From: an uncultured Erysipelotrichaceae bacterium
GTDB taxonomy: Bacteria > Bacillota_I > Bacilli_A > Erysipelotrichales > Erysipelotrichaceae
Direction: 5' to 3'
DNA length: 42,682 nt
NCBI GenBank assembly: GCA_947036815.1
Contig: CAMQRS010000012.1
Coordinates: 1 to 42,682 of the forward strand
Shown: positions 1-42,682 of the stretch, one piece after another
How the letters are laid out: every line of letters starts with the position of its first letter
How positions within the stretch are numbered: position 1 is the first letter of the stretch
Notes under the pieces: model-generated
Told to the model about the DNA's origin: nothing
Database searches by the model: none
Seen by the model: only the letters and a program-made list of their open reading frames with translations
Position numbers and translations under genes: made by a program

Positions 1-4
1 CAAA

Positions 5-104
5 TGACATAATAAAAAGGTATGAAAATATTTCTGTTTTCATACCTAGATTACAGCCTATTTAGTAATAGATTTTACTCCAGCAACACTAGAATTTAAA
101 GAAC
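5..104. repeat. ~100-bp direct repeat, copy 1
   Basis: This block recurs at 6739-6836 in the same orientation, with only a few substitutions and small indels. Both copies start at TGACAT, contain the hairpin built on GGTATGAAA/TTTCATACC, and end at AGAATTTAAAGAAC. Each copy lies just beyond the stop codon of a minus-strand gene (ABC-F here, aspartokinase at the other), so it is a duplicated 3' UTR/terminator block. The left boundary is four bases from the window edge, so homology may extend further left. Confidence 0.9.
14..47 (-). terminator. Rho-independent terminator of the LicD-amidase-ABC-F operon
   Basis: An 11-bp stem AGGTATGAAAA (18-28) pairs with TTTTCATACCT (37-47) around an 8-nt loop. 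Read on the minus strand it is followed by a short U-run (14-17). It lies about 90 nt past the ABC-F stop codon and is part of the duplicated block. Confidence 0.75.
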
Positions 105-133
105 CATTTTAATTTAATGACTGTTTTTTTACA

Positions 134-1972
134 CTATAAATTTTCGCTATACTCTTCCCACAATGCCATCATTTGATTGATATCAGTATGAATCGCATCA
201 ATATTTTCATCAAGTAGCTTCATTTTTTTACTATTTTGATAATATTCTGGTTCAAATCTTAGTTCTCTATGTTCTTCCAGTTCAATCTCTTTTTTCGCAA
301 TTTGCTTTTCCAATCTTGAACATTCTCTTCCATAATTAACGTGCTTTGGTTTTTCTTTCGTATTCACTTCTTTAATTTCTTCTTTTTCTATGACTTCTTT
401 TTGAATGTATTCTTTATATGATAATGGATAATAAATTGCTTTACCATCTTTAAGTTCAAGGATAGCTGTTGCCATTTGATCGATAAAGTATCTATCATGA
501 GATACAAACAATAAGGTTCCATCATAATTTAACAAGCTATTTTCTAATGCTTCTTTACCAACAATATCCAAGTGATTTGTCGGCTCATCCATAATCAAAA
601 AATTGGCATGTTCCAACATTATTTTGGCAAGTGTCAATCGAACTTTTTCCCCACCACTTAATACATTTACTTCTTTAAATACTTCTTCTCCAGAAAATAG
701 AAAAGATCCTAACGCATTACGTATTTGTGTATGATCAAAGTCTGGAAATAAACTCCATAATTCTTCAATGACACTATTTGTTGAATTGAACTGTGCTAAA
801 TCCTGATCAAAATAACTTGTTTCTATTTGATGACCAAATAAATATCCACCACCTAGTGGTTCTATTTTATCTATCAATGTTTTAATTAATGTTGATTTAC
901 CTGTTCCATTCTCTCCTACGATTGCAACTCTTTGTCCTCTTAATAATTCTATAGTCACACTACATAAAGGAATATCATAACCTACAACTAAATCCTTCGT
1001 TTGTAGTACCTGATTTCCACCCTTCACATTACAACTGAATGCTCCATGAAATGTTTTCGTGTCGACACTTCTATCTTCAATTCGTTCAATTCGATCTAAA
1101 TATTTAATTTTAGATTGAGCCATCTTAGCCTTCGATGCTTTATATCTGAATTTTTCAATCAAACCTTCTAATTGAGCAATTTCTTTTTGTTGTCTAACAA
1201 ATGCACTTTTATTTCTTTCTACATCACTTTTCTTCACATTTACATAGTTTGTATAGTTCCCTGTATATTTACGCATCACACTATATTCGATTTCGTATAC
1301 AACATCTACTACATTATCTAAGAATGTTCTATCATGTGAAACCATTACGACTGCTTTTGGATATCTTTTAATATATCCTTCTAACCATTCGATTGTAGGT
1401 AAATCTAAATGATTGGTTGGCTCATCTAGGAGTAAAATGTCTGGTTTACTAATTAACAACTTAACAAAAGCTAATCGTGTTTTTTGTCCTCCAGAAAATT
1501 CATTTATATTCTTTTTCAAGTCTTCTAGTGCAAATCCAAAGCGAGTAAATATATTCAACATTTCTTGTTTATATGTATATCCTCCAAGCTCTTCAAACTT
1601 CATCTGTACTTGTGCATATTCATTCAACACAGTTTCACTATGATCTTCTTGCATCATTTCTTCTAACTTTTTCATTCGTATTTCATATTCATGTACTGTA
1701 TCGAACACTCGTTCAAAGTCTTCTTCTACACTTCTATCTTCATCACTAAATACGCTTTGAGCTAAGTACTGTATCTTACATTTCTTTTCTTTGTGTATAT
1801 CTCCAGAGTCCAATAATTCTTCCTCTGCAATAATTTTTAATAACGTAGATTTCCCACAACCATTTCTTCCAACAATTGCGATTTTCTCTTTATCTTTCAC
1901 TTCAAAAGTAATGTTTTCAAATACCACTTGAGGCCCAAAAGCTTTACTTGCCTTTACTATTTGATAACGCAT
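134..1972 (-). CDS. ABC-F family ATPase
   Basis: A soluble twin-ATPase of 612 residues with no membrane segment, so it belongs to the ABC-F class of ribosome-associated translation factors, not to transporters. The first domain has Walker A GRNGCGKST near residue 36, signature FSGGQKTRL and Walker B LLLDEPTNHLD. The second has GENGTGKST, LSGGEKVRL and LIMDEPTNHLD. A charged linker of about 80 residues between them corresponds to the P-site tRNA interaction motif. The C-terminal ~80 residues are highly charged and probably coiled coil. It is last in a three-gene operon after the LicD and amidase-like genes, 11 nt from the latter. Housekeeping (EttA/Uup/YkpA-like) and antibiotic-protective ABC-F proteins cannot be told apart here by eye. 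Confidence 0.93.
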   Translation of the reverse strand: MRYQIVKASKAFGPQVVFENITFEVKDKEKIAIVGRNGCGKSTLLKIIAEEELLDSGDIHKEKKCKIQYLAQSVFSDEDRSVEEDFERVFDTVHEYEIRMKKLEEMMQEDHSETVLNEYAQVQMKFEELGGYTYKQEMLNIFTRFGFALEDLKKNINEFSGGQKTRLAFVKLLISKPDILLLDEPTNHLDLPTIEWLEGYIKRYPKAVVMVSHDRTFLDNVVDVVYEIEYSVMRKYTGNYTNYVNVKKSDVERNKSAFVRQQKEIAQLEGLIEKFRYKASKAKMAQSKIKYLDRIERIEDRSVDTKTFHGAFSCNVKGGNQVLQTKDLVVGYDIPLCSVTIELLRGQRVAIVGENGTGKSTLIKTLIDKIEPLGGGYLFGHQIETSYFDQDLAQFNSTNSVIEELWSLFPDFDHTQIRNALGSFLFSGEEVFKEVNVLSGGEKVRLTLAKIMLEHANFLIMDEPTNHLDIVGKEALENSLLNYDGTLLFVSHDRYFIDQMATAILELKDGKAIYYPLSYKEYIQKEVIEKEEIKEVNTKEKPKHVNYGRECSRLEKQIAKKEIELEEHRELRFEPEYYQNSKKMKLLDENIDAIHTDINQMMALWEEYSENL

Positions 1973-1983
1973 AATTTCCCTTT

Positions 1984-3282
1984 CTAATCATTACTAATAC
2001 CGATATATGAATACAGTGCATCACTAATGACTCCCATGTATTCCTCTTTATTATTTACCCAATAGGTAACATCTTCATCACTAGTTAAATACCCTAAATT
2101 GATAGATAACGTTTGCATTCCATAAGGATTATCTTTCGCAAAGAATCCAGTACCAACATCCGCATTTTCAGAAAATTTAGATGCTCCCGTTGCTTTTCCA
2201 CCGCTTTCGCGAATAATCAAGTTTTGGTCATATACTATTTTACCATCTATTCCTTCAATTACTATTGGCGCAATTAAGCCGTCCGTATTTAAAGAATACA
2301 CACTACAAAGCTTAATATTACTATTTTTTTCTAGTTCATATAATACTTGCGTAGCTAATCTTCCACTTGTATGTGCTGAATAAGAAATATCTAATCCAGA
2401 ATAATTAAGTTCACTACTAGAGAATCCTAGTTTGAAATAGTATTTCGCACTCGCCTGATATGCTTGATGGAGTCTTCCTCCATCACCATAACTATTCATT
2501 ACTTCATCTTGTTCTCTTGTGATCAGCACTTTCAATCCTTTATCTTCAAGCGCTTCTTTCAATAACACAGCTGCTGTATAAGACTCTATATACTCTGTTA
2601 ATCCATTCCCTGTATTCCCTTCATTCACTGTCCAAATATTGAAGTCGTGGTCATTTCCTGCTGGATCAAGAATAATATCATATTCATGTGCTTCTAATGT
2701 TGTTTCTTCAACTTGTAAAAACATATAATTCTCAGATACGTTAATTTTCTTATCTTCAAAGTATGCTTCATCTGCTATTAACGAAACAAGACAATTTCCA
2801 TTTTCATTCGTCACTGTTTTTATTTCATCCTGAACACTCGTTGTATACACAACTCGCTTTTCTACTAAATCCTCAATGATAAACACTTCATACATTCCTT
2901 CATGCAGAGAACTTAAGACAATTTGAGTGTCCACACTTGTACCTAATACAAATGAATACTCTTTATTACTTGTGATGTCTTTAAGAATTAAACTTTTTCC
3001 TACAATTTCATCCAATGCATCTAATTGATATGCTTCTTGAAATAAATTTAAACATTCTCCATAAAACAAATAATCGGATACTGAAAATGTATTTGTATAT
3101 TCCTTTTCTAACTTGCTCTTCGTTTCTTCATGAGTTAAGTTATCCAACTTATAGTTATTTATGCTATCCTCTTCTTGATTCATATACACATATCCACTTA
3201 CTAAACCAACGCAAAGTAACACGATAAAAACAACCATTTTTATGAACTTCTTATTATATTGTCTTGGTTCATGTCTTGGCAT
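1984..3282 (-). CDS. Degenerate N-acetylmuramoyl-L-alanine amidase-like membrane protein
   Basis: A protein of 432 residues with one N-terminal membrane anchor (about 15-33) and an extracytoplasmic remainder. Residues ~205-425 follow the Amidase_3 (AmiC/CwlD) plan: ILDPAGND replaces the usual DPGHGG; a retained Glu (~230) precedes the helix ending KVLITR; KLGF (~284) replaces the SIH zinc-ligand motif; IRESGGKATGAS follows; SINLGYLTSDED (~395) replaces the catalytic Glu-bearing VE.GF..N. So two zinc-binding His and the catalytic Glu appear missing while the fold landmarks remain. The ORF is intact and lies 1 nt after licD, so it is probably a functional non-enzymatic paralogue, perhaps a peptidoglycan-binding or regulatory protein. 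The N-terminal ~170 residues match no family I recognise. Confidence 0.7.
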   Translation of the reverse strand: MPRHEPRQYNKKFIKMVVFIVLLCVGLVSGYVYMNQEEDSINNYKLDNLTHEETKSKLEKEYTNTFSVSDYLFYGECLNLFQEAYQLDALDEIVGKSLILKDITSNKEYSFVLGTSVDTQIVLSSLHEGMYEVFIIEDLVEKRVVYTTSVQDEIKTVTNENGNCLVSLIADEAYFEDKKINVSENYMFLQVEETTLEAHEYDIILDPAGNDHDFNIWTVNEGNTGNGLTEYIESYTAAVLLKEALEDKGLKVLITREQDEVMNSYGDGGRLHQAYQASAKYYFKLGFSSSELNYSGLDISYSAHTSGRLATQVLYELEKNSNIKLCSVYSLNTDGLIAPIVIEGIDGKIVYDQNLIIRESGGKATGASKFSENADVGTGFFAKDNPYGMQTLSINLGYLTSDEDVTYWVNNKEEYMGVISDALYSYIGISND

Positions 3283-3283
3283 G

Positions 3284-4117
3284 TTATTTCTCCTTTACCT
3301 CTAATATTATGTCTGCAATATGCTTAGGCGCTCTCATTTTTAAAGGTGGAGGCGTCATATGACTTGGTGCAATTTCTACATCCAAGAAAGGTTTCGTGTT
3401 CTTAGGAATCCATAATTGTGCATCCTCAAAGGTATGTTTCTTCAATGGATATACATCATCTTTTCGATATATTACTGGTTTAAATGGGGGATAAAAAACC
3501 CAGGTTAAATCATATCCAATATAATCACTATGTTTATTACAATCACTATAAAAGCGAGAGAATCTAATAAATAGTTTTTTCAATAAGTATGGATTCATTC
3601 TTAAATTTTCAAATAAGACAATAAAAAAAGCAAAAATATACGCAATAAAACGACAAGGTATATCTATCCATTTTTTATCACTTACGTAATCTACAACAAA
3701 TATATCAACAAAAATACCATCTCCATCTTTGCATTTATTCGCAAGTAATGAATTCACTTCTCTTAAATAGGTACCTTTTCTTCTTATTTTCATCGCAGGG
3801 ATTAATACATTATATTCTTTATGTGTATCAATGCATTGATAATAATATTTATCATTTGGCATTTCTTCTTTTAATACCTCTAATAATTTATTATAATCTT
3901 CTCTTCTCATCGATATATCTGCATCGTCATCCCAAGGAATAAATCCGTTGTGACGAACTGCACCTAAACATGTTCCTGCCGTTAAATAATAGTCAATGCC
4001 GTGTTTTTCACACAACGCATCGATATCTTTCAACATTTCTAATAATACTTTATGTACATCATGTACATAAACTTTACTTCCATCTTCGTTTGTTTTTAAT
4101 AAATATTTATCATTCAT
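3284..4117 (-). CDS. LicD family phosphotransferase
   Basis: A 277-residue cytoplasmic protein with the LicD signature in its first third: HDVHKVLLEMLKDIDALCEKH, then YYLTAGTCLGAVRHNGFIPW and DDDADISM, the nucleotidyltransferase-fold metal-binding segment. Family members transfer phosphocholine or other phosphodiester groups to teichoic acids or surface glycans. A hydrophobic patch near residues 155-170 could be a membrane-association helix. It is the first gene of an operon with the amidase-like protein (1-nt gap) and ABC-F, which fits cell-envelope decoration. No licA/licC choline genes are in the window, so the donor and acceptor are unknown. SD GGGTGA lies 5-6 nt before the ATG. Confidence 0.85.
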   Translation of the reverse strand: MNDKYLLKTNEDGSKVYVHDVHKVLLEMLKDIDALCEKHGIDYYLTAGTCLGAVRHNGFIPWDDDADISMRREDYNKLLEVLKEEMPNDKYYYQCIDTHKEYNVLIPAMKIRRKGTYLREVNSLLANKCKDGDGIFVDIFVVDYVSDKKWIDIPCRFIAYIFAFFIVLFENLRMNPYLLKKLFIRFSRFYSDCNKHSDYIGYDLTWVFYPPFKPVIYRKDDVYPLKKHTFEDAQLWIPKNTKPFLDVEIAPSHMTPPPLKMRAPKHIADIILEVKEK

Positions 4118-4134
4118 AATATCACCCAGTATAA

Positions 4135-4163
4135 ATTATAGAGTAATTAGACAATAAACTCAA
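4135..4163 (-). promoter_or_regulatory. Sigma-A-type promoter of the licD operon
   Basis: On the minus strand TTGAGT (4158-4163) and a perfect TATAAT (4135-4140) are separated by exactly 17 bp. Transcription would start about 10 nt before the SD of the LicD gene, giving a very short leader. Confidence 0.75.
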
Positions 4164-4680
4164 TCTTTCATTTTGATTTCCTGCCACCTTTATCATATAT
4201 TAATAAAAATAGCACATATGATAATTATTTCAAATATATTTTATTATTAATGAATCAATATCCTATTAAAATAATTCACTAATGGGATTCCTTTATTTCC
4301 ATTTCTACTACAGTGTAAAATAGGTATGAAATGCAGTTATCCTAATTTTGAAAGATGCCATTAAATTAATCATGAAAAATAATCGTAGTTCCTCCAAATC
4401 CCATCTACATTTGTATTTTACAATACGATATACAAAGTAACCCTTGGAAGAAGTACATTTTGATATTGTGCAATTACATACAGCAAAACTTGTGAGCATA
4501 ATATAAATATCAGAATTTTTAAATTTAAATTTAAGAAACAATTATCTGTTACACACCGATTAGTAATACAAGAATATCGTTGACAATACACTAAAAGAGT
4601 TCTTCTTGAGTACATTTATGCAAAAACTTTTACTAGTTAGACTATGATGTAAAGTCTAAAGACAGACTTGAAATTTAGTG
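4164..4680. other. Non-coding stretch with no supported gene
   Basis: About 520 bp between the licD promoter and the terminator of the next gene. Two minus-strand ORFs of 65-77 codons exist (4308-4541 and 4418-4615), but they overlap in different frames, lack ribosome binding sites and have unconvincing Cys/Tyr-rich compositions. A short perfect hairpin AAGTCT/AGACTT sits at about 4652-4669. I see no transposase, tRNA or riboswitch signature. It may be degraded DNA. Confidence 0.5.
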
Positions 4681-4717
4681 AAAAAAAGCGCCATCATCAT
4701 TTTTATGGCGCCTTTTT
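4681..4717 (-). terminator. Rho-independent terminator, potentially bidirectional
   Basis: Stem GCGCCAT (4688-4694) pairs with ATGGCGC (4705-4711), with T-runs on both sides (TTTTTTT on the minus strand, CTTTTT on the plus). It ends the transcript of the surface-protein gene that stops at 4873. Confidence 0.85.
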
Positions 4718-4872
4718 ATCTTCATTCAACTAAATTTTTAGATTTTCTTATCTTTTGTCCATTAAGATTTCAATAAACCTTCTAAATTAGATAGCTTAGT
4801 ATTACAGTTTTATTCATTTAATAGCTTTAATGATACACAATAATTAAAGCACCTACTTATTAAAAATAAAAA

Positions 4873-6114
4873 TTATTTACTTACTCTTTTTCTAGCAATT
4901 ACAAATACAACTGTACTAAATATTAGCATCCCAAATGCAAACACTACATTCGTACTATCTCCTGTATTTGGTCCTTCTGTACTTGGTTCATCTATGCTTG
5001 GTTTCATTGCTATTTCAGTCGTTTCTATATGACCGCAAGCACATGCTCTGTGCTTGCTTCCTTTACTAATTTCTGTGGCAACTGTGTCTACTACCCAGTC
5101 ACCAAATATATGTGTATGTGCTTTACTATAAAAATAAGAGCTATCACTAACACTATGATGTTTTAAATCTGTTTTAATCATAAAAGGTGAACCCTCTAAC
5201 GCCGTAACATCGCTCTCTTTTGTTCCTACATACACTTCAACCTTTTCATTTAACGCTGGTATTATGTTGAAAGCTCCTATACTTCCTGCGCTTTTATTCT
5301 TTCCCTTTGCAACTACTTCGGAGTGCCCCAAAATAGTAAGGTCTCCATTTGACCATATGCCCATATCATGTGTAGATTCTGCTTTTACACTACTGTTCTC
5401 AATAGCTATATCACCATTTTTAGTCCACAATGAAGGATAATAACTTATTGCGCTTACAGATGCATTATTTTCTATTACAATATTATCAATTATAGAAAAT
5501 GCATTTCCATATTCTGCAGTCGCGGTAGCCTCTACGATACTTTGTGTAATTGTTATATTGCCTAAGGCATTAAATGCAAAATATGTCCCACTACAAATAA
5601 TTGATGCGTTATTTTTAATAGTTATATTTCCATCAGTAACAATAGCACCATCTGAACTAGCAGAAGCCGTAATATCTACATCGTCAAATGTAATATTTTT
5701 TGCATTCGAGATACTTTGTGGAGCCTGAATATCAAGACTTCCTCCTCCAGAGAAAGTAATATTTGCAGCTGTATATCCAAAAACACCTGTTCTATCATCA
5801 ATATCAATACTATTATTTCCTTGTAAAAGGACAGTAAAATCTTTGTCTTTTTTGTTCTCAATTGCGTAGAAACTTGTATTTGTATTTGTTATTTGCACAT
5901 TATTTAAGGTTAGCGTATTAGTTGCTTCCTCATAAGTAGCTGTCCCATTACCACATTTCACAGTTTGTCCTTCTGCGTTTACAATATTAACTCCGTTTAC
6001 CCACACTTCATTAACAGTCTCCGCTTTAACTCCAATCTGTGCCATTGAAAACACAATCATCATCGATAATGCGCAAGCTACTATCTTGATTTTCATTCCT
6101 TTAAACCTTTTCAT
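4873..6114 (-). CDS. Cell-wall-anchored surface protein with repetitive beta-helix-like ectodomain
   Basis: A protein of 413 residues with an N-terminal signal peptide (basic start, hydrophobic core, cleavage probably near VKA-ET) and a C-terminal sorting signal: PNTGD, hydrophobic helix, then RKRVSK. The ectodomain begins with WVNGVNIVNAEGQ followed by TATYEEATNTLTLNNVQI, the pattern of the carbohydrate-binding-domain proteins common in gut Firmicutes. It continues with about eight degenerate repeats of the form NITI.N.SI/V.A, consistent with a right-handed beta-helix. Before the anchor lies a Cys-bearing HTHIFGDWVVD...RACACGHIETTEI module, widespread in such surface proteins. SD AAGGAGG precedes the ATG. 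It is probably monocistronic, with a terminator at 4681-4717. No sortase is in the window. The ligand is unknown. Confidence 0.85.
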   Translation of the reverse strand: MKRFKGMKIKIVACALSMMIVFSMAQIGVKAETVNEVWVNGVNIVNAEGQTVKCGNGTATYEEATNTLTLNNVQITNTNTSFYAIENKKDKDFTVLLQGNNSIDIDDRTGVFGYTAANITFSGGGSLDIQAPQSISNAKNITFDDVDITASASSDGAIVTDGNITIKNNASIICSGTYFAFNALGNITITQSIVEATATAEYGNAFSIIDNIVIENNASVSAISYYPSLWTKNGDIAIENSSVKAESTHDMGIWSNGDLTILGHSEVVAKGKNKSAGSIGAFNIIPALNEKVEVYVGTKESDVTALEGSPFMIKTDLKHHSVSDSSYFYSKAHTHIFGDWVVDTVATEISKGSKHRACACGHIETTEIAMKPSIDEPSTEGPNTGDSTNVVFAFGMLIFSTVVFVIARKRVSK

Positions 6115-6443
6115 TTTGACTTCCTCCTTTATTTACAAAAAAATATCTGCGATATACTTTTATATAGCAATTTTTGATATATTTTATATTTAAATTTTAC
6201 TTGTTTTACATAGATATTTCAAGTCTTTTTATCATGAACAAGAGTATACGTATTTATCTTCTTAAGAAACAGAAATAAAATGTATAAAAACAACTTGAAT
6301 TAGGTATTGTTCATAATGCTAGAAAAATGTATACAACAAAGATTTCTTAAAGTGTATAGTATAATATTTTAACACAACAAAAGTACCTGTTACCTTGCCA
6401 ACATCATACAGAAAAACGGCAATCCAACCTACTATCATTTGAT
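6115..6443. other. AT-rich non-coding upstream region
   Basis: About 330 bp upstream of the surface-protein gene, presumably holding its promoter. TATATA-like boxes at about 6160-6170 could serve as a -10, but no convincing -35 was found. A TATAAT occurs on the plus strand at about 6359-6364 with no ORF after it. No coding remnant was detected here. Confidence 0.5.
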
Positions 6444-6741
6444 CTACTTGCATTTACTTTTAGAATTAACTTTCTTTCTACCCAACTCATTACTAATTTT
6501 ATCACTTGCTTGACTGCTAACTCGCTCTTTGTAAAGATAATTGGAATTCTTATAAGACTTATTCTTCTCACAGATATACTTATCTAAAGTAATTCTTTAA
6601 TATTTGTTTCTCTATTGCTTTTTGTACTACACTATCTACTATGACTTCATCTATGCCATTACTGACACTAACTTTTAGTTCATTACACTAGGTGGTAAAT
6701 ACCTGTGACTGGACTTTCATCAGTTAGATTAGCGACATTGA
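6444..6741 (-). pseudogene. Frameshifted remnant of an unidentified gene
   Basis: Reading the minus strand leftwards, three coding-like segments continue one another in different frames. The first is NVANLTDESPVTGIYHLV, ending in TAA. The second is CNELKVSVSNGIDEVIVDSV, continuing VQKAIEKQILK. The third is RITLDKYICEKNKSYKNSN, continuing through NELGRKKVNSKSKCK to TAG at 6444-6446. Frameshifts near 6690 and near 6600 would join them. No start codon with an SD is visible, and the upstream end stops at the boundary of repeat copy 2. Composition is protein-like, but I do not recognise the family. Confidence 0.4.
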
Positions 6742-6836
6742 CATGCTAAAAAGGTATGAAACATTTCTATTTTCATACCTAGATTACATCCTATTTAGTA
6801 ATAGATTTTACTCCACCACACTAGAATTTAAAGAAC
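6739..6836. repeat. ~100-bp direct repeat, copy 2
   Basis: Second copy of the block at 5-104, same orientation, roughly nine positions in ten identical. It lies 30 nt past the aspartokinase stop codon and abuts the gene remnant at 6444-6741. The two copies bracket about 6.6 kb carrying the licD operon and the surface-protein gene. Confidence 0.9.
6747..6780 (-). terminator. Rho-independent terminator of the aspartokinase transcript
   Basis: AGGTATGAAA (6752-6761) pairs with TTTCATACCT (6771-6780), followed on the minus strand by a U-run (6748-6751). It is the same hairpin as in repeat copy 1, with compensated length change in the stem. Confidence 0.75.
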
Positions 6837-6866
6837 TAGCTGTATTGCTAAATAATAGAACTAGTT

Positions 6867-7586
6867 CTACTCTATATACGTCCCTTCATTATCACTAAAG
6901 GTACCTAGTAAGTGTATTTTTATTTGATGTTGTTTAGCATAACTGACACAGCGATCATGTAATACCTTACTATTTAAGTTCAACATTTCATCATAGGACA
7001 AGCAACTGAATTTCTTCGCATGTGTATTAATATTTGGATCTTCCTCATAGACACCATCTACATCACTAAATATTTCTACGTGTTTAAGATTTAACATATT
7101 GGCAAACAAAACCGCACTAAAGTCACTTCCACCTCTACCCAAAGTGGTTACTTTATATGAACTATTACGAGCTATAAATCCAGAGACAACAATAATATCT
7201 ACTTGATTAAATGCGTCTAATATTGTTTGATTTTCTAACGATACGACATTCGCATAATTATATTTATGATCACTTATAATTCCAGCCTCTTGGTATGGTA
7301 TAGCTCTTGCCTTATATCCTTTTTCTAATAACTCCGCACATATTTTAAGGGCACTATACTGTTCTCCAATGCTTGCTAACCATGCTTTTTCTTCTTTATT
7401 CATCTGCTCACTTCCATGTGATAATAGTGTATCGGTTGCATATCCATCCGGATATCTTCCCATTGCACTTACGACTAATACAATCTTATAATTCTTTACG
7501 TTTTTTTCGATATGATGATACGCATACTCTCTAGTGGTTACACTTTTGAGTGAGGTCCCCCCAAACTTCATTACTTTTATTTTCGT
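6867..7586 (-). CDS. ACT-less aspartokinase, apparent ACG start
   Basis: An aspartate kinase catalytic domain: KFGGTS near the start, VVSAMGR, GRGGSDFSAVLFA, and FSDVDGVYEEDPNI, ending HLLGTFSDNEGTYIE. It would phosphorylate L-aspartate for lysine/threonine/diaminopimelate synthesis. At about 240 residues it stops where the two regulatory ACT domains normally begin (usual length about 400), so it should lack classical feedback control. Start choice: the first ATG (7571) is 22 nt from a strong SD (AAGGGAGG), far too distant. An in-frame ACG at 7584-7586 lies 7 nt from the SD and gives the family-typical N-terminus (M)KIKVMKFGGTS. Either ACG is the real start or an ATG has mutated. It is downstream of deoD and mutY. 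A non-aspartate amino-acid kinase role is less likely. Confidence 0.8.
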   Translation of the reverse strand, partial: TKIKVMKFGGTSLKSVTTREYAYHHIEKNVKNYKIVLVVSAMGRYPDGYATDTLLSHGSEQMNKEEKAWLASIGEQYSALKICAELLEKGYKARAIPYQEAGIISDHKYNYANVVSLENQTILDAFNQVDIIVVSGFIARNSSYKVTTLGRGGSDFSAVLFANMLNLKHVEIFSDVDGVYEEDPNINTHAKKFSCLSYDEMLNLNSKVLHDRCVSYAKQHQIKIHLLGTFSDNEGTYIE

Positions 7587-7638
7587 TTGCTTTCCTCCCT
7601 TATATGTAGGCTATGCAAATTATCAGTTTACGTTTGGG

Positions 7639-8643
7639 CTATTCATAATATTCATATAATGCATCACGATATTTTTTTAGTGCAATTGGCATTGGATATA
7701 TATTTTGTATTTCACTTAAATGAACCCAAATATATCCTTCTTTTTCATCGCATTGTTCATGTTCAATTAAAAATCCTTTTAACTTCCATTCAATATGAGA
7801 AAACAAATGGTTATGCTTTCCAAGATACGTTGATTTACCAACATCTTTTTTACTCACATGTCCCTCTATCATTTCAAAGACATATAAAGAGGCTAATAAA
7901 CCGATTGATGGACGCTTTTGTATTTGTACTTTTCCATTACATACATGGACTAAGACACTGTGTTTTTCTATTCTTCTTTTCGTGTTTGTGATACGAAGTG
8001 GAAGTTCATTTATTCTTCCTTTTTCATAAGCAAGACATTGGCTACTTATAGGGCATATATTACATCTTGCATTCCCATTAGGAATACAAATACATGCACC
8101 TAATTCCATAATTGCTTGATTAAAGTTAGCGACATCATTCGGTAAATCTTGCTCTACTAATTTCGTTATTTTCTTACGACACACATCACTCAATATATTT
8201 TCTTCAACTTCGTATAGTCTTGCATATACTCGCAATACGTTTCCATCTACTGCTGCAACTTTTTCATGATACGCAAATGAGGCAATGGCACCAGCGCTAT
8301 ATGGTCCAATCCCACGTAGGGTAAGTAATTCATCTCGGGTCTTCGGAAGCAGTGAATGATGTAATTCTACACATTGAATGGCTGCTTTTTTCAAATTCAT
8401 TACTCTGCTATAGTATCCTAGCCCTTCCCACGCTTTATGAAGGCTATCATCACTTGCTTGACTTAGTTCCTCAATGGTTGGAAAAAGCTCTAGAAATCGC
8501 TCGTAATACGGTATCACAGCCTCTACTTTAGTTTGTTGAAGCATAATTTCTGAAATCCATATATGATATGGATTTGACGTATTCCTCCAAGGTAACTCTC
8601 TTTTATTTTCTAAATACCAGCTAATCAAATTCTCACTATTCAT
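7639..8643 (-). CDS. mutY: A/G-specific adenine DNA glycosylase MutY
   Basis: A base-excision repair enzyme that removes adenine mispaired with 8-oxoguanine. The 334 residues contain the N-terminal SWYLENKRELPWR and ISEIMLQQT motifs, the helix-hairpin-helix with LLTLRGIGPYSAGAIASFAY, and the catalytic Asp in AAVDGNVLRV. The [4Fe-4S] cluster motif is C-x7-C-x2-C-x5-C (CIPNGNARCNICPISSQC, around residues 190-207). A C-terminal NUDIX-like domain follows, which recognises 8-oxoG. Length is normal for Firmicutes. The start overlaps the end of deoD by 8 nt, indicating translational coupling, and aspartokinase follows in the same direction. Confidence 0.95.
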   Translation of the reverse strand: MNSENLISWYLENKRELPWRNTSNPYHIWISEIMLQQTKVEAVIPYYERFLELFPTIEELSQASDDSLHKAWEGLGYYSRVMNLKKAAIQCVELHHSLLPKTRDELLTLRGIGPYSAGAIASFAYHEKVAAVDGNVLRVYARLYEVEENILSDVCRKKITKLVEQDLPNDVANFNQAIMELGACICIPNGNARCNICPISSQCLAYEKGRINELPLRITNTKRRIEKHSVLVHVCNGKVQIQKRPSIGLLASLYVFEMIEGHVSKKDVGKSTYLGKHNHLFSHIEWKLKGFLIEHEQCDEKEGYIWVHLSEIQNIYPMPIALKKYRDALYEYYE

Positions 8644-9349
8644 GTATATATCCTAATGCTACTTCCATCATCTTCGTTAGAGACAACTCCCTATCTTCAC
8701 TACATACATTAGATTTAGTCTCAAAGTTGTCGGATACACTTAAGATACAAGCTGCTTTTTTATTCAACACATTCGCGTTGTGAAACAATGCAAAACTTTC
8801 CATCTCTACTGCAATACACCCCTTCTCACTTCTTAATTGTTTATAATAATCACTTGGTCCATCTACATAAAATACATCAGTAGAATGAATACATCCCTCT
8901 AATAACGGATAGTTCAAATGCGTGGCTACATCCCTTAATTTATTATTCACTTCAACACTTGGGTATAAAATATCTCTTTTCTCTTTGTTTTGAACATATG
9001 CAAAGCTACTTTCACTATATGCGCTACTCACTAAAATTAAGTCATATACTTCTGCTTCTTTTATATAACTTCCACAAGTTCCTACCCTGATAATTACTTC
9101 TACATCATATTGAGTATATAATTCATAGGAATAGATTCCAATACTTGGCATTCCCATACCACTCCCCATTACACTCACTTCTTTGCCTTTATATGTTCCT
9201 GTATATGCGAACATATTTCTAACTCTATTTACTTGTCTTACATTATCTAAATACGTATCTGCGATAAATTTAGCTCTCAATGGATCTCCTGCCATTAACA
9301 CTACGTTAGCTATTTCATTTTTATTTGCTTCAATATGTGGTGTGCTCAT
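8636..9349 (-). CDS. deoD: Purine nucleoside phosphorylase, DeoD type
   Basis: A 237-residue PNP/UDP family protein that phosphorolyses purine nucleosides to free base and (deoxy)ribose-1-phosphate. Family landmarks: N-terminal STPHIEA, VLMAGDPLRAKFIA phosphate-binding segment, VMGSGMGMPSIGIY, IRVGTCGS, the substrate-binding VEMESFALF, and SVSDNFET with the catalytic Asp. The length is that of hexameric bacterial DeoD. SD AAGGAGG lies 7 nt before the ATG, and a TATAAT lies about 25 nt further upstream with no clear -35. It is the first gene of a deoD-mutY-aspartokinase run. Confidence 0.95.
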   Translation of the reverse strand: MSTPHIEANKNEIANVVLMAGDPLRAKFIADTYLDNVRQVNRVRNMFAYTGTYKGKEVSVMGSGMGMPSIGIYSYELYTQYDVEVIIRVGTCGSYIKEAEVYDLILVSSAYSESSFAYVQNKEKRDILYPSVEVNNKLRDVATHLNYPLLEGCIHSTDVFYVDGPSDYYKQLRSEKGCIAVEMESFALFHNANVLNKKAACILSVSDNFETKSNVCSEDRELSLTKMMEVALGYIHE

Positions 9350-9395
9350 GATAAATCCTCCTTGTTATTCTTATATTATATCTTTTTCACGCATG

Positions 9396-9419
9396 AAAAA
9401 AAAGGGGCTAACCCCTTTT
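9396..9419 (-). terminator. Rho-independent terminator of the YjzC-like gene
   Basis: The sequence AAAAGGGG-TTAG-CCCCTTTTTTTT on the minus strand forms an 8-bp stem with a 4-nt loop and a U-tract. It lies 19 nt past the stop of the small gene at 9438. Confidence 0.93.
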
Positions 9420-9437
9420 AATATAGCGAGTTAGCCT

Positions 9438-9596
9438 CTATTTTTGTACTTTAAAGTAACAATTCGCTTCATGAGTCGGTGGGAAACGTTGTCCCTTTTC
9501 TACATCAATGTCTTTGTTGTACACTTTGTCATTAGAATCGTATTCACTGTACTTCCCTGTTTTAGGGCAGTTTTCACCTGAATGATATTTTTGCAT
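9438..9596 (-). CDS. Small YjzC-like protein
   Basis: A 52-residue protein beginning MQKYHSGENCPKTGKYSEYD with GQRFPPTHEANCYFKV near the end. The layout (GxxxPxTGxY...GxxFPPT...) matches the small YjzC family of Firmicutes, of unknown function. Two Cys (C10, C47) might bind metal, but family members generally lack them. SD GGAGGTG lies 8 nt before the ATG, and a strong terminator follows, so it is expressed as a unit of its own or as the tail of the ddl transcript 60 nt upstream. Confidence 0.75.
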   Translation of the reverse strand: MQKYHSGENCPKTGKYSEYDSNDKVYNKDIDVEKGQRFPPTHEANCYFKVQK

Positions 9597-9656
9597 AATT
9601 ACACCTCCATTACAATAATAGTATGGGTAAATAATTATGGTTTATACAAACAATTC

Positions 9657-10730
9657 TTATTTTTTTATTCCATTAGAAGAACATAACACATTACTATTAA
9701 AACTTAACGTCAGTGTTTCTTTTCTCATGTATTCTCGAATTGCTTCATGGATCTCAATATCTAGTAATTCAATAAAGGTCATATCCCATAAATAGTATGC
9801 AAAACTACCTGGAATACTATTGATCTCATTTACATATACCTCATTATCAATAATCATAAAATCAATACGAATAACACTACTAAAATCGAAGGCTTCATAG
9901 ATTTCTTCACTTATCGCATATATCGTTTGTTCCTGTGTTGCACTTAACGTAGGTGTGATATTTCGTTGTGTATTTCCTGTTTTATTCGCTGCTTCATACT
10001 TATCATGAAAGGATAGTATATCATCATTATGAGATACTTCTTCTAAGTTTGAACACTGGATTTTTCCATCTTTCTTTAACACACTACAATTGATTTCAGT
10101 GAAGTCAATAATATATGGCTCAATGATACAATTAGGATCATATCTTAGTGCTTTTGAAGCTGCGACTTTATATTCATTTTCATTGAGAACTACTTGTATC
10201 CCAATGCTACTCCCTAGATGATCTGGTTTAATAATACATGGATAAATATCATTGTTCATGTATTCATTACTAATGATTTTATAATCTAATTGAGGAATAT
10301 GGTGTACATCTAATATTTTTTTACTTAGTATCTTCGATTGAGCTAACGCACTTGAACTAATACTATTTCCAACATAAGGTACATTAAGGATACTTAAAAA
10401 ACCTTGAATAGCTCCATCTTCTCCATTGGTTCCATGCATGATAGGAACCACCATATCTATAGTTACTTTCTTAAATTTCTTTTTAATCACAAGTCTATTC
10501 CCTGTTTGGTCTAAGGTTACTTTATCTTTCACATTAAACATTGTTTCTTTATTAAAGTATGATATATCCATCATTAAATCACTTGAATAAAATTCATTTG
10601 TTTTACTTATATATATTGGGGTTACTTCATACTTTTCTTTCAATACATGAAGAACTTGTAACGCACTTATTATACTTATTTCATGCTCGCAGCTATTGCC
10701 GCCAAATACAACAGCTATTTTTTTTATCAT
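9657..10730 (-). CDS. D-alanine--D-alanine ligase homologue
   Basis: An ATP-grasp ligase of 357 residues: VVFGGNSCEHEISIISA with the catalytic Glu, PIMHGTNGEDGAIQGFL, NVPYVGNSISSSALAQSK, CIIKPDHLGSSIGI, and VNEINSIPGSFAYYLW at the metal site. It would make D-Ala-D-Ala or a related D-Ala-terminated dipeptide for peptidoglycan. The omega-loop region SFHDKYEAANKTGNTQRNIT keeps a Lys-Tyr pair as in D-Ala-D-Ala ligases (VanA-type enzymes have His there) but is otherwise unusual. It is third in an operon after an alpha/beta hydrolase and a membrane MurF-like ligase, 12 nt from the latter. This may be a dedicated second system and not the housekeeping Ddl, so I withhold the symbol. Confidence 0.85.
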   Translation of the reverse strand: MIKKIAVVFGGNSCEHEISIISALQVLHVLKEKYEVTPIYISKTNEFYSSDLMMDISYFNKETMFNVKDKVTLDQTGNRLVIKKKFKKVTIDMVVPIMHGTNGEDGAIQGFLSILNVPYVGNSISSSALAQSKILSKKILDVHHIPQLDYKIISNEYMNNDIYPCIIKPDHLGSSIGIQVVLNENEYKVAASKALRYDPNCIIEPYIIDFTEINCSVLKKDGKIQCSNLEEVSHNDDILSFHDKYEAANKTGNTQRNITPTLSATQEQTIYAISEEIYEAFDFSSVIRIDFMIIDNEVYVNEINSIPGSFAYYLWDMTFIELLDIEIHEAIREYMRKETLTLSFNSNVLCSSNGIKK

Positions 10731-10742
10731 AGTTCCCTCTCT

Positions 10743-12284
10743 TTATAGTACATTCATTACTTCTTTAGGTATGTCATTTTCAATGAGTACTACATAATTC
10801 TCTTCTTTTATAAGTTCTACATAACGCAATGCAAGTTCCATCGTATCTACTACTTTAAAGCATTTACATGACCCTTTATTGATTCCCTTCAACATTGCTT
10901 CTCTATTTAAATATCCTACAAGTACTATTTCATCCACCTTGGTACATGCTTCACATAATAAGTCTTCATTGATTTGATCATTGTATTTTAAATCAATTAG
11001 TCCAGGTGTTATCAAAATTGTGCGCTGATTCATACGTTGTAGTATATCCAATGAATTATGAAAACTCTTCTCATTCGAGTTAAATGCATTGTCTATTAAT
11101 GTGTATCTCTTTTTCTTAATCATCTCTAAGCGATGCGTTACTGGTTCAATCATAGGAATAAGTTGTTGTATCTCTTTAAAGTTAACCCCAAGATGATGAG
11201 CTACACTTATACTCGCTACTAAATTCATAATATTGAAGTATCCTAAAAGACTTGTTTCAAAAAGAATGATTTCTTGCTTAAATTTAATACTAAAGCAAGC
11301 ACCACTGTTGTTGAATTCATAATTCATTAATCGATAATCAGCACTTACATGCTGTCCAAACGTTATTTTTTTACATACTCCTCTATCCTTATTCTCATAT
11401 ATATACAAATCATCAACATTCAAGAAGGCAACATCATTTTCCTTCATTTCATATAAACACGATGTTTTTTCTTTTATGATATTATGCTGTGTTTTAAATG
11501 TTTCTAAGTGTTGATTCCCAATACTAGTCAATACCACATACTGAGGTTCAATAAAATTCATCAATTCTTTTATTTCACCTACATGATCACTACCCATTTC
11601 ACAAACAAGTACCTCATGTATCGGCTTTAGGTGTTTGCGTATAGTGATGGTATTTCCCATTAAATTATTATAGGAACCATCACTCTTAAGCGTATATTTA
11701 TGACGACACAATAAACTGTAAATAAAGTTTTTAGTACTCGTTTTCCCATAGCTACCAATCGTTGTAATCTTAATTAGTTTGCGATGTTCTTCTACTATTT
11801 TTTTCGCTTCATTAATGTAATATAGTCTTACCTTATTTTCAATAGGTCGATTAATACAATTTGCGATATAAATAACTTCTTTATCAAAAAACATAAGCAT
11901 CAATAAATAAATAATAAATAACTCTGCTTGATAAAAACATAGGATAAACAAACAATATAGAATACTGATTGTTCCTCCTAGACGTTTTACTCGGTTTGTT
12001 ATTTTAAGGGTATACAAATGATACGAAATCATATATTTATTTAAGACGTAAATATAGACAAAAAGCATCAATACAAATAATTCGAATTGTTGCTGTGTAA
12101 ACAATAACAACAAAAACGGAGAATGAACAAGAACATTAATGATAAACTCTTGTAGCTTCATCCCTTTCAACATATAGGGAAAAAATCGATCATTATGATA
12201 ATGATTCAACTGAAGTATTCTCATATCTTTTTGCATACTTAATAAGCGATACGTTATAAACAATATAGTACATAAAAAAATCAT
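10743..12284 (-). CDS. Membrane-anchored MurF-like Mur ligase
   Basis: A protein of 513 residues. The first ~140 carry about four hydrophobic helices (1-13, 47-66, 68-83, 105-133). The rest is a three-domain Mur ligase: P-loop TIGSYGKTSTKNFI, SYNNLMGNTITI, VCEMGSDHVGEI, TSIGNQHLETF, the central LLGYFNIMNLVASISVA, and a C-terminal domain with PVTHRLEMI, DNAFNSNEKSF and LITPGLIDL. The nearest known activity is MurF, joining D-Ala-D-Ala to a UDP-MurNAc-tripeptide. Canonical MurF is cytosolic and has no membrane segments, so this one is tethered to the membrane and may use a different or lipid-linked acceptor. ATGA overlap with the hydrolase gene and 12 nt to the ligase gene show one operon. Confidence 0.82.
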   Translation of the reverse strand: MIFLCTILFITYRLLSMQKDMRILQLNHYHNDRFFPYMLKGMKLQEFIINVLVHSPFLLLLFTQQQFELFVLMLFVYIYVLNKYMISYHLYTLKITNRVKRLGGTISILYCLFILCFYQAELFIIYLLMLMFFDKEVIYIANCINRPIENKVRLYYINEAKKIVEEHRKLIKITTIGSYGKTSTKNFIYSLLCRHKYTLKSDGSYNNLMGNTITIRKHLKPIHEVLVCEMGSDHVGEIKELMNFIEPQYVVLTSIGNQHLETFKTQHNIIKEKTSCLYEMKENDVAFLNVDDLYIYENKDRGVCKKITFGQHVSADYRLMNYEFNNSGACFSIKFKQEIILFETSLLGYFNIMNLVASISVAHHLGVNFKEIQQLIPMIEPVTHRLEMIKKKRYTLIDNAFNSNEKSFHNSLDILQRMNQRTILITPGLIDLKYNDQINEDLLCEACTKVDEIVLVGYLNREAMLKGINKGSCKCFKVVDTMELALRYVELIKEENYVVLIENDIPKEVMNVL

Positions 12285-12991
12285 TTATTTACCTCCTTAA
12301 GTGCATATTCACAAACTCTAATAAATCGAGGCATTTGATGATAAATCGCAAAATGGTCATCCTCTTTAAAGACGATAAGTTCTGCCTTATCATTTATTTC
12401 AACTATTTTATGCGCCATATACAACGGAGTTTGATCATCGTGTTCTCCCCAAATCAACAATATGGGACACCCTACTTTTTGGATCATTGGACTTAAATCC
12501 TCATTTACACATTTCACAAGGGTCTCTTTTAAATACCCACTCGTATTTTGATAATCTACACTTCCCATGTTCCTCGTATTTAAATGCAATTTCTTTTTCA
12601 TCTTATACATATATACACGATAATAATACGAACAGGTTCTTTTTGGCTTAATTCCTGCTGCTCCTGTTAATAGAAGCATTGAGCATGGATACATAGATGC
12701 AAAATAAAACGCTATTCTAGCTCCGAATGAATGCCCTATAATACTACAATTTTCCAGTCCATATTTTATGGTAAGTTCATAAATGATATGGGCATATTGC
12801 GCTATGGTATACGACTGTTCTATATCCTTATTTTCATTAAATCCTAATACATCTAAACTTAGCACTCTATAGTTTGATTTGAAATAGTCATAGATAGGAA
12901 GTAAATCTTGATGCGATTGACCCCAGCCATGTAATAAAATCAAACCATTACCTTCTCCACTTACGTGTACCTTAATATCTTCTATTTTCAC
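12281..12991 (-). CDS. Alpha/beta-fold hydrolase of the MurF-Ddl cluster
   Basis: A 236-residue hydrolase with oxyanion-hole motif LLHGWGQSHQD, nucleophile elbow GHSFGA (Ser ~86), acid in LLIWGEHDDQTP and His in EDDHFAIYH, so the catalytic triad is complete. There is no signal peptide, and the substrate is unknown. It starts with GTG (12989-12991) behind an AGGTGA ribosome binding site. Its last codons overlap the MurF-like ATG by 4 nt, so it is co-translated with cell-wall ligases. It might edit or hydrolyse a peptide or ester intermediate of that pathway; this is inference from position only. Confidence 0.8.
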   Translation of the reverse strand: MKIEDIKVHVSGEGNGLILLHGWGQSHQDLLPIYDYFKSNYRVLSLDVLGFNENKDIEQSYTIAQYAHIIYELTIKYGLENCSIIGHSFGARIAFYFASMYPCSMLLLTGAAGIKPKRTCSYYYRVYMYKMKKKLHLNTRNMGSVDYQNTSGYLKETLVKCVNEDLSPMIQKVGCPILLIWGEHDDQTPLYMAHKIVEINDKAELIVFKEDDHFAIYHQMPRFIRVCEYALKEVNK

Positions 12992-13036
12992 TCTATCACC
13001 TAATTAAGTATATGAGTTGCAGTTTGGATTTATAAC

Positions 13037-13070
13037 ATAAAAAAAGACTTAATGTGTTACATTAAGTCTT
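13037..13070 (-). terminator. Rho-independent terminator of the OmpR/kinase operon
   Basis: AAGACTTAATG (13044-13054) pairs with CATTAAGTCTT (13060-13070), then a seven-U run on the minus strand. The stem overlaps the kinase stop codon at 13069-13071. Confidence 0.93.
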
Positions 13071-14466
13071 ACTTCATTATTTTAAAGATTACTCCACCAT
13101 ACTCTACATTTTCAGCAGTCACTCTATACTTATTCGAACTAGCTACTTTTTTAACTATTGATAAACCTAATCCAAATTGTCCTTTACTTCCTTTTTCATA
13201 AGCTTTGAACATAGTACTAATGCTAGATTCATCCAATGGTTCACCATCGTTAAAGATACATAGTTGATCTACATCTAGTGTAATCACTATTTGTGTTTCT
13301 GCATATCTAAGTGCATTTTCTAAAATGTTTTCAACTGCCACACGCCAAGCTTCTTCTCCACCTTTAAAGATTGTTGAAGTCAAATTGGTTTCTATTTCTA
13401 TTTCTGGTCGTATTACTTTTGTATTTAATACCACGGTTCTAACTACTTCTTTCATATCGCATACCGTTTCTTCTACTTCAGAGTTTAATAAGTATTCCAC
13501 TCTATTTAAGAATAGTAAACTGTGTACTTTTTTTTCTAAGCGTTCTGCATTATCAATAATAACATTTACGCTCTTCTCTAAAGTATCATATGGATAGATA
13601 CCATCATTAATACTTTCACCATAAGATTTAATGGTAGCAATCGGTGTCTTCAAATCATGAGAAATATTATGAATCATTTCTTCTTTTATTTTTTCTTGTC
13701 GTAACAATTCTTCTCTCATCGTGATCAACGCTTTTGCAACTTCTCCAATTTCATCTTCTCGATTAATGTTTAAAGTGGCTTCTTTTCCCATTTTTATTTT
13801 TTCTATATATACTCTTATTTGATTTAGAGGTCTAATAATTGCCCCTACCCAAAACATTAATATAATAAAGAATATCCCAACTACAAACACGGTAATATCT
13901 ACTACACTACTAATTAAGTCATTCTTAAAAGCAAGTGCGTAGTCTGAGTTCATAATATTAGTTAAGAAAATTCCTTCATCAATTTCACTCATTATATAGT
14001 ATGTATACTGGCTGTCTCCTTTATATTGAAACTTCCCACTCAATCCAGAATCAACCACGGTTTCAAATTTTGCATAACGTACTAAATTTTCTTCCATTTC
14101 TTTTACTAACTTTGGATTTAATTCATGATTTAAACTAAATACATCTTCAATTTCGCTATCTTCATTAAGGATATGATAATACGTTAAAATATCACGATTA
14201 TTATCTACTACTAAATCGCTTAGATCATGAATACCATTATCTTCGGTCTCAATATCTTGCATTTCTACATTCTTATCATAAAACACACTTAAATTACTTT
14301 GGTATTGTCCAAGAATCGAGTACATTTGTTCATCTGTATAAGTAGATATACTTTCTCCTATATAGATAAAGAAAAATAAACAAAAGAATGTAATAAAAGC
14401 AAATATCAAGGTAAATAATTGTTGTGATAAAGATTGTTTTTTAATCCAATTATTTAATTTACGCAT
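13069..14466 (-). CDS. Sensor histidine kinase
   Basis: A membrane kinase of 465 residues: TM1 about 19-38, an extracytoplasmic sensor domain of about 150 residues, TM2 about 188-210, HAMP, then HisKA with phosphoacceptor His270 in HNISHDLKTPIATIKSYGES, N-box ENILENALRYA, and G-box FGLGLSIVKKVASSN. The partner is the OmpR-type regulator immediately upstream, whose TAA stop overlaps the kinase ATG (TAATG). The sensor domain matches nothing I recognise and no obvious target gene adjoins, so the signal is unknown. A terminator overlaps its stop codon. Confidence 0.92.
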   Translation of the reverse strand: MRKLNNWIKKQSLSQQLFTLIFAFITFFCLFFFIYIGESISTYTDEQMYSILGQYQSNLSVFYDKNVEMQDIETEDNGIHDLSDLVVDNNRDILTYYHILNEDSEIEDVFSLNHELNPKLVKEMEENLVRYAKFETVVDSGLSGKFQYKGDSQYTYYIMSEIDEGIFLTNIMNSDYALAFKNDLISSVVDITVFVVGIFFIILMFWVGAIIRPLNQIRVYIEKIKMGKEATLNINREDEIGEVAKALITMREELLRQEKIKEEMIHNISHDLKTPIATIKSYGESINDGIYPYDTLEKSVNVIIDNAERLEKKVHSLLFLNRVEYLLNSEVEETVCDMKEVVRTVVLNTKVIRPEIEIETNLTSTIFKGGEEAWRVAVENILENALRYAETQIVITLDVDQLCIFNDGEPLDESSISTMFKAYEKGSKGQFGLGLSIVKKVASSNKYRVTAENVEYGGVIFKIMK

Positions 14467-15122
14467 TATCCTAATCGATACCCATAACCGTAGATTGTAT
14501 GAATATTAAGTTTTGGTAATTTTTTTCTTAAACGACGCAATGTGTCATCAACAACACGATCACTTCCAAAATAATTATCTTCCCATACGCTCTCTAAGAT
14601 TTTCTCTCTTGAAAATGCGATTCCTTTATTACGAATAAACATCATAATTAAATCGAATTCTTTCGTAGTTAAATCAATTTCTTCATTACCTGAGAATACT
14701 TTACGTTGTCCTTCATCTAATTCATATCCGTCCACTACGATACGATTACTTTCTTTGTAAGTACGTTTAATAATATTATTTATACGCAATACTAATTCTT
14801 TGGGAGAGAATGGCTTCGTAATATAGTCATCACTACCTTTTTCTAGTCCGATAATACGATCAAACTCTTTGTCTCGAGCACTCATGAATATTACAGGAAT
14901 TGTAGATCCTCTAGCTCTAATTTCTTCAATTAAGTCGAAACCACTCTTATCATCTAACATTATATCTAACACCCATAAATGAACGTCATCATCATTAATA
15001 TGTGCTAACGCACTTTCATATGTCAGATATCCTCTAACTTCATAGCCTTCTTTTTCTAAATATCTCTTTACTAATTCATTTAAATCTTTTTCATCTTCAA
15101 CGATGCAAATTACTTTTTTCAT
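14466..15122 (-). CDS. OmpR/PhoB-family response regulator
   Basis: A receiver plus winged-helix DNA-binding regulator of 218 residues. The acidic pocket VEDEKD, phosphoacceptor Asp53 (LWVLDIMLDD), Thr/Ser switch FMSARD and Lys103 (ITKPFS) are all present. The C-terminal domain has ELDEGQRKVF, LTTKEFDLI, the recognition region DRVVDDTLRRLRKKL and a terminal GYGYRL. An in-frame start 14 codons upstream exists, but MKKVICIVEDEKD directly follows an AAGGTGA ribosome binding site, so I place the start at 15122. It shares a 1-nt stop/start overlap with the kinase gene. The 97-nt upstream gap contains TATAAT-like boxes. Confidence 0.94.
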   Translation of the reverse strand: MKKVICIVEDEKDLNELVKRYLEKEGYEVRGYLTYESALAHINDDDVHLWVLDIMLDDKSGFDLIEEIRARGSTIPVIFMSARDKEFDRIIGLEKGSDDYITKPFSPKELVLRINNIIKRTYKESNRIVVDGYELDEGQRKVFSGNEEIDLTTKEFDLIMMFIRNKGIAFSREKILESVWEDNYFGSDRVVDDTLRRLRKKLPKLNIHTIYGYGYRLG

Positions 15123-15219
15123 AAGGTCACCTTCTTTATTATATTGTAACAAATTTTTATACATTTATAAAACAAACTATGCTATCTTTTTCTGATTTTT
15201 TTATGAACTTGATTATTGT

Positions 15220-16338
15220 CTAGCTCTTTGAGCGTGATGCGACAAATTCTTTCAACAATGCATAGATAATTGATGAGATAGGAATAAACAATATCATACC
15301 TACTACACCCATAATTGATGCTCCTAAAGTTACGGCAACAAATACCCAAATAGAAGGTAGTCCTATCGAACCTCCAACAACTTGAGGATAAATTAAATTA
15401 CCTTCCAGTTGCTGAAGAACTAAAAACAACACTAAGAAGATAAGTGCAGATGTTGGATTCACCACAACAATTAATAATATTCCAATTATACATCCTAAGA
15501 AAGCACCAAAAATTGGTACTAACGCAGTTACTGAAATAAGAATTGATATCAACAATGCGTAAGGTAATCTTAAAATACTCATTGAGATAAAGAATAATCC
15601 TCCTAAAATCAAGGCTTCAAGAAATTGTCCTGTAAAAAACTTTTTAAATGTTGATACACTTAAGGTATAGACATAAGAAATTTTTGATACCTTTTGATTC
15701 GGTAATGTTACTTTCAATAGCGAGTAAATTTGTCTCACTAACACTTCCTTTTGAAGTAATAAGTAGATAGAGAACACAAAAGCAATAAAGAAATTTGCTA
15801 ATGCACCAATCATTTTAGAAAATACATCTACGCCACTACTTAGATAAGCTAGTCCACTTGATTGTATAAATGCCAACATTTCTGTTTCTATCGCCTGAGC
15901 ATCTATCGTAAGCGATTTGATATCTTCCACTAGACTAGGATAGCTACTAAACATAATAGATAACCATTCTTTTAGTTCCTCAAAAGAACCTGGTAGCATA
16001 TCGAATATAGAGGCAATGGTATCCACTAATTCTGGTATCACCAATAATAAGACAAATGCAAATACAACGATACTTACAATTAAAGTTAGTAAGTAAGCTA
16101 CTACTCGTCGTCCTTTTCTCATATGAAATATATTGTCTAATATTTTTTCTTCTATAATACTCATTGGTATATTGAAAATAAATGCGATTGCCATCCCTAA
16201 TAGAAACGGAGATACTAATTGAAATACATATCTCAACGCTTCTACTAACACATCATATTTAAATATCGCTAATGCAACGATAAACAAAATACTTATACTT
16301 GTTAGTATTTTCCTTGTATTCTCTTTGTTATTATCCAT
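15220..16338 (-). CDS. AI-2E family (PerM-like) membrane protein
   Basis: A polytopic membrane protein of 372 residues with about 7-8 transmembrane segments and the AI-2E/PerM layout: N-terminal helix pair, a long amphipathic insertion around residues 110-170, then GGLFFISMSIL, VTALVPIFGAFLGCIIGILL and GNLIYPQVVGGSIGLPSIWV near the C-terminus. Members of this large family have been linked to autoinducer-2 export, Na+/H+ exchange or no known substrate, so the function is open. It follows glmM after 45 nt that include a hairpin terminator. SD CTAGGAGG sits between that hairpin and the ATG. Confidence 0.88.
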   Translation of the reverse strand: MDNNKENTRKILTSISILFIVALAIFKYDVLVEALRYVFQLVSPFLLGMAIAFIFNIPMSIIEEKILDNIFHMRKGRRVVAYLLTLIVSIVVFAFVLLLVIPELVDTIASIFDMLPGSFEELKEWLSIMFSSYPSLVEDIKSLTIDAQAIETEMLAFIQSSGLAYLSSGVDVFSKMIGALANFFIAFVFSIYLLLQKEVLVRQIYSLLKVTLPNQKVSKISYVYTLSVSTFKKFFTGQFLEALILGGLFFISMSILRLPYALLISILISVTALVPIFGAFLGCIIGILLIVVVNPTSALIFLVLFLVLQQLEGNLIYPQVVGGSIGLPSIWVFVAVTLGASIMGVVGMILFIPISSIIYALLKEFVASRSKS

Positions 16339-16353
16339 GTTTCCTCCTAGAAT

Positions 16354-16378
16354 AAAAACATTCTTTCGAATGTTTTTT
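16354..16378 (-). terminator. Hairpin terminator between glmM and the AI-2E gene
   Basis: AAAAACATTC (16354-16363) pairs with GAATGTTTTT (16368-16377) around TTTC. Both sides are A/T runs, so it could act in either direction. Its placement directly before the AI-2E SD suggests partial read-through or an unlisted promoter. Confidence 0.8.
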
Positions 16379-16383
16379 TACCC

Positions 16384-17730
16384 TTATTCTATGCTTAATC
16401 CTTCTTCTTTAATTACATCAATTACTTCATATACATATTTGTGACAAGTTTCATCTGCATCAGCCTCAACCATTACTCTAATTAAAGGTTCTGTTCCACT
16501 CGTTCTTACTAAGATTCTACCATTATCCCCTAGCATTTCTTTTACTTCATCTACTTTAGCTAATACATTCTCATTGCTCATTGTACTATCTTTATCATGA
16601 ACACGAACATTAACTAATAGCTGTGGATAAATATCTAATCCTTGCTTTAATTGTCCTAATGTTTTTTTTGTATGTGTCATAATTTCTAGTAATTTAAGAG
16701 CACTCAATAATCCATCACCTGTTACTGCATGTTTTTTAAAGATAATATGGCCTGATTGTTCTCCACCAATTGAATAATCATTGTTTTCCATACATTCAAA
16801 TACATATTTATCACCGACAGCAGTTTGTGCAGTGTTTATTCCAGCACGTTCCATTGCTTTATAAAAACCTAAGTTTGCCATAATTGTAGTTACAATTGTA
16901 TTTTTATTTAATTCTCCTCTACTTGCGTAGAAGTTTCCACATGCGTATAAGATGTGATCTCCATCGAATAACTCACCTGTTTCATCAACAGCAATTAATC
17001 GGTCCGCATCTCCATCAAACGCAAATCCTACATCATATTTACCAGTACGCATTAACTCTTGTAAGTCTTCTGGATGTGTAGATCCACAATTTGTGTTGAT
17101 GTTTATTCCATCTGGATTCGAATGAATTACTTTTACTTTAGCACCTAAATCTTTAAGTGTATCTTTTGCACAACTTGTAGCACTCCCATTAGATAAGTCT
17201 AATGCAATATGCATTCCTGTTAAGTCACAATCCACTAAATTTTTAAGCCAGTTTTCATATAAACTTAAAGAATCTTTATAATCAATATACGTACCAATCA
17301 TTTCATTCATCGCATACTCTATTTCAACTTTATCATCCATGTATGCCTCTATTAATTCAATTATTGACTCTTCCATTTTCTTCCCATCACTATTAAATAA
17401 TTTAATTCCATTATCATAGTAAGGATTATGTGAAGCCGAAATCATTACTCCACAGTCAAAATTATCTTTGTTTATTAAATAAGAAATACAAGGTGTTGGA
17501 CAAGTACCTACTACATAAACATTTGCACCTGTGCTTGTTGCACCAGCAATAATTGCTGATTCAAACATATCACTTGATAGTCTTGTGTCTTTTCCAATTG
17601 CGATACGAGCATGACGACCTTCTTTTGAATAATAATTCCCAATATACTTACCAATCTTAACTGCCATATCTACTGTTAGAACGCTATTTGCTTTTCCTCT
17701 AACACCATCTGTTCCAAAATATTTTCCCAT
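16384..17730 (-). CDS. glmM: Phosphoglucosamine mutase GlmM
   Basis: Interconverts glucosamine-6-phosphate and glucosamine-1-phosphate for UDP-GlcNAc and thus peptidoglycan. The 448 residues begin with GKYFGTDGVRGKAN, carry the phosphoserine loop GVMISASHNPYYDNGIKLF (Ser about 102), the Mg-binding GFAFDGDADRLIAVD, the sugar-binding GGEQSGHIIF, and the phosphate-binding RTSGTEPLIRVMVE near the C-terminus. Length and motifs are canonical. It is third in the conserved cdaA-cdaR-glmM operon, 1 nt after cdaR. GlmM is known to bind and inhibit CdaA in other Firmicutes. Confidence 0.97.
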   Translation of the reverse strand: MGKYFGTDGVRGKANSVLTVDMAVKIGKYIGNYYSKEGRHARIAIGKDTRLSSDMFESAIIAGATSTGANVYVVGTCPTPCISYLINKDNFDCGVMISASHNPYYDNGIKLFNSDGKKMEESIIELIEAYMDDKVEIEYAMNEMIGTYIDYKDSLSLYENWLKNLVDCDLTGMHIALDLSNGSATSCAKDTLKDLGAKVKVIHSNPDGININTNCGSTHPEDLQELMRTGKYDVGFAFDGDADRLIAVDETGELFDGDHILYACGNFYASRGELNKNTIVTTIMANLGFYKAMERAGINTAQTAVGDKYVFECMENNDYSIGGEQSGHIIFKKHAVTGDGLLSALKLLEIMTHTKKTLGQLKQGLDIYPQLLVNVRVHDKDSTMSNENVLAKVDEVKEMLGDNGRILVRTSGTEPLIRVMVEADADETCHKYVYEVIDVIKEEGLSIE

Positions 17731-17731
17731 A

Positions 17732-19108
17732 TTATTTCTCCTCTAATTTTATTTGTATTGTATTATTTAATAACGCAAAATGTACGAACTGTACTTTTGG
17801 TACCATTGATAACGGAATAGAATATACTCCCGCTTTATCATATTCAGCTAAATCAATAACAATGTCTAAATCTGTTGCGCTAATAAAATCTATTATATTC
17901 TTACTAGCGTTTACTAATACATCAATCGAATTTTCTTCCACAAAAGAAACGACAAAATTCGAATTTACATTAATAGGTGTTACTTTCACATTCTCTAACG
18001 TAACTTCTTCTGATTTCCCTACTTTTAAAATAATCGATACCTTACTTATACTTCCACTAGTTACCCCTGGAGGTAACATAATTGGCATTGTTATTACTGT
18101 ATCTGTAGTTATTTTATTCACTGGAACTTCTATAACCACTTCTTCAATAGTATCTAGTACTTCTTCTGTTGCATAAATTGTCATCGTTTCATTGTCAAGT
18201 TCATAACTTTCAATCGCATATTCATCACTCATTACACCTGTACTTTTTATAACAATCGGAACTTCTTTACTTGGTTGTGTTACTTCAACCGTAGCACCTA
18301 CAGTCTTGGGTAGTATATCCACGTCAATACGATCACCGCTTTGATCATAGGCAACAAGTGTACATTCTTGAACAAAATCGGCTTTTACTCCGTCTAAATT
18401 TATAAGAGCCTTCACGAACGCAACTTGTGATAGCGTTTCTTCACTAGCTTTCACAATTACTTCAGTTTGTGAAAATACTGGAGTAGATAGCGAATAACTT
18501 TTATCCATCTTATCTGTATTTATATAATCATGACCAATAGTAAACGTATTCGCTAATTTCTTTTTCACACTAACTACTGCTTTACTTGGTTCAATAGTAA
18601 CTTCTACATCATCTGAAAAGTTAACAGGCTGAAAAGTTACTTCATAAGTTCCTTCTCCAAACGACTCTAAGTCTGCTAATACTTGTAACGAAGCCTTTTG
18701 TTGCGATGCAAATTGAACGTCACCGCTCTCACCTCGAACTATAACGTCTACAGTTTCAGGTAATCCCTCTACTTCATATACGCTCTCACTAACATTACTA
18801 ATGACACTGATGCCTTCTAAGCTTATTGATTGCTGCATTTTGGTAGTAAATACACCTGTATTTTCTCCGTTAATTACTAAATATAAAAACAATGCTAGTA
18901 ACACTGCAACTAATCTAGCAAAGCGTTGATTAAATATAATGTAATCAACCCATGTAGACAGTTTTTTAAATCCTCTAACAAATCCATTTTCAATATTTGT
19001 ATAGGTTTTTTTTAATGACTCAGATGTTTCAGCAATAGTTTTTGCCAATTCTAATTTGTTTTCAGAATCTAACGATTTTTTCTCATTACGCCTCTTCATC
19101 ATTTTCAC
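17732..19108 (-). CDS. cdaR: CdaR (YbbR-domain) regulator of diadenylate cyclase
   Basis: A membrane-anchored protein of 458 residues: cytoplasmic basic N-terminus, one transmembrane helix (about 64-84, RLVAVLLALFLYLVINGENT), and about four extracytoplasmic YbbR repeats rich in beta strands (e.g. YEVEGLPETVDVIVRGESGD). In relatives CdaR binds CdaA through its membrane part and modulates c-di-AMP synthesis. The start overlaps the end of cdaA by 23 nt, and the stop is 1 nt before glmM. The N-terminal cytoplasmic segment is longer (about 55 residues) than in B. subtilis, and part of it is charged and probably helical. Confidence 0.92.
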   Translation of the reverse strand: MKMMKRRNEKKSLDSENKLELAKTIAETSESLKKTYTNIENGFVRGFKKLSTWVDYIIFNQRFARLVAVLLALFLYLVINGENTGVFTTKMQQSISLEGISVISNVSESVYEVEGLPETVDVIVRGESGDVQFASQQKASLQVLADLESFGEGTYEVTFQPVNFSDDVEVTIEPSKAVVSVKKKLANTFTIGHDYINTDKMDKSYSLSTPVFSQTEVIVKASEETLSQVAFVKALINLDGVKADFVQECTLVAYDQSGDRIDVDILPKTVGATVEVTQPSKEVPIVIKSTGVMSDEYAIESYELDNETMTIYATEEVLDTIEEVVIEVPVNKITTDTVITMPIMLPPGVTSGSISKVSIILKVGKSEEVTLENVKVTPINVNSNFVVSFVEENSIDVLVNASKNIIDFISATDLDIVIDLAEYDKAGVYSIPLSMVPKVQFVHFALLNNTIQIKLEEK

Positions 19109-20051
19109 CTCGTTTCACATTCTTTTTCACATTAAAAGCGACTACTTCACTTGCATTGATTCGATCATCAACTTTTGCTTGTTTCCCTTTTGCTTGTTTT
19201 TTAGATTTACGACTTGAAAAGTTCATTTTCAATCTGTGCTCTGTTTTATGTTCTTTTCCGTCTTTTTTTTCTTCTGTTTCAATTAAACAGATAGAATTCG
19301 ATAAGTATTCTTTAAGTTCACCTATGTTTAGGGTGGTTAGTAACCCTCCACGAGCGATAGAAATTTTCCCACTCTCCTCAGATATTACAATAGTAATACA
19401 ATCACTTATTTCACTAATTCCTACACTTGCTCTATGACGAGCTCCATAACTTGATGGAAAATCTTTTATCGTAGGTGGGAAATAAGCACTCGCACATGCG
19501 ATTCGATCTCCTTGTATAATTACCGCACCATCATGCAACGGTGTTCCATACTGAAAGATAGACCCTAATATTTCACTAGAAACAACGGAATTTAATGCCG
19601 TTCCTGTTTTAATAAAATCACTCAAAGATTGATTTTGTTCAATAGAAATAATAGCTCCGGTTTTTGCCTTAGACAAAGCCTCACTCGCTTTCACTAGTTC
19701 TTCAACAACAAATTCTTTTTCATTATTTGTAAGTGCAGCCATTCTAGAGAATACCGTAGTTTTACCAAGTTTCTCCAACAATGATCTTATTTCTGGTTGG
19801 AATATAATGAATACTGCTAGCACCCCCCAATTTAAAAATTGCGAAGTGAAATACTCAATTGTTTTTAGTCCAATAATTTGAGCTAATCCATTCAATATAA
19901 ATATAAATAATATTCCTTTAAAAATTTGAATTGTTCGTGTATTATTTTCTACTATTTTCAAGCAAAAATAAATAGTTAGTGCAACAAGCCCAACGTCTAA
20001 AATAAATACTATTACTTGATATAGGTTACTTAATGTTAGATAATTTATCAT
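19086..20051 (-). CDS. cdaA: Diadenylate cyclase CdaA
   Basis: Makes c-di-AMP from two ATP. The 321 residues have three N-terminal transmembrane helices (about 10-31, 40-60, 70-85) and the DAC domain with YGTPLHDGAVII (DGA at 174-176) and SYGARHRASVGISE (RHR at 205-207), both intact. Residues after about 265 form an extra tail very rich in Lys, beyond the usual ~273-residue length, of unknown role. It is first in the cdaA-cdaR-glmM operon. SD AAGGGGTG precedes the ATG, and TATAAT lies about 35 nt upstream, in the 48-nt gap after the HAD gene. Confidence 0.96.
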   Translation of the reverse strand: MINYLTLSNLYQVIVFILDVGLVALTIYFCLKIVENNTRTIQIFKGILFIFILNGLAQIIGLKTIEYFTSQFLNWGVLAVFIIFQPEIRSLLEKLGKTTVFSRMAALTNNEKEFVVEELVKASEALSKAKTGAIISIEQNQSLSDFIKTGTALNSVVSSEILGSIFQYGTPLHDGAVIIQGDRIACASAYFPPTIKDFPSSYGARHRASVGISEISDCITIVISEESGKISIARGGLLTTLNIGELKEYLSNSICLIETEEKKDGKEHKTEHRLKMNFSSRKSKKQAKGKQAKVDDRINASEVVAFNVKKNVKRGENDEEA

Positions 20052-20099
20052 AAAATAACACCCCTTCCTGATTGTATTATATCATATGCCTTACCTTTT

Positions 20100-20864
20100 T
20101 TATTTTAATAATTCCTTTAAATAGCCAGCAACATCATCACAAACCATGGTACCCTCTTTTTTTAATTCATCAAACCCGTGTGTAAGGGTGCATCCTTGAA
20201 AAGCATCTAACATCGATGCATCATTCAACGCATCTCCCATTACATATATATCTTCCTTATTATACCCAAAATACTCTTGAATAAAACGAACACCTGTTGC
20301 TTTACTTACTTGATATGGTACAACATCTACACAATTTACATTTGGATACGCTTCTACTTTACCTTTATATATAGTGTTTATATGTCCTGCTATTTGCTTA
20401 GCATATTCATCATCATTTACTGATATCACAATTTGACACACTTTTTTCTTTTCTAATATCTCTTCAATCGTATGTTCACTACTATAGTCTCCATATTTGA
20501 AATCATCGTTAGTATCATTAACGACATATCTAGCACGATAATATCCATCATTCAACACAAAGCAATTTACATCCATCTGCTTAATTTCTTCCATCAATTC
20601 CAACGATACTTCAAAATTGATTTCAAATGATTTTAATAAATTTTTATTCCCATCATAAATGACTCCTCCGTTATTACAAACTAAAAAGTCTAATTCATAT
20701 CCAAAAGTTGAAATTTCTGAAAACATTGATTCGCTACTTCTACCAGTAACAATACCAAAGTGATTCCCTTCCTCTTTCCATTTTTTTAATTTTTCTATAT
20801 TCTCTAATGAAACTTTGCCATCAATTTTAATGGTTCCATCATAGTCACTTGCAAATATTTTCAT
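20100..20864 (-). CDS. Cof-type HAD-IIB phosphatase
   Basis: A HAD hydrolase of 254 residues with motif I ASDYDGTI (nucleophile Asp9), motif II VTGRSSE, motif III Lys in YQVSKATGVRF and motif IV MGDALNDASMLDAF. The C2B cap places it in the Cof/YidA group, which dephosphorylate sugar phosphates, flavin mononucleotide or pyridoxal phosphate; the exact substrate cannot be inferred. A start 18 codons upstream is possible, but an SD (GTGAGGT) directly precedes MKIFASDYDGT, so I use 20864. It is separated from cdaA by 48 nt and has the asnB terminator upstream. Confidence 0.9.
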   Translation of the reverse strand: MKIFASDYDGTIKIDGKVSLENIEKLKKWKEEGNHFGIVTGRSSESMFSEISTFGYELDFLVCNNGGVIYDGNKNLLKSFEINFEVSLELMEEIKQMDVNCFVLNDGYYRARYVVNDTNDDFKYGDYSSEHTIEEILEKKKVCQIVISVNDDEYAKQIAGHINTIYKGKVEAYPNVNCVDVVPYQVSKATGVRFIQEYFGYNKEDIYVMGDALNDASMLDAFQGCTLTHGFDELKKEGTMVCDDVAGYLKELLK

Positions 20865-20933
20865 AGTTACCTCACGTTCACCCCTTATTATACAAAACAT
20901 CTCTGGAAAGATAAACAAAAAAACACTGTTTCC

Positions 20934-20967
20934 ACAAAAAAAACTAACAAAATTAATTGTTAGTTTT
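20934..20967 (-). terminator. Rho-independent terminator of asnB
   Basis: AAAACTAACAA (20940-20950) pairs with TTGTTAGTTTT (20957-20967), with the asnB TAA stop starting in the loop and a U-run on the minus strand after the stem. Confidence 0.9.
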
Positions 20968-22770
20968 CATAAGTTGTATTTTGTGATTCTCAAAAAAGTA
21001 ATGCATTTGAATAAAATACGCTAGTATTTGTGGGCCTTTCATTAGTTGTCCATACCATGGTGTTTCTACATGATCCACATTTTGAATTAGTTTTTCTACT
21101 TTTTCTACATCTAATATTTGACTCAATAAACAATCAGTAATCAATATTTCTCTTAGTTTATTTACTACTTTATTCGTATATTCTGGATGATGACTTTTTG
21201 GATAAGGACTTTTCTTACGTTTCGCTATCTCTTCTGGTAATTCATCTTTAAACGCTTCTCTTAAAATACCTTTTTCTCTACCATTCAATGATTTATAGCG
21301 CCAAGGCATATTAAACGCATACTCTACCAAACGATAATCTAAAAACGGTACTCGTACCTCAAGGGCGTGATGCATCGTCATTCTATCTTTTCTTTCTAAT
21401 AAGGTTTGCATAAAGTATCTCATATTCAAGTAAAACATTTCTCTCATTCTTCTATCTTTCGCACTATCAGTGTCTAAAAACGGTACATCTTTGATACATG
21501 TATAGTATTTTTGATCAATATAGTTTTGAGGCATACTCAACAATCCATCTTTTACACAAGATAATCGTATATTAATATCACTTGTCCATGGGAATGTATC
21601 ACGATATAACACATTATCATTATAATACCATGGGTATCCTCCAAATATTTCATCTGCTCCTTCACCACTTAATGCAACGCTTTTATATTGCTTCACTTGT
21701 TTGGCAAACCAAAGCAAGCTAGAATCAACTTCAGCCATTCCTGGCAAATCCTTAGCGATAGTTGCATTGTATAACTCATCAACTATTTCAGCTTGTGAAA
21801 CAACAAATTGCGTATGCTTAGAATGGATTGCTTCTGACATCATCTCAATAAAATCATTGTCTCTATTTGGTTGGAATACACTTTTTGTAAAGTAGTCTTC
21901 ATTTCCTTCATATTCAACTGAGAATGTTTCTAAATTTTTATATTTATCTGCTGCTATTTTACTTAAGATACTCGAATCTAATCCTCCAGATAAGAAACTA
22001 CATATTCCTACATCACTTTCCAATTGATCGTTTGTACATTCTACAATTAGGTCATGTACCTTTTTCGTTGTTTGTTGTAAATTATCAGGATGTTTCGTTG
22101 CTTTTAAACACCAATACGTTTGTATATCCATGCCTTTATCATTGATGATTGCATATTCTCCTGGTTTAATTTCATAAATATCTCGAATGGCACAATCTCC
22201 TTGTTCTCTAGCAGGTCCGATTAAAAGCAATTGCTTTAATCCTTCCATATCCATCACTGGCTCCACACTAGGGTGAGCCAATAATGTCTTAATCTCACTA
22301 GCAAACAGGAAGTAATCTTTCACTTTAGAATAGAATAATGGTTTTACACCCAATCTATCTCTTGCGATGAATAACGTATTATCTTTTGTATTCCATACCG
22401 CAAATGCAAATATTCCATTAATTTTATCTAATATTTTTTCTTTGAATTGTACATACCCTTTTAATAACACTTCACTATCACATGAAGTTTCAAATGTATA
22501 TCCAAGACTAATTAATTCATCCTTTAATGATTGAAATCCATATAATTCTCCATTGTAACTCAATACATAGTTTTGGTAATACATTGGTTGTTTCCCTTTT
22601 TCAGGATCCATAATACTTAATCTCGCATGCATTAAACTAACATGCATATCGATGAAGCATCCTTGTGCATCAGGTCCACGATGCAACATTGTTGCTCGCA
22701 TCTCCTCTATCACACTTCTTTCTTCAACTATATTCTTTTTATAATTCACTATTCCGGCAATACCACACAT
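20953..22770 (-). CDS. asnB: Asparagine synthase (glutamine-hydrolysing)
   Basis: Converts aspartate, glutamine and ATP to asparagine. The 605 residues start MCGIAGIVNYKK, giving the N-terminal nucleophile Cys of the class II glutaminase domain. Glutaminase motifs include LMHARLSIMD and SYNGELYGF. The synthetase domain has the pyrophosphate loop SFLSGGLDSSILS near residue 260 and SGEGADEIFGGY. The C-terminal VPFLDYRLVEYAF and REAFKDELPEEIAKRKKSP are typical. It stands alone with its own terminator, consistent with independent regulation; no T-box is evident in the short upstream region. Confidence 0.96.
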   Translation of the reverse strand: MCGIAGIVNYKKNIVEERSVIEEMRATMLHRGPDAQGCFIDMHVSLMHARLSIMDPEKGKQPMYYQNYVLSYNGELYGFQSLKDELISLGYTFETSCDSEVLLKGYVQFKEKILDKINGIFAFAVWNTKDNTLFIARDRLGVKPLFYSKVKDYFLFASEIKTLLAHPSVEPVMDMEGLKQLLLIGPAREQGDCAIRDIYEIKPGEYAIINDKGMDIQTYWCLKATKHPDNLQQTTKKVHDLIVECTNDQLESDVGICSFLSGGLDSSILSKIAADKYKNLETFSVEYEGNEDYFTKSVFQPNRDNDFIEMMSEAIHSKHTQFVVSQAEIVDELYNATIAKDLPGMAEVDSSLLWFAKQVKQYKSVALSGEGADEIFGGYPWYYNDNVLYRDTFPWTSDINIRLSCVKDGLLSMPQNYIDQKYYTCIKDVPFLDTDSAKDRRMREMFYLNMRYFMQTLLERKDRMTMHHALEVRVPFLDYRLVEYAFNMPWRYKSLNGREKGILREAFKDELPEEIAKRKKSPYPKSHHPEYTNKVVNKLREILITDCLLSQILDVEKVEKLIQNVDHVETPWYGQLMKGPQILAYFIQMHYFFENHKIQLMKTNN

Positions 22771-22868
22771 AAATTACCTCCATGTACTACCATATGCGAA
22801 TGCCTAGTTAATGTGACAAAAAAGCATCATTACTTGTTTGGAAATGATACTCTAATTTCGTTTATTTC

Positions 22869-23117
22869 TTATCTTTTGATTAACCCACTTGCTACTTCAT
22901 AATTGCTTTTTTTAACATAAAATACATATTGATACATCAAATCAATATGTTGATTCGTATCTTTTATTTTCTTTTTAGTAAAGATAAAGGACTTTCTTCT
23001 ACTAATACACCTAATTTTATAGTGTATTTGATTAGCATTTAATATCTTTCGTATCTCTGCTTGTTTTGCACCAGAGAATGTGACGCATAATTCTTTTTGA
23101 TTAAATATAGTAATCAT
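22869..23117 (-). CDS. Small conserved hypothetical protein
   Basis: An 82-residue soluble protein beginning MITIFNQKELCVTFSGAKQA. The pattern resembles small Clostridia/Erysipelotrichia proteins of unknown function: an initial beta strand IFNQKEL, then a helix-strand unit AEIRKILNANQIHYKIRC, a Lys/Ser-rich stretch, and a closing YVFYVKKSNYEVASGL. The fold suggested is a small alpha/beta domain of the type in DUF2007 signal-transducing proteins. SD GGAGGTAA lies 4 nt before the ATG. It is flanked by asnB and the wHTH gene; no operon partner is evident. Confidence 0.65.
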   Translation of the reverse strand: MITIFNQKELCVTFSGAKQAEIRKILNANQIHYKIRCISRRKSFIFTKKKIKDTNQHIDLMYQYVFYVKKSNYEVASGLIKR

Positions 23118-23248
23118 AAATTACCTCCGTTCATTATGTAATGCAATCGTCCCTTTCCAAATTCAAATCTAATGAATTTGAATAATCAAAAAAAAAAGAG
23201 ATGAGTACACCTAGTATGTGCAATCCCCCTTAGTTTATTATAGTTCTA

Positions 23249-23428
23249 TTATTCTGCAGCTTCCCATTTACAACGTACAGGAGAAACGATTGCTCCTTCA
23301 GCCTTTAATGCTTTCATTGCTTTATCGACCTCTTTACGCTCAACTCCACTAAGTTCAGCTATTTTACCTGCATTCAGTGGTTCTCCTGCTTGCTTCATTG
23401 CAGTTAATACTTTTTCTTTATTTTCCAT
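23249..23428 (-). CDS. Small winged-helix DNA-binding-like protein
   Basis: A 59-residue protein, [20 protein letters not shown] to CKWEAAE, resembling half of an ArsR/MarR-like winged helix: first helix [31 protein letters not shown], and a wing [13 protein letters not shown]. Similar stand-alone ~60-aa proteins are widespread in anaerobic Firmicutes and archaea, with unknown targets. SD GGGAGG sits 9 nt before the ATG. No partner gene is obvious. Confidence 0.75.
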
Positions 23429-23560
23429 ATTCGTATCCTCCCGTTATTATTATACTCTTATATATATTTCTTAATCAAACGTTTTGCTCATTAATATCCT
23501 AAGTCATCCAACACTTCAATTAAGACCATCATAATCCCTTATTGTATGTTCTAGATACAA

Positions 23561-23593
23561 CAAAAGCCCCACCAAGTGTATTCACTAGTGGGA
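23561..23593 (-). terminator. Probable terminator downstream of the DUF368 gene
   Basis: On the minus strand CCCACTAGTG pairs with CACTTGGTGGG (one bulge, one G-T pair) around AATA, followed by GCTTTTGTTG. It lies about 130 nt past the DUF368 stop. The U-tract is short. Confidence 0.6.
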
Positions 23594-23720
23594 CTTCTAT
23601 TGATTTATAAGTACTGTCTGCTCCTTTTCAGGTTAAGGTAGTACTTGTATAGTCACATAAAGATATTAAAAGAGAATCTTCCTAATATAACTTTATGTTT
23701 AAGCATCATAATTACTTATT

Positions 23721-24557
23721 CTACGCTATTTTTTCTAATAATAAGACAATAATTCCACCAAATACTAACGCAATAGCGCAAGTAATAATCATAAACATAT
23801 CATAAGTTACATTCAATGGAATTAAAACTACACTACTAGCAACAACTAATCCAAGAATTAGATTCATCGTTGTTCCATGATTTGCTTTTAAGAAATATCC
23901 AGTAATTTTAGAACTAATTGCGATACCTGCTAAAATCCCAACTCCCATAAACATTAGTGGTACTACCACATTCAATTCAAAACTAGTTAAGTTAGCAACT
24001 AATGATTTAAATAAATAGTATTTACCTATAATTAATAAAATCATACTACCACTTACTCCAGGTATAAACATTGCACCACCTGCAATCAATCCTAAGCATA
24101 CCATTAATAAAAGGTATGGTGCTGTAATACTAGGGAATTCACTTACTACTAGATCCCCTTGTTCAGGTGCAAAGAATGCAATACCAAAAATAATTAAACA
24201 TCCTACCGCAAAAGGAATTATCGCAAATTTATCTTCTTTCATTTCTTTTTTCTTTAATGAAGGAATTGAAAATGCTACCATTCCAACAAAACAAAATAAG
24301 GTTTGTGTAGGATAATCTACAAATAACACTTCTAATAAATTAGCAAATACAACTAACCCAATTAAGGCTCCTATTGCTAATACTAATAAAAACGTGATAT
24401 CCTGTTTTAAATTTTTATTGCCTTTAGTGAAAAGTCCACTAATCGCATCCATTACTCTATTAAACAATCCTAGTACAACCATCATGGTTCCACCACTTAC
24501 TCCAGGTATAATATTAGCCAAACCTACGGCTATACCACCAATTAATACTTTAATCAT
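23721..24557 (-). CDS. DUF368 membrane protein (undecaprenyl-phosphate translocase PopT family)
   Basis: A polytopic protein of 278 residues with about eight transmembrane segments and the duplicated DUF368 signature: GLANIIPGVSGGTMMVVLG near the N-terminus and AGGAMFIPGVSGSMILLIIG in the second half. DUF368 proteins have been shown in other bacteria to recycle undecaprenyl phosphate across the membrane, the lipid carrier for peptidoglycan and teichoic acids. Length is at the short end of the family. It is probably monocistronic, with a terminator at 23561-23593, and diverges from the plus-strand regulator cassette on its upstream side. Confidence 0.88.
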   Translation of the reverse strand: MIKVLIGGIAVGLANIIPGVSGGTMMVVLGLFNRVMDAISGLFTKGNKNLKQDITFLLVLAIGALIGLVVFANLLEVLFVDYPTQTLFCFVGMVAFSIPSLKKKEMKEDKFAIIPFAVGCLIIFGIAFFAPEQGDLVVSEFPSITAPYLLLMVCLGLIAGGAMFIPGVSGSMILLIIGKYYLFKSLVANLTSFELNVVVPLMFMGVGILAGIAISSKITGYFLKANHGTTMNLILGLVVASSVVLIPLNVTYDMFMIITCAIALVFGGIIVLLLEKIA

Positions 24558-24755
24558 TAGATTACCTCCATGTACATACTTTATTAAGTATAACTAAACA
24601 CGATTTTTTTAACAACCTTTTTATTCGATTTTAAGCAATTTACAATTATCTATGTTTCTTTTATTTCAGTTCTATGTTATTCATAGAAAAGCACCTATAA
24701 TTATGATATAAAACCATTCATAACTCTTACAAAAACCATATCATCGTATAAAATA

Positions 24756-24764
24756 TGGTACAAT
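24756..24764 (+). promoter_or_regulatory. Extended -10 promoter for the regulator cassette
   Basis: The sequence TGGTACAAT fits an extended -10 element (TGN followed by TACAAT, one mismatch to TATAAT). No good -35 lies 17 bp upstream. The transcript would carry an ~70-nt leader before the first regulator. Confidence 0.5.
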
Positions 24765-24843
24765 GACCTTATCAAATTAAATCAACATTTAATAAACAAT
24801 TATATTTAAAAAGAAAGGTGCACTTAGTGTGTAGGGTGAACAT

Positions 24844-26058
24844 ATGAATCATTTCAACAATAAATTTATAGGGATATGCTTAAAAAACTACAGAAATACA
24901 ATAGGACTAAACCAAGATGTATTCGTATCAGATATATGTACTCTATATACATTATCTAGAATCGAGAGAGGACTAACTGAATATTCCTTTACTCTCTTAA
25001 AATTACTGAACCATTATCAGATGCATTTAAATTATTTATTTGATTTCACAATACTAGAAATCGAATATAAAAACCTATTAGAACAAATCACCTATGGAAA
25101 CTCGAAGGAAATAGAAGCCTGTGTGTTAAAGATTTTAGAAATAACCAACGCTAATAAATCACATTTGATAATGTATCAATATCACAAATATGCTTGTCAC
25201 TTAAAGGCTCACTTTATAGACAATAAAGCTATCATCTTTGATAAACATACATTTAATACAATGTGTTTTTTATCGAATGAAATGTATATCGTACATTTTC
25301 ATATTACTTTAGAGAATGCATTTAAACATGCATCAGTTATGCATTTTAAACCGTTGTATCTGTTAATGTATCGTGACGATGTGCACCATATTATGATAGA
25401 TATCTACTCTTGTTTATATTACCAAAGTCAAGAATTGTTTCTACAATCACATGACATTAGTTCATTTCATAAATTAGATATAAACGATAACTCATATCAT
25501 TTACATCATGTACGATATAGAATTATAGATGCGATTTCATATGCTACTTATGAACCCGCACGTTCCATATGTGAATTCAATGAAATCATAGAGGATGTTA
25601 CTACTTACAAGCAAGATGAAATGTATACGTTCCTATGTTATTTGGGTCAAGTAGCAACTTATATAAAAATCAAAAAATATGAAGAAGCACTTAGCGTCAT
25701 TCTAAATCATTTAATTCACTTTCACGAACTAAAAGCATATGTATACCCATATGGAGTGTTATTAACTATGATATTAGACGTTGAGATGGACGAGCGTTTA
25801 TTAGAAAAAACAGACCACAAATTAATCACACGAATTCAAAGTTTATATGTACAGCATAACCGCCCTATTTCAACACCGAGTAAATTTGGATATTTAAATG
25901 GTAAAGTATTATTTTTATGTAAATACTTTAACGAAAATAGCTCACTAATATTATTACTTTATGCATATGCAAGAATTTTAAATCGTAAAACAAAACTCAA
26001 AAGACAATATGTTAGATTTGAGCTCACAATAAAAGATGTGATTAGGAGATCATTATGA
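24844..26058 (+). CDS. XRE-type HTH/TPR-like regulator, probable RRNPP peptide receptor
   Basis: A 404-residue protein. Residues ~8-66 form an XRE helix-turn-helix: LKNYRNTIGLNQDVF, then CTLYTLSRIERGLTEYSF as the recognition helix and LLKLLNHYQMHLNYLFD. The remainder is all-helical with degenerate TPR-like pairs (e.g. YTFLCYLGQVATYIKIKKYE followed by EALSVILNHLI). HTH plus TPR at this length is the plan of RRNPP regulators (PlcR, NprR, Rgg, ComR), which bind an imported signalling peptide and switch target promoters. SD AGGGTG precedes the ATG. The stop overlaps the next ATG (ATGA). It is plus-strand among minus-strand neighbours and shares a transcript direction with a small peptide gene. 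Identification is by architecture, not close similarity. Confidence 0.72.
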   Translation: MNHFNNKFIGICLKNYRNTIGLNQDVFVSDICTLYTLSRIERGLTEYSFTLLKLLNHYQMHLNYLFDFTILEIEYKNLLEQITYGNSKEIEACVLKILEITNANKSHLIMYQYHKYACHLKAHFIDNKAIIFDKHTFNTMCFLSNEMYIVHFHITLENAFKHASVMHFKPLYLLMYRDDVHHIMIDIYSCLYYQSQELFLQSHDISSFHKLDINDNSYHLHHVRYRIIDAISYATYEPARSICEFNEIIEDVTTYKQDEMYTFLCYLGQVATYIKIKKYEEALSVILNHLIHFHELKAYVYPYGVLLTMILDVEMDERLLEKTDHKLITRIQSLYVQHNRPISTPSKFGYLNGKVLFLCKYFNENSSLILLLYAYARILNRKTKLKRQYVRFELTIKDVIRRSL

Positions 26059-27323
26059 TATGTAACATCAGAAGAGAAGACAAAATCATTATATGTGTCT
26101 TTATTGAATACTATCGTGTACAAAAAGAAATAACGGATGATAGATTCAAAATAGCCAACTTTATTATTGACGATTATGATGACTATATTTGTAGCCCTTC
26201 TTATTATGTAAGAATTAGAAGTAAGTCGTTTATCGCACTTGATGATATGTATCTTGGATTCCTAGATAATTTAAGTATGAAGTATTCATATGATAAAGAA
26301 TTAAGTAACATTATAAATAAGTTAAATATACAACTTTTAGACAACGTCGAATACAATCGTTCTGAAAAAATAGCGAGTACACTAACTAAAGCTATGAAAG
26401 TGTTAAACAGGATAGATAATACTATCATTTATCACGAAATTAGTGAAATGTATTTATTAATTCACGATTATTACATATTAAATGAATACCACCAAGATTT
26501 AATTGATAAGTATATATCCTTGTTAGATGTAGTCCCAGCACAATTAAAACCTATTATTGTAACTATCGCCTATCAATATTATAGTAGAGAAAATATTAAA
26601 ATAGAATACTCTTTAGAAATCATTAAACTGTCTGAACAGTATAATGATAATCGAGTTATTTTTAGATATATTAAAGGAGTGTATTTAATTCGTTGCGATA
26701 AATTTATAAACGCTTACGATGAATGCAAGATGCTACAAATGCTTTGTGAAAGATCGAATAATAACTATTATCTAGCAAAGACTTATAATTTATTGGCTTT
26801 ATTGGGTCTTAAAAAGAATAGTAATGAAAGTATCCCCTACTTAGAGAAGGCTCTTGACTGTTATCCAAAAGGAACAATTAACGAGGATACAAAAGCTTTT
26901 ATGATGAATATCATCATCCTATTATTTGAAGAAGGAAACTACAAAAAATGCATAGAAAATTGTAAGTTAGCAATCTCGATGGATGAAGCAATTATTAACT
27001 ATATTTCTCCATACTTTATTGGTTGTTTTATACTATATGAAGCTTCAGAAAGCGAAATGAATTTCACATTACATCTTATTAATACTCATTTGCCGTTATG
27101 CTCGCCTTACTTCAAATGTATAAACGACCTTTTAACTCAAATTTTATTAGATCCTTCTTATGAAAAATTATTCCCTTTGTTGCATATTCTTATCAAAAAT
27201 CATAAAAACATATTGGAAATCAATAATAATTTTACCGATATTATTAAGTTATCTTTATATTCAATTTTAGAAACTCCAAACAACAGAAAGTTATATAATA
27301 CATTCATTGAAACATTTACATAA
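26055..27323 (+). CDS. Tandem HTH/TPR-like regulator paralogue with divergent HTH
   Basis: A 422-residue, all-helical protein. Its first ~75 residues align with the upstream regulator's HTH (FIEYYRVQKEITDDRF; ICSPSYYVRIRSKSF; YLGFLDNLSMKYSYD) but with a small insertion, and the SRIERG-type recognition helix has become YVRIRSKS. The next ~65 residues also align (YNRSEKIASTLTKAMKV against YGNSKEIEACVLKILEI). The C-terminal two-thirds have clear TPR pairs: AKTYNLLALLGLKKNSNESI, MMNIIILLFEEGNYKKCIENC. It is translationally coupled by a 4-nt overlap, with SD AGGAG 8 nt before the ATG. It may form a heterodimer with, or antagonise, the first regulator. DNA binding by this copy is uncertain. Confidence 0.65.
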   Translation: MICNIRREDKIIICVFIEYYRVQKEITDDRFKIANFIIDDYDDYICSPSYYVRIRSKSFIALDDMYLGFLDNLSMKYSYDKELSNIINKLNIQLLDNVEYNRSEKIASTLTKAMKVLNRIDNTIIYHEISEMYLLIHDYYILNEYHQDLIDKYISLLDVVPAQLKPIIVTIAYQYYSRENIKIEYSLEIIKLSEQYNDNRVIFRYIKGVYLIRCDKFINAYDECKMLQMLCERSNNNYYLAKTYNLLALLGLKKNSNESIPYLEKALDCYPKGTINEDTKAFMMNIIILLFEEGNYKKCIENCKLAISMDEAIINYISPYFIGCFILYEASESEMNFTLHLINTHLPLCSPYFKCINDLLTQILLDPSYEKLFPLLHILIKNHKNILEINNNFTDIIKLSLYSILETPNNRKLYNTFIETFT

Positions 27324-27385
27324 CAAATGTCTAATTCTAATTTAAAAAATCGATAACGATATTCTTTTGATAACATATGAATAAA

Positions 27386-27414
27386 TACAATAAATGTAAT
27401 GTTTAAGGTATTAT
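27386..27414 (+). promoter_or_regulatory. Candidate activator-dependent promoter of the peptide gene
   Basis: TATTAT (27409-27414) would serve as -10. The element 17 bp upstream is TACAAT (27386-27391), a poor -35, as often seen at activator-controlled promoters. An imperfect palindrome TATGT-N8-ACATA (27414-27431) overlaps the predicted start region just before the SD and is a possible operator. Confidence 0.35.
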
Positions 27415-27443
27415 ATGTAAGCGTACACATAGGAGGAAGAGAT

Positions 27444-27572
27444 ATGAAAAAAATAATAGGGATAGTATTAGTATTAACAGTACTAATCGGTACAGGAGTA
27501 GGGGTCAGCGCAAGCGATTCACAACCAACACCGCAATTTTGTTCATCGCCAGGTTGTTGGGTAATTGCATAA
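27444..27572 (+). CDS. Small secreted peptide, candidate quorum-sensing pheromone precursor
   Basis: A 42-codon ORF with a perfect AGGAGG SD 7 nt before its ATG. The translation has a classic signal sequence (MKKIIGIVLVLTVLIGTG, then VGVSA) and a predicted cleavage after VSA, leaving SDSQPTPQFCSSPGCWVIA. Two Cys five apart and a hydrophobic C-terminus (CWVIA) stand out. It lies 120 nt downstream of two HTH/TPR regulators on the same strand and ends in a strong terminator, the layout of PapR, NprX or Phr signalling peptides. The active form might be a C-terminal fragment, linear or disulfide/thiolactone-constrained. It could instead be a small bacteriocin-like peptide, but no immunity or exporter gene is present. 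Confidence 0.75.
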   Translation: MKKIIGIVLVLTVLIGTGVGVSASDSQPTPQFCSSPGCWVIA

Positions 27573-27730
27573 TATTTAGTAGTTTCTAAGGCTAAAGTAA
27601 CACAGCAAGACAATGAGTGTCAATTGCGGGTTGCTTACCAGTTTTCTGTTGGTAGTTGATATATCGTCACAAATGTAGTCAATTAAAACGGAAACGGGGG
27701 GAAGCCAACCATCAAGCATATTTACCAAAG

Positions 27731-27764
27731 AAAAAGATACACATTGCTTGTGTATCTTTTTTTT
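27731..27764 (+). terminator. Strong terminator of the peptide cassette, shared with rpiA
   Basis: AAGATACACA (27734-27743) pairs with TGTGTATCTT (27749-27758), followed by a T-run on the plus strand. A run of A before the stem gives a U-tract on the minus strand, so it can also end the convergent rpiA operon that stops at 27782. Confidence 0.93.
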
Positions 27765-27781
27765 ATTCATCGCTAGTCGTC

Positions 27782-28447
27782 TTATTTCTCAATCAAATCT
27801 ACTCTGTCTTCTTTAACTATCAGTACTTTTGTTACTTGGTTAATAAATAAACTGACTTCTAGAATCCCTACAATATGAATTAAATCTTCATATAATTGTT
27901 TAACATCTAATACTTTTTCACGATTAAACATCGCATCAACAATTAATAATCCTTGATCAGAAAGGATACCACCATCTTTATTGGCACTTTGTCTAATTTG
28001 CACACTACCACCTAGTGCAACCACTTGTTGAACTACGCTTGCATATGCATCTTTTACTACTTCTAATACAACAGGATGAGTAAACGCTAATTCTTTCGCA
28101 TATTTAACTTCATCAGCTAAGATAATATAATTCTTAGCCATATTCCCAATGATTTTTTCTCTTGTGTGAATTCCTCCACCACTTTTTAATGCATGAAAGT
28201 GACTATCTACTTCATCACATCCATCGAATGCGACATCCACACTAGATACACTGTGAGTAGCCAATACACACAAGCCTTTTTCTATACATAATTGTTCTGT
28301 TTGAAATGAAGGTGTTACTATTTTCACATTTAGATTAGCTTCTTTAAGAAAATCTACTAAATGAGCAATTGTACTTCCTCCACCTAATCCTACGATCATT
28401 CCATCTTGTATGAAGCGTAATGCTTCTTTTGCACATCTTTTTTTCAT
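27782..28447 (-). CDS. rpiA: Ribose-5-phosphate isomerase A
   Basis: Interconverts ribose-5-phosphate and ribulose-5-phosphate in the pentose phosphate pathway. The 221 residues carry GLGGGSTIAHLVDFL (phosphate-binding loop), DVAFDGCDEVD, LKSGGGIHTREKII with catalytic Glu/Lys neighbourhood, and a C-terminal GILEVSLFI. The expected DGADE motif reads DGCDE. Length is normal. It lies 1 nt after phnA and is the last gene of the sensor operon, so pentose metabolism may be connected to the sugar-binding sensor encoded upstream. Confidence 0.94.
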   Translation of the reverse strand: MKKRCAKEALRFIQDGMIVGLGGGSTIAHLVDFLKEANLNVKIVTPSFQTEQLCIEKGLCVLATHSVSSVDVAFDGCDEVDSHFHALKSGGGIHTREKIIGNMAKNYIILADEVKYAKELAFTHPVVLEVVKDAYASVVQQVVALGGSVQIRQSANKDGGILSDQGLLIVDAMFNREKVLDVKQLYEDLIHIVGILEVSLFINQVTKVLIVKEDRVDLIEK

Positions 28448-28448
28448 T

Positions 28449-28790
28449 TTATAACCTCTTTACGAATTCTGATTTTAATTTCATTGCACCGAATCCATCG
28501 ATCTTGCAATCAATATTATGACCATCACTTGAATCAGGTACTAATCTTATATTTTTTACTTTTGTTCCTGATTTTATTGAAGAAGAACTTCCTTTTACTT
28601 TTAAATCTTTAATGACACTTACGTTATCACCCTCTTGTAAGACATTTCCATTTGCATCCTTAATTTCAACAATCGTTTCTTGCATCGATTCTGCTGTCCA
28701 TTCATGAGCACATTCTGGGCAAACAAATAGTATTCCATCCTCATATGTATACTCTGATCCACATTGCGGACATTTTGGTAATTGGTTCAT
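28449..28790 (-). CDS. PhnA/YjdM-family zinc-ribbon protein
   Basis: A 113-residue protein with an N-terminal zinc ribbon [21 protein letters not shown] and the C-terminal PhnA domain ([20 protein letters not shown], then [20 protein letters not shown]). The name derives from the E. coli phn locus, but the protein is not needed for phosphonate use and its role is unknown. All four Cys zinc ligands are present. It sits between the solute-binding protein gene (16-nt gap) and rpiA (1-nt gap), so it is part of the same transcript. Confidence 0.92.
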
Positions 28791-28806
28791 TGGTCCCTCT
28801 TTCTAT

Positions 28807-30105
28807 TTAATAATCAATATAATTAACCACTTTTTGCTGTAACAAAGCTAAATCTAATATCATTGTATCACTACTATTCATTATACGATACAATTCTGTA
28901 TCCATAAATGAAATAATTTCTTCATAATTTTTTGTCTTATATTGATTAGCTCCATTCAACATTACATCATGAATAATATTTACATCAAATGCAGCTTCAT
29001 TATTTTTTAAATCTTGTTTTATCGGAAGAGATTCAGTAACTGATATTTTAGGTGAAACACCTTGTGAGTTTGTATAAATCAGTGTTTGAATCTCATCATC
29101 ATTACAAAGCATAGTTAGTAAATCAAACGCTTCTACCTTATTCGAAGATTCTGCACTAACGCCCATTAACAAGGTATCGACTAGATATCCCTCCTTTGAT
29201 CCATTTTGAGATGGCAAAGGAACTACATTCCATTCAAAATCCGAGTATTTTTTCATACTATATGGATATGGGTTATACGTACTATAGTCCGAATATTTCA
29301 TCGGTTGGAAAGCTACTTTTCCTTTATCAAAATCTAAAAAATCAACTGCATTTTTTTTATTTAAATCTGCTATTTTTTTAGCAAAATATATCGATTCTTC
29401 AAACTCAATCGTATCTATATTTATTTCACCCGTAATTTCATCAAAGATAGAAGCTCCCTTTGTATATGCTGCTTCCTGCCACGTATAATTATAACTTCCG
29501 AATTGATCAATCATTCCATCTCCATTTGTATCTATAGTAAGTGATTCACTTAAGTTATAAAAATCATTCCATGACCAGGTTTCATCTGGTATTTCTAATC
29601 CATGCTGTTCTAACAAAGTAGTATTAACGACCATAAATGTAGGAACACTTTCAAATGGTAATGCATATTGAATTTCATCATAAATCCCTGCTTGATATGA
29701 TGTTTTATAGAAAGAATCATCTAAATCAATATGATTACTAGATATAAAGTAATCTAAATTAGCCAACAATCCAATCTCTGAGTACGTTGGGAAATCTTCT
29801 TTCATAACCATAAATACATCCGGCATATTTCCTTCTAATGCTAATTCAGCAATATACTCTGGGTATCCATCTTTTTGAAAGCCTGAATAATATTCTACTC
29901 GTACATCATCGTACTCTTCCTCAAATTTTTCAATTGCAGCATCATACACTGCATACGGGTTATCGTTTGGTACATCCCAGTAACTTTCGACAAAGATTCC
30001 TAAAGTTAACACTACCTTTTCATTCAAGTAATAAGAAGATGTAACTGCGATTATTAATAATGTAATTAGCCCAATTACTATAAACTTTAATTTACTCATC
30101 TTCAT
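28807..30105 (-). CDS. Membrane-anchored family 1 extracellular solute-binding protein
   Basis: A protein of 432 residues with one N-terminal hydrophobic segment (about 7-27) and no lipobox Cys, so it is anchored as an uncleaved helix or secreted. The body is an SBP_bac_1 sugar-binding fold: AIEKFEEEYDDVRVEY, MPDVFMVMKEDFP, ALPFESVPTFMVVNTTLLEQ, DETWSWNDFYNLSE, and DTNGDGMIDQFGSYNY, a calcium-loop-like insert. No ABC permease or ATPase gene accompanies it. It overlaps the response regulator gene by 14 nt. The likely job is ligand capture for signalling, not uptake, though it could serve a transporter encoded elsewhere. Start may be this ATG or one two codons on. Confidence 0.85.
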   Translation of the reverse strand: MKMSKLKFIVIGLITLLIIAVTSSYYLNEKVVLTLGIFVESYWDVPNDNPYAVYDAAIEKFEEEYDDVRVEYYSGFQKDGYPEYIAELALEGNMPDVFMVMKEDFPTYSEIGLLANLDYFISSNHIDLDDSFYKTSYQAGIYDEIQYALPFESVPTFMVVNTTLLEQHGLEIPDETWSWNDFYNLSESLTIDTNGDGMIDQFGSYNYTWQEAAYTKGASIFDEITGEINIDTIEFEESIYFAKKIADLNKKNAVDFLDFDKGKVAFQPMKYSDYSTYNPYPYSMKKYSDFEWNVVPLPSQNGSKEGYLVDTLLMGVSAESSNKVEAFDLLTMLCNDDEIQTLIYTNSQGVSPKISVTESLPIKQDLKNNEAAFDVNIIHDVMLNGANQYKTKNYEEIISFMDTELYRIMNSSDTMILDLALLQQKVVNYIDY

Positions 30106-30802
30106 TTTCTAGTTGTTCCTTACATTTTTTATGTATTTCTTCACCAGTTTGTATATACCAGATAGCTACTTGTGTACGGTCTCTAAATTGTAACTTTCCT
30201 AAAATAACACTTAGATAGTTTCTTACAGTTCCTTCAGAGAAATACAGTTCATTAGAAACTTCTTTATTTGAATACCCCTGAGATACCTTTTCAATTACAC
30301 TCCACTCTGTTTCACTTAAATCACTAATATCCGCTACTGTTTCCAACAGGGTATTACTCGTTTGTTTTTCTAGCTTTGCCATATTAGAAAAAAGTTTAAA
30401 TGCTTTAGTGGCAGCTCTAGGTGCAATAATAGAACCACCTTCCATCACCGTGTCAATTGCATGGTTTAATTCACTCGCACTAGCTCCTTTTAATAAATAT
30501 CCACTAGCTCCATATTTAATAGAATTGTATATAAATTCCTCATCATCAAATGTGGTTAATACAATTATATTTATATAATCATAGACCTCCTTAACTAAAC
30601 GAGTACAAGTTACTCCATCCATTTCTGGCATTCTTATATCCATAAATATAACATCCGGGACTTGTATTTTAATACTTTCTAATACTTCTTTTCCATTACT
30701 GACACAATCGATAACTTCATAGTTATCACTAGCATTTGATAAAATGATTTTCATACTTTCTCTTATTAGTTCTTGATCATCCGCAATTATTATTTTAATC
30801 AT
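30092..30802 (-). CDS. NarL/LuxR-family response regulator
   Basis: A 236-residue regulator: receiver with acidic pair IIIADDQELIRES, phosphoacceptor Asp in VIFMDIRMPEMDG, Thr switch IIVLTTFDDEEF and Lys in GYLLKGAS; then a LuxR-type HTH, LSETEWSVIEKVSQGYSNKEV, followed by NELYFSEGTVRNYLSVILGK. It overlaps the upstream kinase gene by 8 nt and the downstream solute-binding-protein gene by 14 nt. Its target is likely a sugar-use locus; none is visible apart from its own operon. Confidence 0.94.
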   Translation of the reverse strand: MIKIIIADDQELIRESMKIILSNASDNYEVIDCVSNGKEVLESIKIQVPDVIFMDIRMPEMDGVTCTRLVKEVYDYINIIVLTTFDDEEFIYNSIKYGASGYLLKGASASELNHAIDTVMEGGSIIAPRAATKAFKLFSNMAKLEKQTSNTLLETVADISDLSETEWSVIEKVSQGYSNKEVSNELYFSEGTVRNYLSVILGKLQFRDRTQVAIWYIQTGEEIHKKCKEQLENEDE

Positions 30803-32108
30803 ATTGTGAATCCTTTCTCAATTTGAATTCTGCAATGATTACAAAACCCTGATGTCCATACACTCTTAATGTACCATTTAATTTTCCAATTCTCTCTCTC
30901 ATGTGATATAAACCAAAACCATCTTTGATATCGCTACAGCCCATTCCATCATCTTCAATAAGAATAATCAAATTCTCTTTATCTAGCGTAAGAGAGATAA
31001 TTATATTTTCTGCTTTTCCATGCCTTATTGCATTCGTTAGCCCTTCTTGAACAACTCGATACACTACTTCTTCTTCCTCAAGACTAAACTTCAAATCTTC
31101 TAAATGAAAAACAAAGTTAATAGAAGCACTAGATACCAACTCAAAGTCGATTATCATTTTTTTTAATGCTGCTTTTAAATTGTGATTTTCTAGCGCATCT
31201 GGCCTTAATTTATTAACAGACCTTCTTACATCAGTCAACCCTTGACGTGCTGTTTCTGATAACACTTGCAATTGCTTTTTCGTAGCTATTTGATCTACGT
31301 CATTAATCATAATGGCAGCATCTATTCCAACCGATAACCCAGTTAGTGTATGCCCTAAGGTATCATGTATTTCTCTTGCTAATCTATTTCTTTCTCTCGT
31401 TTCTCCCATTTTTTCACTAATATCTGCAAAATCTTTTAACTTTGAATTCAATGCATTTAAACGGAAATTCAGTTGTTTAACTCTTCTTCCTTCATTTACC
31501 TCTACTTGAATTAGTGAAATCATGTAAACAATAAACAATATGATATTAAAGGTATGCAATGCCGTATTAATTCCATGCATTACAACTTGAAAGTTACTAT
31601 TATAAACACTCATATAAGTAGTAAAACTTATTTTTTCAAAAATATGTAGAAATCCTGGACTACTTAGTAAATATAAAAATACTAATAATGCTAAGATTCT
31701 ATTTCTAATCTTTACTTCTTTAAACGAATTTAATGCATCTGCAACTAATAGTAATGTAATTGCATTTGTTGAAAACCCTAAAATATACATTAATAGAATT
31801 GCTAAACATACTTCTAGACTAAAAAATAACAATTGTAAACTTTCATCTAAATTTGATTCATATCTAAATTTCATAATTAGAAAAATAACAACCATAATCG
31901 TAATACAATAAAACAAAATAGAGTATGGTGGTGTAAATGGTAATGTTTGTATTATTTCTAAAAATTCTTGAGCTTGCTTCATATTAATTATCTGGTATAA
32001 AGAAAGCATGATAACTCCAGAAATAAATAGGATAATAAAGGCATTCAGCAAACCTAATATCAAAAACAAATTTCCATTTCTTTGCTTGTACGGGATATTT
32101 TCAACCAT
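30795..32108 (-). CDS. NarL-type (HisKA_3) sensor histidine kinase
   Basis: About 437 residues with roughly six transmembrane helices in the first 210, then a short coiled coil and HisKA_3 with RERNRLAREIHDTLGHTLTG (phosphoacceptor His about 248) and HATPase boxes VVQEGLTNAIRHGKAENI and ILIEDDGMGCSDI...GFGLYHMRERI. There is no sizeable extracellular loop, so ligand sensing is probably delegated to the anchored binding protein encoded just before it. A longer ORF starts at 32138, but AAGGGTGG directly precedes MVENIPYK, 1 nt after the upstream stop, so 32108 is preferred. Confidence 0.92.
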   Translation of the reverse strand: MVENIPYKQRNGNLFLILGLLNAFIILFISGVIMLSLYQIINMKQAQEFLEIIQTLPFTPPYSILFYCITIMVVIFLIMKFRYESNLDESLQLLFFSLEVCLAILLMYILGFSTNAITLLLVADALNSFKEVKIRNRILALLVFLYLLSSPGFLHIFEKISFTTYMSVYNSNFQVVMHGINTALHTFNIILFIVYMISLIQVEVNEGRRVKQLNFRLNALNSKLKDFADISEKMGETRERNRLAREIHDTLGHTLTGLSVGIDAAIMINDVDQIATKKQLQVLSETARQGLTDVRRSVNKLRPDALENHNLKAALKKMIIDFELVSSASINFVFHLEDLKFSLEEEEVVYRVVQEGLTNAIRHGKAENIIISLTLDKENLIILIEDDGMGCSDIKDGFGLYHMRERIGKLNGTLRVYGHQGFVIIAEFKLRKDSQYD

Positions 32109-32109
32109 A

Positions 32110-33084
32110 TTATTGCCACCCTTCAACATCAAAGTCATTCACATTTTCAGGTGTAATTAATGTTACACTGACACTAATGTGAGTTTCATTTAAATTAATA
32201 TTATCTAGTGCTTTATATGCTAATTCTACAGACTCTAAAGCAAGCAAACTTGTATATTGTGCAACACTTCCATCCATCAATCCATTCTGCATTAGTTGCT
32301 TAGCCTCTGGAGATCCATCTACTGCATATACTTTAACGTCTTTTATATTCGCTTTATCTAATGCCGCTAAAGCTCCAATTGCAACCTCATCATTAAGCGC
32401 CATAATAACATCAAAATCAGTACCTGTTGCTATATAATCCTCTACTAGTAACATTGTTTTCTCTAATTTTCCTTCTGTTTCAAGAGTATCTACAACCTGA
32501 TAGTTTTCATCCTTATTGATTGTATTTAAAAAACCTGAAACACGATCAATAGCTGATTGCGCACTTGCATGTTCTAACACTAATATATTTGAACTATCCA
32601 TTGTCTCCATAATTTCTTCACCAATTAATGTCCCAGCTTGGTAATTATCAGAAACTACACTATACTTAACTAAATCACTAGTAATGGAAGAATCTATTAC
32701 TATAATTACAATATCTTTTTCTATACATTCCTCTATAATTGAATTCAATCCAGTTAAATTGACCGGGCTTAAAAATATTACTTTACACCCTTGATTCATT
32801 AAATAACGCATTTGACTAATTTGTTTATCCAAAGAAGATGATGCATCTAAACTAATTAATTCATCTTCTTTTGCTTCAATTTGTTGAACTATCTCTTCAT
32901 TTAAGTTATAAAAATAATCATTGTTTAAATTCATATAAGTAGCTCCAAAAATTTCGGGAACTTTATTTTTTTGTGAATAGTTCAAACTTGAATAGTTTTG
33001 AAATATAGTTAAGGAAAATGCAATGGTAAGTAAACTTATGATTGTTAATAGTATTCCTTTTATTGTTATTTTTAAATCGAGCAT
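32110..33084 (-). CDS. Membrane-anchored periplasmic-binding-protein-like sugar sensor (type 1)
   Basis: A protein of 324 residues with an N-terminal hydrophobic anchor (about 7-27) without a lipobox Cys, followed by a ribose/galactose-type Peripla_BP_4 domain: GATYMNLNNDYFYNLNEEIV, MRYLMNQGCKVIFLSPVNLT, IIVIDSSI, VVSDNYQAGTLIGEEI, MALNDEVAIGALAALDKANI and VKVYAVDGSPEAKQLMQNG. It begins the operon with the histidine kinase, response regulator and a second binding protein. In Clostridia, XylFII-LytST works similarly: a dedicated binding protein presents sugar to a kinase. Ligand probably a pentose or related sugar, inferred only from the fold and the rpiA neighbour. Confidence 0.88.
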   Translation of the reverse strand: MLDLKITIKGILLTIISLLTIAFSLTIFQNYSSLNYSQKNKVPEIFGATYMNLNNDYFYNLNEEIVQQIEAKEDELISLDASSSLDKQISQMRYLMNQGCKVIFLSPVNLTGLNSIIEECIEKDIVIIVIDSSITSDLVKYSVVSDNYQAGTLIGEEIMETMDSSNILVLEHASAQSAIDRVSGFLNTINKDENYQVVDTLETEGKLEKTMLLVEDYIATGTDFDVIMALNDEVAIGALAALDKANIKDVKVYAVDGSPEAKQLMQNGLMDGSVAQYTSLLALESVELAYKALDNINLNETHISVSVTLITPENVNDFDVEGWQ

Positions 33085-33111
33085 AGTATTCCCCTTTAAT
33101 GTTCTTATTTT

Positions 33112-33164
33112 ACCAAAAAAAAAAGCAAAATAAAAGCAAGCATTTCAACTTGCTATTATTTTGC
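33112..33164 (-). terminator. Rho-independent terminator of the PEPCK-like gene
   Basis: On the minus strand GCAAAATAATAGCAAG pairs with CTTGCTTTTATTTTGC (33125-33140 with 33149-33164), followed by ten U residues. It lies between the PEPCK-like stop (33282) and the sensor operon. Confidence 0.93.
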
Positions 33165-33281
33165 ATAAATAAGTCTCATCATTTATTTATTATAAGAGCA
33201 ACAATACCCTTTATTATAGGTATATTATAATAAATTAATTATATTTAAAATATATACATTTGTCATAACATACCTTTATTT

Positions 33282-34973
33282 TTAATTTTTTTCGATGAAT
33301 TTTAATAATTCTTTAGCTGCAATATGAATTCCTGAACGGTTTTCTTTATCCAGTCCTAAATGAGTGAAAATTTCACCAATATATGTTCCGTTTGAATATA
33401 ATGCATCAAACATTTCATCAATGATTGGATCACAAATTTCTTGTTGCTGCATCGGTCCAAATGGATTCGCAAAGTAAGTTGTAGAAATTCCAACTTCTTG
33501 TGTTGTTCCTTTAGCCATACGTTTTCCTTCAATAAAAATAGGTTTTGCTTCATTCACATCTGTAATTTTACGCATTCCTTCAATCGTATCATAGTTATTT
33601 GCATAACAGAATAAGTCAATTTTATGGTTTGACGCAACTACTGAATAAGGTGCAGCAGGTGTAATTACACGTGCATTTGAAGAATCTGGATTAAAGAATA
33701 TTGAACGGTCCATATCACGGTAAGGTGTTCCAGCATCTAGATCATCTAATCGAATAAATGCTCCGATTTCTGTCCCTTGTGCATATGGAACTCCATCTTC
33801 TACATGAACTGTTCCCATATCATCAAATACGATTTCAACATTTTTAATTTCAGCTTTACCTACAGTTTTTAAAGCTTCAATAGATTCAGATTTTCCAGCT
33901 CCAGAATCTCCCATTAGCATGATTCCTTTGCGTTTTCCATCTTTAAGCGTTACATTAATGAATGCACCATGGATTGGCAACCAATTTCTTCTCATCATTA
34001 CACAGTTGTGTAGCGTAAGAGTCATTTTTTTCATGTATCCAAAGTATTCAATACGTTCATCATATGAGATACATCCTACATACATATCTTCTTCTTCATC
34101 ATAGAAGAAATTTGTTTCATTTTTTCCATCTTTACTACCAAACAATACGATTGCATCAGGTTTTTTCTTAACTTCATCTGGTGTAGCTAATTCAAATAAG
34201 TTTGCTAAAGCAGCTCCACTTGACATGAAATCTCTGTGGAAGTATACATTAATTAATAATGCTCCAACTTTTGCTGGATAACAGAAGAATTCATCTGCGT
34301 TTCCTACAAATCCTTCAATCGGATTTTCTTTTACTTCAGTAAACATTCCTGATCTTTTATTTGATTTTGGTTGTAAAATCATTGGTGTTCTAAGCATTAC
34401 TGATTCAATATATAAAATTTCATTTAACAAGCTATATTTTGCTCCTAATTTAGGTGCAGAGTTGAAACATGCAATAGCTGCATTTGTTCCCGCTTGTAAC
34501 TGACGGTATACATTATTTTTTTTCCCTATAATTGATTGTGTTATTTTACGGTAAGTTGAACGAATTGTCGCATTAAAGTTTGAATCTCCTACAACAAATG
34601 GCGTAGTGCTCATTCCACTGAATCTATTAATAGTAACTGAATATCTTTGGTGACATTTCCAGAAATCGTATAATCCACTAGCGAATGCTAATAGTTTATC
34701 TTTATCATTTAAATAATAACTTTCGATTTCCGCTGGTTTTAATACCATTAGTTGACGAAATACTTTTCCTACTTCAACATTTGCTTCTCTAGCTGATTTT
34801 CCATTCACTATCCAGTTATAAAACTCTTTATCTTCTTTATTTAAATATTCTAAATAATTCATTGTAAAGTTACTTAGCGTATTTGAAGACACTAATTCTT
34901 CTAAACTTGTTGGATATGCTAAATCAAAGTTTACTATTGCAATATCATCTGTTAAATATAATTTTTCTTTCAT
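33282..34973 (-). CDS. Phosphoenolpyruvate carboxykinase-like / HprK-type P-loop protein
   Basis: A soluble protein of 563 residues. Its clearest feature is the P-loop GIMLMGDSGAGKSESIEAL (about residue 355), followed by VEIVFDDMGTV, which together match the PEPCK/HPr-kinase superfamily: HprK has G.SG.GKSE and a following Asp pair. The surrounding large protein, with RFSGMSTTPFVVGDSNFN and ARVITPAAPYSV, points to a PEP carboxykinase-like enzyme rather than the ~310-residue HprK. It would interconvert oxaloacetate and PEP with a nucleotide or pyrophosphate. The first ATG is 12 codons earlier, but GAAGGTA precedes MKEKLYL, so I start at 34973. A TATAAT lies about 35 nt upstream. Exact activity is uncertain. 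Confidence 0.6.
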   Translation of the reverse strand: MKEKLYLTDDIAIVNFDLAYPTSLEELVSSNTLSNFTMNYLEYLNKEDKEFYNWIVNGKSAREANVEVGKVFRQLMVLKPAEIESYYLNDKDKLLAFASGLYDFWKCHQRYSVTINRFSGMSTTPFVVGDSNFNATIRSTYRKITQSIIGKKNNVYRQLQAGTNAAIACFNSAPKLGAKYSLLNEILYIESVMLRTPMILQPKSNKRSGMFTEVKENPIEGFVGNADEFFCYPAKVGALLINVYFHRDFMSSGAALANLFELATPDEVKKKPDAIVLFGSKDGKNETNFFYDEEEDMYVGCISYDERIEYFGYMKKMTLTLHNCVMMRRNWLPIHGAFINVTLKDGKRKGIMLMGDSGAGKSESIEALKTVGKAEIKNVEIVFDDMGTVHVEDGVPYAQGTEIGAFIRLDDLDAGTPYRDMDRSIFFNPDSSNARVITPAAPYSVVASNHKIDLFCYANNYDTIEGMRKITDVNEAKPIFIEGKRMAKGTTQEVGISTTYFANPFGPMQQQEICDPIIDEMFDALYSNGTYIGEIFTHLGLDKENRSGIHIAAKELLKFIEKN

Positions 34974-35081
34974 GGTCTTACCTTCTTTCTTTTTTTGTAC
35001 ATGATACATTATACTATATTTTTTTCATTAGTGAAAGTATAAAATGAAATTACTTACATTCGCTTTTTTGAAAAGTTTTCA

Positions 35082-35125
35082 ACGCCGTGTGTTGTCTTTG
35101 AAACAAAGACAGCAAAATAGCGTTA
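35082..35125. other. Strong hairpin between proS and the PEPCK-like gene
   Basis: TGTCTTTG (35094-35101) and CAAAGACA (35105-35112) form a perfect 8-bp stem with a 3-nt loop, enclosed by AACGC/GCGTT (35082-35086 and 35121-35125). There is no good U-tract on the minus strand, so it is not a textbook terminator. It could end proS transcription, stabilise its 3' end, or act in the PEPCK leader. Confidence 0.5.
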
Positions 35126-35137
35126 TTATTTCTTATT

Positions 35138-36832
35138 TTACGCAGCTTTTATATAATTTATTACTTTATTTGCAACTTCTTGTATACTAACTTCTTCTTT
35201 TTGTTGTCCTCTTACATTAAATTCAACAATACCTTCTCCGATTCTTTTACCTACGGTAATACGTAAAGGTATTCCTATTAACTCCATATCCTTGAACTTA
35301 ACTCCTACACGTTCATCTCTATCGTCTAGAAGTACATCCACACCTTGTGCTTTAAGTTCATCATATAATTCATTCGCTTTGCTTACTTGTAACTCATCTT
35401 TTAATTGAACTATCACAATACCTACACTATATGGTGCTACACTAATTGGCCATGCAATCCCATTTTCGTCATTATGTTGCTCTACAATACTTGCCATACA
35501 TCTTTCTAATCCGAATCCATAACATCCCATCATTGCTGGATGTAATTTTTGTTCCTTGTCTAAGAATTGTAGTCCTAAACTTTGTGCATATTTAGTTCCT
35601 AACTTAAAGGTATTTCCAACTTCAATTCCTTTTTGGAATTCTAATGTTTGTTGACAATTTGGACAAACATCTCCTTCTTGAACTTGTGCAATATCTGCGC
35701 ATGTAGTAACTTCGAAATCACTTAGATTTACATTTTTTATATGGAAATCACTCTCATTTGCACCGACAATGAAGTTTTTCATTTTACTTACTTCACTATC
35801 CATAATAATTGGACAATCAATACCTACTGGTCCTGCAAAACCTACTTTAGCATGAGTTACTTTTTCCACTGTATCAAAACTAGCTAGTTCTAATTCATTT
35901 GCTTCTAATAACTTCAATACTTTAGTTTCATTCAATTCTCTATTTCCTTTTAATAGGAATGCGTATGGTTTCCCATCTACTTCATAAATTAATGTTTTAA
36001 CAAAGTTATTCACATCACTATTAAAGAAGGCTGCAACTTCATCCATTGTTTTCGCATTTGGTGTAGCTACTTTTTCTTTTTCTAAAAGTTTTGCTTCATC
36101 CATTACGCTTTGATCAATTACGGGTGTAATTTCTAAATTACTTGCATAATCACATGAACTACAAGTAACAACCACATCTTCTCCAATTGGAGAAATTGCT
36201 TGGAATTCTTCACTTAAACTTCCACCCATCGCTCCTGTATCTGCTTTCACAATCTTATACGTTAATGCACAACGACCCATAATCACTTTATATGCATTAA
36301 ACATTTTCATATATGATTCATGTAATCCCGCTTCATCTGTATCGAAAGAATAAGCATCTTTCATAATGAATTCACGAACTCTAATCAATCCATAACGCGG
36401 ACGTGTTTCATCTCTAAATTTAGTTTGTATTTGGTATAAATTATATGGAAAATCTTTATATGACTTACCATTCATCATGGCAGCCATTGTAAATAATTCT
36501 TCATGCGTAGGCCCTAATACATAATTTTTTTGGTAACGATCTTTCAATGAGAACATATTTGATCCGAATGCTTCACGTCTTCCACTCTTCACATACACTT
36601 CTTCTGGTATCATTGCAGGCATTAATAATTCTTGTGCCCCAGTACGATCCATTTCTTCTCTAACAATGTTTTCTATCTTATGTAAGACTCTTTTTCCCAT
36701 TGGCATAATCATATAAATACCACTACAACTTTTCTTAATCATTCCTGCACGTACTAATAAATTACCACTTGTGCTATCTTCATCTTTTGAATTTTCTCTT
36801 ATTGTATAAAAGAAACTATTTTTTAATTTCAT
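35138..36832 (-). CDS. proS: Prolyl-tRNA synthetase
   Basis: A class IIa aminoacyl-tRNA synthetase of 564 residues, bacterial ProS type with the editing insertion. Motif 1 region VREEMDRTGAQELLMPAMIP, motif 2 TKFRDETRPRYGLIRVREF, the YbaK-like editing domain about 225-400 (FLLKGNRELNETKVLKLL, GPVGIDCPIIMDSEV), motif 3 MGCYGFGLERCMASIVEQ, and the C-terminal anticodon-binding domain (YDELKAQGVDVLLDDRDERV). It lies 9 nt downstream of a U32 tRNA-hydroxylation gene in the same operon, grouping tRNA functions. Confidence 0.97.
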   Translation of the reverse strand: MKLKNSFFYTIRENSKDEDSTSGNLLVRAGMIKKSCSGIYMIMPMGKRVLHKIENIVREEMDRTGAQELLMPAMIPEEVYVKSGRREAFGSNMFSLKDRYQKNYVLGPTHEELFTMAAMMNGKSYKDFPYNLYQIQTKFRDETRPRYGLIRVREFIMKDAYSFDTDEAGLHESYMKMFNAYKVIMGRCALTYKIVKADTGAMGGSLSEEFQAISPIGEDVVVTCSSCDYASNLEITPVIDQSVMDEAKLLEKEKVATPNAKTMDEVAAFFNSDVNNFVKTLIYEVDGKPYAFLLKGNRELNETKVLKLLEANELELASFDTVEKVTHAKVGFAGPVGIDCPIIMDSEVSKMKNFIVGANESDFHIKNVNLSDFEVTTCADIAQVQEGDVCPNCQQTLEFQKGIEVGNTFKLGTKYAQSLGLQFLDKEQKLHPAMMGCYGFGLERCMASIVEQHNDENGIAWPISVAPYSVGIVIVQLKDELQVSKANELYDELKAQGVDVLLDDRDERVGVKFKDMELIGIPLRITVGKRIGEGIVEFNVRGQQKEEVSIQEVANKVINYIKAA

Positions 36833-36841
36833 ATTTTTCTC

Positions 36842-38065
36842 CTAGTATACGTTCTCTTTATTTATCATGACTTTACGTATCATATCATGTTTACTAACTT
36901 CAACATCTAGTGTTGTATATATCACTTGCATTGGTGTTTTTGCTACTTCTAACACTTCATTATCCTGCGTATATAAGGTATTCATCATAAACTTTTGATT
37001 TTGTTTATGCGGTCCAAATGCTTCACACTGAATATTTGCAGTAAAATTATTTCTTACCTCTAAGGTAGCCACTTTTGTTTCCTTATTATAGTCCAATACA
37101 TATGCAATAAACTCTTGAGATACACCTGAGCCATTCACTCCATATAGATGAGCACTACTCTTAGGCATTCCATCATAGAATCCAATTGCTGTTCTTCTGT
37201 TTTCTGCTTTTGTTAATTCTTGTTTATAGGTAGCCATCAATTCTGGACTAATTTTTTTCGTCTCATAATAAGCATCTATACATTTACGATAAGTCCCTAT
37301 CACTGTTGCGATATAGTATTGAGATTTCATTCTACCTTCTATTTTCAAACTTGCTACTTGAGCATCAATAAGTGCTGGTATATATTCTATTGCACATAGA
37401 TCTTTACTACTCATTGAAAATAGTTGATCCTCTTTATGCAAGGGATTTCCATCTTCATATAATCGATATTTCCATCTACAACTTTGGGCACATCCACCAC
37501 GATTTGCATCACGTGTTGTCATGTTGTTACTTAATGTACATCTTCCTGAATAGGAAATACACATTCCACCATGAATAAATGCTTCTATTGGTACTTTCGA
37601 ATGTTTGGTTGTTTCTACAATATCTTTTAAACTACATTCTCTTGCTAATACCACACGATCCATTCCCATACTTTTCCAAAATGATACTACACTACTATTG
37701 GTTGAAGAATGTTGTGTAGACACATGTACTTCTAATTTTGGTGCAACGCGTTTCGCAAATTTCATTATCGCAAAACTGGCAACTATCACAGCCGTTACTC
37801 CCGCTTCTTCTAATTGTTTTAAATATTCTTCTAATCCTTCAAAATCTTCTTCATGAGGCAACATATTTATCGTGACATGAATATGTGCTTCATATTCATT
37901 CGCAAATTGTACCGCTTCTTTTATTTGTTCAATCCCAAAATTACTTGCTCTACTTCTTAATGAGAACTTTTTACCACCGATATACACAGCATCTGCACCA
38001 TATCGTATCGCTAATTTTAATCGTTCTAAATCACCTGCTGGTGCTAATAATTCTATTTTTTTCAT
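36842..38065 (-). CDS. Peptidase U32-family tRNA hydroxylation protein (TrhP2/YrrO-like)
   Basis: A 407-residue U32 protein: ELLAPAGDLERLKLAIRYGA with VYIGGKKFSLRSRASNF, VSTQHSSTNSSVV, the signature EAFIHGGMCISYSGRCTLSN with iron-sulfur Cys, GGCAQSCRWKY, and KSQYYIATVIGTYRKCID. Homologues are required for 5-hydroxyuridine at the tRNA wobble position (TrhP/YrrN-YrrO in Bacillus; TrhP in E. coli) and are not proven proteases. It follows a shorter U32 homologue with a 1-nt stop/start overlap and precedes proS, so a paired-subunit enzyme with tRNA context is likely. Confidence 0.9.
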   Translation of the reverse strand: MKKIELLAPAGDLERLKLAIRYGADAVYIGGKKFSLRSRASNFGIEQIKEAVQFANEYEAHIHVTINMLPHEEDFEGLEEYLKQLEEAGVTAVIVASFAIMKFAKRVAPKLEVHVSTQHSSTNSSVVSFWKSMGMDRVVLARECSLKDIVETTKHSKVPIEAFIHGGMCISYSGRCTLSNNMTTRDANRGGCAQSCRWKYRLYEDGNPLHKEDQLFSMSSKDLCAIEYIPALIDAQVASLKIEGRMKSQYYIATVIGTYRKCIDAYYETKKISPELMATYKQELTKAENRRTAIGFYDGMPKSSAHLYGVNGSGVSQEFIAYVLDYNKETKVATLEVRNNFTANIQCEAFGPHKQNQKFMMNTLYTQDNEVLEVAKTPMQVIYTTLDVEVSKHDMIRKVMINKENVY

Positions 38066-38964
38066 TATTTTAATAACCCCGTTTTCTTATACAAGAAACC
38101 TTTCGTTATCATTTGAGTAGGATAGTTAAGTTGGTACGCTTGATAATACTCTCTACCCCTAACGGGATTTTCTAGTATCAATCTATAATCCTCTATCGTC
38201 TGACATATTTCATTTATATTCATAAATATACATTCTATTTTAAAGTTATGTATATTGGCATTCACTAATAGATCTATTTCTTCGAAACTACACATACTAA
38301 ATCCTGTAAAAATATGAGTTCCTTGTTCATCTTCGATGATCGGCATATGCTCCTCCCGATTTTCTTCTTTCAAATATAAATTTGTTTGGTTAAACAAATC
38401 TTTATCTTCTTCAATGAATTGCATATAATTACTTAATAATTTACGTTTAGAATGCATCATATTCAAACGTCCATGAATGATTACTTCTAACTCTCCATTA
38501 ATTTTACATCCTATTTTTTGCATATCCTCTAAGGGTATTTCCTTGGAAATAGTAGCCATTTTTATACCTAAATCTAAGTAAACTTGTAAGTCGTATGAAT
38601 TTGTCAATATAGTTTCAGGATTATAAATTAATACACCTTCTATGTTTATATTTTTAGCTTCTTGATAGACTCCCATATCTGTATAATATATACCATCTAC
38701 TTTTACTTCTTTCAGCATTTGTAAATGAAACTTAAGTTGAGTTATTTCTTCTTCAATAAAAAAACGATTCACTAATACATATACTTGTAGATCGTTATCT
38801 TTCCCTATTTGTATTGCTTTTTTTAATTCACATCCCGTAAAATAGCTAGTGCTTCTTACACTAAAAAAATCACTACCTAAAATAATACTAGTAGCTCCTG
38901 CTTTTTTTACTTTTATAATATCCTCTATTTGATAAATAGAAACAATAATATTTTCCATAGTCAC
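38065..38964 (-). CDS. Short U32-family protein (TrhP1/YrrN-like partner)
   Basis: A 299-residue homologue of the N-terminal part of U32 proteins: VKKAGATSIILGSDFFSVRS, TGCELKKAIQIGKDNDLQVYV, VKVDGIYYTDMGVYQE, ATISKEIPLEDMQ, and ELEVIIHGRLNMMHSKRKLL in place of the Cys-bearing signature of its partner. It lacks the full iron-sulfur Cys set, as the YrrN-type partner does. It is the first gene of the operon, with a well-formed promoter at 39009-39037 and SD AGAGGTGA before the ATG. Confidence 0.85.
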   Translation of the reverse strand: MTMENIIVSIYQIEDIIKVKKAGATSIILGSDFFSVRSTSYFTGCELKKAIQIGKDNDLQVYVLVNRFFIEEEITQLKFHLQMLKEVKVDGIYYTDMGVYQEAKNINIEGVLIYNPETILTNSYDLQVYLDLGIKMATISKEIPLEDMQKIGCKINGELEVIIHGRLNMMHSKRKLLSNYMQFIEEDKDLFNQTNLYLKEENREEHMPIIEDEQGTHIFTGFSMCSFEEIDLLVNANIHNFKIECIFMNINEICQTIEDYRLILENPVRGREYYQAYQLNYPTQMITKGFLYKKTGLLK

Positions 38965-39008
38965 CTCTAACTTGTATATTATAGCCTATTTGTATTACTA
39001 ATTCCATC

Positions 39009-39037
39009 ATTATACTAGATTTATACACTTAATTCAA
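39009..39037 (-). promoter_or_regulatory. Sigma-A-type promoter of the U32-proS operon
   Basis: TTGAAT (39032-39037) and perfect TATAAT (39009-39014) on the minus strand, 17-bp spacer. It lies immediately beyond the terminator of the HAD gene. Confidence 0.75.
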
Positions 39038-39039
39038 TC

Positions 39040-39063
39040 AAAAAGAAGGGCATTAACCCTTCT
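39040..39063 (-). terminator. Rho-independent terminator of the HAD gene
   Basis: AGAAGGG-N6-CCCTTCT (39044-39050 with 39057-39063) followed by a U-run on the minus strand. The HAD stop codon lies partly in the loop. Confidence 0.88.
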
Positions 39064-39763
39064 CACTAGTTTCTACAATATGTATGATTATTTCTTTTAA
39101 TTCTTCTTCTGTAGTTGCCATCAAAGAGACTCCTTGATGATGTTGATATCCTCTTCTATTTAAGTAAATACTCTTCCATCCTGCTCCATTCGCTCCGAGT
39201 ACGTCATTTTCATAACTATCTCCGATATAATACGTATTTTCTTTCTGTATATCAAGTTGATTCTCACAGATTTCAAACAATCTTTTATCTGGTTTATTGA
39301 TTCCGTATCTTCCTGAAATAAATATATTTTCTTTTGGCATATATTGTATTAGTTTCAACGCATTCACTTTTGATTGTTGGTGCTCTAATGGCCCATTCGT
39401 GATAACACCAATCAAACTATTGTGTTCCTTCAAATAAACGAGTATTTCATGTAGCGTATCAGATAGCTTAATTTGCTTTTGATACTTTGCATACTGTTGC
39501 TGTACTGCTAGCGCTTTGCCTGCAGCTAAATTAATTCCTTCATCTAAAAATGCTTTCTGTATTCGATAAACCCCAGATTCTTCCACACTCATTAGTCCTT
39601 TTGATACTTGTCCAAAGACTTCTTCACTATATGCCCTACTACGAATAAATAGTTCTTCTGTGTTAATGTCATACATCTTATCTAGCCCCACTGTTTGGTA
39701 GGCCTCTAGAAATGGTGTAATTTGATTATATAACGTATCATCTACATCAAATATAAAATTCAT
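39053..39763 (-). CDS. HAD-family phosphatase (YjjG/Gph-like)
   Basis: A 236-residue HAD hydrolase: motif I FIFDVDDTLYNQ (Asp6 nucleophile), helical C1 cap (about 15-95), motif II GVITNGPLEHQQSKVNAL, motif III Lys in GINKPDKRLFE, motif IV YIGDSYENDVLGANGAGWKS. The closest general group is the YjjG/PynA nucleotidases and haloacid-dehalogenase-like phosphatases of subfamily IA; the substrate is undetermined. It is a single-gene unit between the UPF0210 terminator and the U32 operon promoter. Confidence 0.9.
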   Translation of the reverse strand: MNFIFDVDDTLYNQITPFLEAYQTVGLDKMYDINTEELFIRSRAYSEEVFGQVSKGLMSVEESGVYRIQKAFLDEGINLAAGKALAVQQQYAKYQKQIKLSDTLHEILVYLKEHNSLIGVITNGPLEHQQSKVNALKLIQYMPKENIFISGRYGINKPDKRLFEICENQLDIQKENTYYIGDSYENDVLGANGAGWKSIYLNRRGYQHHQGVSLMATTEEELKEIIIHIVETSEKG

Positions 39764-39792
39764 AATCTCACATCCTTTGCTACCATTATAAT

Positions 39793-39816
39793 AAAAAAAA
39801 CTATCTTTCGATAGTT
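39793..39816 (-). terminator. Rho-independent terminator of the ACT-UPF0210 operon
   Basis: AACTATC-GAAA-GATAGTTTTTTTT on the minus strand: a 7-bp stem (39799-39805 with 39810-39816), GAAA tetraloop and U-tract, overlapping the stop codon. Confidence 0.93.
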
Positions 39817-41173
39817 AATTTTTTAAACTTTGTAGAGGAGCTGGTATTTTACCACCACGTTTAATCATTACTTCACATGAAGTTTGATTGATTTTCATTA
39901 CTGGACCACTTCCTAATAATCCACCAAATTCTAATTCATCTCCTACATTATATCCAATTGCTGGAATTGCACGTACTGCCGTAGTTTTAGAGTTTACCAT
40001 CCCTATTGCTGCTTCATCTGCGATAATTCCAGAAATTACTTCCGCTGTTGTTTCTCCAGGTAAGACAACCATGTCTAACCCTACAGAACAAACTGCAGTC
40101 ATTGCTTCTAATTTTTCTAATGTAAGAATTCCTTTTCTTACTGCATTAATCATTCCCGCATCTTCTGATACCGGTATAAATGCACCAGATAGTCCTCCTA
40201 CTGAATTACTTGCCATAACTCCACCTTTTTTAACGGCATCATTAAGCATTGCTAAACAAGCGGTAGTTCCATATGCACCACAAGTTTCTAATCCCATTTC
40301 TTCTAATATGTATGCAACACTATCCCCAATAGCTGGTGTTGGTGCTAAACTTAAGTCTACAATTCCAAAAGGAACTCCTAAACGCTCAGAAGCTAATGCT
40401 CCTACCATTTGTCCCATTCTTGTAATTTTAAACGCTGTTTTTTTAATAATATCTGCTAATTCATTCATTTTTAAATCTTTAGGTGCTTTCGCTAATGCTG
40501 CTCTCACAACTCCAGGCCCACTTACTCCTACATTCAATACTACATCTGCTTCTCCCACACCATGGAATGCTCCCGCCATGAACGGGTTATCTTCTGGTGC
40601 ATTACAGAACACTACTAATTTAGCAGCTCCTAAACAGTTGTTGTCTTTTGTTAATTCTGCTGCTTCTCTTACAATATGTCCCATTGTAGCAACTGCATCC
40701 ATATTAATTCCAGCTTTTGTTGATCCAATATTTACTGATGCACAAACATGTTCCGTTTGAGCTAGTGCTTGTGGAATCGCATGAATTAATGCTTCATCTC
40801 CTGCTGAGAATCCTTTTTGTACTAAGGCACTGAATCCACCAATGAAGTTAACACCTACCGTTTTTGCACAACGTTCTAGTGCTAATGCATATTTAACTGG
40901 ATCTCCTCCACTTACTGCAACTAACATCGCAATAGGAGTGACAGAAATACGTTTATTAATAATTGGTATTCCATATTCTTTTTCAATTTGTTCTCCAACT
41001 TTTACTAAATCTTTAGCTTTAGTAGTAATTTTTTGATATACCTTCTCACAAGACTTATCAATATCACTATCGGCACAATCCAATAAAGAAATACCCATTG
41101 TAATTGTTCTTACATCTAAGTGTTCCTCATTAATCATTTTAATTGTTTCTAATATATTATCTGTATTTAACAT
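39815..41173 (-). CDS. UPF0210/DUF711 family protein
   Basis: A 452-residue member of the widely conserved DUF711 (PFL-family) proteins: [20 protein letters not shown] at the start, [71 protein letters not shown], and [20 protein letters not shown]. Function unknown. Homologues are often paired with an ACT-domain protein as here, hinting at amino-acid-responsive control. The longer ORF start at 41218 would overlap the ACT gene; AAGGAG lies 6 nt before the ATG at 41173, 10 nt after the ACT stop, so I choose that start. Confidence 0.92.
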
Positions 41174-41183
41174 GACGTTCTCC

Positions 41184-41453
41184 TTATATTGTATGCATTG
41201 ATTTGAAGATATCTTCATGCATCACATGAATCTCCATTCCTAATTCTTTTGCATAATCTTGCATTTCATCAACAAAAGAAGTGAATTCCACTTTTAATTT
41301 ATCTATTTCAATTAACATAATCATACAAAACATATCTTGTAAGATTGATTGGTTAACATCTACTACATTTGCATTTGCCTCAGCACACTTTGCACTGACT
41401 TTGGCAAGGATCCCTACACCATCTTTACCTACTACACTTAATACTGCTCTCAT
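41184..41453 (-). CDS. ACT-domain protein, UPF0237 family
   Basis: An 89-residue single ACT domain: [40 protein letters not shown], then MIVEI-like MLIEIDKLK. Family members are small amino-acid-binding regulators related to GcvR. It is the first gene of the two-gene operon with the UPF0210 protein. SD TAAGGAGG lies 7 nt before the ATG. The promoter upstream carries two palindromes, so the pair is probably regulated by a transcription factor. Confidence 0.93.
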
Positions 41454-41479
41454 ATAAACATCCTCCTTACTGTGGTTAA

Positions 41480-41508
41480 ATTATAGCTTGAAACTGTTTC
41501 AAAATCAA
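41480..41508 (-). promoter_or_regulatory. Promoter of the ACT-UPF0210 operon
   Basis: TTGATT (41503-41508), 17-bp spacer and perfect TATAAT (41480-41485) on the minus strand. Almost the whole spacer is a palindrome (see next entry). Confidence 0.82.
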
Positions 41509-41524
41509 TATGAAAGACGTTTCA
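41488..41524. promoter_or_regulatory. Two palindromic operator candidates
   Basis: TTGAAACTGTTTCAA (41488-41502), a perfect 7-bp inverted repeat around one base, fills the promoter spacer. TGAAAGACGTTTCA (41511-41524) with TGAAA/TTTCA arms lies just upstream of the -35. The shared TGAAA(C)...(G)TTTCA halves suggest tandem sites for one dimeric repressor, such as a LacI- or GntR-type protein; none is encoded nearby. Confidence 0.65.
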
Positions 41525-41564
41525 ATTAAAAAACACTTTAAAACTTAATGTCTTAAAGTGTTAA
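41525..41564 (-). terminator. Rho-independent terminator of manA
   Basis: AACACTTTAA pairs with TTAAAGTGTT (41532-41541 with 41553-41562), followed by a U-run on the minus strand, just past the manA stop. Confidence 0.88.
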
Positions 41565-41570
41565 TTTTTA

Positions 41571-42530
41571 TTAGATTCTTGATAAAATAAATGCTGTTTT
41601 TCCACGTACTGTGAATTCTCCAGATCCAGCGGCAAAGAAAACACTATCTCCTTTTTTGTATGTTACGCTTTCATTTCCACATGTAACATCCCCTGTTCCT
41701 TCTAACATAATAATAGATTGGAAACTTTCATCTCCTACACATAATGTAATTTCATTTTCCACTTCATATTTATCACATGTAAAGTATTGAGAAGTCGCTA
41801 AATTTTCTAACGTGTTGTCTTCTAGTTTAATCGCTTGACCTTTTGTATCTTCAGTAGATACAGGTGTTAACGTAGATACTTCCACTGCTTTATCGATATG
41901 TAATTCACGAGGGTTTCCGTCCACTCCCACTCTACCAAAGTCATATACACGATATGTAGTGTTTGAATTTTGTTGAACCTCACAAATGATGATACCTTCA
42001 CCAAGTGCGTGAATCGTTCCTGCTTCAATAAAGAAACAATCTCCTTTTTTTACTTCTACTTTATTTAATACATCTAAGAATGTATTGTTTTCCACTCTTG
42101 TTCTATATTCTTCTTTGGTAATTTCTTTATTTACTCCATAGTATAAGAATGATCCTGGTTCTGCATCTAATACATACCACATTTCATTTTTCCCAAATTC
42201 TTTTTCTACACGCAATGCATATTCATCATCAGGATGTACTTGAATCGATAATGCTTGTTTAGCATCTATAAATTTAATTAAAATTGGAAAGTTTTGAAAA
42301 TGTTGAGCATTACTACCCCAAACTTTTTTTCCACTATCTTCTAAGTATTGAGTAAATGATACCCCTTTTAAATTTCCGTTATCTATTATACTTGCTCCCG
42401 CACTATGATTAGACAATTCCCAACTTTCTGCAATTATGTCATATTCACATTCTTTTTCATATTCAGTTCTTAGTCTCGTTCCACCCCATAAGTAATCTTT
42501 AAAGGCTGGTTTTAATTTTAACATGTTCAT
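41571..42530 (-). CDS. manA: Mannose-6-phosphate isomerase, class I
   Basis: A zinc enzyme interconverting mannose-6-phosphate and fructose-6-phosphate. The 319 residues match the short Firmicutes ManA/Pmi: KDYLWGGTRLRTEYEK, ESWELSNHSAGAS, FPILIKFIDAKQALSIQVHP with the metal His, DDEYALRVEKEFGKNEMWYVL, FFIEAGTIHALGEGI, ICEVQQNSNTTYRVYDFGRV, and a C-terminal cupin strand region. SD AGGAGGATA precedes the ATG. It stands downstream of a gene cut by the window edge, separated by a terminator. Confidence 0.95.
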   Translation of the reverse strand: MNMLKLKPAFKDYLWGGTRLRTEYEKECEYDIIAESWELSNHSAGASIIDNGNLKGVSFTQYLEDSGKKVWGSNAQHFQNFPILIKFIDAKQALSIQVHPDDEYALRVEKEFGKNEMWYVLDAEPGSFLYYGVNKEITKEEYRTRVENNTFLDVLNKVEVKKGDCFFIEAGTIHALGEGIIICEVQQNSNTTYRVYDFGRVGVDGNPRELHIDKAVEVSTLTPVSTEDTKGQAIKLEDNTLENLATSQYFTCDKYEVENEITLCVGDESFQSIIMLEGTGDVTCGNESVTYKKGDSVFFAAGSGEFTVRGKTAFILSRI

Positions 42531-42593
42531 TATAAATATCCTCCTCGTCTTTTATATTTTATCATATATTTAGATAAAACATATATTACATTT

Positions 42594-42625
42594 GTAAAAA
42601 AAGAGGTAATTTACTTACCTCTTTT
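42594..42625 (-). terminator. Rho-independent terminator of the partial gene at the right edge
   Basis: AAAAGAGGTAA (42599-42609) pairs with TTACCTCTTTT (42615-42625), followed by a U-run on the minus strand. It begins 2 nt past the stop codon at 42628-42630. Confidence 0.9.
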
Positions 42626-42627
42626 GA

Positions 42628-42682
42628 TTATACTAGTTCTTTAATTGTATTCACTAAATCAATTGCACATAATTTGAATTCT
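42628..42682 (-). CDS. C-terminal end of a gene cut by the window edge
   Basis: The minus strand reads EFKLCAIDLVNTIKELV and then TAA at 42628-42630, immediately before a strong terminator. Only 17 codons are visible, too few to name a family. The amphipathic helix is typical of many protein C-termini. Confidence 0.6.
   Translation of the reverse strand, partial: EFKLCAIDLVNTIKELV

Follow-up and report, generated by a model that had tools for sequence, protein, structure and literature searches.

A candidate RRNPP-type signalling cassette with two coupled regulators and a paired-cysteine pro-peptide in an uncultured Erysipelotrichaceae bacterium

The 42,682-nt stretch of DNA analysed here (the window), from an uncultured Erysipelotrichaceae bacterium, contains two overlapping regulator genes, A and B, followed by a very small gene resembling that of a secreted pro-peptide, which raises the question of whether these genes form a peptide-signalling system. 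The preliminary description had proposed an RRNPP-type cassette, and this reading is supported by the match of the family HTH to PlcR, the TPR region in B and the linkage of related regulators to micro-ORFs. We consider it probable that the cassette is a chromosomal quorum-sensing-type RRNPP/RRNPPA system, from an undescribed RRNPP subfamily found in the same bacterial family as Holdemania.

Organization of the cassette

The features of the locus are given in Table 1. The ATGA overlap between A and B proposed in the preliminary description was exact, and the SD sequence and hydrophobic leader that it had assigned to the 42-codon gene were both present; an alternative 57-codon ORF starts from an upstream ATG and is without an SD. 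The remaining plus-strand ORFs of at least 80 aa in the window all overlap minus-strand ORFs, fully or partly, which agrees with its view of the cassette as the sole plus-strand unit. The terminator that it had placed at the end of the cassette was found as a stem and U-run, with the correction that it lies 155 nt beyond the peptide stop, giving a transcript with a long 3' UTR. A consensus terminator scan of the window did not pick up this element, though stem and U-run are present; being symmetrical, it could also end transcription of the rpiA-like gene that converges on it from the minus strand. Judged from translations, the neighbours in the window are this rpiA-like gene and a DUF368-like membrane protein.

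Table 1. Positions of the cassette features in the window
Feature	Position	Strand	Description
Intergenic region 5' of A	24558-24843	+	Presumed promoter
Inverted repeat TTCTATGTTATTCATAGAA	24670-24688		5' of A
PlcR-box-like site TATAAAACCATTCATA	24707-24722		One mismatch; 5' of A
A	24844-26058	+	404 aa; first receptor/regulator; XRE-type HTH at the N-terminus, family motif intact (ICTLYTLSRIERG); C-terminal part helical and presumably TPR
A/B overlap	26055-26058		ATGA; AGGAG immediately 5'
B	26055-27323	+	422 aa; second receptor/regulator; TPR repeats; recognition-helix motif of the HTH region altered (ICSPSYYVRIRSK)
Intergenic region, B to peptide gene	27324-27443	+	
-10-like TATTAT	about 27409-27414		5' of peptide gene
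PlcR-box-like site TATGTAAGCGTACACA	27414-27429		One mismatch; 5' of peptide gene
Peptide gene SD	27432-27437	+	AGGAGG
Peptide ORF	27444-27572	+	Candidate pro-pheromone; 42 codons from ATG; MKKIIGIVLVLTVLIGTGVGVSA followed by SDSQPTPQFCSSPGCWVIA
C-S-S-P-G-C motif	27540-27557	+	Codons 33-38; common to peptides adjoining other family regulators
3' UTR of peptide transcript	27573-27727	+	155 nt
Intrinsic terminator	about 27728-27764	+	16-bp stem and U-run, -17.9 kcal/mol

No integrase or tRNA was seen near the cassette, and the GC content of A (0.284) and B (0.266) is close to that of the window (0.311); there is thus no sign of recent transfer, and a mobile island was rejected. A phage or defence origin was also rejected, as there was no PHROG match. 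Single-sequence searches with A and B of the genome contig collection, the viral contigs and the plasmids returned no relatives, so that nothing points to an AimR-like location on a phage or plasmid.

The position of the intergenic region between B and the peptide gene suggests a separate peptide promoter there. The PlcR-box-like sites were matched post hoc, with a chance probability of 0.05 for the region 5' of A alone and about 0.002 (0.0018) for both promoter regions jointly. PlcR boxes were absent from 18 related loci, and as sequence matches in the window only they are a weak, suggestive lead. Neither a repeat common to the A and peptide promoters nor an operator common to peptide promoters across the family was detected beyond chance.

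A divergent regulator family and its secreted micro-ORFs

With A and B left out of its construction, a family profile detected B at E=1.8e-30 and A at E=1.9e-6 (residues 4-399); neither shuffled proteins nor any other protein of the window matched at E<=1. By sequence, A and B therefore belong to one divergent regulator family; BLASTP detected no likeness between them, and their kinship was visible only via the profile. An HTH-only profile, also built without A and B, scored 25.5 bits for A and 27.2 bits for B. The preliminary description had placed an XRE HTH in the first protein; A does carry the intact motif, but the HTH region is not confined to A, since B carries it too, with a recognition helix departing from the family consensus ICSxxTLxRIExG. 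Compared with 177,635 distinct PDB sequences, the family HTH profile matched PlcR best (E=1.4e-4), with ComR entries at weak E-values (0.14 and 1). In a single-sequence comparison, PrgX aligned over the HTH (P 0.0095) and did so better than four other pCF10 proteins (P 0.38-0.85). A had no match in Pfam or NCBIfam.

B contains TPR repeats. It matched Pfam TPR_1 at E=5e-4, below the Pfam cut-off, the family profile gave TPR matches to designed and natural TPR proteins, and the B model has a well-predicted core of helical repeats (residues 81-310). In the Foldseek list of the 50 best PDB matches, the top query TM-scores belonged to Rap-Phi3T, RapI and NprR, and PlcR-PapR7 was also present, every E-value being above 0.001 and so not significant or borderline. 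The TPR superhelix expected of both proteins in the preliminary description is thus borne out for B; the A model was uninformative (pLDDT 36), and for A a TPR region rests on the full-length family match.

Of 273 genomes from the Holdemania-containing bacterial family, 59 carried the regulator family; a further scan of genome contigs used the Holdemania subset. In single-sequence searches of the same bacterial family, A had no relatives and B had weak matches in five genomes, and no ortholog of either was found in another genome; the genus of the window comprises one species. The window's genome contains only two family members, both in the cassette. Each occupies a long branch in the tree, and constraining them together was not rejected (p-AU 0.57); a recent tandem duplication was considered, and the tree decides neither for nor against it.

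Among core family members having free downstream space, 11 of 24 were followed by a secreted micro-ORF within 300 nt, compared with 1 of 90 control genes (p=4e-8). Within 700 nt, the counts were 19/64 family members and 5/262 controls (p=6e-11), two of the five control matches being peptides that themselves adjoin a family regulator. Small ORFs with the strict CxxP[DEG]C motif lay beside 10 of 69 family genes and 0 of 344 control genes, leaving out peptides that adjoin family regulators. The linkage with the common motif extends to at least six genera. The preliminary description had named a consistent lack of small secreted ORFs downstream of homologous regulators as refuting; such ORFs instead adjoin these regulators at far above the control rate. 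Tandem or clustered receptors also occur in two other genera (G200, locus L008, and the genus of L078/L083), in keeping with its two-receptor reading.

The peptide ORF of the window has the sequence characteristics of a small Sec-exported pro-peptide, with a signal-peptidase site predicted by the VSA rule between MKKIIGIVLVLTVLIGTGVGVSA and SDSQPTPQFCSSPGCWVIA and the tail FCSSPGCWVIA. All 11 secreted micro-ORFs beside core members have paired tail cysteines, mostly C-x4-C and often C-x-x-P-[D/E/G]-C; GCSSPDCMFQ in Holdemania filiformis is an example of such a tail. The DNA pattern SD-MKK-CxxP[DEG]C gave four matches in 273 genomes, of which only the window's and one adjoining a family regulator in G234 are micro-ORFs, and no such ORF was found in viral contigs. 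In Holdemania, the peptide tail showed pN 0.12-0.18 versus pS 0.50-0.65, indicating that the peptide evolves as a protein. That the cysteines form a disulfide or ring is a guess, against which stands the probably anaerobic host. The preliminary description mentions neither the paired-cysteine motif nor the wider family nor the conservation of the 3' UTR.

Relation to known systems and proposed mechanism

The cassette resembles PlcR-PapR of the Bacillus cereus group in that a gene for a small secreted pro-peptide follows that of an XRE HTH and TPR receptor, and PlcR is the best match of the family HTH among solved structures. However, it has two receptors and paired cysteines in the peptide, A and B exceed the 293-residue PlcR chain by about 120 residues, and whole-protein identity is undetectable; only the HTH matches, and the relatives have no common PlcR box, so it is not PlcR-PapR proper. 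Rap-Phr and NprR-NprX of Bacillus are similar in length (about 360-420 residues), TPR groove and downstream secreted pro-peptide. Rap lacks an HTH, whereas the cassette has one; the peptide scored far below the cut-off of the Phr_nterm model TIGR04429 (E=0.32, 11.6 bits versus 25), and no Rap model matched. ComR-ComS and Rgg-SHP of streptococci and PrgX-cCF10 of Enterococcus likewise combine an HTH-TPR receptor with a short pro-peptide, but Pfam and NCBIfam gave no Rgg, ComR or SHP match, and we know of no pheromone of these three systems with a conserved Cys-x4-Cys. Cyclic cysteine peptide signals occur as the thiolactone peptides (AIP) of Agr-type systems; unlike Agr, the cassette contains no AgrB/AgrC-like genes and its receptor is a cytosolic HTH/TPR protein.

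The architecture agrees with the criterion behind the candidate RRNPP clusters from RRNPP_detector (PMC10075063) and behind the RRNPPA trees (PMC9765709, PMC12700828), a 250-500-aa TPR receptor adjoining a 10-100-aa Sec-exported propeptide. The searched main text of these three papers does not mention Erysipelotrichaceae, Holdemania, cysteine or disulfide, although an unnamed cluster there may overlap. The preliminary description had not recognised the system as a described one, and we found no description in the literature searched.

In the proposed mechanism, the 42-residue pro-peptide would be exported via Sec and then trimmed, the active signal being all or part of FCSSPGCWVIA, the C-terminal segment that surrounds CSSPGC, probably held as a small ring by the paired cysteines. 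The signal would be taken up, most likely through an Opp importer; one SBP_bac_5 (OppA-type) protein was identified by sequence in the genome. It would then bind in the TPR groove of A, of B or of both and alter their DNA binding, changing transcription of the peptide gene and other targets. The translational coupling of A and B suggests that they act together. A may be the main DNA-binding subunit, since it keeps the recognition-helix motif of the family, and B, in which this motif is changed, may sense the peptide or serve as a partner whose DNA specificity is altered. A more specific version is tentative, and we rather doubt it: an RRNPP subfamily of this gut-associated family would have pheromones constrained by a conserved C-x2-P-x-C ring and sensed inside the cell by translationally coupled unlike receptors (one DNA-binding, one sensor), and the peptide mRNA would also act as a regulatory RNA via its conserved 3' UTR.

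Alternative explanations and significance

The long 3' UTR invites the reading that a regulatory RNA is the main product of the third gene, with the peptide secondary; S. aureus RNAIII, which carries hld, is a dual-function precedent. Four Holdemania-type loci have even longer UTRs (206-250 nt), and in Holdemania this UTR is, one conserved coding gene aside, the best-conserved stretch, far above the regulator and peptide genes there, with an invariant run of 51 nt and 88-93% of columns conserved versus about 50% in the regulator. It is single copy, it is non-coding, as H. massiliensis has a disrupted ORF at this place, and a 10-bp helix is intact in 4/4 sequences, including two double changes. 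This conservation and the covarying helices suggest that the transcript may be dual-function. However, the covariation comes from four sequences only, the Holdemania UTR has no folding excess (z=-0.83 and +0.31), and no sequence similarity links the window UTR to it. The window UTR, single copy in its genome and without a match to any known RNA family in Rfam, is possibly structured, with a modest folding excess (z=-1.81). Control genes are likewise often without a terminator near the stop, and we regard an RNA as the main product as highly improbable.

The peptide may instead be an effector, bacteriocin-like or host-acting, that is controlled by A and B without re-uptake, while the TPR region senses something else. 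Bacteriocins are likewise typically secreted and cysteine-paired, and downstream of the peptide or its regulator at L056, L063, L069 and L078 lie additional genes for secreted proteins, membrane proteins or ABC transporters. The window peptide, however, adjoins no immunity or dedicated export gene; regulator and peptide recur jointly with no other constant partner, and the strict pairing with TPR-type regulators and the short tails recall RRNPP pro-peptides, which makes an effector unlikely. It is very unlikely that A and B respond to another ligand as orphan XRE/TPR regulators, with the peptide gene an unrelated neighbour, because the linkage far exceeds the control rate and shares its motif across genera. 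A recognisable peptide is nevertheless missing beside 13/24 core and 9/10 low-scoring members, chiefly the lower-scoring ones, and RstA of C. difficile is RRNPP-like with, to our knowledge, no peptide gene.

Much work has been done on peptide quorum sensing in Bacilli and some Clostridia, but Erysipelotrichaceae are common gut bacteria for which the searchable text of the papers describes no comparable system. With receptors linked to pro-peptides that have a recognisable tail motif, synthetic peptides can be tested directly, either in Holdemania itself or with a heterologous reporter. If the signalling reading is true, a pheromone with paired cysteines that acts on a cytosolic TPR receptor would extend the known RRNPP repertoire, and a two-receptor operon would likewise widen the known abilities of these systems.

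Layout of the cassette and membership of its regulators in one family

The preliminary description had placed two regulators (A and B) and a secreted-peptide gene on the plus strand, and re-inspection of the window showed these positions to be exact. Because the stop codon of A and the start codon of B share an ATGA, with an AGGAG located 5' of the B start, translation of B is probably coupled to that of A. The peptide gene begins 120 nt past B. An AGGAGG lies six bases 5' of its ATG and a -10-like TATTAT farther upstream; given these features, the gene may have a separate promoter. The terminator (16-bp hairpin and U-run, -17.9 kcal/mol) lies 155 nt past the peptide stop codon. Genes on both sides are in the opposite orientation; from reading their translations, we take them to be a DUF368-like membrane protein and an rpiA-like gene.

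Features of the cassette and of related loci (L-numbers are loci of family regulators in related genomes)
Feature	Locus	Coordinates	Strand	Remark
Regulator A	window	24844-26058	+	404 aa
Regulator B	window	26055-27323	+	422 aa
ATGA overlap	window	26055-26058	+
Peptide gene	window	27444-27572	+	42 codons; tail FCSSPGCWVIA
3' UTR	window	27573-27727	+	155 nt, peptide stop to terminator
Conserved non-coding stretch	L108 (also L107, L109)	5600-5800		after peptide gene
Micro-ORF	L008	4213-4380	-	tail SPSRIHIKV
Micro-ORF	L008	3997-4119	-	tail SHSRIHIKV
Three-regulator cluster	L078	1170-6027
Regulator in two overlapping or abutting frames	L009	5560-6817
Same	L065	3639-4855
Same	L072	3930-5146
Peptide beyond the eleven	L078			tail ICPGPGCDPS; downstream of low-scoring member
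Peptide beyond the eleven	L053			tail PCDSPECLDID; upstream of regulator
Peptide beyond the eleven	L069			tail PCNKPGCNEA; upstream of regulator

Taken alone, B gave a weak TPR match in Pfam and A matched no Pfam family, and BLASTP detected no relation between the two. B had weak relatives in five genomes, all of the same bacterial family, and a profile seeded from them found members in 59 of the 273 genomes of that family, spread over 32 of its 60 genera; broader sampling of the order added one genome outside it. Against circularity, the profile was rebuilt from 19 members with A and B left out. It matched B at E=1.8e-30 and A, over its whole length, at E=1.9e-6, and retrieved none of ~600 shuffled sequences and no other window ORF at E<=1. 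These profile matches indicate that A and B both belong to the regulator family, A as the more divergent member.

The N-terminal domain of the family carries the motif ICSxxTLxRIExG. Its profile (14 sequences, A included, B excluded), searched against all PDB sequences, matched PlcR best (E=1.4e-4); other XRE-type proteins came next, with ComR as a weak match. In a comparison of single sequences, PrgX of pCF10 aligned across the HTH (P=0.0095) better than four other pCF10 proteins. The HTH region scored 27.2 bits for B and 25.5 bits for A against the family, and the recognition-helix consensus is altered in B (SYYVRIRSK). The C-terminal half of the family matched TPR proteins. The predicted model of A was of worthless quality; that of B (five-sequence alignment) was confident solely at residues 81-310, which form helical repeats. 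Among the PDB matches listed for B, Rap, RapI and NprR had the highest query TM-scores and PlcR with its peptide also appeared, all with E-values >0.001. The same profiles found lower-scoring HTH regulators with the motif GICTVSYLSKIExGK at L117, L118, L119 and L120, with no recognisable adjoining peptide gene; these may be orphan members of that superfamily.

Linkage of small secreted peptides to the regulators

Small ORFs were defined by an SD, a basic N-terminus and a hydrophobic core. Such ORFs lay within 700 nt downstream of 19/64 family genes and of 5/262 other genes at the same loci (p=6e-11). Where downstream space was free, they lay within 300 nt of 11/24 core members, 1/10 low-scoring members and 1/90 controls (p=4e-8, core members versus controls), counting orthologs as separate (4 of the 11 are Holdemania-type orthologs and 2 are paralogs).

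Each of the eleven tails has two or more cysteines, spaced C-x4-C in nine. Besides the window peptide, they include the Holdemania-type CTAPDCMFG, CSSPDCMWQ, CSSPDCMFQ and CTSPDCMFQ, as well as RCGYPECDFGSY, RCSFPECGFGG and YCYGSDCVSLN; the Holdemania tail is under purifying selection at the protein level. Strict CxxP[DEG]C ORFs adjoin 10/69 family genes and 0/344 control genes, barring the same ORFs counted from their other neighbour. A regulator-blind pattern search of the 273 genomes, whose spacing limits leave other family peptides invisible, found only 2 such micro-ORFs, each adjoining a family regulator. A second clade (L008, L009, L011, L046, L047, L049) has secreted peptides without the cysteine motif (e.g. 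SRIHIKV, SSGFGFVIW). At L008, L010 and L011, within the clade lacking the peptide cysteine pair, the gene directly upstream of the regulators encodes a product beginning CxxC...H..S(D/E)T, by eye presumably CpXC-like.

A and B are the only family members in their genome. A tree that joins the two, as in-place duplication would, had a p-AU of 0.57, compatible with either history. At L008, two tandem regulators are followed by two near-identical peptides, which by their sequences are duplicated pro-peptides. L078 and L083 each hold three regulators, a same-strand pair and a divergent one, with a peptide in L078 only. Downstream of the divergent L078 regulator lie the CPGPGC peptide and a series of genes for secreted or membrane proteins without a confident Pfam match. 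The split regulators at L009, L065 and L072 possibly reflect a frameshift, an assembly error or a genuine two-part gene.

Conserved sequence downstream of the peptide gene

Over ~200 nt past the peptide stop, three Holdemania species were 97% and 87% identical, with a 51-nt invariant run; the regulator gene had ~50% invariant columns, and coding genes near the L107/L108/L109 stretch were far more diverged. The stretch is present in one copy, matches no Rfam family, and contains an ORF that is disrupted in H. massiliensis. Single-sequence folding was unremarkable, and a covarying 10-bp helix was intact in all rows (the three species plus a fourth Holdemania-type sequence); double changes occur twice in it and single changes three times. 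The stretch is a candidate for a new small RNA or for a transcript with dual function, the latter possible on four Holdemania-type sequences, too few for certainty. The window 3' UTR, unique within its genome, showed a mild folding excess (z=-1.81) and no Rfam match; it has no sequence similarity to the Holdemania stretch, though the UTRs are of similar kind.

Relation to RRNPP systems and proposed working

The main texts of three RRNPP surveys (PMC10075063, PMC9765709, PMC12700828) mention neither this bacterial family nor cysteine pheromones; an unnamed cluster in their figures or supplements could overlap. Literature searches joining RRNPP, bacterial-family and cysteine-pheromone terms returned nothing relevant. 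Each of the two promoter regions in the cassette has a one-mismatch PlcR-box-like site (joint chance 0.0018, post hoc); these sites are a lead only, since none was found at the related loci examined. Judged by architecture and linkage, the cassette is RRNPP-like and falls outside PlcR, Rap, Rgg and ComR proper.

The translational coupling and the altered HTH of B suggest a partnership in which A would act on DNA and B as sensor, and the paired cysteines suggest that the peptide may be a constrained loop. By RRNPP logic, the peptide would be exported, processed and imported by Opp (the genome encodes an OppA-type protein), and would then bind the TPR groove and alter DNA binding.
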